A DNA stretch of 59,739 nt, from NCBI GenBank assembly GCA_947487175.1, contig CANKVM010000004.1, positions 1 to 59,739 on the forward strand, read 5' to 3'. The notes beneath the pieces were generated by a model, which was given only the letters and a program-made list of their open reading frames with translations, was not told the origin of the DNA and did no database searches. The DNA is from Flavobacteriales bacterium. GTDB taxonomy: Bacteria > Bacteroidota > Bacteroidia > NS11-12g > UBA955. Both the position numbers and the translations under genes were made by a program. Shown one piece after another: positions 1 to 59,739 of the stretch (position 1 is the stretch's first letter; each line of letters begins with the position of its first letter).

Positions 1-38
1 TTATTTTTGCTTCAAATTAACAACAAAATTATTATATA

Positions 39-1097
39 ATGGCTCAATCTAATGTTCAATCTTTATTAGGAGATCAGGCTGAATACCTGTTGAATCACAC
101 CTGTAACACAATTTCTAAAGAAACTATCCATTTACCTGGATCAGATTTCGTAGACAGAGTTTTTGCTCAAACCAACCGCAATACACAAGTTCTCAAAAGC
201 TTGCAAAACCTTTATGGTCATGGTCGATTGGCAAATACAGGGTATTTAAGTATTTTGCCGGTTGACCAAGGAATAGAACACAGTGCGGGTGCTTCTTTTG
301 CACCAAACCCTGCTTATTTTGATCCAGAGAATATTATTAAATTGGCAATTGAAGGTGGTTGTAACGCTGTTGCATCAACTTATGGCGTGTTGGCTATGAA
401 TTCTAGAAAATATGCACATAAAATTCCATTCATTGTTAAAATTAATCACAACGAATTTCTTTCTTACCCTAATAGATTTGACCAAATCATGTTTGGTTCA
501 ATTAAAGAAGCTTGGAACTTAGGCGCAACAGCAATAGGTGCAACCATCTATTTTGGAAGTCCAGAAAGTCCTCGTCAAATTGTTGAAGTTGCAAAAGCAT
601 TTGAAATGGCTCATGAATTAGGTATGTCTACAATTTTGTGGTGCTATACCCGTAATAACGGATTCAAAGTTGACGGAGTTGATTATCATACAAGTGCTGA
701 TTTAACCGGTCAAGCAAATCATTTGGGTGTAACAATCCAAGCCGATATTATCAAACAAAAATTACCTACTAACAATGGTGGTTATTTGGCTACAAAACAT
801 GGCAAAACCCACCCAAAAGTATATTCTGAATTAACTACTGATCACCCAATTGATTTAACCCGTTACCAAGTTGCAAATTGCTACATGGGTAGAGCTGGTT
901 TGATTAACAGTGGTGGTGAAAGTAAAGGACAAGGTGACATTGAAGAAGCAGTAACAACAGCAGTTGTAAACAAAAGAGCTGGTGGAACTGGGTTGATTTT
1001 GGGTCGTAAAGCTTTCCAAAAACCTTTGAACGAGGGAATTCACTTGTTGAATTCAGTTCAAGATATATATTTAGACAATAGCATTACTATTGCCTAA
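39..1097 (+). CDS. fbaB: class I fructose-bisphosphate aldolase (DhnA/FbaB type)
   Basis: 352 aa [23 protein letters not shown] and [13 protein letters not shown] segments typical of the DhnA-type aldolase family. Confidence 0.9.
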
Positions 1098-1127
1098 CCT
1101 ATAATTTAACTTTAAAACTAATTAACT

Positions 1128-2030
1128 TTGGCAAACACTGACTTTGAAGAAGAATTCGGATTAGAAAGTTCTGAATCAAAATGGTTTAAAAGAACCATCT
1201 CTGGTATTTTAACTAAAACCAAAGATAAAAAACCAACTCCTGATGGGCTTTGGGAAAAGTGTATTCGTTGTAAAGAAGTACACCCTACCAAAGATTGGAT
1301 GAATAACCTCTATGTTTGCCCATCTTGTAGTTATCACGATCGTATTGGGTCTAAAGAGTATTTTGAGATATTATTTGACGATCATCAATTTACTGAATTA
1401 GATGCCAATTTAACGAGTGGTGATCCTTTGAATTTTGTTGATTCAGCACCCTATGTCGATCGTATTGTTGTAGCGCAGAAAAAAACATCCTTGAAAGATG
1501 CTGTGAGAACTGCTTACGGCAGTATTAATGGACATGGATTGGTTGTGGCTTGTATGGATTTTAATTTCATTGGGGGATCAATGGGGTCTGTTGTAGGTGA
1601 AAAAATTGCCAGGGCAATTGATCACGCTATCAAAACAAAAACACCATTCCTTATGATTTCGAAATCAGGTGGCGCAAGAATGATGGAAGCCGCATTTTCT
1701 TTAATGCAAATGGCTAAAACCAGTGCAAAATTGGCAATGTTAAATAAAGCAGGCGTACCTTATATTTCATTAATGACGAATCCAACAACCGGTGGCGTTA
1801 CCGCTTCATTTGCAATGTTGGGAGATTTCAATATTGCAGAGCCAGAAGCACTTATTGGGTTTGCTGGTCCAAGGGTTATTAAAGAAACCATTGGTAGAGA
1901 TTTACCAAAAGGATTCCAAAGTAGCGAATTCTTGGTAGAACATGGATTTTTAGATTTTATAGTAAAACGCACAGAATTAAGAGAAAAATTGTCAACTTTG
2001 TTGTCAATTATTTGGTCAAAAAACAACTAA
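1128..2030 (+). CDS. accD: acetyl-CoA carboxylase carboxyltransferase subunit beta
   Basis: N-terminal CxxC zinc ribbon (CIRCKEVH...[11 protein letters not shown]) and [15 protein letters not shown] / SGGARMMEA carboxyltransferase motifs; TTG start. Confidence 0.93.
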
Positions 2031-2048
2031 CAAAAAGATAAATAGATT

Positions 2049-2429
2049 ATGAATTTTCCAGAAAATTTAAAATATACCAAAGACCACGAGTGGATTTTGG
2101 TTGAAGGAAACACGGCAACTGTAGGAATTACAGATTTTGCGCAAGGTGAATTGGGTGATATCGTTTTTATTGATATTACTACAGAAGGCGAAACGTTAGA
2201 TGCACATGCTATGTTTGGTAGTGTTGAAGCAGTTAAAACTGTTAGTGAATTATTTATGCCTGTTAGTGGCGAAATTTTAGAATTAAACGCTGGACTAGAA
2301 AATAGTCCTGAAGCGGTAAACTCTGATCCTTATGGTGACGGTTGGATGGTAAAAATCAATTTATCTAATCCTTCTGAAATCGATGGTTTGATGAGTGCTG
2401 ACGAATATAAAGCCTTAATTGGTGCATAA
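2049..2429 (+). CDS. gcvH: glycine cleavage system protein H
   Basis: KYTKDHEW...[16 protein letters not shown]...[20 protein letters not shown] lipoyl domain. Confidence 0.95.
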
Positions 2430-2445
2430 TTCGCAGCAAAACTGA

Positions 2446-2841
2446 ATGTTCAAAAAACAAACTATAATCCCCGCAGTTCTGTGGGGATTTTTTATTTTAT
2501 ACCTCACCCTGAAACCCAAATCAGCTGATGATTCTCATTTTCCTGCTTGGTTAAGTGAGTTGCACCCCGACAAAATTGCGCATTTTGTTTTTTGGGGATT
2601 ATGGTACGTGATTTATCATACAACCTATCTGATATATATTCCCAGTAACAATGATTCAACGATTAAACGCAATAGGCAGCGCATATTTGTTGCTGTGGCC
2701 ATTATCGTTGGTGGAATGATTGAATTATTGCAATTGAAATTAAACTGGGGCAGAAGTGCCGAATGGCTAGATCTTATTGCCGATGGATCGGGTGTATTTT
2801 CGGCATTCCTATTTTTTAAACGGAGAGATAATTCAGTTTGA
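2446..2841 (+). CDS. VanZ family protein
   Basis: 131 aa, multiple TM segments, PDKIAHFVFWGLW and EWLDLIADGSG VanZ-like signature. Confidence 0.75.
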   Translation: MFKKQTIIPAVLWGFFILYLTLKPKSADDSHFPAWLSELHPDKIAHFVFWGLWYVIYHTTYLIYIPSNNDSTIKRNRQRIFVAVAIIVGGMIELLQLKLNWGRSAEWLDLIADGSGVFSAFLFFKRRDNSV

Positions 2842-2881
2842 TTATTTTTAGATTAGTTGATTCAACTTATAAAAACACCAT

Positions 2882-2912
2882 AAAAAAAACGCCTTTTAAA
2901 GGCGTTTTTTTT
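2882..2912. terminator. bidirectional intrinsic terminator
   Basis: aaaaaacgcctttt/aaaggcgtttttttt dyad between VanZ (+) and tRNA-Cys (-). Confidence 0.75.
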
Positions 2913-2921
2913 ATGGTAATG

Positions 2922-2992
2922 AGGTCGGAAGCGGATTCGAACCGCTGTGAAGGGTTTTGCAGACCCGTGCCTAGCCGCTCGGCCATCCGACC
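2922..2992 (-). tRNA. tRNA-Cys (GCA)
   Basis: Reverse complement folds with acceptor GGTCGGA/TCCGACC, anticodon loop ggtctGCAaaacc, T-arm GCGGTTCGAATCCGC and U73 discriminator. Confidence 0.93.
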
Positions 2993-3070
2993 TTTTAAGG
3001 GCTGCAAATATAAGTGTTTAAATTTGTTTTGGCAAACAAAATGCTCAAAAATAATTGCAAAATAGAACGG

Positions 3071-3748
3071 TTATTTTCTTACTATTTCACCATCAGCCAT
3101 TTCAATGATGCGGTCTGTTTTTGAGGCAAAATCAGGATCATGGGTTACAATTAATAACGATGTATTAAATTCTTTGGTAAGTTGTTTGAATATATCAAAA
3201 ACCAACTGGGCATTCTTTGAATCCAAATTCCCCGTTGGTTCGTCACCCATTATAATACTTGGATTGTTAATGAGAGCCCTTGCAATGGCAACACGCTGTT
3301 TTTGTCCCCCAGAAATCCGAGAAGCCATTTTCAATGACTGATCTTCGATATCCAATAACTTTAGTTTTTGAATTGCGTCAGATTCTATTTCTTCCCTCGA
3401 TTTTCTTCCCAATTTCAATGCAGGCATCATCACATTTTCAAGAACTGAAAATTCAGGTAATAAATAATGAAATTGAAATACAAATCCTATATGTTCATTT
3501 CGAATAACAGCCAATTCATTGGACGTTAATCCACTTAACAATTCGTTTTTTAAATAAATTTCACCGGTATAATCAGTGTCCATCGTACTTAAAATGTACA
3601 ACAATGTACTTTTACCACAACCTGATTTTCCCATAATTGAAACAAATTCACCCTGGTTCATTTCAAGTGAAATATTTTTAAGAACCTGAATATCCACTGG
3701 GTCGTGGAAATGCTTGTTTACATTGTTAACTTTTATCAGTGGATCCAT
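3071..3748 (-). CDS. ABC transporter ATP-binding protein (LolD/MacB-like)
   Basis: Walker A GKSGCGKST, signature ISGGQKQRVAIARAL, Walker B IIMGDEPTGNLD. Confidence 0.9.
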   Translation of the reverse strand: MDPLIKVNNVNKHFHDPVDIQVLKNISLEMNQGEFVSIMGKSGCGKSTLLYILSTMDTDYTGEIYLKNELLSGLTSNELAVIRNEHIGFVFQFHYLLPEFSVLENVMMPALKLGRKSREEIESDAIQKLKLLDIEDQSLKMASRISGGQKQRVAIARALINNPSIIMGDEPTGNLDSKNAQLVFDIFKQLTKEFNTSLLIVTHDPDFASKTDRIIEMADGEIVRK

Positions 3749-3749
3749 C

Positions 3750-5009
3750 TTATTGTCCTCTTAAAATTTCAACTGGATCTATTTTACTTGCTTTTTTAGC
3801 GGGTAAGAAACCTGCAAAAAAGGTGGTAATCAATGCAAAAATTGCTCCTATTACATAATACGAACCATCAAAATTCACCGGAAAGGTTTTTACTGTTGGA
3901 ATGGCCTGTGTTTCAAATGGTGAAATGCTAATTAAATACGAAACCCCTAATCCGAGCAACAAACCCAAACTTCCCCCTACAATACCAATTAAAAGTGCTT
4001 CATAAATAAAAATACGCATCACATCGCCTCCAGAAAAACCAGTGGCTTTTAAAATGGCAATGTCATTCATTTTTTCATAAATCATCATGTTTAAAATATT
4101 ATAAATGCCAAAACCTGCAACAATTAATAGGGTAATAGAAACTGCATAAGTAATTAAATTTCTAATACTTGTTCCCGTTTCGAATTGTGCATTTGCCGTT
4201 TTAATATCTACTGCATTAATTTTATTATTATGAACGATTTCGTCGGTCATTGGTTTGGCTTGCTCAATATCAAAAAGTTTCACACTGATATCAGTCACAT
4301 AATTACTAGTTTCTCCGGCTACTTTTTGAGCGGTTTTGATGTTGGTATAACTTTGCAGTTTATCGATATCTGCCAATCCACTTTGGAAAAATCCCACTAT
4401 CTTTAATCTAACAATTCCCCCAGACGGTGTAACCATTGGCACGTAATCGCCTTTATGCAATGATAATTTTTGAGCTATTCCGATACCTAAAATCACCCCA
4501 TTGTCGGTGCTCTTTAATTCTAAAGGACTGCCATTCACAATGTATTGTTGGAAGTTATACAATCTAGTTTCTTCAATTACATCAATGCCAATTAGATTTC
4601 CATTCAATAAAACGCTTCCCGATTGGTAAAACACCCTTGTTGAAACTTGCGGTGTAACTCCTTTTACTCTGTTGTCGGCTTTCAGCGCATTGATTATTCC
4701 TTTGTTATTTAAAATACTCGCTTGGCTTTTTTTAGGTTTAACAGAATGAATTACATTCATGCTATTTTTATACTGATCAGATAATTCTATGGGTTGCTCC
4801 TTGCTTGCTTGAACTTCATTGTAAATCCGAATATGGGGAGTTCTATTTAAAATTAATCCATCTAATAAACCATTTAAGCCTGTCATGAAACTCACCAATA
4901 TAATAAATGTTCCAATTCCAAATGTTACGCCCAAAGCGGCAATTGAAGACTGTTTCTTCCTTGCCCATAAATGGGTTTTGGCAATTTCAAACAAAAGAGA
5001 TTTGGCCAT
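3750..5009 (-). CDS. ABC transporter permease (FtsX/LolC/MacB superfamily)
   Basis: TM + MacB_PCD-like periplasmic domain + three C-terminal TMs; adjacent to ATPase. Confidence 0.88.
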   Translation of the reverse strand: MAKSLLFEIAKTHLWARKKQSSIAALGVTFGIGTFIILVSFMTGLNGLLDGLILNRTPHIRIYNEVQASKEQPIELSDQYKNSMNVIHSVKPKKSQASILNNKGIINALKADNRVKGVTPQVSTRVFYQSGSVLLNGNLIGIDVIEETRLYNFQQYIVNGSPLELKSTDNGVILGIGIAQKLSLHKGDYVPMVTPSGGIVRLKIVGFFQSGLADIDKLQSYTNIKTAQKVAGETSNYVTDISVKLFDIEQAKPMTDEIVHNNKINAVDIKTANAQFETGTSIRNLITYAVSITLLIVAGFGIYNILNMMIYEKMNDIAILKATGFSGGDVMRIFIYEALLIGIVGGSLGLLLGLGVSYLISISPFETQAIPTVKTFPVNFDGSYYVIGAIFALITTFFAGFLPAKKASKIDPVEILRGQ

Positions 5010-5010
5010 T

Positions 5011-6078
5011 TTAGGGTTTCATTAAAACGGTGTTCTTGTCTATTCCTTTGGTGATTTCAACAAAATTGAAATTTCGTAATCCTGTTTCAACTTTTAACTT
5101 GCCACTTTTGGTAATTACGTACTTTTCTTCAACCAAATAGGATAGGGGAATAACCAATGCGTTGCTTTTTGTATAGGTAATGATGTTTGCTTCGGCAGTT
5201 AACCCTGGATAAAGAGTTGGCATTTCTTGATTGAATTTGCCTTCAATTTTAAAGGATTGAGATTTGGCATCTAACGCAGGATATATCTTGGATACTACCG
5301 CATCAAATGTTTTTTTGTACGCCTCTAACTTTACAATGATTTTTTGTCCAACTTTGATTTTGGAAATATCTGACTCATCAATGTCCATTTCTAAAATAAA
5401 CTGTTTATCGTTTCCAATGATAGCAAATTCTTGTTGAGGAGATACCATTTCTCCAATCTTATAAGGCAATAAATAGATTTTACCTTCAATGTAACTGGTT
5501 ATGGTAAAATCGGCATTGTTTTTTCTCGAAATTTCTAAATTATTTTTAGCCTGCTCTTTGGTTCTTGATACTATGTTTTTCTGAGAATTAAGCCTCTCAA
5601 CAATTCCTGCATATGCATTTTTGCTTGTTTCATATTTCAATGTGAACGCATCTAATTGGCTTTTGGTGCCTATGTCGTTTTTAAATAATCTCAATTGTTT
5701 GAAATAAGTAATTGAATCAAAAATCAATTGTTTGTGTGCGTTTTTAGACTGAAAAACAAGTTCTTGCAATTGACTTTCATTGTCGTTTGTAATTTGCAAT
5801 GCCATTTCAGCATTTTTTACCGATAATTCAGGAGAGAAGTTTTCAAGTTGCGCAATAGGTTGTCCTGCTTTTACCAAATCTCCTTCAGAAACAAAGTAAT
5901 TTAACAATTTACCACCTATACTCACTTTTTGGCTGTATTGCTGATATGCTTTAATCTTAGCGCTTGCGTATACCGATTCTACAATTTCTTGATTTGAGGG
6001 ACTTAACGTTTCTCCTTTTTTTCCGCAACCTAAAGCCAATAATAAGGGGAAAAGGATTAAGTGTAATCTGTGTTTCAT
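5011..6078 (-). CDS. efflux periplasmic adaptor subunit (HlyD/MFP family lipoprotein)
   Basis: Lipobox LALGCGKKG, coiled coil and barrel-sandwich segments; upstream of permease. ATG at 6078 preferred over the ORF-track TTG at 6087. Confidence 0.85.
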   Translation of the reverse strand: MKHRLHLILFPLLLALGCGKKGETLSPSNQEIVESVYASAKIKAYQQYSQKVSIGGKLLNYFVSEGDLVKAGQPIAQLENFSPELSVKNAEMALQITNDNESQLQELVFQSKNAHKQLIFDSITYFKQLRLFKNDIGTKSQLDAFTLKYETSKNAYAGIVERLNSQKNIVSRTKEQAKNNLEISRKNNADFTITSYIEGKIYLLPYKIGEMVSPQQEFAIIGNDKQFILEMDIDESDISKIKVGQKIIVKLEAYKKTFDAVVSKIYPALDAKSQSFKIEGKFNQEMPTLYPGLTAEANIITYTKSNALVIPLSYLVEEKYVITKSGKLKVETGLRNFNFVEITKGIDKNTVLMKP

Positions 6079-6124
6079 GATTTGCAAATTAAGTTTGTTT
6101 TTAATGAATAGAATATGATATGTA

Positions 6125-7846
6125 TCACTTTCGCCAAACTAAGTCGCCATTAATATAGGTTTTAACGATTTTAGCTTTTTGAATCTGATTGGGAAGTGCA
6201 GTAATGATATCGGTGTCTATTTCAATAAAGTCTGCCAATTTACCTACTTCCAAACTACCTTTTCGGCGGTCTTCAAAATTTGCCCTAGCTGCCCAAAGGG
6301 TCATACCCAATAACGCTTGTTTTGTCGTAAGAGCTTGGTTTGGTAAAAATGCATTCACCAATTTTCCACCAATGTCTTTTCTTTGAGTAGCTGCAAAGAA
6401 TGTTGCCATTGTTGAGATGTTTTCAACTGGGAAATCTGTTCCCAATGCAATTGAACCAGCAGCATTTAATAGGTTTTTATAAGCATACGCTCCAGCAATT
6501 GGATTATAAAATTTGGGATTTTTCTTTAGGTTCATAGAATCTACACAAATTCTTTCCAAAGCCCAAGGTGCATCAGAAGTTGCGTGAGTAGGTTGCACAC
6601 TAGGAATGATGCTATATTCTTGTAAAGTTTTTATGTCCTTCGGAGATACAATTTGAGCGTGTTCAATTCTCCAGCGTGCATCAAAATCTTTAGGAATAAA
6701 TCTCTTGAAACTTTTAATAACCAAGCTATTGGCACTGTCGCCAATTGCATGCACACAAACCTGATAGTTGTTTGCAAGGAGTTGAGAGCACCATAAGTTA
6801 AATGTATTCATATCTAACAATTGCAAGCCATGATGCCCATTTCTATCGCAATAGTCGTTCTTCATCAATGCGCCTCGAGATCCCAAGGCTCCGTCTAGAT
6901 AGAACTTCATACTTCTCACGTTCAACATATTGCCATCGTAATATTCATGGTGTTTCGTTGCGTTCTGAATTGATTTTTCATTGAACATCATCATAGCATA
7001 AATGCGCATTTTCATGATGCCATTTTCTTGTAACCGGTTTATATATTCAATTTCTGACATATCTAAGCCGGCTTCATCTAAGGTTGTTAAACCATTTGAA
7101 TAACAAGTTTTTAATTCTTTGGCAACAGCTTGATTCAAAATTGTTTCATCCAATTGAGGGATTTTTTCTTTGATCCAATCCGCTGCATTGTCAATAAATA
7201 TTCCAGTTGCTTTTCCTTGATTGTCTTTGATAATTTCTCCGCCAACAATTGTGGTATCTAAATTTAATTTTAGAATTTCAAGTGCTTTTGAGTTTACCCA
7301 GATGGCATGACCGTCTACACGGCTCAAACAAATTGGTTTCTGTGGTACATGTTTATCTAAGATTGATTTTGAGGGAAATTCTTTCGTTGGCCATAGATTT
7401 TGGTCCCAACCCCTTCCAATTACCCAATTTCTTTTATTCTTTTTAGCAAACTTTTTTGCCATTTTGCCAACTGTTTCTGGGCTTGAAATATCATATAAGT
7501 TTAATTCTTTTGTTCCTCGGCAGTGAGCCAAAAAGTGGCAATGGGCGTCAATAAATCCGGGATATAAATATCCTTTGTGATTGATAACTGTTGCTTTCGG
7601 ATATGCAATTTTAGCATCTTCTAAATTTCCAGTAAAAATGATATTTCCTTGATTAATGGCAAGACACTCAATTGAATTAAATTGTGTATCAGCAACATAA
7701 ATCTTTTTTGCCGTATGGATTTCAATGGTTGACTGCGACAATAACGATTGGAATGCAAAAAACAGAAAATAAATGAACGAGTATTTTCGTTTATATATAG
7801 AATTAATTTTGCGAATGCAAAAGATTTGAGGAAATTTGTAAGGCAT
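6125..7846 (-). CDS. amidohydrolase family protein (YtcJ-like)
   Basis: GYLYPGFIDAHCHFLAH metal motif, VCVHAIGDSAN, ALGTDFPVE; C-terminal amidohydrolase composite domain. Confidence 0.88.
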   Translation of the reverse strand: MPYKFPQIFCIRKINSIYKRKYSFIYFLFFAFQSLLSQSTIEIHTAKKIYVADTQFNSIECLAINQGNIIFTGNLEDAKIAYPKATVINHKGYLYPGFIDAHCHFLAHCRGTKELNLYDISSPETVGKMAKKFAKKNKRNWVIGRGWDQNLWPTKEFPSKSILDKHVPQKPICLSRVDGHAIWVNSKALEILKLNLDTTIVGGEIIKDNQGKATGIFIDNAADWIKEKIPQLDETILNQAVAKELKTCYSNGLTTLDEAGLDMSEIEYINRLQENGIMKMRIYAMMMFNEKSIQNATKHHEYYDGNMLNVRSMKFYLDGALGSRGALMKNDYCDRNGHHGLQLLDMNTFNLWCSQLLANNYQVCVHAIGDSANSLVIKSFKRFIPKDFDARWRIEHAQIVSPKDIKTLQEYSIIPSVQPTHATSDAPWALERICVDSMNLKKNPKFYNPIAGAYAYKNLLNAAGSIALGTDFPVENISTMATFFAATQRKDIGGKLVNAFLPNQALTTKQALLGMTLWAARANFEDRRKGSLEVGKLADFIEIDTDIITALPNQIQKAKIVKTYINGDLVWRK

Positions 7847-7889
7847 AATATATTTACAAATTTCACATTTTATTTGAAATAACAGACAT

Positions 7890-8336
7890 ATGAAGAAAAT
7901 AATTTCAATTTTGGTAGTGATTGCAGTTGCTGGAGGTGCAATTGGATTTTATTTGTGGAATAAGCCATCTGAATATGTAAGCGATGGTAAACCTGATTTT
8001 ACAATATCTTTGACTGAGTTAACGAATGATGGTGAAAATTTAACGGATTCAATTTTTGGTACTAAATATGTAGGGAAAGCTATACAATTTGAGGCAGAAG
8101 TTGAAAGTGTAATTGATAATAAGGGTTCAAAAACTTTAACATTGAAAACGAATCAAGATGGTATGGTTGTAAATGCTGGATTTCATGAAAGTATTGCCGA
8201 CAAACTTTCAAAGATTGTAGCTGGTGACAAAGTGAAATTGCAATGTGATTGCAGTGGCGTTACCAAACCGGAATCTGAAGATGATTTGTTGTCTGAAATT
8301 GAAATCAATTTAACACGTTGTAATTTAATAAAATAA
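7890..8336 (+). CDS. OB-fold (tRNA_anti-like) membrane-anchored protein
   Basis: N-terminal TM/signal; IQFEAEVESVIDNKGSKTLTLKTN...VNAGF...GDKVKLQCDCSG pattern typical of the Bacteroidota tRNA_anti-like family. Confidence 0.65.
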   Translation: MKKIISILVVIAVAGGAIGFYLWNKPSEYVSDGKPDFTISLTELTNDGENLTDSIFGTKYVGKAIQFEAEVESVIDNKGSKTLTLKTNQDGMVVNAGFHESIADKLSKIVAGDKVKLQCDCSGVTKPESEDDLLSEIEINLTRCNLIK

Positions 8337-8341
8337 ATATC

Positions 8342-8896
8342 ATGAAAAAAAATATCCTATTCTCTCTTTCTGTAATGTTGTTTGGACTTTCCAATGCACA
8401 AGTTTACAGCACTTCAACAGGTACAGTTTCTTTTGTTAGCAAAACCAAATTTGAAGAGTTTTCGGCAGATAATAAACAAACCCAAGCTGCAATTTCTACT
8501 GATAAAGGAACTGTTCAATTTAAATTGCCAATCAATTCTTTTCAATTTGAAAAAGATTTAATGCAAACTCATTTCCAAGAGAATTATATGGAATCAGCAA
8601 CTTTCCCTACCAGTATTTTTAAAGGGAAAATCAAGAATTTGGCTGATGTTAAATTCACAGTTGATGGAACATATGAAGTAGAGGTTCCTGGTACTTTAGA
8701 AATGCATGGTGTAACCAAAGAAATTGAGGTTAAAGGTAACGTAGTTGTGAAAGGAAAGACAATTACTTTGTTGTCTGATTTTTCTATTGAATGCTCTGAT
8801 TATGGTATCAAAATACCAAAAAATAGTGTTAGTCAGGTTTCTAATACCATCAATATCAAAGTTGATTGCGCTCTTGCACCCAAAAAGAAAAAATAA
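8342..8896 (+). CDS. YceI family protein
   Basis: Signal peptide; FKLPINSFQFEKDLMQTHFQENYMESATFPTSIFKG and GTLEMHGVTKEIEVKG YceI signatures. Confidence 0.88.
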   Translation: MKKNILFSLSVMLFGLSNAQVYSTSTGTVSFVSKTKFEEFSADNKQTQAAISTDKGTVQFKLPINSFQFEKDLMQTHFQENYMESATFPTSIFKGKIKNLADVKFTVDGTYEVEVPGTLEMHGVTKEIEVKGNVVVKGKTITLLSDFSIECSDYGIKIPKNSVSQVSNTINIKVDCALAPKKKK

Positions 8897-8898
8897 TT

Positions 8899-9555
8899 AT
8901 GCGCAAGATTAAAATCATATTTTTTTCTTCCCTTTTGTGTGCTTCTTTTCTTTTTGTTGGTGAGTCTTGCAAGCATGAAAATCTGCCTGTTTTAAATGCC
9001 GATAGTATCTGTTTTGAAAGGGATATTCTTCCCATCTTTGTGTCAAATTGTGCTATGTCTGGTTGCCATGATGCAATAACTAGCGCAGAAGGATATAATA
9101 TATCTAATTATTCATCAATTATGAAAGAAGGAATCAAGCCAGGTGATCCTGCAGATTCAGAAATATGGGAGGTGATTGATGATGGTTCTATGCCTCCCAA
9201 TGGTAAATTAACGTCTTTACAAAGATCTTATATCAAAACTTGGATTGCTGCGGGTGCTAAAAATGGAATCAACTGTTTTGTTAGCTGTGATTCAAATGTA
9301 ATTACATACAGTGCTGGAGTTTCGAAAATAATGTCTCAATGTACAGGTTGCCATTCTGGTACAAATCCTTCAGGAAAAATTGATTTATCTAACGCCGCAA
9401 GTGTTAAATCTGTAGCACTTTCGGGTAAGTTATTGGGCTCAGTTAAGCAATCTTCGGGATTTGTTTCAATGCCCCCTTATGGCAGTCCAAAATTAACTGA
9501 TTGTCAGATTACGCAAATCCAAAAATGGATAAATAATGGCTGTAAAAACGATTAA
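8899..9555 (+). CDS. c-type cytochrome domain lipoprotein, two predicted heme sites (CX4CH and CXXCH)
   Basis: ATG at 8899; lipobox VGESC; CAMSGCH and CTGCH; MPP segments downstream of each. Confidence 0.75.
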   Translation: MRKIKIIFFSSLLCASFLFVGESCKHENLPVLNADSICFERDILPIFVSNCAMSGCHDAITSAEGYNISNYSSIMKEGIKPGDPADSEIWEVIDDGSMPPNGKLTSLQRSYIKTWIAAGAKNGINCFVSCDSNVITYSAGVSKIMSQCTGCHSGTNPSGKIDLSNAASVKSVALSGKLLGSVKQSSGFVSMPPYGSPKLTDCQITQIQKWINNGCKND

Positions 9556-9901
9556 ATTTAGCTTCTTCATATTGTTAATAGCCGCATCTATAGAAAGTTG
9601 CTATTACGATAAAAAAGAGGATCTATACGTCTCAACCTGTAATACCGCGGGAATGACGTATACAAAGGATATTGTAAGTTTGGTAAACAGTTCTTGCGCC
9701 GGTTGCCATAGCGGGAATTCTCCATCTGCGGGAATTGCTTTAAGCACTTATGCCGAAGTGAAAGACTGTGTTGTAAACGGTAAATTTATTGGCTCTGTGA
9801 AGCAAGATGGTACCGCCTCGGCAATGCCAAAAGGCGGAAAATGGAGCTCTTGTAATGTATCAAAATTAGAAGCTTGGAAAGCAGCAGGCTGTCCTTTATA
9901 A
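9536..9901 (+). CDS. c-type cytochrome domain lipoprotein, one predicted heme site
   Basis: Lipobox SIESC; CAGCHSG; AMPKGG distal segment; similar to C-terminal half of the upstream protein. Confidence 0.72.
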   Translation: MAVKTIKFSFFILLIAASIESCYYDKKEDLYVSTCNTAGMTYTKDIVSLVNSSCAGCHSGNSPSAGIALSTYAEVKDCVVNGKFIGSVKQDGTASAMPKGGKWSSCNVSKLEAWKAAGCPL

Positions 9902-10770
9902 TGAAAAATTTATTCTTATTAGGATTTGCTGTATTGTTCATGCAAAATGCAAAAGCGCAGGATAGTATTATCATGGTTACACTTGTTGATCCAGGTGAAT
10001 ATGCGCCAGTTTTAGATTTAAATATCAAAGCAAAAAGTTTGCGCATTATTAACGGCCACTCATCGGCAGTATTGCCAAAAGGGTCATTTGAAATTACCAT
10101 TGCGCATAGATTTGGCCAAGTTTCAACTGGAATTGATGATTTGTGGGGTGTAGACAACATGAATAGCAACAGAATTGGTTTTGACTATGGAGCAACCAAA
10201 AAAATCACTTTGGGAGCGGGAAGAAGTAGCTACTACAAAACTTTCAATGGATATGTGAAATATGCCTTGATTGGTAATTATTCTAGTAAGTTTAATTTGA
10301 CCTACTTAGCAGATATGGCGGTAGATGGCAGAGCAACTAGCGATTGGAATTTGAATCCATTCTACTTTACACACCGTTTCAATTACACGCATCAACTCAT
10401 TGTATCATATACCTTTCATCCAAATTTGTTAGTTGGGTTTACCCCAACTTTGGTACACATGAATATGGTTGATGGAATTAATATGAACAATGATATTCCG
10501 GTTATGGGCGGTTACGTTCGATTGGCATTAAACAAACACGTAAGTTTTACGTTAGAAGCAAATAAAATTACTTCTTTTGGAATGGATTTGCCTGTAAAAT
10601 CTAATCCAACTGTTGGATTGGGATTTGAATTTTTCACGCCAAAGCATGCATTTCATATTAGTTTAAGTAATTCAAGGATGTTAAATGAACCATATTACAT
10701 GGTAACAGATCAAGTTCCTAATACGTTTGGTCAATTTTGTTTGGGTTTTAATATTGTAAGAAGATGGTAA
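9901..10770 (+). CDS. DUF5777-like beta-barrel protein
   Basis: ATG at 9901; signal peptide; FEITIAHRFG...LWGVDNMNSNRIGFDYGATKKITLGAGRS pattern; C-terminal Trp. Confidence 0.75.
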   Translation: MKNLFLLGFAVLFMQNAKAQDSIIMVTLVDPGEYAPVLDLNIKAKSLRIINGHSSAVLPKGSFEITIAHRFGQVSTGIDDLWGVDNMNSNRIGFDYGATKKITLGAGRSSYYKTFNGYVKYALIGNYSSKFNLTYLADMAVDGRATSDWNLNPFYFTHRFNYTHQLIVSYTFHPNLLVGFTPTLVHMNMVDGINMNNDIPVMGGYVRLALNKHVSFTLEANKITSFGMDLPVKSNPTVGLGFEFFTPKHAFHISLSNSRMLNEPYYMVTDQVPNTFGQFCLGFNIVRRW

Positions 10771-11645
10771 GATTCAATTTAAAATGGACTTTTGTGTTTG
10801 CATTGTGTTTGATAAGTTTAAAATTATCTGCACAAGACGACGATTTGTTGGGCGATGAGCCTTCTGTTCACATCGATAATAGAGTGAATTTTGCTTTTAA
10901 GACCACTAAAGTAATCAACCTGCAAAGTTTGGAATTGTTGGGACCAGGAGTTTTTGATTTTAAAATGAATCACAGATTCGGGGCTTTTAATAACGGACCC
11001 ATCAATGCTTTTGGTTTAGATTTAGCTACCATCCGTTTTGGCGGAGAATACGGAATCAACAGAAATTTAATGGCTGGTATAGGCAGAAGTAATGTGTCTG
11101 GAAGTAAAAATGTAGATGGTTATTTGAAGTATCGCGTTTTTCAGCAAACCTCAGACAATAAAAAACCTTTTTCATTGCTCCTGTTTTATGGAATTGAAAA
11201 TAAAATTGGGCCGTCTTATTCCGATGTGAATTCTTCGAAAAGATTGACAAGTGTAGCTCAAGTTATTATTGGTAGAAAATTCAATGAAACATTCAGTGCT
11301 CAGTTTTCGCCAAGTTATGTAATGGGCTACAATAGTTCTAATGCTGCTTTCAATCAAGTTGCTCTTGGTTTGGGTATGAGAATGAAACTAACTATGAGAA
11401 CTACTTTAAATGCTGAGTGGATTCCAATTTTAACAAACAAAGGATTGGTTAGAAATAGCGCATCTGTAGGGTTTGATATTGAAACAGGTGGACACGTTTT
11501 TCAAGTGCATTTCACAAATAGCAGTGGCCTAAACGAAGCTCAGTTTATTAGCAACACCAACGATACTTGGGATACATACGGAATTCGTTTTGGATTTAAT
11601 CTATCAAGGGTATTCACAATTGTGAGTCCCTCAAAATTTAAATAA
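10764..11645 (+). CDS. DUF5777-like beta-barrel protein
   Basis: Paralogue of preceding gene: FKMNHRFGAFNNG...IRFGGEYGINRNLMAGIGRS. Confidence 0.72.
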   Translation: MVRFNLKWTFVFALCLISLKLSAQDDDLLGDEPSVHIDNRVNFAFKTTKVINLQSLELLGPGVFDFKMNHRFGAFNNGPINAFGLDLATIRFGGEYGINRNLMAGIGRSNVSGSKNVDGYLKYRVFQQTSDNKKPFSLLLFYGIENKIGPSYSDVNSSKRLTSVAQVIIGRKFNETFSAQFSPSYVMGYNSSNAAFNQVALGLGMRMKLTMRTTLNAEWIPILTNKGLVRNSASVGFDIETGGHVFQVHFTNSSGLNEAQFISNTNDTWDTYGIRFGFNLSRVFTIVSPSKFK

Positions 11646-11681
11646 AAACCTATTTAGAAGGTAACTAAATTTAATATTACT

Positions 11682-11714
11682 AAAATGCCCTTGAAGATCT
11701 TTCAAGGGCATTTT
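11682..11714. terminator. bidirectional intrinsic terminator
   Basis: 14-bp stem aaaatgcccttgaa/ttcaagggcatttt, loop gatct, between convergent genes. Confidence 0.8.
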
Positions 11715-11732
11715 CTTTTTTATTGGAGCTAT

Positions 11733-13663
11733 TTAATTTATTCCGTATTGATAAGGATTACCACTGAATCGATAGATACAAACGGGTACGTTCTTTATAC
11801 TTTTATTTGAAGTTTCAATCGTAACCCGCAATTCGCTATTTTTATTCCAATTTGGAATATCAGATAACTTTATTACATGGAATGCAGCACCAAACCCAGC
11901 TTTCCAATAGTCGTTACAATTCGTATATCTGTAATCTATTTGCTCGTCTTTGATTGTTTTTGAAAACATGGAAGATTTGTGATTGATAATTGCCGTAACA
12001 ATTTTAGTATCACTCATGAATTCGTTTTTATCAATTTTAATTATAAGAAGATCATTGGGTTGAATTGCTTCTTTAACAAAGTTGTAATTGTTCAAAATAT
12101 ATTTGCCAAAATAATCACTCGAAAAAGCATAGGTGTAATTTATGTTTGTTGAAAGTGAAGTTTCATTGGCTAACATTAATGGAAATCCATTATGGTTTTT
12201 GTGAAAAGTACCTAAATAATTGGTGTCACGCAAAGAACTGATATTAAACTCATCTATTTGCCCTCCAATGTAATTGGAATGGTTCTTAGATTGTGGAAAG
12301 TAATAATAGAGTAGTGGGCGCAATACAGGATTGGTTCCGGCATTCGACAAGAACCACAAATCATTTTTACCCTGCATTTTTTGAGGGATAAATAAACATC
12401 CCTCCAATTCCAATCGCTTTTGGACATCATCCAAATGTTCGGATTAACAAACAGATTGAATGATTTGTTAATCTTAGATTGGTGATATTGGAAAACATCA
12501 TTTGGCCCGTCAATGATGAATGCAGATTGTGAATTGTAATGTTTATTTAAAGTTGAAATTTGAGAGGCATAGACATCATTGATTTCGACGGAATATCGAT
12601 GTTTTACAATAAAGATTTGAAAAATACCTACCGCTGTAAAAATGCACATAAATGCGATATAAATATTTCTCTTAAAGCCATTTAAAAGATTACCAATAGA
12701 TAATATCAATAATGGAAAAGAAAAGAATAAAACATTATGCTGTAAAACGGGTTTGAAATTGATTGAATAAAAGTAACCAATCAACATTGGAATTAACCAT
12801 AATATGAATAAAATGAAAGTGAACTTCCATTGAATATTTTTGAATTTATGGGCAAAAAATATACCCGTTAACACAATATACAAAAGGAGTAAAGCAAAGG
12901 ATTTACTATTGTTAAAAATGTAAATGATATGGTTTAGAAAGAAAGATGAATCAGGTTTGCCCAGCCAGTCAAGACCACCTAATTTCAATTGAGAGGCAAT
13001 AATTGAAATTTGCGGAATGGCCAAAAAGCAAAACAGCCAAAAAGCTTTCAATAAATCTTTCCTTTTTGCCGGTTGAAACAAAAAGACATAGGCAATGATT
13101 ATGAAAGTAGTTAAAGTTGCAAAATGATGGGTGTAAAAAGCACCTGCTGTAAAAATGGAAATCAAAATCCAGTTTCTACGATGAATAAATGCTTCCTTAT
13201 TGGAAATGTCCAATTGCCAAAGAGCAGCAAGGGTGAAAAACTGGCCAAAAATATATGGCCTCACCCATAAAGATAGATCAACTTCCCACCACAATACCGA
13301 CATACAAAGCATTGTAAAATAGGCGGGTTTTAATCCAAATACTTTCTTGGTAATAGTAAATGTCAATATCACATTGGCCAATCCAAATAGAGCAGCAATG
13401 ATTTTTAAAGGCAGCGGATTAGATGAAAATTGTTTTATCCAAAACCAAATGAATGTTTGAACGCCAGCAGGATGTCCATCAACCAATATCCCATTTAAAA
13501 TATGTTGATGCCAATTTAATGCGTTCTGTGCTCTGAAAATCGCACTCAATTCATCGCTGTCAAATTGAAACTGATCAATTTTGTAAAATCGCAGAAATAC
13601 AGCCAACCCAAAAATCAAAGCAAAGGGTAAGGCACGAATACTCTTTTCTTTGAATGGAATCAT
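11733..13663 (-). pseudogene. glycosyltransferase family 39-like membrane protein, interrupted by an apparent 1-nt frameshift near 12433-12435
   Basis: Two overlapping ORFs (12254-13663 and 11733-12434); N-terminal multi-TM with FDSDELSAIFRAQ-type motif; adding one T to the TTT run would give one 643 aa frame. Confidence 0.6.
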
Positions 13664-14940
13664 TAGGTTTTTTGCTTGTTCTTCTGGGCAGATGGAAACA
13701 AAATATTATTTAAAATAAGCCTGTATCCCGGGCTATTGGGATGTAAATTCAAATCTGTTGGTTGTTCACCAACCATGTGCTGGTAATCTTCAGGGTCGTG
13801 GCCACTAAAAAATGTCCAAGTTCCTTTTCCCATTGTTCCATGAATGTATCTTGCCTCTTTGATAAGGGCGTTTTCGCCCATAATCAGCACATCACTTTTT
13901 ACCAATTCCTTGTGAAATGCAGTGGTTTGTCCCATAAAGCTTTTGATGGTTCGTGTATGATTTTGACAAAGAATACTCGGAATCAAATCCCACTTTGCTG
14001 AATAATCAAATAAGGTAAACAAATCGGTTTCTTCGGTTACCCCTCTTAAAACTGGGTTGGGATTCACATCGATACTGCTGTATTCGTAAACATAAGGATC
14101 GGTTTCAAGTAAAAAGTTTTTAAATGCAAAACACTGCGCGTAATCTAATTGTTGTTGTGCATTTGGTTCTGAAGGAGTTCCATCGAACATCACTTCGCAG
14201 ATATCGGTGTTTTGGGCAGCCAAAGCAATGTCGTAGGTGTCAGTTGCACTGCACATTGCAAACAAAAATCCACCACCCAAACAAAAATCTCTAATTTTGA
14301 GTGCTACATTCTTTTTAAGTTCGCGAACGGAGTTAAATCCATGTTTTTTTGCTGTGGCTTCTCCTTCTGATACTTCAGCTTGATACCAAGGTGCATTGGC
14401 ATAGGAAGAAAAGAATTTTCCAAATTGACCCGTAAAATCTTCATGATGAAGGTGAATCCAATCGTATTCGGATAGTTTTCCTGCCAAAACTTCATCATCA
14501 AAGACAACGGTATATGGAATTTCGGCGTAGGTGAGCACCATGGTTACGGCATCATCCCAAGGTTGTTTGGTCTTTGGAGAATAAACTGCAATTTTGGGTG
14601 CATTGAGTAATTTCACCATGTTCATATTGATGGAAGGATCGGCAATGGTTGATTCAATGCCATTCGCTTCGGCGTTAGAAATAACATCGAAAGATATTCC
14701 CCTAGTTTTACATTCAGTTTCGAGGGATGGGGTATAGGGCGACATAAAGCTTCCGCCCCTATAATTCAATAACCACGTAACTTCGGTTTTTTGTTTGTCG
14801 AGCAGCCAAAAAGCAATACCATAAGATTTCAAATGGTTTTTTTGAGATTCATCCATAGGAATCAATATTTGATTTGCCTTAGCAATCAAAAAACTTCCCA
14901 ACAATATAATAAAAACTATGCTATTTTTTGTCCTACCCAT
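13663..14940 (-). CDS. conserved Bacteroidota secreted protein of unclear function (this type is often labelled asparagine synthetase B)
   Basis: Start moved to ATG 14940 (MGRTKNSIVFIILLGSFLIAKANQ signal); IPMDESQKNHLKSYGIAFWLL...WLLNYRGGSF; the upstream part of the ORF overlaps crcB. Confidence 0.6.
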   Translation of the reverse strand: MGRTKNSIVFIILLGSFLIAKANQILIPMDESQKNHLKSYGIAFWLLDKQKTEVTWLLNYRGGSFMSPYTPSLETECKTRGISFDVISNAEANGIESTIADPSINMNMVKLLNAPKIAVYSPKTKQPWDDAVTMVLTYAEIPYTVVFDDEVLAGKLSEYDWIHLHHEDFTGQFGKFFSSYANAPWYQAEVSEGEATAKKHGFNSVRELKKNVALKIRDFCLGGGFLFAMCSATDTYDIALAAQNTDICEVMFDGTPSEPNAQQQLDYAQCFAFKNFLLETDPYVYEYSSIDVNPNPVLRGVTEETDLFTLFDYSAKWDLIPSILCQNHTRTIKSFMGQTTAFHKELVKSDVLIMGENALIKEARYIHGTMGKGTWTFFSGHDPEDYQHMVGEQPTDLNLHPNSPGYRLILNNILFPSAQKNKQKT

Positions 14941-15269
14941 ACCATGAAAACTCCCAAAATAACCGACATAATTGCATAACCAAACATGAGTCCATATTCT
15001 TTCGCGTCTAAATAACGGAGTATTTCTAATCCAAAACCAGAGAAGGTGGTAAAGCCACCTAATATGCCCGTTATCCAAAATGATTTGGTCAAATCTGAAT
15101 TTAACCTAGACCATAATATCCCAATAAACAAACAGCCTAATAAATTGATTGTAAAAGTGCCGTAAGAAAATTGAAGTGGTTGAAATGGTATTATTTTATT
15201 AATTAGACTCCTTAAAGTAGCACCAATACTACCTCCAAGAGCAATTAACAAAACGATTTTTAAATTCAT
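14916..15269 (-). CDS. crcB: fluoride efflux transporter CrcB
   Basis: GGSIGATLRSLI, GTFTINLLGCLFIG, GFCGGFTTFS-like GILGGFTTFSGFGLE. Confidence 0.93.
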   Translation of the reverse strand: MNLKIVLLIALGGSIGATLRSLINKIIPFQPLQFSYGTFTINLLGCLFIGILWSRLNSDLTKSFWITGILGGFTTFSGFGLEILRYLDAKEYGLMFGYAIMSVILGVFMVWVGQKIA

Positions 15270-15307
15270 TAAGCGAAAATAAGCTTTGCTGTTCGTATTT
15301 TTGCATG

Positions 15308-16000
15308 ATGCAAGTGGAAATTACAAATATCATCGATGAATCATTCCGTGTAAAACGGTTTGAATTATCAACTTTAGATGGCAGTGTAATTGAATTTGTA
15401 CCTGGTCAATTTGTTCAGATAATTCATCCATCCTTGCCTGAATTCAATAACACCCGAAGTTATTCGATTTCTTCAGAAAATACGAATTCAAACAAGATTG
15501 AATTATGTATTGCCCTTAATGAAAATGGCGTTTTCACCCCTTGGTTATTCAAACAAGACATTGGCAGTAAACTCGAGGTTTCAGAACCGAAAGGGGAGTT
15601 TGTTTTAAAAGAAGAGTATTTGGATTTTCCTTTGATATTCATTTGCACCGGTACGGGAATTGCTCCTTTTCGAAGTATGATTCATAAAGCCTTATCATTG
15701 GGTTCTAAAGAAGTCTATTTGATATTCGGCAACCGTAAATTTAATGATGTTTTATATATGCATGAATGGGAATCGTTAATGCTTCAAAATTCAAAGTTTC
15801 ATTTTATTCCGGTGTTAAGCCAAGAATCAGAATTTAAGAATTCCGGTTACGTACATGAATTTTATTCAAATATTTTGAGGGAAATTGGAGAGGCCAGAAT
15901 CTTTGTATGTGGGTGGAAAGAAATGTGCGCCGAAACGCGTAACAGATTGAAGGAAATGGGTTACAACCGCAAGCAATATTTCTTCGAGCAATATGATTGA
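15308..16000 (+). CDS. FAD/NAD(P)-binding oxidoreductase (ferredoxin-NADP reductase-like)
   Basis: RSYSISS FAD motif, FICTGTGIAPFRSMI NAD(P) motif, FVCGWKEMC. Confidence 0.85.
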   Translation: MQVEITNIIDESFRVKRFELSTLDGSVIEFVPGQFVQIIHPSLPEFNNTRSYSISSENTNSNKIELCIALNENGVFTPWLFKQDIGSKLEVSEPKGEFVLKEEYLDFPLIFICTGTGIAPFRSMIHKALSLGSKEVYLIFGNRKFNDVLYMHEWESLMLQNSKFHFIPVLSQESEFKNSGYVHEFYSNILREIGEARIFVCGWKEMCAETRNRLKEMGYNRKQYFFEQYD

Positions 16001-16027
16001 TTCAAATTGTGACTTTTATTCAATAAA

Positions 16028-16056
16028 TATTTGCAAAAAATGCAAATAATTTTTTT
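16028..16056 (+). terminator. putative intrinsic terminator
   Basis: tatttgca-aaaaa-tgcaaata followed by T-rich tract. Confidence 0.5.
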
Positions 16057-16187
16057 CTATATGAATTATCAGTTATTATTGCACTCGAATTGAGGAGCAA
16101 CAAGGTTAGCCTTTACGCTTTTTACCTTTCTATAGGTATTAACAAATTCAAAAACATTTAAAATTATTTTTTTCGTTATCACAAGAT

Positions 16188-18023
16188 ATGGCAAATACAC
16201 CGGATCTCGGTAAAATGAGTGTAGCAGAGCTGCGTACAATGGCTACTGCATTGGAAGTTCAAGGGACTGAAAAGTTAAAAAAACCTGAGATTATTGCTGC
16301 AATTGAAAAAATTGCAAATAAATCTGAATCTAATTCTTCAAATACTGATGTAAATATCGCAGTTTTCGAAGAAGCTGCTGCTAAACGCAAACGTGTTCCA
16401 GTAAAAAATGAATTGATTTCTACTGAACCTGTGGTTGAAATAACCGAGGCAAAAGTGGAGGATCAAGATACTACTGAAAACTTAGCTGATAAATCTGTTG
16501 CAACTGATTCGAACGACCGCGAAAAACGCAATTTTAGAGAACGCAAAAACAAAGGATTTAAAAATGGGCCAACGGATACCAAAGAAAACGAAAGCGTTGC
16601 TCCTGTTTCTAGTTTACCAGTTCCAGAAAATCAGAGTGAAGTAAATAGGTACAACAATCCAAGGACCAATCAAGCGCCTAATCCCCGTTTGAGTAATAAT
16701 CCCAATCACCCAAGTCATCCAAATCATCCTAGAAACCCGAACAACAGAAACAATGCAAATCAAAATGCAAAAGTTTCTTCGGAGGGAAATACTGAAGTAG
16801 TTTTAGAAACGAATTTTAATGTAAATCCTGATCACGTTGATCGCCAAAAACCACAAGAAACTGAGGACGAAAAACGCAAACGCGAAATTTTGGCTCAGTT
16901 AATGGAAATGGATGGCATTGTAGTTACACAAGGTGTTTTGGAAACTGTGCCAGATGGATATGGTTTTTTAAGATCCCCTGATTACAATTATATGGCATCT
17001 CCAGATGACGTATACGTTCCAGGATATTTGATAAAGCAAAATGGTTTGAAGGTGGGAGATACCATTCGTGGTAGCATTCGTCCCCCAAAAGACAATGAAA
17101 AATACTTTTGTTTGGTGAAAATTGAGTCTGTAAATGGCAAAACACCGGAAGAAGTAAGAGATAGGGTGGCATTTGAGCACTTAACACCATTATTCCCTGA
17201 TGAAAAATTAAATTTGTGCGACAATCCTAAGAACTATCCTAATAGAATTATCGATATGGTTTCTCCAATTGGTAAAGGTCAGCGAGGATTGATAGTGGCG
17301 CAACCGAAAACAGGTAAAACTTGGTTGTTGAAAGGAATTGCAAACGCAATTGCTGCCAATCACCCTGAAGTGTATATGATTATCTTGCTCATTGATGAAC
17401 GTCCTGAAGAGGTTACCGACATGGCAAGAAGTGTGAGGGCAGAAGTTGTTGCTAGTACATTTGATGAGCCGGCCGACAAGCATGTGAAATTGTCGAACAT
17501 GGTTTTAGAAAAGGCAAAAAGATTGGTAGAGTGTGGTCACGATGTTGTAATTCTGTTAGATTCAATTACACGATTGGCAAGGGCATATAATACCGTTCAA
17601 CCTGCATCTGGTAAAATATTGTCGGGTGGTGTTGATGCGAATGCATTACACAAACCTAAGAGATTCTTTGGTGCGGCCAGAAATATTGAAAATGGAGGTT
17701 CTTTAACAATTATTGCAACAGCATTAACCGATACGGGTTCTAAAATGGATGAAGTTATTTTTGAAGAATTTAAAGGTACCGGTAATATGGAATTGCAGTT
17801 AGACCGTAAATTGTCGAACAAGCGAATATTCCCAGCTATCGATATATTGGCATCGAGCACAAGACGAGAAGACTTATTAATTGACAAAGTTTCATTGCAA
17901 AGAATGTGGGTATTGAGAAATCATTTATCAGACATGAATGCGGAAGAAGCAATGAATACTTTCTTGAGATACATGCAAAACACCAAAGACAATACAGAAT
18001 TCTTGGTGAGCATGAATGGATAA
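16188..18023 (+). CDS. rho: transcription termination factor Rho
   Basis: Rho_[67 protein letters not shown]. Confidence 0.97.
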
Positions 18024-18207
18024 ATTGGTAATTATTGACTTTTTTATTCCAATTTTTTATTCTTGCTTTTTTTATTTTAGTATAAAACATTGTATTTCTT
18101 TATTTTAAAAAGCATTGCACTAAAAAAAGTACTATTTGAAAAAATGTTAATAAACCAACATACTACGTTTGGTTTGGTTTGTTATTTTTACAACCGAATT
18201 TAAGTAT

Positions 18208-18525
18208 ATGGATAAACTAAAAGTTGTTACGGATTATGCTAAATTAACCCCTGAGTTATTGGAGTTATTTAACGAAACCTACCCACATGGAATTGCTGGG
18301 AAAACAATCCGTTTCCCAAATTCAAAAGGCGAAATTGTAACCGCAGTGAGATTGGAAACAGAAGAGAGAATTTATTTGGTGAAATTGAGTGCGAAAGCAA
18401 AAGAGATCCTTACAGAAGATGATTTAGACGCAATGATTCGACCTCTTGGAAAAGATGCCGAAGCAGAAGAAGGTGAAGAAGAACCAGAAGAGGATGCACC
18501 AAAAGAAGAGGCTGAAGAAGATTAA
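18208..18525 (+). CDS. conserved hypothetical protein with acidic C-terminal tail
   Basis: ATG at 18208 (MDKLKVVTDYAKLTPELLELFNETYP). Confidence 0.65.
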   Translation: MDKLKVVTDYAKLTPELLELFNETYPHGIAGKTIRFPNSKGEIVTAVRLETEERIYLVKLSAKAKEILTEDDLDAMIRPLGKDAEAEEGEEEPEEDAPKEEAEED

Positions 18526-18567
18526 TCTTTCTTTGGTAATTGGATAATAATTATCCAACTTTGCACC

Positions 18568-19275
18568 ATGTCTAAACCAGTTGCAGTTATTACTGGAGCC
18601 TCCAGAGGAATAGGTCGTTCAATTGCAATTAAATTTGCATCAAACGGATTTGATTTATTTATTGGGGGAACCAACCCAAATACCTTAAAAGAATTACAAA
18701 GTGAACTTGAGCATGATTTTCAATGCAAATGTTCTTTTTTTGCGGCTGATTTATCTGTTGAAAATCAATGTCAATTATTTGTTGATGCAATTTTGAATCA
18801 ATATACAAAAATTGATGTTTTGGTAAACAACGCAGGAGTTTTTTTAGGTGGTAAAATGATGGAGGAAGATTCTACACAATTAGTCAAAATGATGAATACC
18901 AATTTGTTTTCAGCCTATTGGGTTACCAAGTTTTTGTGGAATTCATTTGCAGAAAATGCAAGATCACATGTATTTAATATGTGCAGTATTGCAAGTTTTA
19001 CTGCGTATGCCGCTGGTGGAAGTTATTCAATTTCAAAATTTGCATTGCTTGGTTTTTCGAAGAGTTTAAGGCTTGAGGGACTGGAGAAAGGAATTAGGGT
19101 AACATCTGTAATGCCGGGTGCAACGCTTACAGATTCATGGGCTGGAGTAGATTTGCCTGAAAGTAGGTTTATGAAACCAATGGATGTAGCCGATTCTTTA
19201 TTTGCTGCATGGTCTATCAATCAAACCTCGGTAATGGAGGAGGTTGTATTGAGACCAATATTGGGAGATATATAA
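18568..19275 (+). CDS. SDR family oxidoreductase
   Basis: TGASRGIG, NNAG, YSISK catalytic motif. Confidence 0.92.
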   Translation: MSKPVAVITGASRGIGRSIAIKFASNGFDLFIGGTNPNTLKELQSELEHDFQCKCSFFAADLSVENQCQLFVDAILNQYTKIDVLVNNAGVFLGGKMMEEDSTQLVKMMNTNLFSAYWVTKFLWNSFAENARSHVFNMCSIASFTAYAAGGSYSISKFALLGFSKSLRLEGLEKGIRVTSVMPGATLTDSWAGVDLPESRFMKPMDVADSLFAAWSINQTSVMEEVVLRPILGDI

Positions 19276-19382
19276 TTGCGAAAATTGCGTAAAAAATTAC
19301 AAAAAGTTACACAAATAGGTAATGTTTTTTTGTTCAAAATCATTATATTTGCCTAATTATAACATTCAAAAAACATATAGAA

Positions 19383-20714
19383 ATGAAAAAATTACTATTT
19401 TTAGGTTTCACGGTGTTGGCGGCGATGTCTGCAAATGCACAAAATTTGAGACAACCTATCGTAAGAGATCAAGGAATTCGCGCAATCACCCCGACTCGTG
19501 CTAAATCAACTAAAGTTACCCGTCGTGCTGGTACCTCTGAACTATACAATTATGTTGATGCTTACACCAATTCTACTTCGAATCAAAGTAAAAATACTTT
19601 GTTTTGGATTGCTCCCGATAGTAACGCATGTGTAGTTTACCCTACAGGCGGAAAATCAAATACCAACTTCCATGCAGTAGGTGGTTCTTTTGATCCAAAA
19701 GATACTACTTTTCTAGACGCCCCTAACACAATTTTAACCAAATTCAACCCTTATCATGTTGATACTTTAAGATTTGTTAAAGCGTATAGAAGAAACGTAA
19801 ATCAAGTTAACGTGAATGGTTCTTTGCTAGAGGTTGTCGATACATTATTCGTTCAATACTATAATGCATCAGGAATGAATATTACTGCATATAACTACCA
19901 ATCAGATCCATTGAAAAAATCTTATTGGTATGGTGTACCAAAAGGAACAACTTTTGTTCCTTTCAAAGCAACCAATAAATCTGCAATTAAAACAGATACA
20001 ATTTTATTGACTACTGCAGATGCAGATTCATTCAATATTACAGGTCAGTCGTATTTTCCAAGTGTAATAACTTTGGCTCCGGACTTCAATTCGTTGTCAA
20101 CAAACGGTACAGCTATCACAAGTAATGTTGTTGCATATTCTATCAATTTCAAACCAATGATTCCTGCGCAATTGAACGATACAATTTTAGATTGGACAAA
20201 TGCAAATTACACCAAGAAAACCAACGGTTTCGGTGTTTCTTTGGCGTTTTTTGATAAAATCCCTCATGACAACTTAAATACTCCTTATAAGATTAACAAT
20301 ACTTTTTGGACATATTCAGAATTATTAGCAGGTACAAAAGTAAGTATTTGGCAAGGTTATGTCCCTACAACTATTTACCCTACAGGGTATATGATGAATA
20401 CTGACATTCACATTACTTGCGATAACTTGTCTACCAAAGAATTGATGAATTCAAACATTGGTTTGGCTATTTATCCTAACCCAACTGCAACAAATAACAA
20501 TGCAACTGCTGTTGTTAACTTGAAGTCTGCATCTATGGTTAGTGCTAAAGTATATGACATAAACGGTCGTGTGGTATTGTCTACTTCAACCAAAGCAATG
20601 AATGCTGGCTTGAATGAATTGCCATTGGCTACTAGCAATTTGTCTACTGGTATTTACACAGTAACTATCGAATCTGCTGCAGGTACCAAATCTTCTAAAT
20701 TTATTGTTAAGTAA
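19383..20714 (+). CDS. T9SS type A sorting domain-containing secreted protein
   Basis: Signal peptide; C-terminal IGLAIYPNPTATNN...VYDINGRVV...LSTGIYTVTIES...KFIVK. Confidence 0.85.
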   Translation: MKKLLFLGFTVLAAMSANAQNLRQPIVRDQGIRAITPTRAKSTKVTRRAGTSELYNYVDAYTNSTSNQSKNTLFWIAPDSNACVVYPTGGKSNTNFHAVGGSFDPKDTTFLDAPNTILTKFNPYHVDTLRFVKAYRRNVNQVNVNGSLLEVVDTLFVQYYNASGMNITAYNYQSDPLKKSYWYGVPKGTTFVPFKATNKSAIKTDTILLTTADADSFNITGQSYFPSVITLAPDFNSLSTNGTAITSNVVAYSINFKPMIPAQLNDTILDWTNANYTKKTNGFGVSLAFFDKIPHDNLNTPYKINNTFWTYSELLAGTKVSIWQGYVPTTIYPTGYMMNTDIHITCDNLSTKELMNSNIGLAIYPNPTATNNNATAVVNLKSASMVSAKVYDINGRVVLSTSTKAMNAGLNELPLATSNLSTGIYTVTIESAAGTKSSKFIVK

Positions 20715-20738
20715 GATTATTTAACTACACTGTATACT

Positions 20739-20771
20739 AAAAAGGACTTCCATTTGGAGGTCCTTTTTTTT
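20739..20771 (+). terminator. intrinsic terminator
   Basis: aaaaaggacttcc/ggaggtccttttt hairpin with T tract. Confidence 0.75.
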
Positions 20772-20797
20772 GTTGTTGCTTCATGTAACTTTGCTTT

Positions 20798-22252
20798 ATG
20801 AAAAAACTAGTTTTAGGTGCTTTATTGTTGCTTAATTTTAAATGCGTTTTGAGTCAAACGTTTTTTGGATTGCAAAATAGCAACTATGCCGGCGTTCATT
20901 CACTGTATACCAATCCTGCGTCTTTGGCTAATATGCCATTTAAGCGCTATGCAAATTTTTCATCAATTGGATTTAATATCAATAATAATTATTTAAGGTT
21001 TGAAACTCCTTTTACCTTTGGTGAACTTATTACAAATAAGGTTGATCAAAAATATAAAAATAGTGTTGGAAATATCGATTGGCAATCGAGTTGGATAAAA
21101 GAAAGTAAGTCTGGCCAAAATATGTGGGCTAATATAGAATTGGAATACAGAGGTCCTTCGTTTGCCACCCGCTATGGTGAAAATTTGGTTTGGGCAACTT
21201 CTACTCGAACAAGGAATTTTGTAAATATTTCAAATGTTGATCCCGAAATAGTAGGTTGGGCCAAATCATTATTAGATTCAGGTTCCAAATATCAAATATT
21301 AGATGCCATTGACCACACATTCGATTTAAAAGCAAACTCGTTTCAGGAAGTTTCAGCTTCTCTTTCATATTGCTTTGTGAATACCCGCGACATGAGATTT
21401 AGTATGGGAACAACAGGGAAATTACTTTTGGGGCTAGGTAGCTTTAATATTCATAACAATGGTGCTAAACTTCAAGCCTATGGACATGATTCGATTCGCT
21501 TGAATTCTTCAGATATTAAAGTAACGTATACGAATTTTGATTTTTTAAGTCAAATATTAAAAGGGGTAATTTTTGGAAGCATGCCCAATTTGAATAAAAT
21601 TTCTGGATTTGGTTATGGGCTAGATATAGGATTTGCAATTGAAGTTGGAGAAAATGATGTTCTTCAAAATAAGAATAAAAAACTACAAACTAAAAATTAC
21701 AAATGGAAAATTGCGGGTGCAGTTTTAGATTTAGGGCATATTAGTTATCCGTCAAAAACTACAGGATATTCAATTACAACATCAACTCCAGTAACATTAA
21801 ACATGCAAGATCCTGCATTTTTACAGGCCGTGACCCAAGGTTCATCAGGGGTATTTAATTATGTAACTGAATTTGCCAAGCAAAAAGGGGTATATAAATC
21901 AATTGAAGAAGACGCAGTGATAGATTTACCTACAACCATACAACTGCAAACAGATTTCCAGCTAATTAAATATATCAATATTGCAGCTCATTGGCAACAA
22001 AGATTGGCATCGGTTCAACAAAATATTATTTTGGGGAATAGTAGTTTGGTAATTGTACCGAGAATTGAAACGAAATGGTTTGAAATTTCCACCCCAATTT
22101 CAATATACGACAATTATAGTCAGTTTGGATTCGGTGCTTTTGTGCGAGTGGGACCTGTGTTTGTAGGAACTGACAATATGTTAAAATCGCTAAATACAAA
22201 ATCACATACAGGTATGAATATGTATTTTGGTATAAGTTCTGTGTTGCCTTAA
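20798..22252 (+). CDS. DUF5723-like outer-membrane protein
   Basis: Signal peptide, FFGLQNSNYAGVHSLYTNPASLA N-terminus typical of the family, beta-rich. Confidence 0.7.
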   Translation: MKKLVLGALLLLNFKCVLSQTFFGLQNSNYAGVHSLYTNPASLANMPFKRYANFSSIGFNINNNYLRFETPFTFGELITNKVDQKYKNSVGNIDWQSSWIKESKSGQNMWANIELEYRGPSFATRYGENLVWATSTRTRNFVNISNVDPEIVGWAKSLLDSGSKYQILDAIDHTFDLKANSFQEVSASLSYCFVNTRDMRFSMGTTGKLLLGLGSFNIHNNGAKLQAYGHDSIRLNSSDIKVTYTNFDFLSQILKGVIFGSMPNLNKISGFGYGLDIGFAIEVGENDVLQNKNKKLQTKNYKWKIAGAVLDLGHISYPSKTTGYSITTSTPVTLNMQDPAFLQAVTQGSSGVFNYVTEFAKQKGVYKSIEEDAVIDLPTTIQLQTDFQLIKYINIAAHWQQRLASVQQNIILGNSSLVIVPRIETKWFEISTPISIYDNYSQFGFGAFVRVGPVFVGTDNMLKSLNTKSHTGMNMYFGISSVLP

Positions 22253-22600
22253 TTAGTCAATTACTTCAACATCAACAAAATCTCCTTCGTCGTTGTTCTT
22301 GTTAATCTTACTTGGACCTGCATTTTCAGGTGATTGAAAGTTGGATGAAACCTTATTTATGAAACGGTAAACGAAAATGATACCCAACAGGTTTATTGAA
22401 GCAAAAAATATCCAGATATAAGTGACAGTTTCAATCCAAGATTTGTCTTTAAAAAGCCAAATAAAAAAACCTGTATACAATTGTCTGATAACCCATTTTT
22501 TTAATTTGGCAATTTGAATCTGTTTGATATTTTTAGCCGCATTTTGATTGTCATTCGGGTTGTTGCCAAATGCACCTGATGAAAAATTAAATTGAAACAT
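22253..22600 (-). CDS. hypothetical membrane protein
   Basis: 115 aa with TM segments; sits just downstream of murA. Confidence 0.6.
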   Translation of the reverse strand: MFQFNFSSGAFGNNPNDNQNAAKNIKQIQIAKLKKWVIRQLYTGFFIWLFKDKSWIETVTYIWIFFASINLLGIIFVYRFINKVSSNFQSPENAGPSKINKNNDEGDFVDVEVID

Positions 22601-22603
22601 TAC

Positions 22604-23911
22604 TTAATCAATTCTAGTAATTTTAGCACCCAAGGCATTCAATCTTTCTTCGATTCTTTCATAACCTCTGTCAATTTGTTCAATATTTCGGATGGTACTT
22701 TTGCCTTTGGCACTCATTGCAGCGATGAGTAGTGCAACCCCTGCTCTAATATCTGGAGACGACATTGTAATCCCTTTAAGTTTGGTTTTTCTATCTAAAC
22801 CAATAACAGTTGCGCGATGTGGGTCGCAAAGTATAATTTGGGCGCCCATATCAATTAAATTGTCTACAAAGAACAATCTGCTTTCAAACATTTTTTGATG
22901 GATAAGAACGGTTCCTCTTGCTTGAGTAGCCGTAACCAAAGCAATTGAAATAAGGTCTGGGGTAAAGCCTGGCCAAATTTGATCAGAAATAGTTAAAATA
23001 GAACCATCTATGAAACTATCAATTTCATAGTGATCATTTTCAGGAATATAAATATCATCGCCTCTAATTTCTAGTTTGATACCCAAACGTTCAAAGGTTT
23101 TGGGAATGATTCCCAACATATCAACCCTGCAATTTTTCAAGGTGATTTCACTTTGGGTGATGGCAGCCATTCCAATGAATGAACCTATTTCAATCATATC
23201 TGGCAAACATCTGTGAACGCAACCGTTCATAGATGTTACTCCTTGAATAATAAGTTTGTTTGAGCCAGTACCATCAATCTTCGCACCCATAGCATTTAAC
23301 ATGGCGCATAATTGTTGAAGATAAGGTTCGCAGGCAGCATTGTATATGGTAGTTTCCCCTTCGGCAAGCACAGCAGCCATTAATATATTTGCAGTTCCTG
23401 TAACTGATGCTTCATCCAAATGCATGTAGCAACCTTTTAGTTGTTCAGATTGAACACGATAAAAAGATTGTTCAGCAATGTATTCAAATTTAGCGCCTAG
23501 GTTAATGAATCCCTCAAAATGAGTATCTAAACGCCTACGGCCAATTTTATCTCCACCAGGACTTGGAATATAGCCTTTGCCAAAGCGCGCTAGAAGAGGG
23601 CCCACAATCATAATTGAGCCACGCAATGCCGCACCCTGCTTTTTGAATTCAGAACTGTCTAGGAATTCTAAATTTACATTATCTGCTTTGAAGGAGAATT
23701 TACCTCTTTCAATTCGATTGGTTTTTACCCCTAAACTTTGAAGAAGTTCAATGAGTTTTAGAACATCTCTAATTTCAGGAATATTGTCGATAATTACTTC
23801 CTCTGAGGTAAGTAATACTGCACAAATTACTTGTAAAGCTTCATTTTTAGCTCCTTGAGGAATAATTTCCCCTTTTAGTTTGTGGCCACCTTCAATTTCA
23901 AATACTGCCAT
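22604..23911 (-). CDS. murA: UDP-N-acetylglucosamine 1-carboxyvinyltransferase
   Basis: LKGEIIPQGAKNEALQVICA, RGSIMIVGPLLARFGKGYIPSPGGDKIGRR. Confidence 0.95.
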   Translation of the reverse strand: MAVFEIEGGHKLKGEIIPQGAKNEALQVICAVLLTSEEVIIDNIPEIRDVLKLIELLQSLGVKTNRIERGKFSFKADNVNLEFLDSSEFKKQGAALRGSIMIVGPLLARFGKGYIPSPGGDKIGRRRLDTHFEGFINLGAKFEYIAEQSFYRVQSEQLKGCYMHLDEASVTGTANILMAAVLAEGETTIYNAACEPYLQQLCAMLNAMGAKIDGTGSNKLIIQGVTSMNGCVHRCLPDMIEIGSFIGMAAITQSEITLKNCRVDMLGIIPKTFERLGIKLEIRGDDIYIPENDHYEIDSFIDGSILTISDQIWPGFTPDLISIALVTATQARGTVLIHQKMFESRLFFVDNLIDMGAQIILCDPHRATVIGLDRKTKLKGITMSSPDIRAGVALLIAAMSAKGKSTIRNIEQIDRGYERIEERLNALGAKITRID

Positions 23912-23916
23912 AAATT

Positions 23917-24600
23917 TTAAAATCTACGGTAATTTTTACCGCGGGTTTGATTTTTCTTGTTGTTATTGTTGCTGGCTTTATTGCGATTAAATCCTCCAGT
24001 GTTATTATTGTTTTTGAAGAATTTTTTAGGTTGGAAATTACTCGCATCTACAGTTACCGTAATTTCAGAACCTTCAAGTTGCAATTGCCCTTTTGATAAT
24101 ATTTTCAAATGCTCTGCAATTACCTCATTGCTTAGATTTTCATTGTTCCAAATTTTACAGCTATTGTACATAAATGAAGCAATTAAATTCACCATTTCTT
24201 GACGCAATTCTGGGTCTTGCATTTCAGATACTTTATCAACCATCATTTGAAGGTTTCTGCCATAAAATCTAAAGCGAATATTTGTGGTAGGATAACCAAT
24301 CGTTTCAGGTTTTTTTGATTTTACCTCTGGTGTTGGAATCGGGTATGGAGAATCAACATCCAATTGGTATTGCCCAATTTGAAAAATATGTCCCCACAAA
24401 ATTTCTTTGTAGTTGACTTGAAGTTTAATCTCAGGATTTAAGGCACCCATAATATTCACCAAATTGTGAACCCACTGTGTGCGCGTTTCTTTGTCGGCAA
24501 TTGATTGAATATGTGCTACATATTCTTGAATATGGCGGCCATATTCTGCAATTCTCAAATGGTCTCTTTGAGTATTGTAATCACTTTGAAGGATTGTCAT
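23917..24600 (-). CDS. DUF4290 domain-containing protein
   Basis: MTILQSDYNTQRDHLRIAEYGRHIQEYV...PYPIPTP; Asn/Arg-rich C-terminus. Confidence 0.75.
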   Translation of the reverse strand: MTILQSDYNTQRDHLRIAEYGRHIQEYVAHIQSIADKETRTQWVHNLVNIMGALNPEIKLQVNYKEILWGHIFQIGQYQLDVDSPYPIPTPEVKSKKPETIGYPTTNIRFRFYGRNLQMMVDKVSEMQDPELRQEMVNLIASFMYNSCKIWNNENLSNEVIAEHLKILSKGQLQLEGSEITVTVDASNFQPKKFFKNNNNTGGFNRNKASNNNNKKNQTRGKNYRRF

Positions 24601-24687
24601 TTTTGCAGTTACAAATTAAGTATTGATTTGTGTAAATTTATAAAACTTTTAGATACTTTAAATGTTCATTTTAAAGATAAATCTAAT

Positions 24688-25314
24688 ATGAAAGCAAAGA
24701 TAATAGAAAATTACATTTTGCATTACAATAGAAATGGGAAAATGCCTGTGAGTGTTTTTGCGTTTTGCGAAACAATGGAAATGAACGAATCCGATTTTTA
24801 TAATGAATTTGCAGATTTCAATTCACTTGAATCGCAGATATTAAGTCAAATTTGGATAGATTCACTTCAGAAAGTGGAAGGGCAAGAGTACTATGCAGAA
24901 TGCTCTAACAATGAAAAACTGCTTTCTGTTGTTTATGCATTTGTTGAAAATCTTAAGAATTACAGAAGCTATTTGTTGTTGAAATACAAAGATTGGAGCA
25001 ATCCGCTTGATCAAATGTCTTCAATGAACGGGTTAAAAAAATCATTTTTTAGTTATTTAGAATCTTTGCAATTTGAAAATAAAGGGATAGGCATTCAACA
25101 AGTTGACAATTTACTTGAAAAAGGAATGTACCATGCGTTGTTTACGAATCTATCTTTTGTTTTCCATTTTTGGTTGAAGGATACAAGTAAAGGATTTGAA
25201 AAAACGGATGCATGCATTGAAAAATCATTTGCATTAAGTTTTCAATTGATTGCCAATAACTCTTTATCTACTGCTTTTGATTTTGGAAAGTTTTTGTTTT
25301 CTAACTTCAAATGA
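24688..25314 (+). CDS. TetR-like regulator (Bacteroidota TetR C-terminal family)
   Basis: ATG 24688; N-terminal HTH-like region KIIENYILHYNRNGKMPVSVFAFCETMEMNESDFYNEF; directly upstream of an ABC1 kinase. Confidence 0.6.
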   Translation: MKAKIIENYILHYNRNGKMPVSVFAFCETMEMNESDFYNEFADFNSLESQILSQIWIDSLQKVEGQEYYAECSNNEKLLSVVYAFVENLKNYRSYLLLKYKDWSNPLDQMSSMNGLKKSFFSYLESLQFENKGIGIQQVDNLLEKGMYHALFTNLSFVFHFWLKDTSKGFEKTDACIEKSFALSFQLIANNSLSTAFDFGKFLFSNFK

Positions 25315-26642
25315 AAACCCAAGATAAAATACCCAGCACAAAATTCGAAAGAGCTGTAAAATTAGTTGGAACCGGTGCTAAAATTGGAGGTAATTACCTC
25401 AAATATTACGCAAAAAAAAGCATTACTGGTAATGATGATAAAACAGATCTGCACGAGTCAAACGCTGAAGATATCTATGATTCGTTAAGCAATTTAAAGG
25501 GCAGCGCGCTAAAGGTGGCTCAAATGTTGAGTATGGATAAAAATATCCTGCCTAGGGCCTACACCGAAAAGTTTGCACTTTCACAATACTCGGCGCCACC
25601 AATGTCGCCACCTCTGGTTATAAAAGCTTTTACAAATGCCATTGGCAAATCGCCTTATGATGTATTTGATGAGTTTCAGGCAAAATCTTTGGCAGCAGCT
25701 TCTATTGGACAAGTTCACTTGGCAAAAAAAGATGGTCATCAATACGCAGTGAAAATTCAATATCCAGGTGTTTCTGATTCTATAAAAAGCGATTTGAAAA
25801 TGGTTAAGCCCATTGCAAATGCAATGTTTGGCTTGTCTGAAAAAGAAATGAAAAAGTATTTTCAAGAAGTGGAAGACAAACTCATTGAAGAAACGAATTA
25901 CCATTTAGAATTAACACGAGGTGCCGAAATTGCAGATTCATGTGCACATATTGAGAATGTTGTTTTTCCAAAATATTACAAAGAACTAAGCGCCGAAAAG
26001 GTTTTGGTGATGGATTATTTAGAGGGACTTCATTTGAAGGAATATTTGCAAACCAATCCAACCCAAGAAGAAAAAAACAAACTTGCTCAGGCTTTGTGGG
26101 ATTTCTATGAATATCAATTGCATACTTTAAAATCAATTCATGCAGATCCTCACCCTGGAAACTTTTTATTTACAGCGGAAGGAAAAGTTGGGGTTATAGA
26201 TTTTGGTTGTATAAAAGTTGTACCAAATGATTTTTATTTCAGTTACTTTCCATTGTTGCTTACCGAGGTTCAGGAAAATCCGACATTGATTGCAAAACTA
26301 ATGAAGGAAATTGAAATCATTTTCTCTGGTGATAGTCAAAAAATCGTTGATGAATTGACGGACGCATTTGTTAAAATGACCAATCTTTTGAGTACTCCAT
26401 TTAAAACGGAAAAATTCCATTTTACTTATGAATATTTAGATGAAATTTATGCGATTGGCGACGAGATTTATCAAATACCCGAGGTTAAAAAACCAACCCA
26501 ACCAAGAGGAAGTAAACATGCTTTGTATGTAAATCGTACTTATTTTGGTATTTATAGTATTATGGCAGATTTAAATGCTGAAATTCATACAAAACCAAGC
26601 CATTGGAAAAATGAATTATTAAAGCATCACAACTTGTTGTGA
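25311..26642 (+). CDS. AarF/ABC1/UbiB kinase-like protein
   Basis: LAAASIGQVHLA A-rich loop, AVKIQYPGV, HADPHPGNFLF, VIDFGCIK. Confidence 0.92.
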   Translation: MKTQDKIPSTKFERAVKLVGTGAKIGGNYLKYYAKKSITGNDDKTDLHESNAEDIYDSLSNLKGSALKVAQMLSMDKNILPRAYTEKFALSQYSAPPMSPPLVIKAFTNAIGKSPYDVFDEFQAKSLAAASIGQVHLAKKDGHQYAVKIQYPGVSDSIKSDLKMVKPIANAMFGLSEKEMKKYFQEVEDKLIEETNYHLELTRGAEIADSCAHIENVVFPKYYKELSAEKVLVMDYLEGLHLKEYLQTNPTQEEKNKLAQALWDFYEYQLHTLKSIHADPHPGNFLFTAEGKVGVIDFGCIKVVPNDFYFSYFPLLLTEVQENPTLIAKLMKEIEIIFSGDSQKIVDELTDAFVKMTNLLSTPFKTEKFHFTYEYLDEIYAIGDEIYQIPEVKKPTQPRGSKHALYVNRTYFGIYSIMADLNAEIHTKPSHWKNELLKHHNLL

Positions 26643-26654
26643 TGCTTTAATAAT
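26615..26654. terminator. perfect 19-bp inverted repeat, probable bidirectional terminator
   Basis: attattaaagcatcacaac-tt-gttgtgatgctttaataat spanning the stop codon of the ABC1 kinase gene. Confidence 0.65.
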
Positions 26655-26664
26655 GGATTATGAT

Positions 26665-28917
26665 TTATATTTTTACGTCCAAAGTAAACAGTATAGCTCT
26701 TCCATCTGAGGGCATCACACCAGGGCCAGGGTAACCACTAGCTCTGCGAGTGAAATATTTCGCATTGCTTAAATTGTTAATGGCAAATTTTACGCTAATG
26801 TCTTTTTTAAGGTTCACTCTTAAATTTATATCGTAAATTGAATACTCAGGAATAATTCCGTTTTGGGCGTTTGGAGAAAGCACAACAGTATTTAAAGCGT
26901 CATTAAACGTTTGCCCCACATAGCTATATTGGAATCCTAGGTTAAATAACTCTTGACTCGTTTTATTATTCAAATAGGCGAAATTAATGCCAGTTCGGAG
27001 GATATTTCTAGGTGCATTTTCAATGAAGTTATTATTGATATTTTTAGTTTCATTCAACCCAGCTCCATTCTTGATAGACAAATTAAAGTCTTGATAACGG
27101 GCGTCATTAAATGAATATGAAACAAATAATGGCATTTTGAATTTCTTTTTGAAGGATGTATGGGCTATTGGGTCAATTTCAATTAATGCTTCTATTCCGG
27201 CAGTGAAACTATTTCCAACGTTTGTTTTTAAGGTATATGCTTTATTATTCGCATCGTACAGTGAAAGTCTACCCGCTCGGTTATTATACTGTAATGCAAA
27301 AACACTTGCATCTAAATAAAACCACTTTCCAATGAGTCCTCTAATTCCAATATCTGAATTAATTCCTGATGCATCTTTCAAATTGGCATCTATCACTTCT
27401 GTTCCAGGAACAGCTTGCATGTCTGAAAATAAAATAGGTCTATATGCTTGGTTTATATTTCCATATATCTCTAATCCATTGTTAAGGTGATATTCAAGTC
27501 CAAATCCCCCAATAAAAAAATTCCTTATTTGAGCAGGAGCATCAATCTTTATTTCAGAGCCATCGGTATTAAATCCAGTTCTACCTGACGCCACAGAATG
27601 GATATTTTCGTAACGAATACCGGGTATCAGCAATAGTTTTTTCGAAACTCTAAAAACTTGTTCAAGAAAAACGCTGTAATTTTTTGTATCAAAGTTAAAT
27701 TCACCTGGGAAAACATAATTAGTAGTGAAGTTATGATCGGTTCCCGTGCTTCCAATTCCTTTTTGAAACCTGGTTGTAAAACTCGCGAAATAGCGAATAC
27801 CAGCCGTAAAAGTTTGTTTTTGATTTGCAATGTAATAATTGAACAAATAACTTGCCTCAATGCCGCGATTGTGGTATTTGTCAATGGCTAACTCTCTTGG
27901 AGCATATTGAAGTGTTTTGGCATTGATCGTGTCAGGAATGTCAATTGCTTTGGTGAAACCAACGCTTTTGCGGTCTGCATCCATTCCAAATGCCATAATT
28001 TGTAACAATTGGTTGTTATTTATTTTCCAATTGAATTTAATATTTCCTGTAAGCCAAGGGGTGGAAAACCAATTTCTAGAGCGTAGACTTTTGGTTATGT
28101 CACCAGACATATCTGCATCGGTTAGCCCTCCTGATTGTTGGCTTAGCATATTGTAATTGGTGAAATCAAATGCGATATCTGTATTCTTTGACAATTGATA
28201 TCCTCCAGAAATATAGAGCGTTTGTGTATTATAAGCACTGTTTTTTCTGAATCCTTCCGCTGATCGTTTATCGTAAAATGCATAATAATAGAAGTTGTTT
28301 TTTCTACCGCTCACCGCTATAAAATTGTTGTATAATCCAAAACTACCTATGGTTTGTGCTGTTTGAATGTTAAGGGGCTTTGATTCAGATTTGCCATCGC
28401 GCATGACGTAATTGATCATCCCTCCAAATTGAGGTCCAAATTGCAACGCGCCTGCTCCTTTAATAATTTGAATGCGCTGTATTGCTTGCATTGGTGGATT
28501 GTAATACGCTTCAGGGTATCCATATGGGTCGGCTGCAATGTCGGCACCATTTTGACGAATGTTGAATTCCCAGCTTCTATTGGGACTTAAACCGCGGGTT
28601 GATATACCAACTTGAATGCCAGATCCATCGCTTTCCCAAATATGCATTCCTGGAACTTTGGCTAAAATTTGACGCATATTGTTATTCACCACAATGGTAT
28701 TCAAATTGTCGAGAATAATAATTGCATTTTTTTTCCCAGCATTCACTTTCGTACCAATGATTTCTGGCGATGGCAAAACATCTCTTTTACTTTGTTGACC
28801 TACCAAAGAGATTTCCGCCAAATATTCGATGTGATTTTTAGATGTGTCATTTAGAGACTGGCCTCTCACAATTCCAACAATTCCACATAGTCCACAAATG
28901 ATTGTATTTCTGAGCAT
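26665..28917 (-). CDS. TonB-dependent receptor (FecA-like)
   Basis: Plug domain (NIRQNGADIAADPYGYPEAYYNPP...IQIIKGAGALQFGPQFGGMINYV) and long beta-barrel; start preferred at ATG 28917 (MLRNTIICG) over 28947. Confidence 0.88.
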   Translation of the reverse strand: MLRNTIICGLCGIVGIVRGQSLNDTSKNHIEYLAEISLVGQQSKRDVLPSPEIIGTKVNAGKKNAIIILDNLNTIVVNNNMRQILAKVPGMHIWESDGSGIQVGISTRGLSPNRSWEFNIRQNGADIAADPYGYPEAYYNPPMQAIQRIQIIKGAGALQFGPQFGGMINYVMRDGKSESKPLNIQTAQTIGSFGLYNNFIAVSGRKNNFYYYAFYDKRSAEGFRKNSAYNTQTLYISGGYQLSKNTDIAFDFTNYNMLSQQSGGLTDADMSGDITKSLRSRNWFSTPWLTGNIKFNWKINNNQLLQIMAFGMDADRKSVGFTKAIDIPDTINAKTLQYAPRELAIDKYHNRGIEASYLFNYYIANQKQTFTAGIRYFASFTTRFQKGIGSTGTDHNFTTNYVFPGEFNFDTKNYSVFLEQVFRVSKKLLLIPGIRYENIHSVASGRTGFNTDGSEIKIDAPAQIRNFFIGGFGLEYHLNNGLEIYGNINQAYRPILFSDMQAVPGTEVIDANLKDASGINSDIGIRGLIGKWFYLDASVFALQYNNRAGRLSLYDANNKAYTLKTNVGNSFTAGIEALIEIDPIAHTSFKKKFKMPLFVSYSFNDARYQDFNLSIKNGAGLNETKNINNNFIENAPRNILRTGINFAYLNNKTSQELFNLGFQYSYVGQTFNDALNTVVLSPNAQNGIIPEYSIYDINLRVNLKKDISVKFAINNLSNAKYFTRRASGYPGPGVMPSDGRAILFTLDVKI

Positions 28918-28980
28918 TTTATTTAGATTGATTCTAATTAACGGCAAATTTATATTTTATTTAGAATAATTACAAATAAA

Positions 28981-30147
28981 TTAATATTTTCTTTCTTTCC
29001 AAATGGTTTTAGCCGGTAAGAAAAAGAATATTGTAGTACCAATGGTAATTAAAAACATGTAAAACTCATACAAAATATGTTTTGTTAAAGGCGGTTTTCG
29101 CTGAACTAACAAAGCATAAATTTTATTGATTTGTATGGTTTGTAAGCAGAATTTCACGAGCCAAAATAACAAACCCAATTGCATATTGACGATCAATAAA
29201 ATTGGCATTACAAAATAAAACAAGCCATAGATTCCAAACAACAGCCACCAATACCATGGCAATTCTTTTCCGCCGCTGAGCCAACGCTTTCGCTGGTGTA
29301 GCAAAGGAATAAATCCATCAATCTTATCAGAAAAGGCCAATACCTCAGGACTCATCACATTATTCCATTTCCAACCTTTTTTGCAAATTTCTGAATATAA
29401 TTTATAGTCTTCAGTGATAGAAAATTGTATTTTTCCATATCCACCTGTTTCCCAATAAGCTTCCTTTTTCATAATCATGTTGTTACCAACTGCAGTAGCA
29501 GGAATTCCGGAAAATGAAATAAGATTCAACAAGCCCATGAAATAAGCCCAATCTATTTCTTGAAGCCAACCCCAAACACCATTGCTTTTTACCATAGTGG
29601 TGCCACTGGCTACACCCATGTTTGAAGATAAGCTGCCCAATAAACCCAACGCCCAATTCTGATTTACTTCAACATCGGCATCGGTAATTAAATAGTAATT
29701 GCCTGTAGCAAATTTATCTAGTTGAGCCATCACTCTGGCTTTTGCTTTTAACCCAGAGTTATCATCTACAATGTCAACCAGTTGTATATGTGCTTTTTTT
29801 TCGTTATATTCAGATGTGTCTGAAATGTATGAATCAATAAATGCCAATACTAAATCCTTGGTTTTGTCGGTGCTTTGGTCATTCCCAACGAGAATTTGGA
29901 TTTTTTCTTGGGGGTATTTTAAATTCACAAGTGATGTTAAGCATTGCACAATGTTCTTTTCTTCATTTCGGCAGGCTACCCAAATGCTGATTTCAGGTAA
30001 ATCATTTGAAATCGCTGTCCATTGATTGTTTTCGCCCGCATAATTCTTGTAGTGAGAATAAACCTGATACCTAAATAATGAAAGTGTTTGCCAAATTTGA
30101 ACCAGCAAATACAATGAAACTAAAACAATGAGTATATTTAAAATCAT
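28981..30147 (-). CDS. glycosyltransferase family 2
   Basis: ISIWVACRNEEKNIVQCLTSL, ITDADVEVN, QRKRWLSGG. Confidence 0.88.
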   Translation of the reverse strand: MILNILIVLVSLYLLVQIWQTLSLFRYQVYSHYKNYAGENNQWTAISNDLPEISIWVACRNEEKNIVQCLTSLVNLKYPQEKIQILVGNDQSTDKTKDLVLAFIDSYISDTSEYNEKKAHIQLVDIVDDNSGLKAKARVMAQLDKFATGNYYLITDADVEVNQNWALGLLGSLSSNMGVASGTTMVKSNGVWGWLQEIDWAYFMGLLNLISFSGIPATAVGNNMIMKKEAYWETGGYGKIQFSITEDYKLYSEICKKGWKWNNVMSPEVLAFSDKIDGFIPLLHQRKRWLSGGKELPWYWWLLFGIYGLFYFVMPILLIVNMQLGLLFWLVKFCLQTIQINKIYALLVQRKPPLTKHILYEFYMFLITIGTTIFFFLPAKTIWKERKY

Positions 30148-30845
30148 TAGGTTATGGGTTTAAATTGGAATCCTTTTTCCAACATATTTTCAATGTATTT
30201 AGGCAAAATTTGATGCAGTTGGGCTTGGGCTTTTAAGCTATCATGAAATACAATGATGCTTCCATTTCGTGTTCTTTTAGAAATTTTGCTTAAGCTGTCG
30301 TTGCAATTGAGATTTTTGTCATAATCGTAGGTTAAAATATCCCACATAATTATTTTAAACCCTAAATCAATAATTGCCTTGCCTTGTTTTTTTGTAATCC
30401 TGCCATAGGGTGGTCGAAATAAATTGCAACTGTCGTGATTCAACAATTGCTGCTGGCATTGTTCAACATTTTCAATGTATTCTTCGATGGGGGATGTCCA
30501 ACCTTTGAGATGATTATAAGTGTGATTCCCGATTGAATGTCCCTCAGAAATAATGCGATTCATAACAGTTGGAAACTTATTTGCGTTTTCACCCACTGAA
30601 AAGAATGTTGCTTTGATATTGTTTTTGCTTAAAATATCTAGCACTTCATTTGTTACAATATCGTTTGGTCCATCATCAAAAGTCAAATAAATTGACTTGT
30701 CATTTTTAGCCATTCGCCAAGTATAACGGTAAAAAAAACGTTGAATGAAGGATGGAATCCTGTAATAATGCATAACAGGAGCAAAAATCATTGATTTTTT
30801 TGAGGATTGCATCATTCGATGCCTTAAATTTGCAATATGTCTCAA
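30147..30845 (-). CDS. polysaccharide deacetylase family protein
   Basis: YLTFDDGPND, GHSIGNHTYNH, FRPPYGRI; true start may be an internal Met (30815 or 30812). Confidence 0.85.
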   Translation of the reverse strand: MRHIANLRHRMMQSSKKSMIFAPVMHYYRIPSFIQRFFYRYTWRMAKNDKSIYLTFDDGPNDIVTNEVLDILSKNNIKATFFSVGENANKFPTVMNRIISEGHSIGNHTYNHLKGWTSPIEEYIENVEQCQQQLLNHDSCNLFRPPYGRITKKQGKAIIDLGFKIIMWDILTYDYDKNLNCNDSLSKISKRTRNGSIIVFHDSLKAQAQLHQILPKYIENMLEKGFQFKPIT

Positions 30846-32168
30846 AAGATAACTTTGGTTGGTGGCGGTTTAGCTGGTAGTTTAATGTCGATTTACTTGG
30901 CTAAAAAAGGGTATGATGTTCACTTGTATGAAAGACGTGGCGACATGCGCCTTGGCCAATATCAAGGGGGTAGGAGTATCAATTTGGCATTGTCAACTAG
31001 GGGAATTAATGCTTTGAGTAAAGTTGGGTTGGTGAACGATATTTTAAATATTTCCATTCCAATGAAGGGCAGAATGATGCATAGTGTTGCAGGTGAGTTG
31101 GCTTATCAAGCTTATGGCAGAGAAGATCAAATGATTTATTCTGTTTCTAGAGGACAGTTGAATATCAAATTGTTGCAATTGGCCGATCAATATCCGAATA
31201 TTCATATGTATTTTGACCACAAATGCACCAATGCCAATTTGGAAACCAACGAAACCACATTTGTGAATGCGGCTGGAGAAATTGTAAAAGACAAAGCGGA
31301 TGTGATTTTATCAACCGACGGTGCTTTTTCAGCGGTTAGAGATGCAATGATTCGTTATCCTCGATATAATTTCTCTCAAACTTATGAAAATTACGGTTAC
31401 AAGGAATTAGAAATCGTACCTGCTCCAAATGGTGGATTTCAAATGGATGTAAATAGTTTGCATATTTGGCCACGTAGCAGCTTTTTGATGATTGCATTGC
31501 CAAACCCAGGTGGAAACTTCACGTGTACTTTGTTCATGCCATTTGAAGGTGAAGTGAGTCTTGAAAAATTAAATACCAAAGAAGCGGTTACGTCGTTTTT
31601 TGAAACATATTTTCCTGATACATTGTCTATGATGCCGAATTTAGTTGATGATTTCCTAAATAATCCTACTGGAAACTTGGCAACCATGCGTTGTTATCCT
31701 TGGGTTAAAAATAACGTTGCTTTAATGGGAGATAGTGCCCATGCAATAGTGCCTTTTTATGGACAAGGAATGAATTGTTCATTCGAAGATTGTGTGGTAT
31801 TAGACCAATGTATTGATGAGTTTAAAGGAGATTGGACAAAGATTTTGGATGCCTACCAAAAATCGAGAAAACCCAATGCAGATGCAATTGCAAGTTTGGC
31901 TTTACAAAACTTTATTGAGATGAGGGATTTGGTGGGGTCTCCTGAGTTTTTACACAAAAAACATATTGAACACGACTTAGTAGTTTTGTATCCTGATAAA
32001 TTCAAGAGCCAATACGAAAGAACTACCTTTTCAAATGAAAATTATTTAGATGCACTCAATTGGGGTGCGAAAAATGATACATTGTTGGAATATATCATTT
32101 CTGAAAAGTTAGAAGACAAAGTGAGTGATGCTCAGTTTATGGAGCAATTATTTGCAAAGATGCTTTAA
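30837..32168 (+). CDS. kmo: kynurenine 3-monooxygenase (FAD-dependent)
   Basis: GGGLAGSLMSIYLAKKGYDVHLYERR, GRSINLALSTRG, GDSAHAIVPFYGQGMNCSFEDC. Confidence 0.9.
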   Translation: MSQKITLVGGGLAGSLMSIYLAKKGYDVHLYERRGDMRLGQYQGGRSINLALSTRGINALSKVGLVNDILNISIPMKGRMMHSVAGELAYQAYGREDQMIYSVSRGQLNIKLLQLADQYPNIHMYFDHKCTNANLETNETTFVNAAGEIVKDKADVILSTDGAFSAVRDAMIRYPRYNFSQTYENYGYKELEIVPAPNGGFQMDVNSLHIWPRSSFLMIALPNPGGNFTCTLFMPFEGEVSLEKLNTKEAVTSFFETYFPDTLSMMPNLVDDFLNNPTGNLATMRCYPWVKNNVALMGDSAHAIVPFYGQGMNCSFEDCVVLDQCIDEFKGDWTKILDAYQKSRKPNADAIASLALQNFIEMRDLVGSPEFLHKKHIEHDLVVLYPDKFKSQYERTTFSNENYLDALNWGAKNDTLLEYIISEKLEDKVSDAQFMEQLFAKML

Positions 32169-32390
32169 TTATTTTTTGGGAGCATTTTTGTTGACTTCTA
32201 CCAAGCTGTCGATATAGTCGGGGTTGTAATTGGTTTTATATTGTATTTTCTGAGTGAACTTTTTCCCAGTTCTTTTGTGGTATTCTTTATTTGGTTTTAA
32301 GATTGCGATATACGCCCAAATTGAAATTCCGGTGATAATCGTGAAGAATATAATGGCAACAGCCAACTTTTGTTTTTGTTGTTTTTCCAT
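32169..32390 (-). CDS. small hypothetical membrane protein
   Basis: 73 aa, single TM, lies 4 nt downstream of the Ldh-family gene. Confidence 0.5.
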   Translation of the reverse strand: MEKQQKQKLAVAIIFFTIITGISIWAYIAILKPNKEYHKRTGKKFTQKIQYKTNYNPDYIDSLVEVNKNAPKK

Positions 32391-32393
32391 AAT

Positions 32394-33473
32394 TTAAAGA
32401 GGTGATTTTATTTGTAACTCAGAAGTTAATGATTCAATGTCTTTGCAAACAGCATTCACCAATGGAATGCCTCTGATTAATCTTTCATTGGAAAGATTAT
32501 GTTCAATTTCTCCGGGTATTAAAACAGGGTTTTCAATGTCTATAGATACTGTGTTTTTAAACGTTTGGATCCATAAATCCATGTTCTTTTTTGTGGTTTC
32601 TTTGTCTTGAAAACCATCTATGTCCCAACATCCCACAAAGTGACCTATTCCTTTTCCCGGTTGGTTTGGAATGGGGTCTAAAAACGATACAAATGGCGGC
32701 ACCCAAGGACCAAAATTTGCCCCAGTTAATACTCCTGAAAATATATCAACCCAAGAACCTAGTCCATAACCTTTGTGATATCCACCGTTTTTGGTACTTC
32801 CCAAAGGGAGTAAAATTCCACTGTTTTTCAATGCCTTGGCATCTGTGGTTGGTTCTCCATTGTTCGCGATTGCCCATCCCTCAGGAATGGGATTATTATT
32901 TCTCTCAGCTATTTCAAGTTTTCCATTTGCAGCGGCCGCCGTTGCCATATCCAAAACGAAAGGTATTTCGTTTTGAGTAGGAATTGCAACACAAATAGGA
33001 TTCGTGCCTAACATTCTCTGTTTTCCTCCAGCAGGAGTAACCAATGGACTTGCATTGGTCATTGCAAATCCGATAAAATCTTTTTCCAAGGCCATCATTG
33101 CATGATAGGCAGCAATACCAAAGTGATTTGAATTTGAAATTCCGGCCCAGCCACTTCCATATTCAGCAGTTGCTTCTATAGCTAAGTTCATTGCAAAAGG
33201 TGCAGATAGCAAACCAATTGCACCATCGGCATCCACATGAATCATGGTCTTTTTTCGATGGGTGACTATAAAATTGGGTGTTGGATTAATTCTTCCATTA
33301 CGGATTAATCTTATATACCCACTTAATCGGGCAACCCCGTGGCTATCAATTCCTCTTAAATCAGCATCAACCAAAACCTGCGCACTTAATTGTGCATTTT
33401 GGGCAGAAAAACCACAAGTTTCAAAAACGTTGGCAATCCAATTTTTTAGAATCTCTGATTGAATGATTGTCAT
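32394..33473 (-). CDS. Ldh family (malate/L-lactate dehydrogenase-like) oxidoreductase
   Basis: DLRGIDSHGVARLSGYI, SNHFGIAAYHAM, GTNPICVAIP. Confidence 0.9.
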   Translation of the reverse strand: MTIIQSEILKNWIANVFETCGFSAQNAQLSAQVLVDADLRGIDSHGVARLSGYIRLIRNGRINPTPNFIVTHRKKTMIHVDADGAIGLLSAPFAMNLAIEATAEYGSGWAGISNSNHFGIAAYHAMMALEKDFIGFAMTNASPLVTPAGGKQRMLGTNPICVAIPTQNEIPFVLDMATAAAANGKLEIAERNNNPIPEGWAIANNGEPTTDAKALKNSGILLPLGSTKNGGYHKGYGLGSWVDIFSGVLTGANFGPWVPPFVSFLDPIPNQPGKGIGHFVGCWDIDGFQDKETTKKNMDLWIQTFKNTVSIDIENPVLIPGEIEHNLSNERLIRGIPLVNAVCKDIESLTSELQIKSPL

Positions 33474-35308
33474 TTTGTTACTTTCAACCATTTTTGAACG
33501 GCACCTTCAGTTAACCAATATTCATTTGATTTTTGGTTTGCATTCAATGTTATAGAAAATTCAATCTCGTTGAAACCTTTAAAGCCAGCAGATAATGTTC
33601 GAATTAAACCTCCACGATTGATTAAAATTTCTACAGATTCAGGTCTGCCAAGTTTCATCCAAGTAGCTTCTAAATCGTTGTTTATTCGCACACCATTCAG
33701 TGCTATAATTTCATCATTAACATTCAATCCTAAATCTAAAGATGGACCCGGATTTCTCACATATTTTACAATTGTTTTACCGTTTGATAGTTCGCAATTT
33801 GATCCCCAGTTGAATTTATTGGCTTCAACTTTTTTTATGTCTAATTCTAGATTTTTGAAAATTGACAAATAATCAGGAGATTCTGTTGTAGCTAGCCATT
33901 TGTTGAAATCAGCAGACAAATCTACACCAGCAATTTTATTACAAACATTTAGAAAATCCTCATCAGTATACCCTATACCATCTTTTGCTTTCCCTTTTTT
34001 CGTGTTTAGATAGAAATCATTGTAAAGTGTTTTGTAAACATCGTCCAATGATTTATTACCATTGGTAGCTTTTGATATAGTCATGTCTAACAAAGCACCA
34101 ATGATTAATCCTTTAGAATAATAGGAATATGAGTTGTTTTTTGAATTTTCTGAGGGACGATATTCCTTTATCCATGCATCCCAACTCATTTCATGAAGGG
34201 TAGCGATTTTGCTCCCTGCTCTGTTTTCATGATTATTAATATATCCTATCAAGGTATTTAAAAAGTCTTGGCGGCTTATATATCCGGCGCGCATTAATGC
34301 CAATTCATCATAATACGAGGTAATTCCTTCGGCAATCCATAACGATTTGGTGTAATTTTCATTGCTATAGTCAAATGGGCCCAAGGCAACTGGCCTAATT
34401 CTCTTCACATTCCACAAATGGAAATATTCGTGGGCAACCAAGCCTAATAATCCTTGATAACTGCTAGTGTTAGCGTATCCGAAACGAGACATCATGAGGG
34501 TGGATCCGTTTTTGTGTTCTAAACCGCCTCCACCTGCTTCAACATTTTGAATGATGAAAGTATAGGATTTACATGGGTGAATGCCAACAATATTCGTCAT
34601 GGTTTGACAAATATGTTGCATATCCAATTTTAGTTTTTCAATATTTGCGTTGTTTTTGCCAACTAACGCAACACGGTGCTTGACATTTGACACTTCGAAT
34701 TCAAATGTTTGGAAATTGCCCAATTGAACAGGCGAATCTACCAACTCATCGTAGTTTTCGAATTGTATGAATAACTCATTGTGAGAATTGGATATTAGGT
34801 CTTGACTTGTTACATTCATTGGACTTGCCGCTGAAATCCAACCAGCAGGAGTAAGCACTGTGAGTTCACCATTGAGTTTTTCTTTTCCTTCAACAAACAT
34901 CAAAACAGAACCCATATTTAATAAAGCTTGATCTTCATCAATAAATGAAGTTCTAACGCTTAATTCAAAGCAATATACTTTATATCTAAATGAAATTTTA
35001 TCTCCTTTTTTGGTAGGGAAGGACCAAGTGTTTTTGTCTAATTTGTTAACTTCAATAGCCCTGCTGTTAACGTCGCAACTTACTGCTTCTGCATTTTTTG
35101 CAAATTCACGAACCAAGTAACTACCGGGTGTCCAAACCGGCATACTTATTTTTGTAACGCCTTTTTCGCTGGCAATGGTTTGAATAAGTACTTCAGCATA
35201 ATGGTTTTTCGGGTTTGGAATACGAATTTCGTATTTTACATTTTGAGCGTCGATGTTGGTCATTGATAAAAATAGAATTACAATAAGAAAAAGTATTTTT
35301 TTCTGCAT
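33470..35308 (-). CDS. M61 family metallopeptidase
   Basis: GLVAHEYFHLWNVKRIRP zinc motif, GGGLEHKNGST, C-terminal PDZ-like segment; start preferred at ATG 35308. Confidence 0.88.
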   Translation of the reverse strand: MQKKILFLIVILFLSMTNIDAQNVKYEIRIPNPKNHYAEVLIQTIASEKGVTKISMPVWTPGSYLVREFAKNAEAVSCDVNSRAIEVNKLDKNTWSFPTKKGDKISFRYKVYCFELSVRTSFIDEDQALLNMGSVLMFVEGKEKLNGELTVLTPAGWISAASPMNVTSQDLISNSHNELFIQFENYDELVDSPVQLGNFQTFEFEVSNVKHRVALVGKNNANIEKLKLDMQHICQTMTNIVGIHPCKSYTFIIQNVEAGGGGLEHKNGSTLMMSRFGYANTSSYQGLLGLVAHEYFHLWNVKRIRPVALGPFDYSNENYTKSLWIAEGITSYYDELALMRAGYISRQDFLNTLIGYINNHENRAGSKIATLHEMSWDAWIKEYRPSENSKNNSYSYYSKGLIIGALLDMTISKATNGNKSLDDVYKTLYNDFYLNTKKGKAKDGIGYTDEDFLNVCNKIAGVDLSADFNKWLATTESPDYLSIFKNLELDIKKVEANKFNWGSNCELSNGKTIVKYVRNPGPSLDLGLNVNDEIIALNGVRINNDLEATWMKLGRPESVEILINRGGLIRTLSAGFKGFNEIEFSITLNANQKSNEYWLTEGAVQKWLKVTK

Positions 35309-35382
35309 CTTGCAAATTTCATTCTTTTTGCTCAATTTATAATGGAAAATTTATGTGAGTTTTTTTTATTATCTTTGATATT

Positions 35383-35865
35383 ATGAAAAACAGGTTAGTT
35401 CTCTCAATATTTGTTTTAGGCGTATTTTTTGTTTCATTAAATACATCTTGTACAAAAGAAACAACAACAACCAATAAAGATACAACTTCAGTTGATACAA
35501 CGAAAAAAGCTACATATTTAGAGCAGATGTTTGAATTGTATGTATTGAATTCGCCAGTTATCATAACATCCGCTATTGATACTGCTGGCAATAACATTAC
35601 AGCGCAATATCAAGATGAGATTATTACATTGAAAAAGAAGACTTATTACGATGGTCCTTTAGAAATTTTGGCAGGAGGTACATTGTATACTGGAACTTGG
35701 AAATCCAACAGCGATTATTCAACATTAGAACTATCAATTACAGGAAAGCCTGAGTTTGAGTTCTTTCTAAGTCCTTGGCGTTTCACTTATAAATCGCTGA
35801 CAATTTTAAGATTGGCTCCAATTACCAATCCTTTGAAAAAGACATTAGAACTACAAAAGAAGTAA
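35383..35865 (+). CDS. hypothetical lipoprotein
   Basis: 160 aa, lipobox LNTSCTKE. Confidence 0.6.
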   Translation: MKNRLVLSIFVLGVFFVSLNTSCTKETTTTNKDTTSVDTTKKATYLEQMFELYVLNSPVIITSAIDTAGNNITAQYQDEIITLKKKTYYDGPLEILAGGTLYTGTWKSNSDYSTLELSITGKPEFEFFLSPWRFTYKSLTILRLAPITNPLKKTLELQKK

Positions 35866-35990
35866 TTAATCTTCTTCGTCTCTTTCCATGATTACAGTTT
35901 TTCTAACTGTTTTTCGTTTTTATCTTAGATAGGTGAATTTTCATTCTTTTATCAATACTGAAATCAAATTTGAATGAGTATCTTTGTTTC

Positions 35991-36500
35991 ATGGAAGAAA
36001 TATTTGTGAACAAAGTAGCAAACAGTGGTTTAATTACAATAAACCTAGAAGATTTTTATTCCGTTGGCGACAGGGTTGAAATTGATGTGAAGGATTTATT
36101 ATTTATGGGATTGGTATTGAAGGAAAAAGATTTCCGTGAATTCATCAAAATCAATGATTGGACCATTTATCAAGACAAATTCGTATCTGTACATTGTTCC
36201 GCTGATGCCATTGTGCCAACGTGGGCATATATGCTTATAGCCGCCAAGTTATCTGGAATTGCGGCTAAAGTAGTTTTCGGAGATTTGAACGCACTTGAAG
36301 CTGCTCTTTGGGAAAATGCATTCGACCATTTAGAAATAGAAGATTACCGAGATCAAAAAGTAGTAATCAAAGGTTGCGGAGATTTACCTGTTTCTCCTGC
36401 GGCCTACACAAACATCTCGAATAAGTTAGTTCCAGTAGTGCAAAGTTTAATGTATGGCGAACCATGCAGCACAGTGCCTGTTTATAAAAGAAAAAGTTAA
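35991..36500 (+). CDS. DUF2480 family protein
   Basis: MEEIFVNKVANSGLITINLEDF...IDVKDLLFMGLVLKEKDFREF. Confidence 0.8.
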   Translation: MEEIFVNKVANSGLITINLEDFYSVGDRVEIDVKDLLFMGLVLKEKDFREFIKINDWTIYQDKFVSVHCSADAIVPTWAYMLIAAKLSGIAAKVVFGDLNALEAALWENAFDHLEIEDYRDQKVVIKGCGDLPVSPAAYTNISNKLVPVVQSLMYGEPCSTVPVYKRKS

Positions 36501-36571
36501 TTAGACAGATTCATCCTCCCGAAAGCTTTCGGGATAAGGGATAATCTGTCTAACCTGTCTAATCCGTCTAA
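36501..36571. repeat. structured intergenic element: 11-bp outer inverted arms, inner 16-nt palindrome, three tandem 9-mers
   Basis: ttagacagatt...cccgaaagctttcggg...aatctgtctaa, followed in register by tctgtctaa/cctgtctaa/tccgtctaa. Confidence 0.7.
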
Positions 36572-36584
36572 ACTTATTTTGGGT

Positions 36585-38015
36585 TTAATCAATAAAGGTA
36601 ACCTTAATTGTATTGGTTCTTTGTTTCTTATGAATTGGCATGCTTGCACAATTGATAACACAATCTCCCTCAATAACAATTTTTTCGTCTTTTAAAATGT
36701 CTATGATATCTTGGAAAGTTTCATCAGTGCTCACAAATTTATCGTAATAAAATCCGCGTACACCCCAAACAAGACTCAATGTATTCAGCAAGAATTTATT
36801 GTCTGTAAAAATATAAATACTTGCTTCTGGACGGTAACTCGCAACTTTAAATCCGGTGTATCCACTTTTTGTCATGGCAATAATTGCTTTTGCTTTTAAG
36901 TGGTCACTCATTCTTACTGCGGTAAAACAAATTTCATCTGATGCAAAAGAAGGAGAGGAGGCATCTGGCTTCACCCCTTTATAGTAAGCCCTTCTGTCTG
37001 ATTCTATATCAGTGATGATGCTATTCATAAATTCAATAACACGTATTGGGTATTTACCAACGGATGTTTCGGCAGAAAGCATTACTGCATCGGCACCATC
37101 TAAAACCGCATTTGCTACATCTGTTATTTCTGCTCGTGTTGGCATGCTATCTGTAATCATGCTTTCCATCATTTGGGTGGCAATAATTACTGGCTTAGCT
37201 GCCAAAATGCATTTTTCAACAATTGATTTTTGAATTAGAGGGACTTTTTGAAGAGGTACTTCAACTCCCAAATCACCACGAGCCACCATAATGCCGTCAG
37301 CTACTTTAATAATGCTGTCTATATTGGCAACCGCTTCTGGCTTTTCTATTTTTGCAATTACTTTGGTGTGTTTTCCTTTTGCTGCGATTATTTCCTTTAC
37401 AGCAATAATATCTTCAGCGGTTCTTACAAATGACAATGCAACCCAATCAACATTTTTTTCTAAACCAAATTCAAGATCAATTAAATCTTTTTCAGTTAAG
37501 CAAGGAATTGTCACTTTCGTATTCGGTAGGTTAAATCCTTTATTTGATGTCAAAATCCCACCAGCTACAACAATTGCTTTTAAATTCTTTGCATCTATAA
37601 TACTGTCTATAACCAATTCGGATTTCCCATCGTTCAATAATATACGTTCTCCAGGTTTTGCGTCTAAGGGAAGTCTATCATATGAAACATAGAGCTTTTC
37701 TTTTGTACTGATACATTCAACAGTAGTAACAATAATTGATTCCCCATCAACAAGATGAATTTCTCCATCTACTTTGCCAATACGCAATTTTGGTCCTTGA
37801 AGGTCTTGCAGAAGGGCAATATGGCTTCCTAATTTTTCATTGATTTTTCTGACGCGCTCAATAACTTCGTTGTGTATTTCATGTGCTCCGTGAGAAAAGT
37901 TTAGTCGGCAAACATCCACACCAGCGTGAATTATTTTCTCTAGCATTTCTTCGCTGCTAGTTGCAGGACCTATTGTTGCTACTATTTTGGTTTTGTTGAA
38001 ATTCTCGTTGTACAT
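36585..38015 (-). CDS. pyk: pyruvate kinase
   Basis: TKIVATIGPATSS, CRLNFSHG, IMVARGDLGVEVP, TQMMESMI. Confidence 0.96.
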   Translation of the reverse strand: MYNENFNKTKIVATIGPATSSEEMLEKIIHAGVDVCRLNFSHGAHEIHNEVIERVRKINEKLGSHIALLQDLQGPKLRIGKVDGEIHLVDGESIIVTTVECISTKEKLYVSYDRLPLDAKPGERILLNDGKSELVIDSIIDAKNLKAIVVAGGILTSNKGFNLPNTKVTIPCLTEKDLIDLEFGLEKNVDWVALSFVRTAEDIIAVKEIIAAKGKHTKVIAKIEKPEAVANIDSIIKVADGIMVARGDLGVEVPLQKVPLIQKSIVEKCILAAKPVIIATQMMESMITDSMPTRAEITDVANAVLDGADAVMLSAETSVGKYPIRVIEFMNSIITDIESDRRAYYKGVKPDASSPSFASDEICFTAVRMSDHLKAKAIIAMTKSGYTGFKVASYRPEASIYIFTDNKFLLNTLSLVWGVRGFYYDKFVSTDETFQDIIDILKDEKIVIEGDCVINCASMPIHKKQRTNTIKVTFID

Positions 38016-38022
38016 ATTTTAT

Positions 38023-38457
38023 TTATAGATGTCGCAGCAAATTAACCCATGTAAATTTTATTGCTTTTTCTGGTGGAAAAACATAAGCCGTTTGAATTTT
38101 ATCCATCGATTTTAGTTTTTCTAACCAAAGTTCAAAGTTAGGCATTAGTTCTTCATCCTCTATCAAAATCCAATAATCTGGAGTCGGTTTTCCTGAATAA
38201 ATTTTTCCCAAAGTGCCATTATTTTGCAAAATCCACATCGAAGTAGCGTATTCTGAACCCTGAAAATGGTATTCAACATGCTGCGAAATCCTATTTTGCG
38301 ACAAATTTATTGCAAAAGTTTCGGGTTCGCACACAAATTTTAAAGAAAAAGTGTCTTCAAGACACCAAGCCAGCAAATACGGGCTAGAATCAGCATGTAC
38401 GGCCACTATTTTGAAGTCGTTTGGATGCTTAATAATGGTAGATTTGTATCTTTTCAT
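38023..38457 (-). CDS. IPExxxVDY-type conserved protein
   Basis: Immediately upstream of pyk; YWILIEDEE...LKSMDKIQTAYVFPPEKAIKFTWVNLLRHL; ATG 38457 preferred. Confidence 0.6.
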   Translation of the reverse strand: MKRYKSTIIKHPNDFKIVAVHADSSPYLLAWCLEDTFSLKFVCEPETFAINLSQNRISQHVEYHFQGSEYATSMWILQNNGTLGKIYSGKPTPDYWILIEDEELMPNFELWLEKLKSMDKIQTAYVFPPEKAIKFTWVNLLRHL

Positions 38458-38556
38458 TGACAAAATTTCAATACAAAAATAAATTTTCATTCTGATGTCA
38501 AGAAAAAAATGTTTCTTTGTAGCGCAAAAAAACACTCATTATTATTCATTATTATC

Positions 38557-38793
38557 ATGTCAGACATTGCAGAAAAAGTAAAAGCCATTATCGTAGATAA
38601 GCTTGGCGTAGATGAAGCAGACGTTGTTACGGATGCTAGTTTCACCAATGATTTGGGTGCAGACTCATTAGACACAGTTGAATTGATCATGGAATTCGAA
38701 AAAGAATTCGACATCAGTATTCCCGATGATCAAGCAGAAAAAATCCAAACAGTTGGGGAAGCTGTTCGTTACATCGAAGAAAACAAAAACTAA
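38557..38793 (+). CDS. acpP: acyl carrier protein
   Basis: [21 protein letters not shown] phosphopantetheine site. Confidence 0.96.
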
Positions 38794-38796
38794 TTT

Positions 38797-40050
38797 ATGC
38801 AACTCCGGAGAGTTGTTGTAACTGGAATGGGCGCAATTACGCCCATCGGGAATACTCTAAATGAGTATTGGAAAGCACTGGTAGCAGGTACCAGTGGAGC
38901 TGGTTTAATTACCCATTTTGATACTTCTAAGTACAAAGTGAAGTTTGCTTGTGAGGTCAAGAATTTTGACGTCCTAAACTTCATTGATAGAAAAGAAGCG
39001 CGAAAAATGGATCCATTTGCCCAGTTTGCTATGGTGGCCGCCGATGAAGCTATTTTACATAGTGGAATCTTACAACAATCTCACAACCTCGATCGTATCG
39101 GGGTTATTTGGGGCGCTGGAATAGGTGGCTTGTCTACCTTTTTCACTGAAATTGTAGATTATGCTAAGGGCGATGGCACACCACGCTTTTCGCCCTTTTT
39201 CATTCCTCGAATGATCATTGACATTGCTGCTGGGTATGTTTCTATGAAACATAATTTGAGAGGTCCCAATTATGGTACCGTTTCAGCTTGTGCTTCTTCA
39301 ACCCACGCTTTGATTGATGCATTCAACCTAATCCGACTTGGTAAAGCCGATGCCATTGTTACTGGAGGATCAGAAGCCTGTGTTAACGAACCCTCTGTAG
39401 GAGGTTTTAGTAACATGAAAGCCCTTTCCGAAAGAAATGATGACATTATGACCGCCTCAAGGCCTTTTGATAAAGACCGCGACGGATTTGTTATGGGTGA
39501 AGGTGCTGCTTCTCTTGTTCTTGAAGACCTTGAGCATGCAAAAGCACGCGGTGCAACAATCTATGCAGAAATTGTTGGTGGTGGAATGACGGCAGATGCC
39601 TATCATTTAACTGCCCCTCATCCAGAAGGTTTGGGAGCGAAAAATGTAATGATTGCCGCTCTTGATGACGCTGGAATGAAAGGAAGCGATATTGATTATA
39701 TCAATGTGCACGGTACAAGTACACCATTGGGTGACATTGCCGAAACAAAAGCCATCAAATCAGTTTTTGGTGAGCATGTATATAACCTCAATATTTCAAG
39801 TACAAAAAGTCAAACAGGACATTTATTAGGTGGAGCTGGTGCTATTGAAGGACTCGCAAGCGTACTATCGGTATATCACAACGTCGTACCTCCTACAATA
39901 AATCACTTTACTGATGATCCAGAAATTGATTCCAAGTTAAATCTAACATTTAATGTAGCACAACATCGTATTGTCAATGCTGCTTTAAGTAATACATTTG
40001 GTTTTGGTGGTCATAATGCTTCTGTGATTTTCAAAAAATTCGTAGACTAA
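38797..40050 (+). CDS. fabF: beta-ketoacyl-ACP synthase II
   Basis: RRVVVTGMGAITPIG, SACASSTHALIDA, VHGTSTPLGD, KSQTGHLLGGAG. Confidence 0.96.
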   Translation: MQLRRVVVTGMGAITPIGNTLNEYWKALVAGTSGAGLITHFDTSKYKVKFACEVKNFDVLNFIDRKEARKMDPFAQFAMVAADEAILHSGILQQSHNLDRIGVIWGAGIGGLSTFFTEIVDYAKGDGTPRFSPFFIPRMIIDIAAGYVSMKHNLRGPNYGTVSACASSTHALIDAFNLIRLGKADAIVTGGSEACVNEPSVGGFSNMKALSERNDDIMTASRPFDKDRDGFVMGEGAASLVLEDLEHAKARGATIYAEIVGGGMTADAYHLTAPHPEGLGAKNVMIAALDDAGMKGSDIDYINVHGTSTPLGDIAETKAIKSVFGEHVYNLNISSTKSQTGHLLGGAGAIEGLASVLSVYHNVVPPTINHFTDDPEIDSKLNLTFNVAQHRIVNAALSNTFGFGGHNASVIFKKFVD

Positions 40051-40061
40051 TTGTTTGTGGA

Positions 40062-40805
40062 TTGAAGCTTCTTTTTAAAAGATCCCCTCAACAAATTAAA
40101 CATCTGAGACGTAAAATTTATCTCATTACTGGGGTAAGACCTTTCCGTTTGTCAATTTATCGCGAAGCACTTACGCATAGTTCAGCCGCCGATGCAACAC
40201 TTTCAGGCAATTTATTTGCGCCTAGAACATTAGATAACGAACGTTTAGAGTTTTTGGGGGATGCAATTCTTGATTCTGTAATTGCCGAATTGCTATTCAA
40301 TAGGTTTCCTTATAAAGATGAAGGATTTCTTACAGAAATGAGAACCAGAATTGTGAACCGCGAACAAATGGGTATGCTTGCTCATCGTTTGGGATTGGTT
40401 GATGTAATGGAAATGAAGCAAGAACTTCAAAAAAACCATACAGCACTTAAAACAATTGGTGGCAATGCTCTTGAAGCTTTAATCGGCGCTATTTATCTTG
40501 ATAAAGGATATAAAAAAGTATCGAAATTTATTCACGATCGATTGGTAGGTCAATACTTAGATATTGATAAACTTATGCTCACAACAGTAAGTTACAAAGC
40601 CTTATTTACGAAGTGGATACAGAAAAATCAAAAGAAATTAGAGTGGAAATTTGATACAGAGGGAACAGGTAAAAATGATAACCACATAGTTTCCATGATG
40701 GTTGATGATGAACTTTGGTTCTCTGAAGTTAACAAAACTAGAAAAAAAGGAGAGGAGCTATGCTGTGAAAAAGCTTGTCGAAAATTAGAATTGGTTGATA
40801 TCTAA
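40062..40805 (+). CDS. rnc: ribonuclease III
   Basis: NERLEFLGDAILD signature, ALEALIGAIYLDKG, C-terminal dsRBD-like part; TTG start. Confidence 0.93.
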   Translation: MKLLFKRSPQQIKHLRRKIYLITGVRPFRLSIYREALTHSSAADATLSGNLFAPRTLDNERLEFLGDAILDSVIAELLFNRFPYKDEGFLTEMRTRIVNREQMGMLAHRLGLVDVMEMKQELQKNHTALKTIGGNALEALIGAIYLDKGYKKVSKFIHDRLVGQYLDIDKLMLTTVSYKALFTKWIQKNQKKLEWKFDTEGTGKNDNHIVSMMVDDELWFSEVNKTRKKGEELCCEKACRKLELVDI

Positions 40806-40818
40806 CTAACCTTTTTTC

Positions 40819-43800
40819 TTATTCCTCAGTAGATTCGCTGCTGTCATTGTTCGGAACATAAATAACTTGCCCGGATTCTTTTGCAAATTGACACCACTCA
40901 CATTTATTACAACCTTCCATGAAATTCAAACTTTGAAGCTTCTCATTTGCCTTGAGTACCCATGATTTTATTAAATCGAAATCGTCATTGGAATAAATAA
41001 TTGGAAAATCCTGAAACACCCCATCATCGTTTGAAATTAGTGATTCTATAACACCATTTCTAGATTTCCAGTTTTTATCTTTGAAGGACTCATTAATCAT
41101 CATGGTATATAAACCCAATTGAAACCAATAAGAAGGCGGAAAATTGCCTTTTTCAATATTTTGCTTTGAAGGGATTTTAGATTTTGTTTCGGTATTTTTA
41201 AGTTTGCTTGTTTTATAATCGTAAACAGTGATATCATTTCCCTCAAAAACCATTTTATCTAAATTTCCTGTAATTGAAATTCCTTCAATTTTGGTGGAAA
41301 TTGAAAATTCAGTTTCAATTTTTTCGTATTTTTCATATTGCTGAATTTTCTGAGTATGGTATTTAGGCAAAATTGAACGGCCTTGGTCAAGTCGTAACTC
41401 AAATTGTTTTTGGGTAAATCCAGCGCGAACTTTCATCATTTCGTATTCAAAATGTTTCACCAATTCAGGTTGCGACATCCATTTTTTTGCATTCACTCCT
41501 TTTACAACAAATTCGCGTAACGCAGCATGAATGGCAGTACCAAATGCGCCGTATTGATTAGGCGCTGACGGAACCCGTAATATTCGGCTGAAATAAAATT
41601 CTACTCCACACGACATTAATGTTTCAATGGATGTGGGTGAAAATATTAAATTTTCAACTTTTGATTTAAGCCAATCTTTCTTATCAATTTCCAATATGGG
41701 TTTGGATGTTCTTTCCAAACATTTTTGTTGTGCCCACAATAATTTCTCCATCGGAATTTCCATGGGTTCTTTGGGTATTTGATTTTCTTTGGCAATGTCC
41801 AAAACAAAAGTTGATGCCAAGCTATCAGATACTTTTGAGGCAATTTTATATTTGCAATAACTAATAATAAGTTGTTTTTTAGCCCTTGTCATGGCAACAT
41901 AGAACAATCGCCTTCTTTCTTCAAAGGAATCGGAAACAGAACTTTCACTTTCAATTACTTTGTTGTTACCGAGTATCAATTGACGAATATTATATGGTAA
42001 TTTCATGCCTTCATCTTTCTCCCAAACAGTATCATTTCCCCTTAAAATATAAACATGTTCAAACTCTAACCCCTTAGAACCATGGGCGGTTAATAGCTGA
42101 ACTCCAGAACTGTTGCCAATTCGTTTTTCAAGGAATAAAGGAATATCAGATTTTTCCATTTTTTGAAACATAGAAATCATTTCTTTTAATGAAATAAATG
42201 GAATACGGTTGTTTTGCTGGACAGCAAACTCCATAAAACTATGTAGGATTTCCATTGACCAACCCGTGTCGTCTTGCTTTAATGCGTGTGCTAGAAAACC
42301 ACCTTCACTGTATATTCTTTGAATTAACGTAGGCACATTTTCGACGGTGGCAATTTTTATCCATTTTTCTACATTGTCCCACAATGCTTTAATAGCATCG
42401 TGTGATTCCTTGCCATAAATTTCTTCAGCGTCGGGTGATTTTAGAATTTTTGAAAAATGTTCTCTCCATGAATAACTTTCGTTATGGTATTCCTTTTTGC
42501 GTTTAATCTGATAAATTTCAACCGAAATTTGATTCAAAGTAAAAGTTGATATCGCATATCTATCGCTCAACAGCAATTGGTAAATTAGATACTCTCCAGA
42601 GTTTGGAAGACTGGCCTCGTATGACAAATACGTCATCCACTGAATGAGCTGTTTTACAATTGGCTCTTGTAAAATATTGATAGCCCTATTTAGTACGAAA
42701 GGGATATTTTTCTCTTGAAAGAGTTCTATAATTGTTTGTGAATGCTTGTGCTGGCTATATAAAACAGCAATTTCTTTTGGAACAATACCCTCATTCAACT
42801 GCAATTCAATTCTTTCAACGATACCCACAGATTCGTGGAATTCATTTTGATATTGGATAATTTCAGTTTCCAAATTTGGGAAATCCTTATTGGCTCCGCT
42901 ACTGATCAAATCCTTACTTAACCCTTCAATTGTATTGACCAATCTGCTCTTGTTTTTAGAAATCAATTTCACACTGTCGTCTAAGATTGATTGGCTACTT
43001 CTATAATTTTTTGTAAGTACAATTGTGGTTAAGTTTTTAGCATACTTTTCTTTGAAACCAAGCATGTTACTCACCTTAGCGCCTTGGAAAGCATAAATGC
43101 TTTGATCGTCATCTCCAACTACAAAACAGTTGGGATTATCTTCCCAATATTCAATGAGAGAATATAATATTTCATTTTGAATTCCGCTAGTATCTTGGTA
43201 TTCGTCAACCAAAACATATTGGTATTTCTCTTGTACAATGGATAGGAGTTCTTGGTCTGTTTTTAATTTCTCATTTACCCAATTGAGCATGTCAGAAAAT
43301 TCATATACGCCAAGTTCTTTTTTGAGGGAATTATATCTGTCGAGCAATTTCGATGCCTCAATTAGTTTTTTCCAATTGTCTTGTAATGGCTTTCTTAGGT
43401 TTGCTTTGATGTCTCCGGCATTGAATTCCTTGTATTTTTTCTGATATACCATTTTTGGGAATTGCAATTTGAACATTTCATCGTCATTTAAAATATCAAT
43501 CCAGAGTTTGAATGTATCCACATTATATCCCTCAGACTCCATTAAATTCCATGTTTTACGCAAGTTTCCAATGAGCGTGGTATCGCTATCTGAATAGCTT
43601 TTTAGCGGAGAATCTTCATGTATTTCTTCAATAATTTGTTGTAGGATGTCAATGCGTTCTAAATCATCCATCACGCGCATTTCACGTTTGCCAAATTTGT
43701 CTGGAAAGTCTTTTATGATTTTGTTGCAAAGTCCGTGGAAAGTAAAAATATTTACTTTGTAAGCATCGCTTCCCATAAAAGTTGCCAAACGCTGTTGCAT

Positions 43801-44007
43801 GGCAGTAGCACCGGCATCGGTGTAGGTCAAGCACAATATGTTTTCCGGAATTGATTCTTTTTCAAGGATATTCAGTATTCGGGTAGCCAGAATTTGGGTT
43901 TTACCAGTTCCAGGGCCTGCAATAACCATAACTGGTCCTTCCAATTGCTCAACAGCCTGCTTTTGCTCAGGATTTAATGATTGAAAAAGAGAATCAAATG
44001 AATTCAT
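40819..44007 (-). CDS. UvrD/Rep-family ATP-dependent helicase fused to a PD-(D/E)XK nuclease domain
   Basis: VIAGPGTGKTQILA, VLVDEYQDTSGIQ, VGDDDQSIYAFQGA, LLTAHGSKGLEFEHV, RRRLFYVAMTRAKK; C-terminal ITVYDYKTSK and CNKCEWC. Confidence 0.92.
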   Translation of the reverse strand: MNSFDSLFQSLNPEQKQAVEQLEGPVMVIAGPGTGKTQILATRILNILEKESIPENILCLTYTDAGATAMQQRLATFMGSDAYKVNIFTFHGLCNKIIKDFPDKFGKREMRVMDDLERIDILQQIIEEIHEDSPLKSYSDSDTTLIGNLRKTWNLMESEGYNVDTFKLWIDILNDDEMFKLQFPKMVYQKKYKEFNAGDIKANLRKPLQDNWKKLIEASKLLDRYNSLKKELGVYEFSDMLNWVNEKLKTDQELLSIVQEKYQYVLVDEYQDTSGIQNEILYSLIEYWEDNPNCFVVGDDDQSIYAFQGAKVSNMLGFKEKYAKNLTTIVLTKNYRSSQSILDDSVKLISKNKSRLVNTIEGLSKDLISSGANKDFPNLETEIIQYQNEFHESVGIVERIELQLNEGIVPKEIAVLYSQHKHSQTIIELFQEKNIPFVLNRAINILQEPIVKQLIQWMTYLSYEASLPNSGEYLIYQLLLSDRYAISTFTLNQISVEIYQIKRKKEYHNESYSWREHFSKILKSPDAEEIYGKESHDAIKALWDNVEKWIKIATVENVPTLIQRIYSEGGFLAHALKQDDTGWSMEILHSFMEFAVQQNNRIPFISLKEMISMFQKMEKSDIPLFLEKRIGNSSGVQLLTAHGSKGLEFEHVYILRGNDTVWEKDEGMKLPYNIRQLILGNNKVIESESSVSDSFEERRRLFYVAMTRAKKQLIISYCKYKIASKVSDSLASTFVLDIAKENQIPKEPMEIPMEKLLWAQQKCLERTSKPILEIDKKDWLKSKVENLIFSPTSIETLMSCGVEFYFSRILRVPSAPNQYGAFGTAIHAALREFVVKGVNAKKWMSQPELVKHFEYEMMKVRAGFTQKQFELRLDQGRSILPKYHTQKIQQYEKYEKIETEFSISTKIEGISITGNLDKMVFEGNDITVYDYKTSKLKNTETKSKIPSKQNIEKGNFPPSYWFQLGLYTMMINESFKDKNWKSRNGVIESLISNDDGVFQDFPIIYSNDDFDLIKSWVLKANEKLQSLNFMEGCNKCEWCQFAKESGQVIYVPNNDSSESTEE

Positions 44008-44109
44008 AGTTTGATAAATATAAGAAATTTCTTTCAAATTTCAAAATAAATCAACTTTTTATGTAGAATGTTTGATAAAACCAAAAACCTCTTCCATCTT
44101 TGCTATATA

Positions 44110-44640
44110 ATGCAAAATACGAAGTCGCAATACAATGAGGTTATTAAAATATGCCGTACAATTTTCTTAAAGAAAAATGCAGATTATGGCACTTCTTGGA
44201 GATTGTTTCGTCCAAGTAGTTTAACCGACCAAATTTATATTAAGGCTCAACGCATCAAAAATATTGAAGAATCGGGTAATAACGTAGTTGGTGATGATAT
44301 CAAAAGTGAATTCATGGGCATTGTCAATTATTCCATCATTGCACTTATTCAACTTGAAATGATTGCCGCTAAATCAGAATCAGACGATATTGAAACAATA
44401 GCAAAAGCATACGACAATTGGGCCACCAAAACCCGTGACTTAATGCTACTTAAAAATTCAGATTATAGTGAGGTATGGCGAGAAATGAGAATTTCTAGTT
44501 TTACAGATTTGATTTTGGTGAAAATTGCCAGAATTAAACAAATTGAAGATAACCTAGGTAAGGTATCCGTAAGCGAAGGGCCTGATGCCAATTATCAAGA
44601 CATTATCAATTATGCCATATTTGCATTAATTCGGATTTGA
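44110..44640 (+). CDS. DUF1599 domain-containing protein
   Basis: Internal repeat KKNADYGTSWRLFRPSSLTDQIYIKAQRIKNIE / LKNSDYSEVWREMRISSFTDLILVKIARIKQIE. Confidence 0.82.
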   Translation: MQNTKSQYNEVIKICRTIFLKKNADYGTSWRLFRPSSLTDQIYIKAQRIKNIEESGNNVVGDDIKSEFMGIVNYSIIALIQLEMIAAKSESDDIETIAKAYDNWATKTRDLMLLKNSDYSEVWREMRISSFTDLILVKIARIKQIEDNLGKVSVSEGPDANYQDIINYAIFALIRI

Positions 44641-44650
44641 TACTAAAACC

Positions 44651-46159
44651 ATGAAAAAATACTTGAATTTGTTTGTGCGCTATTTTACTGGGGCGTTGTT
44701 TATTTTCTCCGGTATTGTTAAGCTCAACGATCCAAGTGGATTCGCCATTAAACTCAACGAATATTTCGACGTATTTGCTCAAGATGTTGCTGTTCAACAA
44801 GATTCAGTGAGTCTCATTTGTGAAGTAAACAATAAAAAATTAATTGAGAAAACCTATGCCCTTTATGCTTTCGATAAAGTGAAAGCCGTTGAATGGCATA
44901 TCAATCCAACAAAAGTAGATAACCCTCCACCTTATACCCGCTTTGAGGTTTTTGGTACATGGGGCGGAACTCAGTTTATTTCCGATTCATTTGTTGATCC
45001 ACCGGTTTTAACTGCAAAATTTACGTTGTTAAAAAACAATCAAATTGTATTTGAAAAAATTGAAAAAATAGATACCAACCAATATGGAATTCGCGATTAT
45101 GCCTATCAAATAAACTTAGAGCAATTCGTGAAACAAGAATCTTGGTTGCATGGGTTTTTTAAATCATGTAAAAATTACTCCTTATATTTTAGTGTGTTCT
45201 TTTGTGCCTTGGAGGTGATTCTCGGATTTGCCATGATTATTGCGTGGCAAATGGATATAGCGTTGTTTATTACGGCTTTATTGGTTGTTTTCTTTACGTT
45301 TCTGACTTGGTATTCAGCCTATTATAATAAGGTAACCGATTGTGGTTGCTTTGGCGACTTTTTGAAATTGAAACCTTGGGCGTCCTTCAAAAAAGATTTG
45401 ATTCTCATTGTTTTGGTGGGGATAATGTACTTAGGAAAAAAGAATTACTCATCTTGGTTTGAAAAACAACGAGGAAATGTAATTATGCTTGTTTTTTCTG
45501 GAGGAACATTCCTCTTTGGAATATTGTGTTACCTCTATTTGCCGCTTTGGGATTTCCTTCCATATAAAAAAGGGAATGACATCAAGCAAATAATGACTTT
45601 TGTGCCCAAAGGGGAAAGAGCAACAGATAGTGTAACATTGAAATTTGTTTTGCAAAAAGGAAGTGACTCTGTGAAGGTGACTAGCAAAGAATATGCAGCT
45701 TACACTGAAAAAGGGTATACCTTTAGCAGACAAGACCGCCAGGTAATTATTGAAGGATATAAATCGCCCATTCATGATTTTTCAATCATGGATCAGACCC
45801 GTGGAATTGATTACACTGATACAATGCTCAATGCAAAGAGTCCACAAATATTCTTTATAGTTCCAGTTTTAGATGCTGCCAACATAAAGCAAATTGAAAA
45901 GGTGATCGCCATTTATAAGTGGGCTATTGCCAATAAATATAAGTTTTATGCATTAACCTCGGCCTCTGCTGAACCGGCAAAGCAATTTTGTTTAAAATAC
46001 AAATTACCATTTGGATTTTTTGCGTCAGATCAAAAAATGCTAATGACAATGGCCAGATACAATCCAACACTTTATTTATTTGATGGCGCAACGGTAAAGG
46101 ATAAGTGGAGTGGCAATCATATTCCTGCTATTGAAGATTTACAATCGTACCTAAAATGA
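44651..46159 (+). CDS. DoxX/MauE-like membrane protein (BT_3928-type)
   Basis: RYFTGALFIFSGIVKLNDPSGFAIKLNEYFDVF, DCGCFGDFLKLKPW. Confidence 0.75.
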   Translation: MKKYLNLFVRYFTGALFIFSGIVKLNDPSGFAIKLNEYFDVFAQDVAVQQDSVSLICEVNNKKLIEKTYALYAFDKVKAVEWHINPTKVDNPPPYTRFEVFGTWGGTQFISDSFVDPPVLTAKFTLLKNNQIVFEKIEKIDTNQYGIRDYAYQINLEQFVKQESWLHGFFKSCKNYSLYFSVFFCALEVILGFAMIIAWQMDIALFITALLVVFFTFLTWYSAYYNKVTDCGCFGDFLKLKPWASFKKDLILIVLVGIMYLGKKNYSSWFEKQRGNVIMLVFSGGTFLFGILCYLYLPLWDFLPYKKGNDIKQIMTFVPKGERATDSVTLKFVLQKGSDSVKVTSKEYAAYTEKGYTFSRQDRQVIIEGYKSPIHDFSIMDQTRGIDYTDTMLNAKSPQIFFIVPVLDAANIKQIEKVIAIYKWAIANKYKFYALTSASAEPAKQFCLKYKLPFGFFASDQKMLMTMARYNPTLYLFDGATVKDKWSGNHIPAIEDLQSYLK

Positions 46160-47205
46160 TCAAGCCATTTTTTAAAAAGTTTCGCTTTTTAATGGCGGTT
46201 TTGGTTGGATTGGTGTTGTTTATTTTCGTCTTATTTCAAGCTTTGCCTAGCGCTGATCAAATATTGAGTGCACAGCGTTCTGATTCTGCTACCACAGCTG
46301 CTATTGTAAAGGATTTAGGTCTAGATCAACCCACTTGGAAACAGGGTTTGTATTATTTGAACGACTTATCACCGGTTTCAGTGTATGCCAATTCAAGTAA
46401 TACAGAGAATTTAACTGGATATGCATTGTCATTAGGTTCTTATAGTCTTTGGGTTAAATTCCCTTACTTGAGAACATCATTTCAAACAAAGCAAAAGGTA
46501 TCGTCTATGTTAATTGAAGCCTTTTGGGGAACTATGGTTTTGGCATTTGCTGCAATTATTGTTTCTATCTTAATTGGCATTCCTCTTGGGGTATTGGCTG
46601 CGAAAAAACAAGGAACTTGGATTGATAATTTAATTGTTTGGCTATCAACCATAGGTATTTCTGTGCCATCGTTTTTCTCGGCAATGATTTTCTCTTGGTT
46701 GTTCGGATTTGTTTTGGCAAAATATACCCATTTGCCAATGACGGGAAGTTTATGGGAAATTGATTCCTTTGGCGAAACAAAATCATTGGTGTTTTCAAAC
46801 TTAATTCTACCCGCAATTGCACTTGGAATTCGTCCATTGGCAGTTTTTATTCAACTAACAAGAAATACCATGGTTGAAATTTTGGGTTTAGATTTTATAA
46901 GAACAGCCCGTGCAAAAGGATTAAGTGAAAGTGTAGTTATTTGGGGACATGCCTTTCCTAACGCATTGAATCCATTGATTACATCTATAGGTGGTTGGTT
47001 TAGCAGTTTGCTTGCTGGATCGTTCTTTACAGAGTATATATTCCAATGGAAAGGCCTAGGTAAGGTTACCATTGAGGCACTACAGCAAAGTGATTTACCA
47101 GTGGTTATGGGTGCCGTTTTATTCACAGCATGTGTGTTTTTCGTTATCCATAGTTTCACAGAGCTGTTGTATGTTTGGATCGATCCTCGGATGAAAAATG
47201 AATAA
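46156..47205 (+). CDS. peptide ABC transporter permease (DppB/OppB type)
   Basis: RTARAKGLSESVVIWGHAFPNALNPLIT EAA loop; FFTEYIFQWKGLGKVTIEA. Confidence 0.88.
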   Translation: MIKPFFKKFRFLMAVLVGLVLFIFVLFQALPSADQILSAQRSDSATTAAIVKDLGLDQPTWKQGLYYLNDLSPVSVYANSSNTENLTGYALSLGSYSLWVKFPYLRTSFQTKQKVSSMLIEAFWGTMVLAFAAIIVSILIGIPLGVLAAKKQGTWIDNLIVWLSTIGISVPSFFSAMIFSWLFGFVLAKYTHLPMTGSLWEIDSFGETKSLVFSNLILPAIALGIRPLAVFIQLTRNTMVEILGLDFIRTARAKGLSESVVIWGHAFPNALNPLITSIGGWFSSLLAGSFFTEYIFQWKGLGKVTIEALQQSDLPVVMGAVLFTACVFFVIHSFTELLYVWIDPRMKNE

Positions 47206-47710
47206 AGTTTATTTAATAGGGCTTCCTGCTTCAGGCAAAACAACTACCGCTAAATGGTTAGCGGAAAAAATGGGTTGGAATAATTTGGATTTAGATGATG
47301 TCCTAGAAAATGAAACGGGTATGACTGTATCGCAATATTTTTCTGAATATGGCGAAGATAAATTTAGAGAATTAGAATCTACCATATTAAAAAACACAAA
47401 GAATTTAAAGCAGTTTGTTATTAGTTGTGGAGGAGGAACTGCGGCTCATTTTAACAACATGGATTGGATGTGTTCAAACGGCATGACAATCTATTTAAAT
47501 ACAGATTTAAGCGTAATTATTTCGAGAATACAGAAAAATTCGGATGTAAGGCCAATGTTTTCGGGACTTTCCGTAGAACAAATTCGACTTAGGTTACTAG
47601 AAGTGTTAGAAGAACGCGCAATTTTTTATAGTAAATCAAAAATAATTTGGAATAATTCAACGCCTACAGAAATGTTGCATTTTGCAGTAAATCAATTAGT
47701 TGCTTTTTGA
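47198..47710 (+). CDS. aroK: shikimate kinase
   Basis: LIGLPASGKTTTAKWLA, LDLDDVLE, FVISCGGGTA. Confidence 0.88.
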   Translation: MNKVYLIGLPASGKTTTAKWLAEKMGWNNLDLDDVLENETGMTVSQYFSEYGEDKFRELESTILKNTKNLKQFVISCGGGTAAHFNNMDWMCSNGMTIYLNTDLSVIISRIQKNSDVRPMFSGLSVEQIRLRLLEVLEERAIFYSKSKIIWNNSTPTEMLHFAVNQLVAF

Positions 47711-47776
47711 TTTTCGAAATTTATTTGAAATGTTAATTATTCGTTAATAATTAATACGACTTTTTTTAAAAAATAG

Positions 47777-47807
47777 TTTGCAAAAGTCAATTGCTTTCTT
47801 ACTTTTG
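47777..47807 (+). promoter_or_regulatory. Bacteroidota-type promoter upstream of the HU gene (TTTG-N19-TACTTTTG)
   Basis: Exact -33 TTTG and -7 TAnnTTTG with 19-nt spacer. Confidence 0.75.
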
Positions 47808-47837
47808 GATTATTAACCTATTATAAAACAATATACA

Positions 47838-48110
47838 ATGAACAAATCAGATTTAATCGGTAAGATGGCATCAGATGCTGGTATTACCAAGACTCAAGCT
47901 CAAGCAGCTTTAAACAGTTTCATCGGTGCAACAACTGGTGCTTTGAAAGCAGACGACAAGGTTATTCTTGTTGGATTTGGTACTTTCTCTACTTCAACTC
48001 GTAGCGCGCGTAAAGGCCGTAACCCACAAACTGGTAAAGAAATTGACATTGCTGCTAAAAAAGTAGTAAAATTCAAAGCAGGTGCTGAATTAAGCGAAAA
48101 CGTAAAGTAA
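47838..48110 (+). CDS. HU family DNA-binding protein
   Basis: MNKSDLIGKMASDAGITKTQAQAALNSF, GRNPQTGKEI. Confidence 0.95.
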   Translation: MNKSDLIGKMASDAGITKTQAQAALNSFIGATTGALKADDKVILVGFGTFSTSTRSARKGRNPQTGKEIDIAAKKVVKFKAGAELSENVK

Positions 48111-48130
48111 TATTTTTACTAAACACATTT

Positions 48131-48155
48131 AAAACCCCGCTTTGCGGGGTTTTCT
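48131..48155 (+). terminator. intrinsic terminator of the HU gene
   Basis: aaaaccccgc-ttt-gcggggtttt. Confidence 0.85.
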
Positions 48156-48176
48156 GTTTTATACGTATTTTTGAAG

Positions 48177-49370
48177 ATGCATTTTTCGCCAAAACAACTA
48201 TTCCTAAATTCTGTTGCCCAAACCAATCCTGAACCCTTGGCGCTTGAAATTGATAGAGCCGATGGGAATTATTTGTATGACATTCATGGCAACAAATTTC
48301 TAGATTTAATATCTGGCATTTCCGTTTGTAGTATCGGTCATCAAAATCCTTTGGTTATTGATGCCATCATTGAACAAACAAAAAAGCATATGCACGTTAT
48401 GGTTTATGGCGAAACAGTTCAAATGCCCCAAAATAATTATGCGCAATTTATAGTAGATCATTTACCTGAATCTTTAAACAATGTTTACTTCGTAAATAGT
48501 GGTTCAGAGGCTATAGATGCTGCCATGAAATTGGCAAAAAGATATACAGGCAAACATTCATTTGTTGCACATAAGTTGGCTTACCATGGAAGTTCTCAGG
48601 GTCCATTAAGTTTAATGAGCGACGAATATTTCGTTCCAAAATATAGGCCACTTTTAAATAACGTATTTTTTGTAGATCAAAATTCAATTGAGTCAATTCA
48701 AGAATTACCTCAATCTAATGTAGCCGCTGTTGTTGTTGAACTAATACAAGCTGAAAAAGGAGTATCCATTTCATCTGTTGAATATATCCAAGCCCTTTAT
48801 AAATATGCAAAATCAATTGATGCATTCTTCATTGTTGACGAAATCCAAACTGGTTTTGGAAGAACAGGAACAAAGTTTTGCTTCGAGCAATACAATATTG
48901 TCCCAGATATCCTCGTTTTGGGCAAAGCCTTGGGAGGTGGAATGCCAATGGGTGCAATCGTCGCCCCTAAACACGTCATGCAATCTTTTGCTAACTTTCC
49001 AATTTTAGGTCATATCACTACTTTTGGGGGACATCCAGTTTGTTGTGCAGCGGGCCTTGCTGCCAATAAATATCTGTTTGATAATTACGAAAGCTTCAAT
49101 ATCCCTCAAAAAGAGGAACTGTTCAAGTCTTTACTTGTTCATCCTAAAATAAAAAAAGTTTCAGGAAAAGGTTTGCTTTTGGCTTGTCATCTTGGTGATG
49201 GGGTGGAAGGACCCAAATTAATTCACCTACTTCTTCAGGAAAAATTATTTACAGATTGGTTTTTATTTGAACCAAACGCAATTAGAATTTGTCCGCCTTT
49301 TACAATCACTACCGATGAAATTATTTCCGCCTGTAACATCATAAAGGTTTGTTTAACCCAATTAAATTAA
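48177..49370 (+). CDS. class III (aspartate aminotransferase fold) aminotransferase
   Basis: NSGSEAIDAAMKLAKRYTGK, VDEIQTGFGRTG, LGKALGGGMPMGA; ATG 48177 preferred over TTG 48171. Confidence 0.88.
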   Translation: MHFSPKQLFLNSVAQTNPEPLALEIDRADGNYLYDIHGNKFLDLISGISVCSIGHQNPLVIDAIIEQTKKHMHVMVYGETVQMPQNNYAQFIVDHLPESLNNVYFVNSGSEAIDAAMKLAKRYTGKHSFVAHKLAYHGSSQGPLSLMSDEYFVPKYRPLLNNVFFVDQNSIESIQELPQSNVAAVVVELIQAEKGVSISSVEYIQALYKYAKSIDAFFIVDEIQTGFGRTGTKFCFEQYNIVPDILVLGKALGGGMPMGAIVAPKHVMQSFANFPILGHITTFGGHPVCCAAGLAANKYLFDNYESFNIPQKEELFKSLLVHPKIKKVSGKGLLLACHLGDGVEGPKLIHLLLQEKLFTDWFLFEPNAIRICPPFTITTDEIISACNIIKVCLTQLN

Positions 49371-49415
49371 TTTATTTTTGGGGGTAATTCATATTATATT
49401 TGTTTAACCAATGCA

Positions 49416-50315
49416 ATGGAAGTGAAAATCCTTCAGAAAACAAAATATATATTGTCTGCAGTTTTAATTGCTGCAGTTTCTGTTTTTGCGGGATGTACTA
49501 AAATTCATGACGTACAAAATGAAGATTTGAATTCTCAAATTACATTCAATAACAATATCAACGATTTTCTCTCTATTTATGAAATTGTAGAGCATATTAA
49601 TTCAACCAAATCAAGTCAAGGACTTGTTGGGATCTATTTGGATTCCATTGAAAAGCAAGTAAATTGTAAAATAATCATCATTGATTCAATCACATCCGAC
49701 GGCGATGGTTATGCTTATCGTATTCAATTTCCAGAGTATAAAAAGAATTTCAATCAATCGGCGTTAAATTACGATGGTAAAGCAAGATTTGGTTCTGTTT
49801 TGGTTGAAGTGAGTCAAAATTACAGAGAGTTAAATACAACTACCACCATCAGTATTGGCGATACCAACGCATTTTATATTGGGTCCGTTAATAATCCAAT
49901 CAAGAAATTCACGGGTAAAATTAATCTATATAGAAGTTTCCAGGCAGTACTCTCAATGACATTTAATCAAGTGAAAATGGTTACTGATGTTGATTCGATG
50001 GTTTTTAGTGGACAATTGGCCATTCAATGGTCATCAGGGGAAAGCTCAGATGGGTTATTCAATGATGTAATTAATTACAATGGCGATGGCACATTTTCTT
50101 ATAATAATTTACCTAATACATCTTGGAAAACCAGTTTGGCACTCGTGAAAAATATTGAAAATGGATGTTCTGCAAACATTGTAAAAGGAATTTTACAAAT
50201 TGACAATAACAATTTACGTTATAGAATTGACTTCGATCCTTTCAACAATATGTCTTGCGATAATATTGCTAAAATTTACAGTGCCGGAAAAGAATATGAA
50301 GTTCGCATTCAATAA
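49416..50315 (+). CDS. hypothetical lipoprotein
   Basis: Lipobox VFAGCTKI; C-terminal RIDFDPFNNMSCDNIAKIYSAGKEYEVRIQ. Confidence 0.6.
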   Translation: MEVKILQKTKYILSAVLIAAVSVFAGCTKIHDVQNEDLNSQITFNNNINDFLSIYEIVEHINSTKSSQGLVGIYLDSIEKQVNCKIIIIDSITSDGDGYAYRIQFPEYKKNFNQSALNYDGKARFGSVLVEVSQNYRELNTTTTISIGDTNAFYIGSVNNPIKKFTGKINLYRSFQAVLSMTFNQVKMVTDVDSMVFSGQLAIQWSSGESSDGLFNDVINYNGDGTFSYNNLPNTSWKTSLALVKNIENGCSANIVKGILQIDNNNLRYRIDFDPFNNMSCDNIAKIYSAGKEYEVRIQ

Positions 50316-51156
50316 ATTCATACTTCTTTTATTTACAGCTGTATTTGTTATAATGACCAGCGTAAGCTGTATCAAAGATCCGTTAACATCAAATGTTAAA
50401 ATTATTGAAAATGTGGGCAAAATTGCCACGGTTCAAATGCAAATGTATACTTTACTTGATCATTTAAGGAATGGTTTTGATGCTGATATTTTGCCATATG
50501 GAGTAAAAAAGCAATTGATAGATAGCAATTTAAATGAACATTCGAAAACATATTTGATCGATTTTGGGAAGGGGTTATTATGCGGCGATTACATTACTAG
50601 AAGAGGATTACTTACCTATAAACATGTGGTTGATTCTACAAGGTACATCGATAGTGTAATTTGTGTCATGCCATATGTAAATGACAGTTTTGGTTGCCTC
50701 ACCGGAAATGGTGCCATCCATATTTATGGGAAATATTGTATCGTAAAAACGTCTCCTGTTACAGATAATGTATTTTCTAGTTTGACAATTTGGAAGGATC
50801 CTTCCCTGTTGATTACTTCAGATCAGAGTGTTGGCGTAAAGCGTTTATTGACAGAACCTACCAAAATTTCATCAAAAGATGGATTTCAATTCAACGGTGG
50901 ATTGGATCAAGTATTAATTAGAGAATCTTTTTCAATACTTCATCATGTGAATGTAACTGTGTCTAAATGTGAAAAATTAGCAAATTCATCTAATTTCCCG
51001 CAAGTGGGTAAATTAACATGCACAAAATCGGACTTTTCTAATAGTTCGGAACCATTAGAAGTAACCATAGACTTTGATCCCATGAGCGATGCAAAGCAAG
51101 ATAATGTTGCAAAAGCTACTTCTGGGAATTTAGAATGGTTTTTCCAAATTCAGTAA
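50296..51156 (+). CDS. hypothetical lipoprotein, divergent paralogue of the preceding gene
   Basis: ATG 50296; lipobox TSVSCIKD; C-terminal TIDFDPMSDAKQDNVAKATSGNLEWFFQIQ. Confidence 0.6.
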   Translation: MKFAFNKFILLLFTAVFVIMTSVSCIKDPLTSNVKIIENVGKIATVQMQMYTLLDHLRNGFDADILPYGVKKQLIDSNLNEHSKTYLIDFGKGLLCGDYITRRGLLTYKHVVDSTRYIDSVICVMPYVNDSFGCLTGNGAIHIYGKYCIVKTSPVTDNVFSSLTIWKDPSLLITSDQSVGVKRLLTEPTKISSKDGFQFNGGLDQVLIRESFSILHHVNVTVSKCEKLANSSNFPQVGKLTCTKSDFSNSSEPLEVTIDFDPMSDAKQDNVAKATSGNLEWFFQIQ

Positions 51157-51594
51157 TCAACGAATAATTTCGAGGGGCATTTCAACAAATGCCATTTTAT
51201 CACCTTCTTTTCTTAACCAAACATGCTGAACGCCATTTGTAATCCACATCCATTCACTGTCCATTTTTTTGTTATAAACCCCTGCTTGTATGATCGTATT
51301 TTGATCAATTTTAACTTCAGGAGCTTTGCATTCAACCAGAATTAATGGAGTTCCGGATTTCCCAAATGCAACAATATCAAATCGTTTGCGTAAATCCATA
51401 GCCCTTATTTCTCGTTCAATGGCTAAGTTGTTTAAAGGTATCTTGTAATATTGGTTTAAGTGGCAAATACAGTGTTGTCTAACCCATTCTTCAGGGGTTA
51501 GGGGGATAAATTTTTTTCTAACTGAATCAAAAATCATTTTTTTTTGTGTTTGAATTTGAATTTCAAAACTATATTCAGGAAAATTTAGCACCAT
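51157..51594 (-). CDS. orphan HsdR N-terminal (PD-(D/E)XK-like) domain protein
   Basis: RFDIVAFGKSGTPLILVECKAPEVKI; no motor or HsdM/HsdS nearby. Confidence 0.75.
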   Translation of the reverse strand: MVLNFPEYSFEIQIQTQKKMIFDSVRKKFIPLTPEEWVRQHCICHLNQYYKIPLNNLAIEREIRAMDLRKRFDIVAFGKSGTPLILVECKAPEVKIDQNTIIQAGVYNKKMDSEWMWITNGVQHVWLRKEGDKMAFVEMPLEIIR

Positions 51595-51619
51595 AAAGGG
51601 TGTAAATTTACAAAAAAAA

Positions 51620-52645
51620 ATGGCGAAAACCGCAGATACAATATCGGCTTATTGGGCACTTAGATCAGAAATAGAATCTCGGAAGTTTGCCCCTATATAC
51701 CTTTTGCATGGCGACGAAACCTATTTTATTGATGCCATCTCAGATTTGATAGAATCAAAAGTGCTTTCTGAAGCTGAAAAAAGTTTCAACCAATCTATCG
51801 TTTATGGGAAGGATGTAAAAATGCCAGAACTGATGTCTATGGCAAGAAGATATCCAATGATGAGTGATTTTCAACTCATTCTTGTAAAAGACGCTCAAGA
51901 TTTGAAGGAATGGGATATGTTTTTGAGTTATGCTGAAAATCCATTGAAATCTACAATTTTGGTATTCGCTTTTAGGAATGCAAAAATGGATTTGCGCACA
52001 AAAACAGGTAAATTGATTGCCAAATATTGTGAGTTCAATTCCTCCAAATTGCGTGATTATCAAATAAAAAACTGGTTGCCTAAATATGCCGAATCTAAGG
52101 GTAGATCTCTTGATGTAGAAGCAATTAACCTTCTGTTAGATTTACTGGGTGCTGATTTGCCGTTAATTCACAACGAATTAGATAAAATCTTTATTACTGT
52201 AAAAGAAGCTTATATACGGGCATCACATGTTGAAGAGCATGTTGGTTTTAATAGGGAATACAACGTATTTGAACTTCAAACCGCATTAGGTAATAGAAAC
52301 TTTAACAAATCTGTTCAAATTGCCCACCAAATGAGTGTGCGTGCTGAAAAAGGCGAATTCATGAGAATGGTACCTGTATTGTTCGGTTTTTTTACCAAAA
52401 TCATAGCAATGCATAATTCAAAGGCAAAATCACCAGGTGAATTGGCTTCGGAAATTGGGGTTGCGCCATATTTCATGGATGACTATCTCAGAGCCAAAAG
52501 CAATTATGCAATGTCTGATTTAGAATGGGCAGTGAGTCAAATCAAATACCTTGATTTGCGATTGAAAGGTGTTCACCGAGGTGCTGCTACTGATGGCGAG
52601 TTATTAATTGAAACCGTTGTCAATATTTTGAAAAAGACAAAATAA
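51620..52645 (+). CDS. holA: DNA polymerase III subunit delta
   Basis: PIYLLHGDETYFIDAISDLIES, FELQTALGNRNFNKSVQIAHQM. Confidence 0.88.
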   Translation: MAKTADTISAYWALRSEIESRKFAPIYLLHGDETYFIDAISDLIESKVLSEAEKSFNQSIVYGKDVKMPELMSMARRYPMMSDFQLILVKDAQDLKEWDMFLSYAENPLKSTILVFAFRNAKMDLRTKTGKLIAKYCEFNSSKLRDYQIKNWLPKYAESKGRSLDVEAINLLLDLLGADLPLIHNELDKIFITVKEAYIRASHVEEHVGFNREYNVFELQTALGNRNFNKSVQIAHQMSVRAEKGEFMRMVPVLFGFFTKIIAMHNSKAKSPGELASEIGVAPYFMDDYLRAKSNYAMSDLEWAVSQIKYLDLRLKGVHRGAATDGELLIETVVNILKKTK

Positions 52646-52729
52646 TTTTGTCATTATTTTTACATTTTTAATTCTAAATTGTGATTTTAATTGAAAATGC
52701 TTTTAATTCGCATTTACTAATTTTAATTT

Positions 52730-54667
52730 ATGAAAAAAATCTACATATTTTTAAGTTCAATTGCCGTTGTTTCTGCGGTTTTTGCTCAAGCGCCTACTAG
52801 TGTCCCTTCTGGTTCACCGGTAATTGTTTCTGCGAAATCTAAAAGTTCAAACGTTTTTATTGACAATGATGCCAAAATTGGCGGCATGGTTAAACCAAAA
52901 GCCAACAAAACTACAATTACGAGTAGAGGTGCAAATTTGAATGCATTTATTCGTATTGGTTCTACTTATTACGATTTACAATCGAATTTTTCAATGGCAC
53001 ACCGTGTTGTTGTTCACAAAGACCAAGCAGTTTCTGCTGGTTGGACATCTTCATATTCAGGTGCACAAGGTTTTCCAGGACGTGGAACTGGTTATAATTA
53101 CAAAGGTGCTACTGACAATTGGGGTAAAAGCGACAGTAACCGTGTAGAAAATGTACGTACAGGGTGGCCTTGTATTGGTACATTGTCTGATGGTTCTGTA
53201 TTTACAATTGGTCACGATGCTACCAATGGTGGTTTTTATATGACTAAAAGCACAAGTGCCTCTAGCCGCCCTTCTGTAACTACACAAATCTTACAAGATG
53301 CACCTTATAAGCCTATTTGGGCTCGTGCTGCTAGTAATGGCGATACCATTCATTTGGTTTGCTCTTATACAGATTCCGCTGCTCCAGGTGAAGAAAGATC
53401 TCCAACACGCAATGGTATTTTTGCACCAATGGTTTACAGCCGTTCTTTAGATGGCGGTGTTACTTGGGATAAAAAGCACATCATGTTACCTGATTACGAC
53501 AGCACATTAACAGATAATGGTGGTTCTGACCAATATGCCATTGATGTAAAAGGAAATGTAGTTGCAATTGCGAATGCAGATATTTTCCAAGGTGTTATTT
53601 TATGGAAAAGTACTGATTTCGGTACAACGTTTACCCGAATTGATGCTGAGAAATTTAAATATGCCCCTTACAAATCAAAAACTATGATGAACGATACTCC
53701 ATTTACCAATGATGGTACCGTGGATGTTGTTATTGACAAAAATAACAAACTTCATGCATTTTGGGGATTGGCTCGTGTTTTAGATGATGATACTTCTGAT
53801 GAATCTTATAGTTTCTACCCTGGTTTACAAGCTATTATGTACTGGAATGAAGATTTCACTACAAGCCCAGTTGTAATTGCTCAAGGAAGTGCATATGACG
53901 CTGATGGTGATGGTATCAACACCTTACGTCCAAATACAGTTGCTGCGCTTTCAAGCGGCAAATTGCCTGCAAATACTTCTACGGTTACGCGTTTGGGTAA
54001 TACTTCTGCAATGCGCCAACCAAATGCGGCATGTGATGCAAATGGAAATATTTTCTGTATTTTCTCTACTCCAATTGAGTTTGATTTATCTGACTTAGAT
54101 GCAAACTTCCGCGATCTTGGAATTGTGGCTTCTACAGATGGTGGCAAAACTTGGACTACCCCACAAAATATTACCCAATCTGAATTGAAAGAAGATGATT
54201 TTGGTTCTGTTGCGCGCACAGTAAATGGATTTGTACACGTAATGTGGCAACAAGATGATATTCCAGGTACAAACTTGCAAAACAATGATGCATTGCAAGC
54301 CAACCACGATGTAGTTTTGAATACAATTTATTACCAAGCAATTCCAGTTCAAGATATCTTGGACGGTGCAATTGGTTTGGCAAGTGTTGATCAACCAAAT
54401 ACGGGTGAAGTTATGGTTGTTAACCAAAACTATCCTAACCCATTCGAAAATACCACCAATGTATTGGTTTGGTTAACCCGTCCAGGTGATGTGAAAATTG
54501 AAGTTCGCAACATGATGGGTGCGGTTGTTAAAACTCAAACTTATAACAGTTTGTTTCAAGGTAACCATGAATTGTCAATCGACGGTTCTGGTTTAACAGC
54601 TGGTGTTTATACTTATACATTAATCACAGGTGGCAATAGCGTAAGCAAAACCATGATGGTTAAATAA
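52730..54667 (+). CDS. T9SS type A sorting domain protein with sialidase-like Asp-box repeats
   Basis: SLDGGVTWDK and STDGGKTWTTP Asp boxes; C-terminal NQNYPNPFENTT...LTAGVYTYTLITGGNSVSKTMMVK. Confidence 0.82.
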   Translation: MKKIYIFLSSIAVVSAVFAQAPTSVPSGSPVIVSAKSKSSNVFIDNDAKIGGMVKPKANKTTITSRGANLNAFIRIGSTYYDLQSNFSMAHRVVVHKDQAVSAGWTSSYSGAQGFPGRGTGYNYKGATDNWGKSDSNRVENVRTGWPCIGTLSDGSVFTIGHDATNGGFYMTKSTSASSRPSVTTQILQDAPYKPIWARAASNGDTIHLVCSYTDSAAPGEERSPTRNGIFAPMVYSRSLDGGVTWDKKHIMLPDYDSTLTDNGGSDQYAIDVKGNVVAIANADIFQGVILWKSTDFGTTFTRIDAEKFKYAPYKSKTMMNDTPFTNDGTVDVVIDKNNKLHAFWGLARVLDDDTSDESYSFYPGLQAIMYWNEDFTTSPVVIAQGSAYDADGDGINTLRPNTVAALSSGKLPANTSTVTRLGNTSAMRQPNAACDANGNIFCIFSTPIEFDLSDLDANFRDLGIVASTDGGKTWTTPQNITQSELKEDDFGSVARTVNGFVHVMWQQDDIPGTNLQNNDALQANHDVVLNTIYYQAIPVQDILDGAIGLASVDQPNTGEVMVVNQNYPNPFENTTNVLVWLTRPGDVKIEVRNMMGAVVKTQTYNSLFQGNHELSIDGSGLTAGVYTYTLITGGNSVSKTMMVK

Positions 54668-54686
54668 TTTTAAAAAATAATTTCAT

Positions 54687-54716
54687 AAAGAGGCCGGTAT
54701 TTATATCGGCCTCTTT
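54687..54716 (+). terminator. intrinsic terminator
   Basis: aaagaggccg-gtatttatat-cggcctcttt then T-rich. Confidence 0.8.
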
Positions 54717-54728
54717 TATTTTTGCACT

Positions 54729-54941
54729 GTGAAAGTTGGATTCTTATATAATATTATTACCGCAACATTGTTTTTGCTCTCTTCCTTGTATTTGTCATTC
54801 GGCAATGTAAATATTCCTGCTTTGGACTATTATCAAATATCTCCAAAATATTTGGGCCTCCTTATTTTTCTATGGGGGACATTTCGCTTTTACAGAGCTT
54901 ACATGTCCTTCAAAATGAATAAAAAACATGAAAATGAATAA
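54729..54941 (+). CDS. small hypothetical membrane protein
   Basis: 70 aa, two TM segments, GTG start after TATTTTTG box. Confidence 0.55.
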   Translation: MKVGFLYNIITATLFLLSSLYLSFGNVNIPALDYYQISPKYLGLLIFLWGTFRFYRAYMSFKMNKKHENE

Positions 54942-55851
54942 AATTAGTTTATTATTGACATTTGCGGTCTTTGCAATTCTAGGCTGTCAAGATTTTAATT
55001 ATGAGGGAAAAGGGAAAGACGTTGCAACCGCAGGCACCATCCAAATTGGATTTGACAGCGGTGATTCGCTCTTGGTGAATCAGTGGATAGAACTATTTGA
55101 ATTCAATTACCCCAAAGCACACGTTGTTCCTAAATTTGCGAGTCAGGCACAATTGTTAAATTGGATTAAACAAGATTCTATTCAGGCTTTCGTACTTCAC
55201 AACGAACTATCAAAAGACAAACAAGACTGGATTTGTGAAAAAAGAAACATAAAAATGCGCGCAACTATTTTAGGTTACGCCGCTCCTGTGTTTATTGTAA
55301 GCAAGAATACGTCCTTTTCAGAACTCTCTTTGGTTGAATTATTGCGTATATTTTCAAATTCAGCCAATTTTCGTAATTGCAAAGTGGCGTTTGACCCGAA
55401 TGGAATAAATATTTTGCAAATAAATGACACAGCCCAAAAGTATATTTCTGAAAAAGTAAATTTAAATACAAACAAAACCATTCACTTTGCGAATTCTCAA
55501 CAGATAATAGATTACGTTTCAACCCACGACAACACCATTGGCGTTGTTTCATTGAATTTAATTGCCAGCAAAAAAGACAGATTGGCAATGTCTAATATAA
55601 AGAAGGTTAAAGTTTTAAGCATTGGAAATATTGCCAATAACGCCTATTATTTGCCCTTTCAATCGCAAATAAAAGCCAAGCAATACCCATTTATACAACC
55701 GCTTATTGGATACGATTTTCAAGGGTATTCAGGATTGGGGAATGGATTTATTACTTATGTAAGAAGTCAGCCAGGACAAATAATCGTAAAAAAATCGGGG
55801 TTAATACCCGCTTTTGACGAGGGTAGAACCATAGAAATAATAGAAGAGTGA
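54928..55851 (+). CDS. PstS-like substrate-binding lipoprotein
   Basis: Lipobox ILGCQD; TIQIGFDSGDSLLVNQWIELFEFNYP, TIGVVSLNLIA, GFITYVRSQPGQIIVKKSGLIPA. Confidence 0.72.
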   Translation: MKMNKISLLLTFAVFAILGCQDFNYEGKGKDVATAGTIQIGFDSGDSLLVNQWIELFEFNYPKAHVVPKFASQAQLLNWIKQDSIQAFVLHNELSKDKQDWICEKRNIKMRATILGYAAPVFIVSKNTSFSELSLVELLRIFSNSANFRNCKVAFDPNGINILQINDTAQKYISEKVNLNTNKTIHFANSQQIIDYVSTHDNTIGVVSLNLIASKKDRLAMSNIKKVKVLSIGNIANNAYYLPFQSQIKAKQYPFIQPLIGYDFQGYSGLGNGFITYVRSQPGQIIVKKSGLIPAFDEGRTIEIIEE

Positions 55852-55916
55852 AACAATTATTGAAAAAAATCGTTTTACATAACATATAAATAACATTAAT
55901 TTAGTTTTTTTGTACT

Positions 55917-57740
55917 TTGAAAATGAAAACCATAAAATTATCAGTATTAAGTTTAATTAGCTTAATTTCTTTGGGCTTAGGAGCGCAGTCTCTTGATGAA
56001 GCAAAACGCTTAAGTAGCAATGAACAATTTGAAGATGCTGAAAAAGTATTCCAAGAGTTAATTACATCTAAACCAAAAGAAGCAAATTTTTACTACTTCG
56101 CAGGTTTGAATTTAATGGCTAAAGGAGATTCTTTGGGAGCCATCAAAATGTTTGATGAAGGTTTGTTTAAATCTCCAAAATGTAAAATCAATAATGTAGG
56201 TAAAGGATACATTGCATTGCGTCAAGGTAAATATACCGAAGCGGAATTGTTTTTTACTCAAGCCTTAACCGAGAAATCAAAATTATTGCCTCTTATAAAT
56301 AAAGAAATAGGTAGGGCTTACCTATTGGTTGAATGGGCTTCTCCAAAACAAATCATTGACAATGCCATTAAAGCTGAGCAATATTTAACTGTAGTAGCAG
56401 AAGAAGATTGGGAAGCAAAATTGTTATTGGGAGATGCTTATATGATGTCGAAAGGAAATGATTTGTCATTTGCTGTAACACAATACATCACTGCAGGTAA
56501 TGAATTGCCAAACGATCCTCGTCCTTTATTAAAAGAAGCAATTGTATACAGAAGGGTTCAAAACTATGAATTGTCTAAAATACGTATTGAAGAATCTTTA
56601 CTGAAAGAAAAAGAATATGCACCAGCTTATCGTCAATTGGCTGAAGTTTTTGGTTTGCTAAAAGACAAAGACAGTTCAATTTATTTCTATAAAGAATATT
56701 TGAAACGCAATAACAACCTTTCTGCACGCCGCAGATTCGTAGAGATGCTTTACTTGAATGGTCAATTCGATGAAGCTATTTCTGAAGCCAAAGACCTTTT
56801 GGCTGTTCATGAATTTCCAAATATCTATGGTGTTATTGCGTATGCTTACGTTGGTAAGAAAAATATCAATGCGGAAGAAGTAGCAGATGCATTTGCAAAC
56901 TTTACAAAATACGAAGAGAAGTATATACCAAGTCAAAATAGATCTGCTTCTGCTAGAGAATCATACAACAAAGCATTTTTGATTTTCAAAAAAGGAGAAA
57001 CGTTAAAGTCAGATTCATTATTGGATTATAAAGCATTAATCGATTCACTAAAGAGCACTTCACAAAAAAGTGATTCATTGAAAGCTGCTAATATTGAATT
57101 GAATGTTTCAAGAATAAAAGCAAATAAAGATAAAGAGTATGCGAATAGTTATAATTTATACTACAATGTTTTATCTGATACATCTAAATGTCAAGAGAAT
57201 TGGTATGATGCAGCAAGAGAACAATTGTTTTCAGGTTCAAAATATGAATATGCTTTGGTTGTATTGGAATTGAAAAAAGTAAAAAGAAAAGGCAAATTGC
57301 CCCAACGTGATTTGTTTTATATGGGTCGTTGCTACAATCGTATGAAAAAATTCAACGAGGAAATAGCAATTAACAGGGAAATTATTGCGAATGATTCAAA
57401 CTATTTAACAGGTTATTTAACCATAGCTAGGGCAAGTGTTCAAATGGATAAATACGATTCATTGGGTGCAGCTAGTTATGAATATACCAAATGGTTGAAT
57501 AGATTAGATTCTACACAGAAAGTAAAATTCAAAGACGACGTAGAAACGGCGTTTAGAAATATGGCATTCTATGCTCAAAAAGCTAAAAAATATGAATTGG
57601 CAAGTGAATACTATGCCAAAGTTATTTCTATGAAACCTGAGGATACAGATGTCATCGCTGTTAAAGCGAAATTGGATGATTATCTTGCGAAGCTTAAAGC
57701 CCGCGAAGCAAAATTGAAAGCTGCTCCTACAAAAAAATAA
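55917..57740 (+). CDS. tetratricopeptide repeat protein
   Basis: Signal peptide and multiple TPR-like units. Confidence 0.8.
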   Translation: MKMKTIKLSVLSLISLISLGLGAQSLDEAKRLSSNEQFEDAEKVFQELITSKPKEANFYYFAGLNLMAKGDSLGAIKMFDEGLFKSPKCKINNVGKGYIALRQGKYTEAELFFTQALTEKSKLLPLINKEIGRAYLLVEWASPKQIIDNAIKAEQYLTVVAEEDWEAKLLLGDAYMMSKGNDLSFAVTQYITAGNELPNDPRPLLKEAIVYRRVQNYELSKIRIEESLLKEKEYAPAYRQLAEVFGLLKDKDSSIYFYKEYLKRNNNLSARRRFVEMLYLNGQFDEAISEAKDLLAVHEFPNIYGVIAYAYVGKKNINAEEVADAFANFTKYEEKYIPSQNRSASARESYNKAFLIFKKGETLKSDSLLDYKALIDSLKSTSQKSDSLKAANIELNVSRIKANKDKEYANSYNLYYNVLSDTSKCQENWYDAAREQLFSGSKYEYALVVLELKKVKRKGKLPQRDLFYMGRCYNRMKKFNEEIAINREIIANDSNYLTGYLTIARASVQMDKYDSLGAASYEYTKWLNRLDSTQKVKFKDDVETAFRNMAFYAQKAKKYELASEYYAKVISMKPEDTDVIAVKAKLDDYLAKLKAREAKLKAAPTKK

Positions 57741-57763
57741 AATCCGATTACAAAATATATTTC

Positions 57764-57793
57764 ATAAAGCCCCGATATTCATCGGGGCTTTAT
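57764..57793 (+). terminator. intrinsic terminator
   Basis: Perfect 13-bp stem ataaagccccgat-attc-atcggggctttat. Confidence 0.85.
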
Positions 57794-57806
57794 TATTTTT
57801 GTATAC

Positions 57807-59603
57807 ATGTTAACCCTTAGAAATCTTGTCTTGTGTGTGTTGTTTTTAGGAACCAAGTGTTTATTGCAAGCCCAAACTTGGAATAACTTCCCTCAGAAAC
57901 ATAAAAAAGACGGAATTTCTGTTTCTCTAAATCACGACAATACTTTTATACTTCAATACAATGCAGCAACTTCAAAATCTCAACTGCTACGAACCTTTCA
58001 AGATTTAAACGTTCCATTTGAAATTGAACTCATTGACTCTTCTTGGCGCATTTTGAGTTTGCATACCCAAAATGATACCCACTACGGAACATTTGGCACC
58101 ATTGTCCTTCCAAATAAAAATACCGTATTTGATCAATTAAACGCATCTGGATTGTTCAACCATGTGCAATATTCCCATCCCATACAAAAAAGAAAAGTCC
58201 CTAATGATCCAAATCTATTCAAACAATACCAACCAGATTTGCTTAAACTCTATAATGTTTGGGAAAATACAGTCGGCGGAACTAATAGATATGGCGACAC
58301 CATTGTTGTTGCCATAATTGATGATGGCTTTGATACCGCTCACGTTGATTTAAAAGACAATCTGTTTCATAATTGGAACGAAATTCCATACAATGGTATT
58401 GATGATGATAAAAATGGATATGTGGATGATGCGCACGGTTGGAACGGTGTAGAAAATAATCCTTATGTTTTTACATCTGCATCTTTGGTTGATGGACATG
58501 GTACTATGGTTGCTGGCGTTTTTGGTGCCAAAGGGAATAATGGGATAGGGGTAGCTGGAGTGAATTGGACCACCAAAATTATGCCCTTGGTTTATTACCC
58601 TTCCACTGCTCAAGGCGATGCGGAACAAGGTATCATTCAAAGCATGATTTACGCCTATAAAATGAAAAAGCTTTATAGGTCATCTAACAAAACAAAAGGC
58701 GCCAATATTGTTGCAGTGAATATGTCGCTTGGTTCCGACAATGCTTTCCCTGAAGATTATCCTATTTGGTGTTCATTGTATGATTCATTAGGTTCTGTGG
58801 GTATTATTTCTATTTCCTCCGCTACAAACAGAAATGTAAAGGTGGGAATGAAAGGTGATACCATGGCTTTTGGTGATATTCCAACACTTTGCGGAAGCAA
58901 ATATTTATTTTCGGTAAATAGTTCCGATAACCTCGATCAGCACACCTCTAGTGGCTATTCGAATAAATATGTAGATTTGGCAGCCCCTGGTGATAACGCT
59001 TTCTCAACTTACCCAACATCTAAATTGCCTGCCAACCCGTATAAATTAGAAAGTGGAACTTCTTTTGCATCGCCATTGGTGGCTGGTGCAATTTCATTAA
59101 TCAATGCTTCGGCCTGTAAAGTTTTCTTAGATTTAACTGAATCTAACTTTGATAGTGCCTTTGGCCTTTATCAATCGTGGTTAATAAATGGGGTTGATAA
59201 ATCAGATGAATTTAAGAATTTAAATGTAGCCGGTGGTAGATTAAATGTGTTGACCATGTGGCAACAGATGGACAGTTGGTGTTGGTACCACGATAAGAAC
59301 TATACCAAAGTGAATAAATTCGGGGGGAACAATGCTTCTTTTGCGATTTTCCCTAATCCTACAGATGGGAATTTCAATATTCTATTCTCAGAAAACGAAT
59401 CAAAAGGTCAAATTAGTATTGTAAATACGCTTGGAGAAATTGTTTTTTTTAAAGATTTTGAGGGACAAGGGTCATTTTGTTCATTGGTGAAGGTTGGAAA
59501 TTCGCTGATTTATCCTGTTTTATTCAATCATTCGTCAGGAACTTATTTCGTAAAACACGAGAAAAATGGGGTTGTAAACGTTAAAAAATTGATCATTCAA
59601 TAA
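57807..59603 (+). CDS. S8 family serine peptidase with T9SS type A sorting domain
   Basis: VVAIIDDGFDTAHVDL (Asp), VDGHGTMVAGVFGAKG (His), ESGTSFASPLVAGA (Ser); C-terminal FAIFPNPTDGNF. Confidence 0.9.
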   Translation: MLTLRNLVLCVLFLGTKCLLQAQTWNNFPQKHKKDGISVSLNHDNTFILQYNAATSKSQLLRTFQDLNVPFEIELIDSSWRILSLHTQNDTHYGTFGTIVLPNKNTVFDQLNASGLFNHVQYSHPIQKRKVPNDPNLFKQYQPDLLKLYNVWENTVGGTNRYGDTIVVAIIDDGFDTAHVDLKDNLFHNWNEIPYNGIDDDKNGYVDDAHGWNGVENNPYVFTSASLVDGHGTMVAGVFGAKGNNGIGVAGVNWTTKIMPLVYYPSTAQGDAEQGIIQSMIYAYKMKKLYRSSNKTKGANIVAVNMSLGSDNAFPEDYPIWCSLYDSLGSVGIISISSATNRNVKVGMKGDTMAFGDIPTLCGSKYLFSVNSSDNLDQHTSSGYSNKYVDLAAPGDNAFSTYPTSKLPANPYKLESGTSFASPLVAGAISLINASACKVFLDLTESNFDSAFGLYQSWLINGVDKSDEFKNLNVAGGRLNVLTMWQQMDSWCWYHDKNYTKVNKFGGNNASFAIFPNPTDGNFNILFSENESKGQISIVNTLGEIVFFKDFEGQGSFCSLVKVGNSLIYPVLFNHSSGTYFVKHEKNGVVNVKKLIIQ

Positions 59604-59683
59604 TTAGTATTTAAAACATTTCATTTTAACTCTTTCATTTTGAGGGACATTGAAGGTGTCAATAAAAAAAGATTATAATCGTA

Positions 59684-59715
59684 TTGCAAATGTGAAATAT
59701 TTGGAGTTACCTTTG
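59684..59715 (+). promoter_or_regulatory. promoter-like sequence at window edge (TTG-N21-TACCTTTG)
   Basis: Matches the Bacteroidota -33/-7 consensus; gene downstream lies outside the window. Confidence 0.55.
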
Positions 59716-59739
59716 CACTCCCGTTCTGAAAGAGAGTAT

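Follow-up and report, generated by a model that had tools for sequence, protein, structure and literature searches.

YceI-family lipocalins bind ubiquinone-8 and, together with cytochrome b561, shield the bacterial envelope against lipid peroxyl radicals (PMC9113575). In the BcnA/LcoA system, which detoxifies these radicals in the periplasm and outer membrane, the gene of a YceI lipocalin is located beside that of a cytochrome b561. The presence of an isoprenoid or quinone inside the lipocalin barrel is known from YceI homologues (PMC9113575, PMC8981238), and in the multidomain protein Cbp2D of Cellvibrio japonicus (CBM2-X158/YceI-cytochrome c) the ubiquinone-8-binding YceI domain X158 is coupled to small mono-heme cytochrome c domains within a single protein (PMC8981238). 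Cytochromes are combined with outer-membrane barrels in porin-cytochrome conduits such as MtrAB and OmbB-OmaB-OmcB, where the barrel gene adjoins c-type cytochrome genes, and in Cyc2, a fused cytochrome-porin with few hemes.

Here we describe an operon from a freshwater Bacteroidota bacterium, located in a 59,739-nucleotide stretch of DNA (the window). As in BcnA/LcoA, a YceI gene lies next to cytochrome genes, but the cytochromes are c-type lipoproteins instead of an inner-membrane b561, and the operon additionally encodes two outer-membrane barrels and an OB-fold protein. A search of the host genome for cytochrome b561 (PF01292) gave no match, which leaves room for another YceI partner. Unlike Cbp2D, the operon has separate genes, lipoprotein cytochromes, and barrels, and it contains no carbohydrate-binding module. 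The original prediction had drawn an analogy to porin-cytochrome conduits, which proved weak: there is no multiheme cytochrome, the operon's cytochromes contain one to three hemes compared to eight or more in the conduits, the 12-stranded barrels are far smaller than conduit porins and have no detected sequence relation to them, and a search of the whole host genome for MtrB/PioB (PF11854) gave no match. A multiheme outer-membrane conduit at the locus was rejected because hemes are few and MtrB is absent. The heme proteins and barrels are separate, in contrast to Cyc2, and a Cyc2-type fusion was rejected because the DUF5777 barrels lack a heme motif; C(X2-4)CH was not found in any of 152 DUF5777 proteins.

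The locus very probably encodes a redox module of the outer membrane that belongs to a kind widespread among Bacteroidota. The partnership of DUF5777, cytochrome, and YceI genes recurs across the phylum and appears to be undescribed. Pfam gives no function for DUF5777 (PF19089, membrane bound beta barrel domain), the searched literature does not mention it, and the literature searched on YceI and cytochrome c in flavobacteria, together with two flavobacterial transcriptomes, contains nothing on the genes of the operon.

Organization of the operon

The operon and its features are positioned in the window as follows:

7890..8336, + strand, OB-fold protein of the PF12869 tRNA_anti-like family (Pfam) with N-terminal membrane anchor, 148 aa
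8342..8896, + strand, lipocalin of the YceI family, 184 aa including a signal peptide (PF04264, E=1.1e-16)
8899..9555, + strand, CYT1, predicted di-heme c-type cytochrome lipoprotein (PSCyt1 1.1e-9, Cytochrome_CBB3 9.1e-8; lipobox-like GESC)
9049..9069, + strand, CYT1 predicted heme site 1, CAMSGCH (CX4CH), from sequence
9340..9354, + strand, CYT1 predicted heme site 2, CTGCH (CXXCH), from sequence
9536..9901, + strand, CYT2, predicted mono-heme c-type cytochrome lipoprotein, 121 aa (CBB3 19 bits, below the cut-off of 27; intact CXXCH)
9695..9709, + strand, CYT2 predicted heme site, CAGCH (CXXCH), from sequence
9901..10770, + strand, DUFA, predicted DUF5777 outer-membrane beta-barrel with C-terminal Trp (PF19089, E=4.2e-54)
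10764..11645, + strand, DUFB, predicted DUF5777 outer-membrane beta-barrel with 12 predicted strands (PF19089, E=5.1e-68)
11682..11714, + strand, strong terminator-like hairpin of the intrinsic type at the operon end (15-pair stem, T-rich tail)

The six co-directional genes at 7890-11645 on the + strand form one operon, in the order OB-fold, YceI, CYT1, CYT2, DUFA, and DUFB, and the coordinates and strand were confirmed. The short gaps and overlaps described in the original prediction were borne out: no gap exceeds 5 nt, and the junctions calculated from the probable starts are 5, 2, -20, -1, and -7 nt in gene order. The likely start of CYT1 is ATG 8899, whereas its listed open reading frame opens at TTG 8866; similarly, DUFA probably starts at ATG 9901 and not at the listed TTG 9874.

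OB-fold and YceI proteins

The OB-fold protein scores 21.9 bits against PF12869, under the cut-off of 23.5, but the assignment is backed by three orthologues from the same operon context, which reach 74-82 bits. A CxG...C motif is kept in most of 47 OB relatives. The possibility that the protein is a CcmE-type heme chaperone was rejected, since the histidine of its FHES motif is not conserved among these 47 relatives. The YceI protein exceeds the PF04264 cut-off of 23.7 with a score of 62 bits, and is a soluble protein without a lipobox. Its nearest solved structures include X158 (PDB: 2x32, 2x34) and YceI/BcnB (PDB: 5ixg), with E values of approximately 0.007-0.009.

Cytochrome lipoproteins

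The two heme lipoproteins had been expected to carry CXXCH-type sites. The motifs are conserved, but site 1 of CYT1 is a CX4CH, and this layout of CX4CH plus CXXCH is shared by 47 members of the CYT1 family. The sub-threshold CBB3 score of CYT2 is backed by its intact CXXCH and by a candidate methionine ligand, in a downstream Met-Pro/Ala motif, in 100 of the 102 mono-heme members of the CYT2 family. A PDB sequence search with CYT2 gave no match. The genome encodes cytochrome c assembly proteins (Cytochrom_C_asm). The predicted heme sites, the candidate distal methionine, and the maturation system identify CYT1 and CYT2 as putative c-type cytochromes. In some relatives, a SNF2 helicase and a T9SS-tail protein are encoded upstream of the cytochromes and look unrelated.

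The proposed lipoboxes, GESC in CYT1 and IESC in CYT2, both have an atypical Glu at position -2, but relatives contain canonical ones, such as SLGS followed by CYYD (L033) and FIGS followed by CKHE (L035). The mature N-terminus of CYT2 reads CYYD, which directly follows the lipobox in 33 relatives. Positions +2 to +8 of the mature CYT2 N-termini contain 2.30 acidic residues, compared to 1.30 in other lipoproteins. This patch loosely resembles the lipoprotein export signal of Bacteroidetes (PMC5080379), but is off the optimal C-X-K-(D/E)2 position.

DUF5777 barrels

DUFA and DUFB are both clear members of PF19089, with 184 and 229 bits against a gathering cut-off of 23.1, and only the first ends in a tryptophan. 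Their AlphaFold models, of moderate confidence, have approximately 12 strands in DUFA (pLDDT 63, pTM 0.68) and form a 12-stranded barrel in DUFB (pLDDT 69, pTM 0.73). Foldseek matched DUFA to NanC, KdgM, FapF, and LpxR, and DUFB to FapF, OmpG, and KdgM; among the matches listed, all are outer-membrane or designed barrels. A PDB sequence search with DUF5777 gave no match. The profile scores and the predicted structures agree in identifying the DUF5777 proteins as probable outer-membrane beta-barrels, in accordance with the two paralogous barrels originally proposed.

The alternation of faces along the predicted strands places the conserved Arg48, Arg68, Lys99, Arg137, and Arg183 on the polar face. 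A conserved outward seam is assigned to strands 11, 12, and 1, and comprises His47, His221, Arg259, and Phe49/223/255 (mature DUFB numbering). If DUF5777 is a family of redox-complex barrels, as in the broader reading given below, this seam could be a docking or cofactor site. The binding of a heme in the lumen between two near-invariant barrel histidines is unsupported, because both are assigned outward, near opposite ends of the barrel.

Conservation in Bacteroidota

About 90 Bacteroidota genomes supplied the 122 non-redundant DUF5777 loci of the survey; a neighbour from a six-frame HMM search was counted if it shared the strand and was no more than 4 kb away. A cytochrome of the CYT family is present at 102 of the 122 loci, YceI at 94, both at 75, and an OB gene at 57, which bears out the conserved co-occurrence of these genes. 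The sole locus with neither a cytochrome nor YceI is interrupted by a contig end. By chance, approximately 0.5 loci with a cytochrome and two with YceI would be expected, and the background farther off in the same stretches (1.08 Mb) contains one cytochrome match and four YceI matches. Neither partner is obligatory at each barrel, since 27 loci have a cytochrome and no YceI near the barrel, and 19 have YceI and no cytochrome. The number of hemes per locus is usually 0-3, with a maximum of six and three in the window operon.

In most cytochrome-type loci the barrel gene is immediately 3' of a lipoprotein gene, and YceI is the immediate barrel neighbour in most loci. A CCP-like or other di-heme protein replaces YceI beside the barrel in five loci, and 11 loci belong to a sister type that combines the barrel with an EB_dh lipoprotein, a cytochrome c, a Tat FeS protein, and NrfD. 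In the phylogenetic tree, DUFA joins the cytochrome-only barrels and DUFB the barrels of OB-YceI-only loci, each clade with a support of 1.0. The operon thus combines an [OB-YceI-DUFB] module with a [Cyt-Cyt-DUFA] module; the latter is nested in the former here and separate from it in relatives.

Of 396 Bacteroidota genomes sampled, 154 contain DUF5777 loci, and in the order of the host the figure is 98 of 108. All 154 positive genomes contain COX1, and none of the 17 COX1-negative genomes contains DUF5777, but the association is weak because the absences cluster in a few families.

Possible functions of the locus

The isoprenoid quinone of Bacteroidota is of the menaquinone type. In the best explanation of the locus, an outer-membrane redox module in which the cytochromes keep a YceI quinone reduced for protection, CYT1 and CYT2 would be lipid-anchored at the outer membrane and the periplasmic YceI would carry an isoprenoid quinone. 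The small cytochromes would trade electrons both with this quinone and with the pool of cytochromes in the periplasm. The pair of 12-stranded barrels may keep the two halves in place at the outer membrane, let in a small ligand that is probably an anion, or do both. The quinone kept reduced at the outer membrane or in the periplasm could then scavenge lipid radicals as well as oxidants, a role that has been proposed for the YceI protein BcnA together with the cytochrome b561 LcoA. We assign a probability of about 0.42 to this explanation as a whole. The chances are even that the small cytochromes exchange electrons with YceI-bound quinone, and a protective rather than respiratory purpose, suggested by analogy, is somewhat short of an even bet. 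The analogy is borrowed from a proteobacterial YceI paired with a different cytochrome, and the 11 NrfD/FeS/EB_dh loci look respiratory.

It is most likely that electrons are handled at the outer membrane and not wired to the outside. Extracellular electron transfer is unlikely. In this reading, one of the lipoproteins would be flipped so as to face the cell exterior, and DUF5777 would serve as the conduit, porin-cytochrome or split Cyc2-like, by which the lipoproteins convey electrons through the outer membrane. The conserved pairing of barrel and cytochrome lipoprotein fits such a route, as do the acidic CYT2 N-termini and the sister type, which makes a plausible chain from quinol to the outer membrane. 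It is opposed by the few hemes per locus, the heme-free barrels, the lack of an MtrB/PioB homologue in the host genome, the suboptimal position of the acidic patch, and the 12 strands, which form a barrel small for a cytochrome plug. Of the electron movement originally suggested, the part at or along the outer membrane is still plausible, whereas passage across it through the barrels is unsupported; the proposal that the heme lipoproteins work with the outer-membrane barrels and the YceI protein stands.

Alternatively, DUF5777 may be a substrate-specific porin whose basic lumen admits an anionic solute, to be reduced or oxidised by the cytochromes or a neighbouring enzyme in the periplasm or at the outer membrane. 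The sialic-acid porin NanC and the oligogalacturonate porin KdgM are among the closest folds, the conserved Arg and Lys residues are assigned to the polar face, and the di-heme proteins adjoin the barrel in five loci. However, small barrels generally resemble one another in Foldseek, no catalytic enzyme is common to the DUF5777 loci, and YceI is left unaccounted for, which makes this function rather improbable. It is very unlikely that the barrel carries neither electrons nor solutes and instead flips or anchors the neighbouring lipoprotein, following a Slam-like logic: the lipoprotein gene directly precedes the barrel gene in most cytochrome-type loci and each barrel clade retains its own partner (DUFA cytochromes, DUFB YceI), but YceI, soluble in the window copy, adjoins the barrel in most loci, the barrel has no TPR or periplasmic domain, and its polar-face residues are strongly conserved. 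The idea that unrelated envelope genes lie together here by chance, for which only the generic nature of each family speaks, is refuted: across about 90 genomes, the genes are associated far more often than the background would give.

If electrons do pass between quinone and outer membrane by way of this module, it would represent a low-heme outer-membrane redox system for Bacteroidota and supply the missing redox partner of YceI in bacteria without cytochrome b561; the role of YceI lipocalins would become directly testable in genetically tractable flavobacteria. A broader and more doubtful reading is that DUF5777 constitutes an undescribed outer-membrane redox family of Bacteroidota, whose 12-stranded barrels partner interchangeable modules that, with no multiheme wire, would carry electrons between the quinol pool of the inner membrane and the outer membrane. 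The modules concerned are YceI-quinone, the c-type lipoproteins, the NrfD/FeS/EB_dh chain, and the di-heme peroxidase-like proteins.

Operon organization and heme motifs

The window corresponds to contig C4 of a Bacteroidota genome of 2.4 Mb. The closest public contigs are from Bacteroidota MAGs; record titles place several of these in lakes or ponds, and one of the contigs has 97% identity in DUFB, the second DUF5777 gene. The six-gene locus of the original prediction was borne out, with all genes on one strand:

7890–11645 (+): OB (OB-fold protein, PF12869), YceI, CYT1 and CYT2 (di-heme and mono-heme c-type cytochrome lipoproteins), DUFA, DUFB
9901–10770 (+): DUFA, the first DUF5777 (PF19089) barrel
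10764–11645 (+): DUFB, the second DUF5777 barrel
11682–11714: hairpin of 15 pairs with a T-rich tail, 3′ of the operon

ATG 8899 (CYT1) and ATG 9901 (DUFA) were preferred over upstream TTGs as the most plausible starts, and with ATG starts the successive gene junctions are +5, +2, −20, −1, and −7 nt. By any ordinary criterion, the six genes and the hairpin are predicted from the sequence to form a single operon.

In Pfam searches, the YceI protein was recognized with E=1.1e-16, and DUFA and DUFB matched DUF5777 at 4e-54 and 5e-68. The OB protein is slightly below the Pfam threshold in the window genome, but orthologues from equivalent operons reach 74–82 bits. CYT1, encoded by the 5′ cytochrome gene, contains PSCyt1 and Cytochrome_CBB3 domains and carries CX4CH and CXXCH motifs, the standard arrangement of its two-heme relatives (47 proteins). 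CYT2 has one CXXCH; a downstream Met-Pro or Met-Ala, a candidate sixth ligand, occurs in 100 of 102 mono-heme relatives. No heme motif was found in the DUF5777 proteins. The lipoboxes of CYT1 and CYT2 have Glu at −2, and canonical lipoboxes are present in close relatives (L035 for CYT1, L033 for CYT2). Cytochrome c assembly proteins are encoded in the window genome.

Predicted structure of the DUF5777 barrels

AlphaFold models of the barrels, for which 11 sequences were supplied, are of moderate confidence. DUFB is predicted to have 12 strands (pLDDT 69, pTM 0.73), and DUFA approximately 12 (pLDDT 63, pTM 0.68). The PDB matches listed by Foldseek were outer-membrane or designed transmembrane barrels, with NanC, FapF, LpxR, OmpG, and KdgM at the top of those listed. 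Hydropathy in the family follows an alternating pattern over the length of the predicted strands, clearest in strands 1, 2, 10, and 12. From this pattern, the conserved Arg48, Arg68, Lys99, Arg137, and Arg183 are assigned to the polar face. Two histidines, present in 143 of 144 DUF5777 proteins, are located in strands 1 and 11, beside strand 12 at the closure seam, with their predicted face outward. Near-invariant His, Arg, and Phe residues are positioned on the assigned outward face of strands 1, 11, and 12, including His47, His221, and Arg259 of mature DUFB. This patch may be a docking site, a cofactor site, or an assembly signal.

Conservation of the gene neighbourhood

DUF5777 is present in 154 of 396 genomes sampled across the phylum and in 98 of 108 genomes of the order. 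From 89 genomes we took 120 stretches surrounding DUF5777 genes, selected on DUF5777 alone, searched all their six-frame ORFs with profiles from the window genes, and counted same-strand neighbours no more than 4 kb away. Among the 122 non-redundant loci, which cover dozens of genera and are non-independent in that many come from related genomes, a cytochrome accompanied DUF5777 in 102, YceI in 94, both together in 75, and OB in 57. The same stretches further out (1.08 Mb) contained one cytochrome match and four YceI matches, so that approximately 0.5 cytochrome and 2 YceI loci would be expected by chance. The sole locus with neither, L048, is truncated by a contig end. In five loci, the place of YceI is taken by a di-heme protein, CCP-like or otherwise. 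The locus is a conserved outer-membrane redox module that is apparently undescribed.

In the DUF5777 tree, DUFA forms a clade with cytochrome-only barrels of the same family (L057, L061, L069, L071; support 1.0), and DUFB one with OB- and YceI-only barrels (L050, L056, L060, L065, L067, L068, L070; support 1.0). Several genomes of those barrels have the two modules at separate sites. Therefore, the arrangement in the window genus and some relatives, OB-YceI-[Cyt-Cyt-DUFA]-DUFB, is one module nested in the other. The rest of the phylum typically has a single Cyt-(OB)-YceI-DUF5777 operon. In a relative (G475:C156 1676–3451), a single 672-aa open frame has two DUF5777 matches and is a possible double barrel.

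A third operon type, found in 11 loci, encodes an EB_dh lipoprotein, a cytochrome (often CX4CH), DUF5777, a cytochrome c, a Tat-signal FeS protein, and NrfD. Its barrels fall in a clade almost exclusive to this type (12 of the 13 members; support 1.0), and the operon looks like a complete quinol-to-outer-membrane chain without an obvious terminal reductase. Examples are L091, L118, L125, L130, L153, L080, L088, L102, and L120, most with the EB_dh lipoprotein; these operons also hold a conserved secreted protein of 280–310 aa. In L153, a Cas1-like gene and, after it, CRISPR-array-like repeats (2734–6100) precede the DUF5777 operon by a few kb. Downstream of the barrel in L131 (10486–12864) are same-family cytochrome lipoproteins with multiple Ig-like (He_PIG) domains.

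Proposed function

The locus had been proposed to encode a porin-cytochrome-like electron conduit across or along the outer membrane. The gene content and neighbourhood of that proposal stand and its interpretation is partly supported, whereas the analogy to conduits is weak. In known conduits, a multiheme cytochrome is embedded in a porin; by contrast, the window operon provides three hemes (the DUF5777 family usually 0–3), the DUF5777 barrel is small, and the window genome contains no MtrB relative. Unlinked to the operon, the same genome encodes a lipoprotein that has seven CXXCH motifs and is TPR-like in its C-terminal region (L168 952–2943, G000:C57).

Known ligands of YceI lipocalins are octaprenyl compounds and ubiquinone-8 (PMC9113575, PMC8981238). 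In Burkholderia, the envelope is shielded from lipid peroxyl radicals by BcnA, a YceI protein, together with the linked cytochrome b561 LcoA, and re-reduction of the bound quinone was proposed (PMC9113575). Cellvibrio Cbp2D joins a YceI domain and c-type cytochrome domains in one protein, and one of the cytochrome domains is an electron donor (PMC8981238). Cytochrome b561 was not detectable in the window genome, which has three YceI genes, one of them adjoining the c-type lipoproteins studied here. By analogy, the simplest joint reading is that the small outer-membrane cytochromes would exchange electrons with a YceI-carried isoprenoid quinone, that the barrels would be outer-membrane partners, and that the role of the module is probably protective. 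We infer both the direction of electron flow and the physiological role. COX1 is present in 154 of 154 DUF5777 genomes, which fits an oxygen-related role only weakly because absences cluster in a few families. The NrfD/FeS operons are an argument for a second use of DUF5777, in a quinol-driven chain leading to the outer membrane, and make an export role possible.

Elsewhere in the window, two adjacent secreted or lipoprotein-like ORFs (49416–50315 and 50200–51156) overlap by approximately 115 nt as listed. Their C-termini look related, and the real start of the second is probably further downstream.
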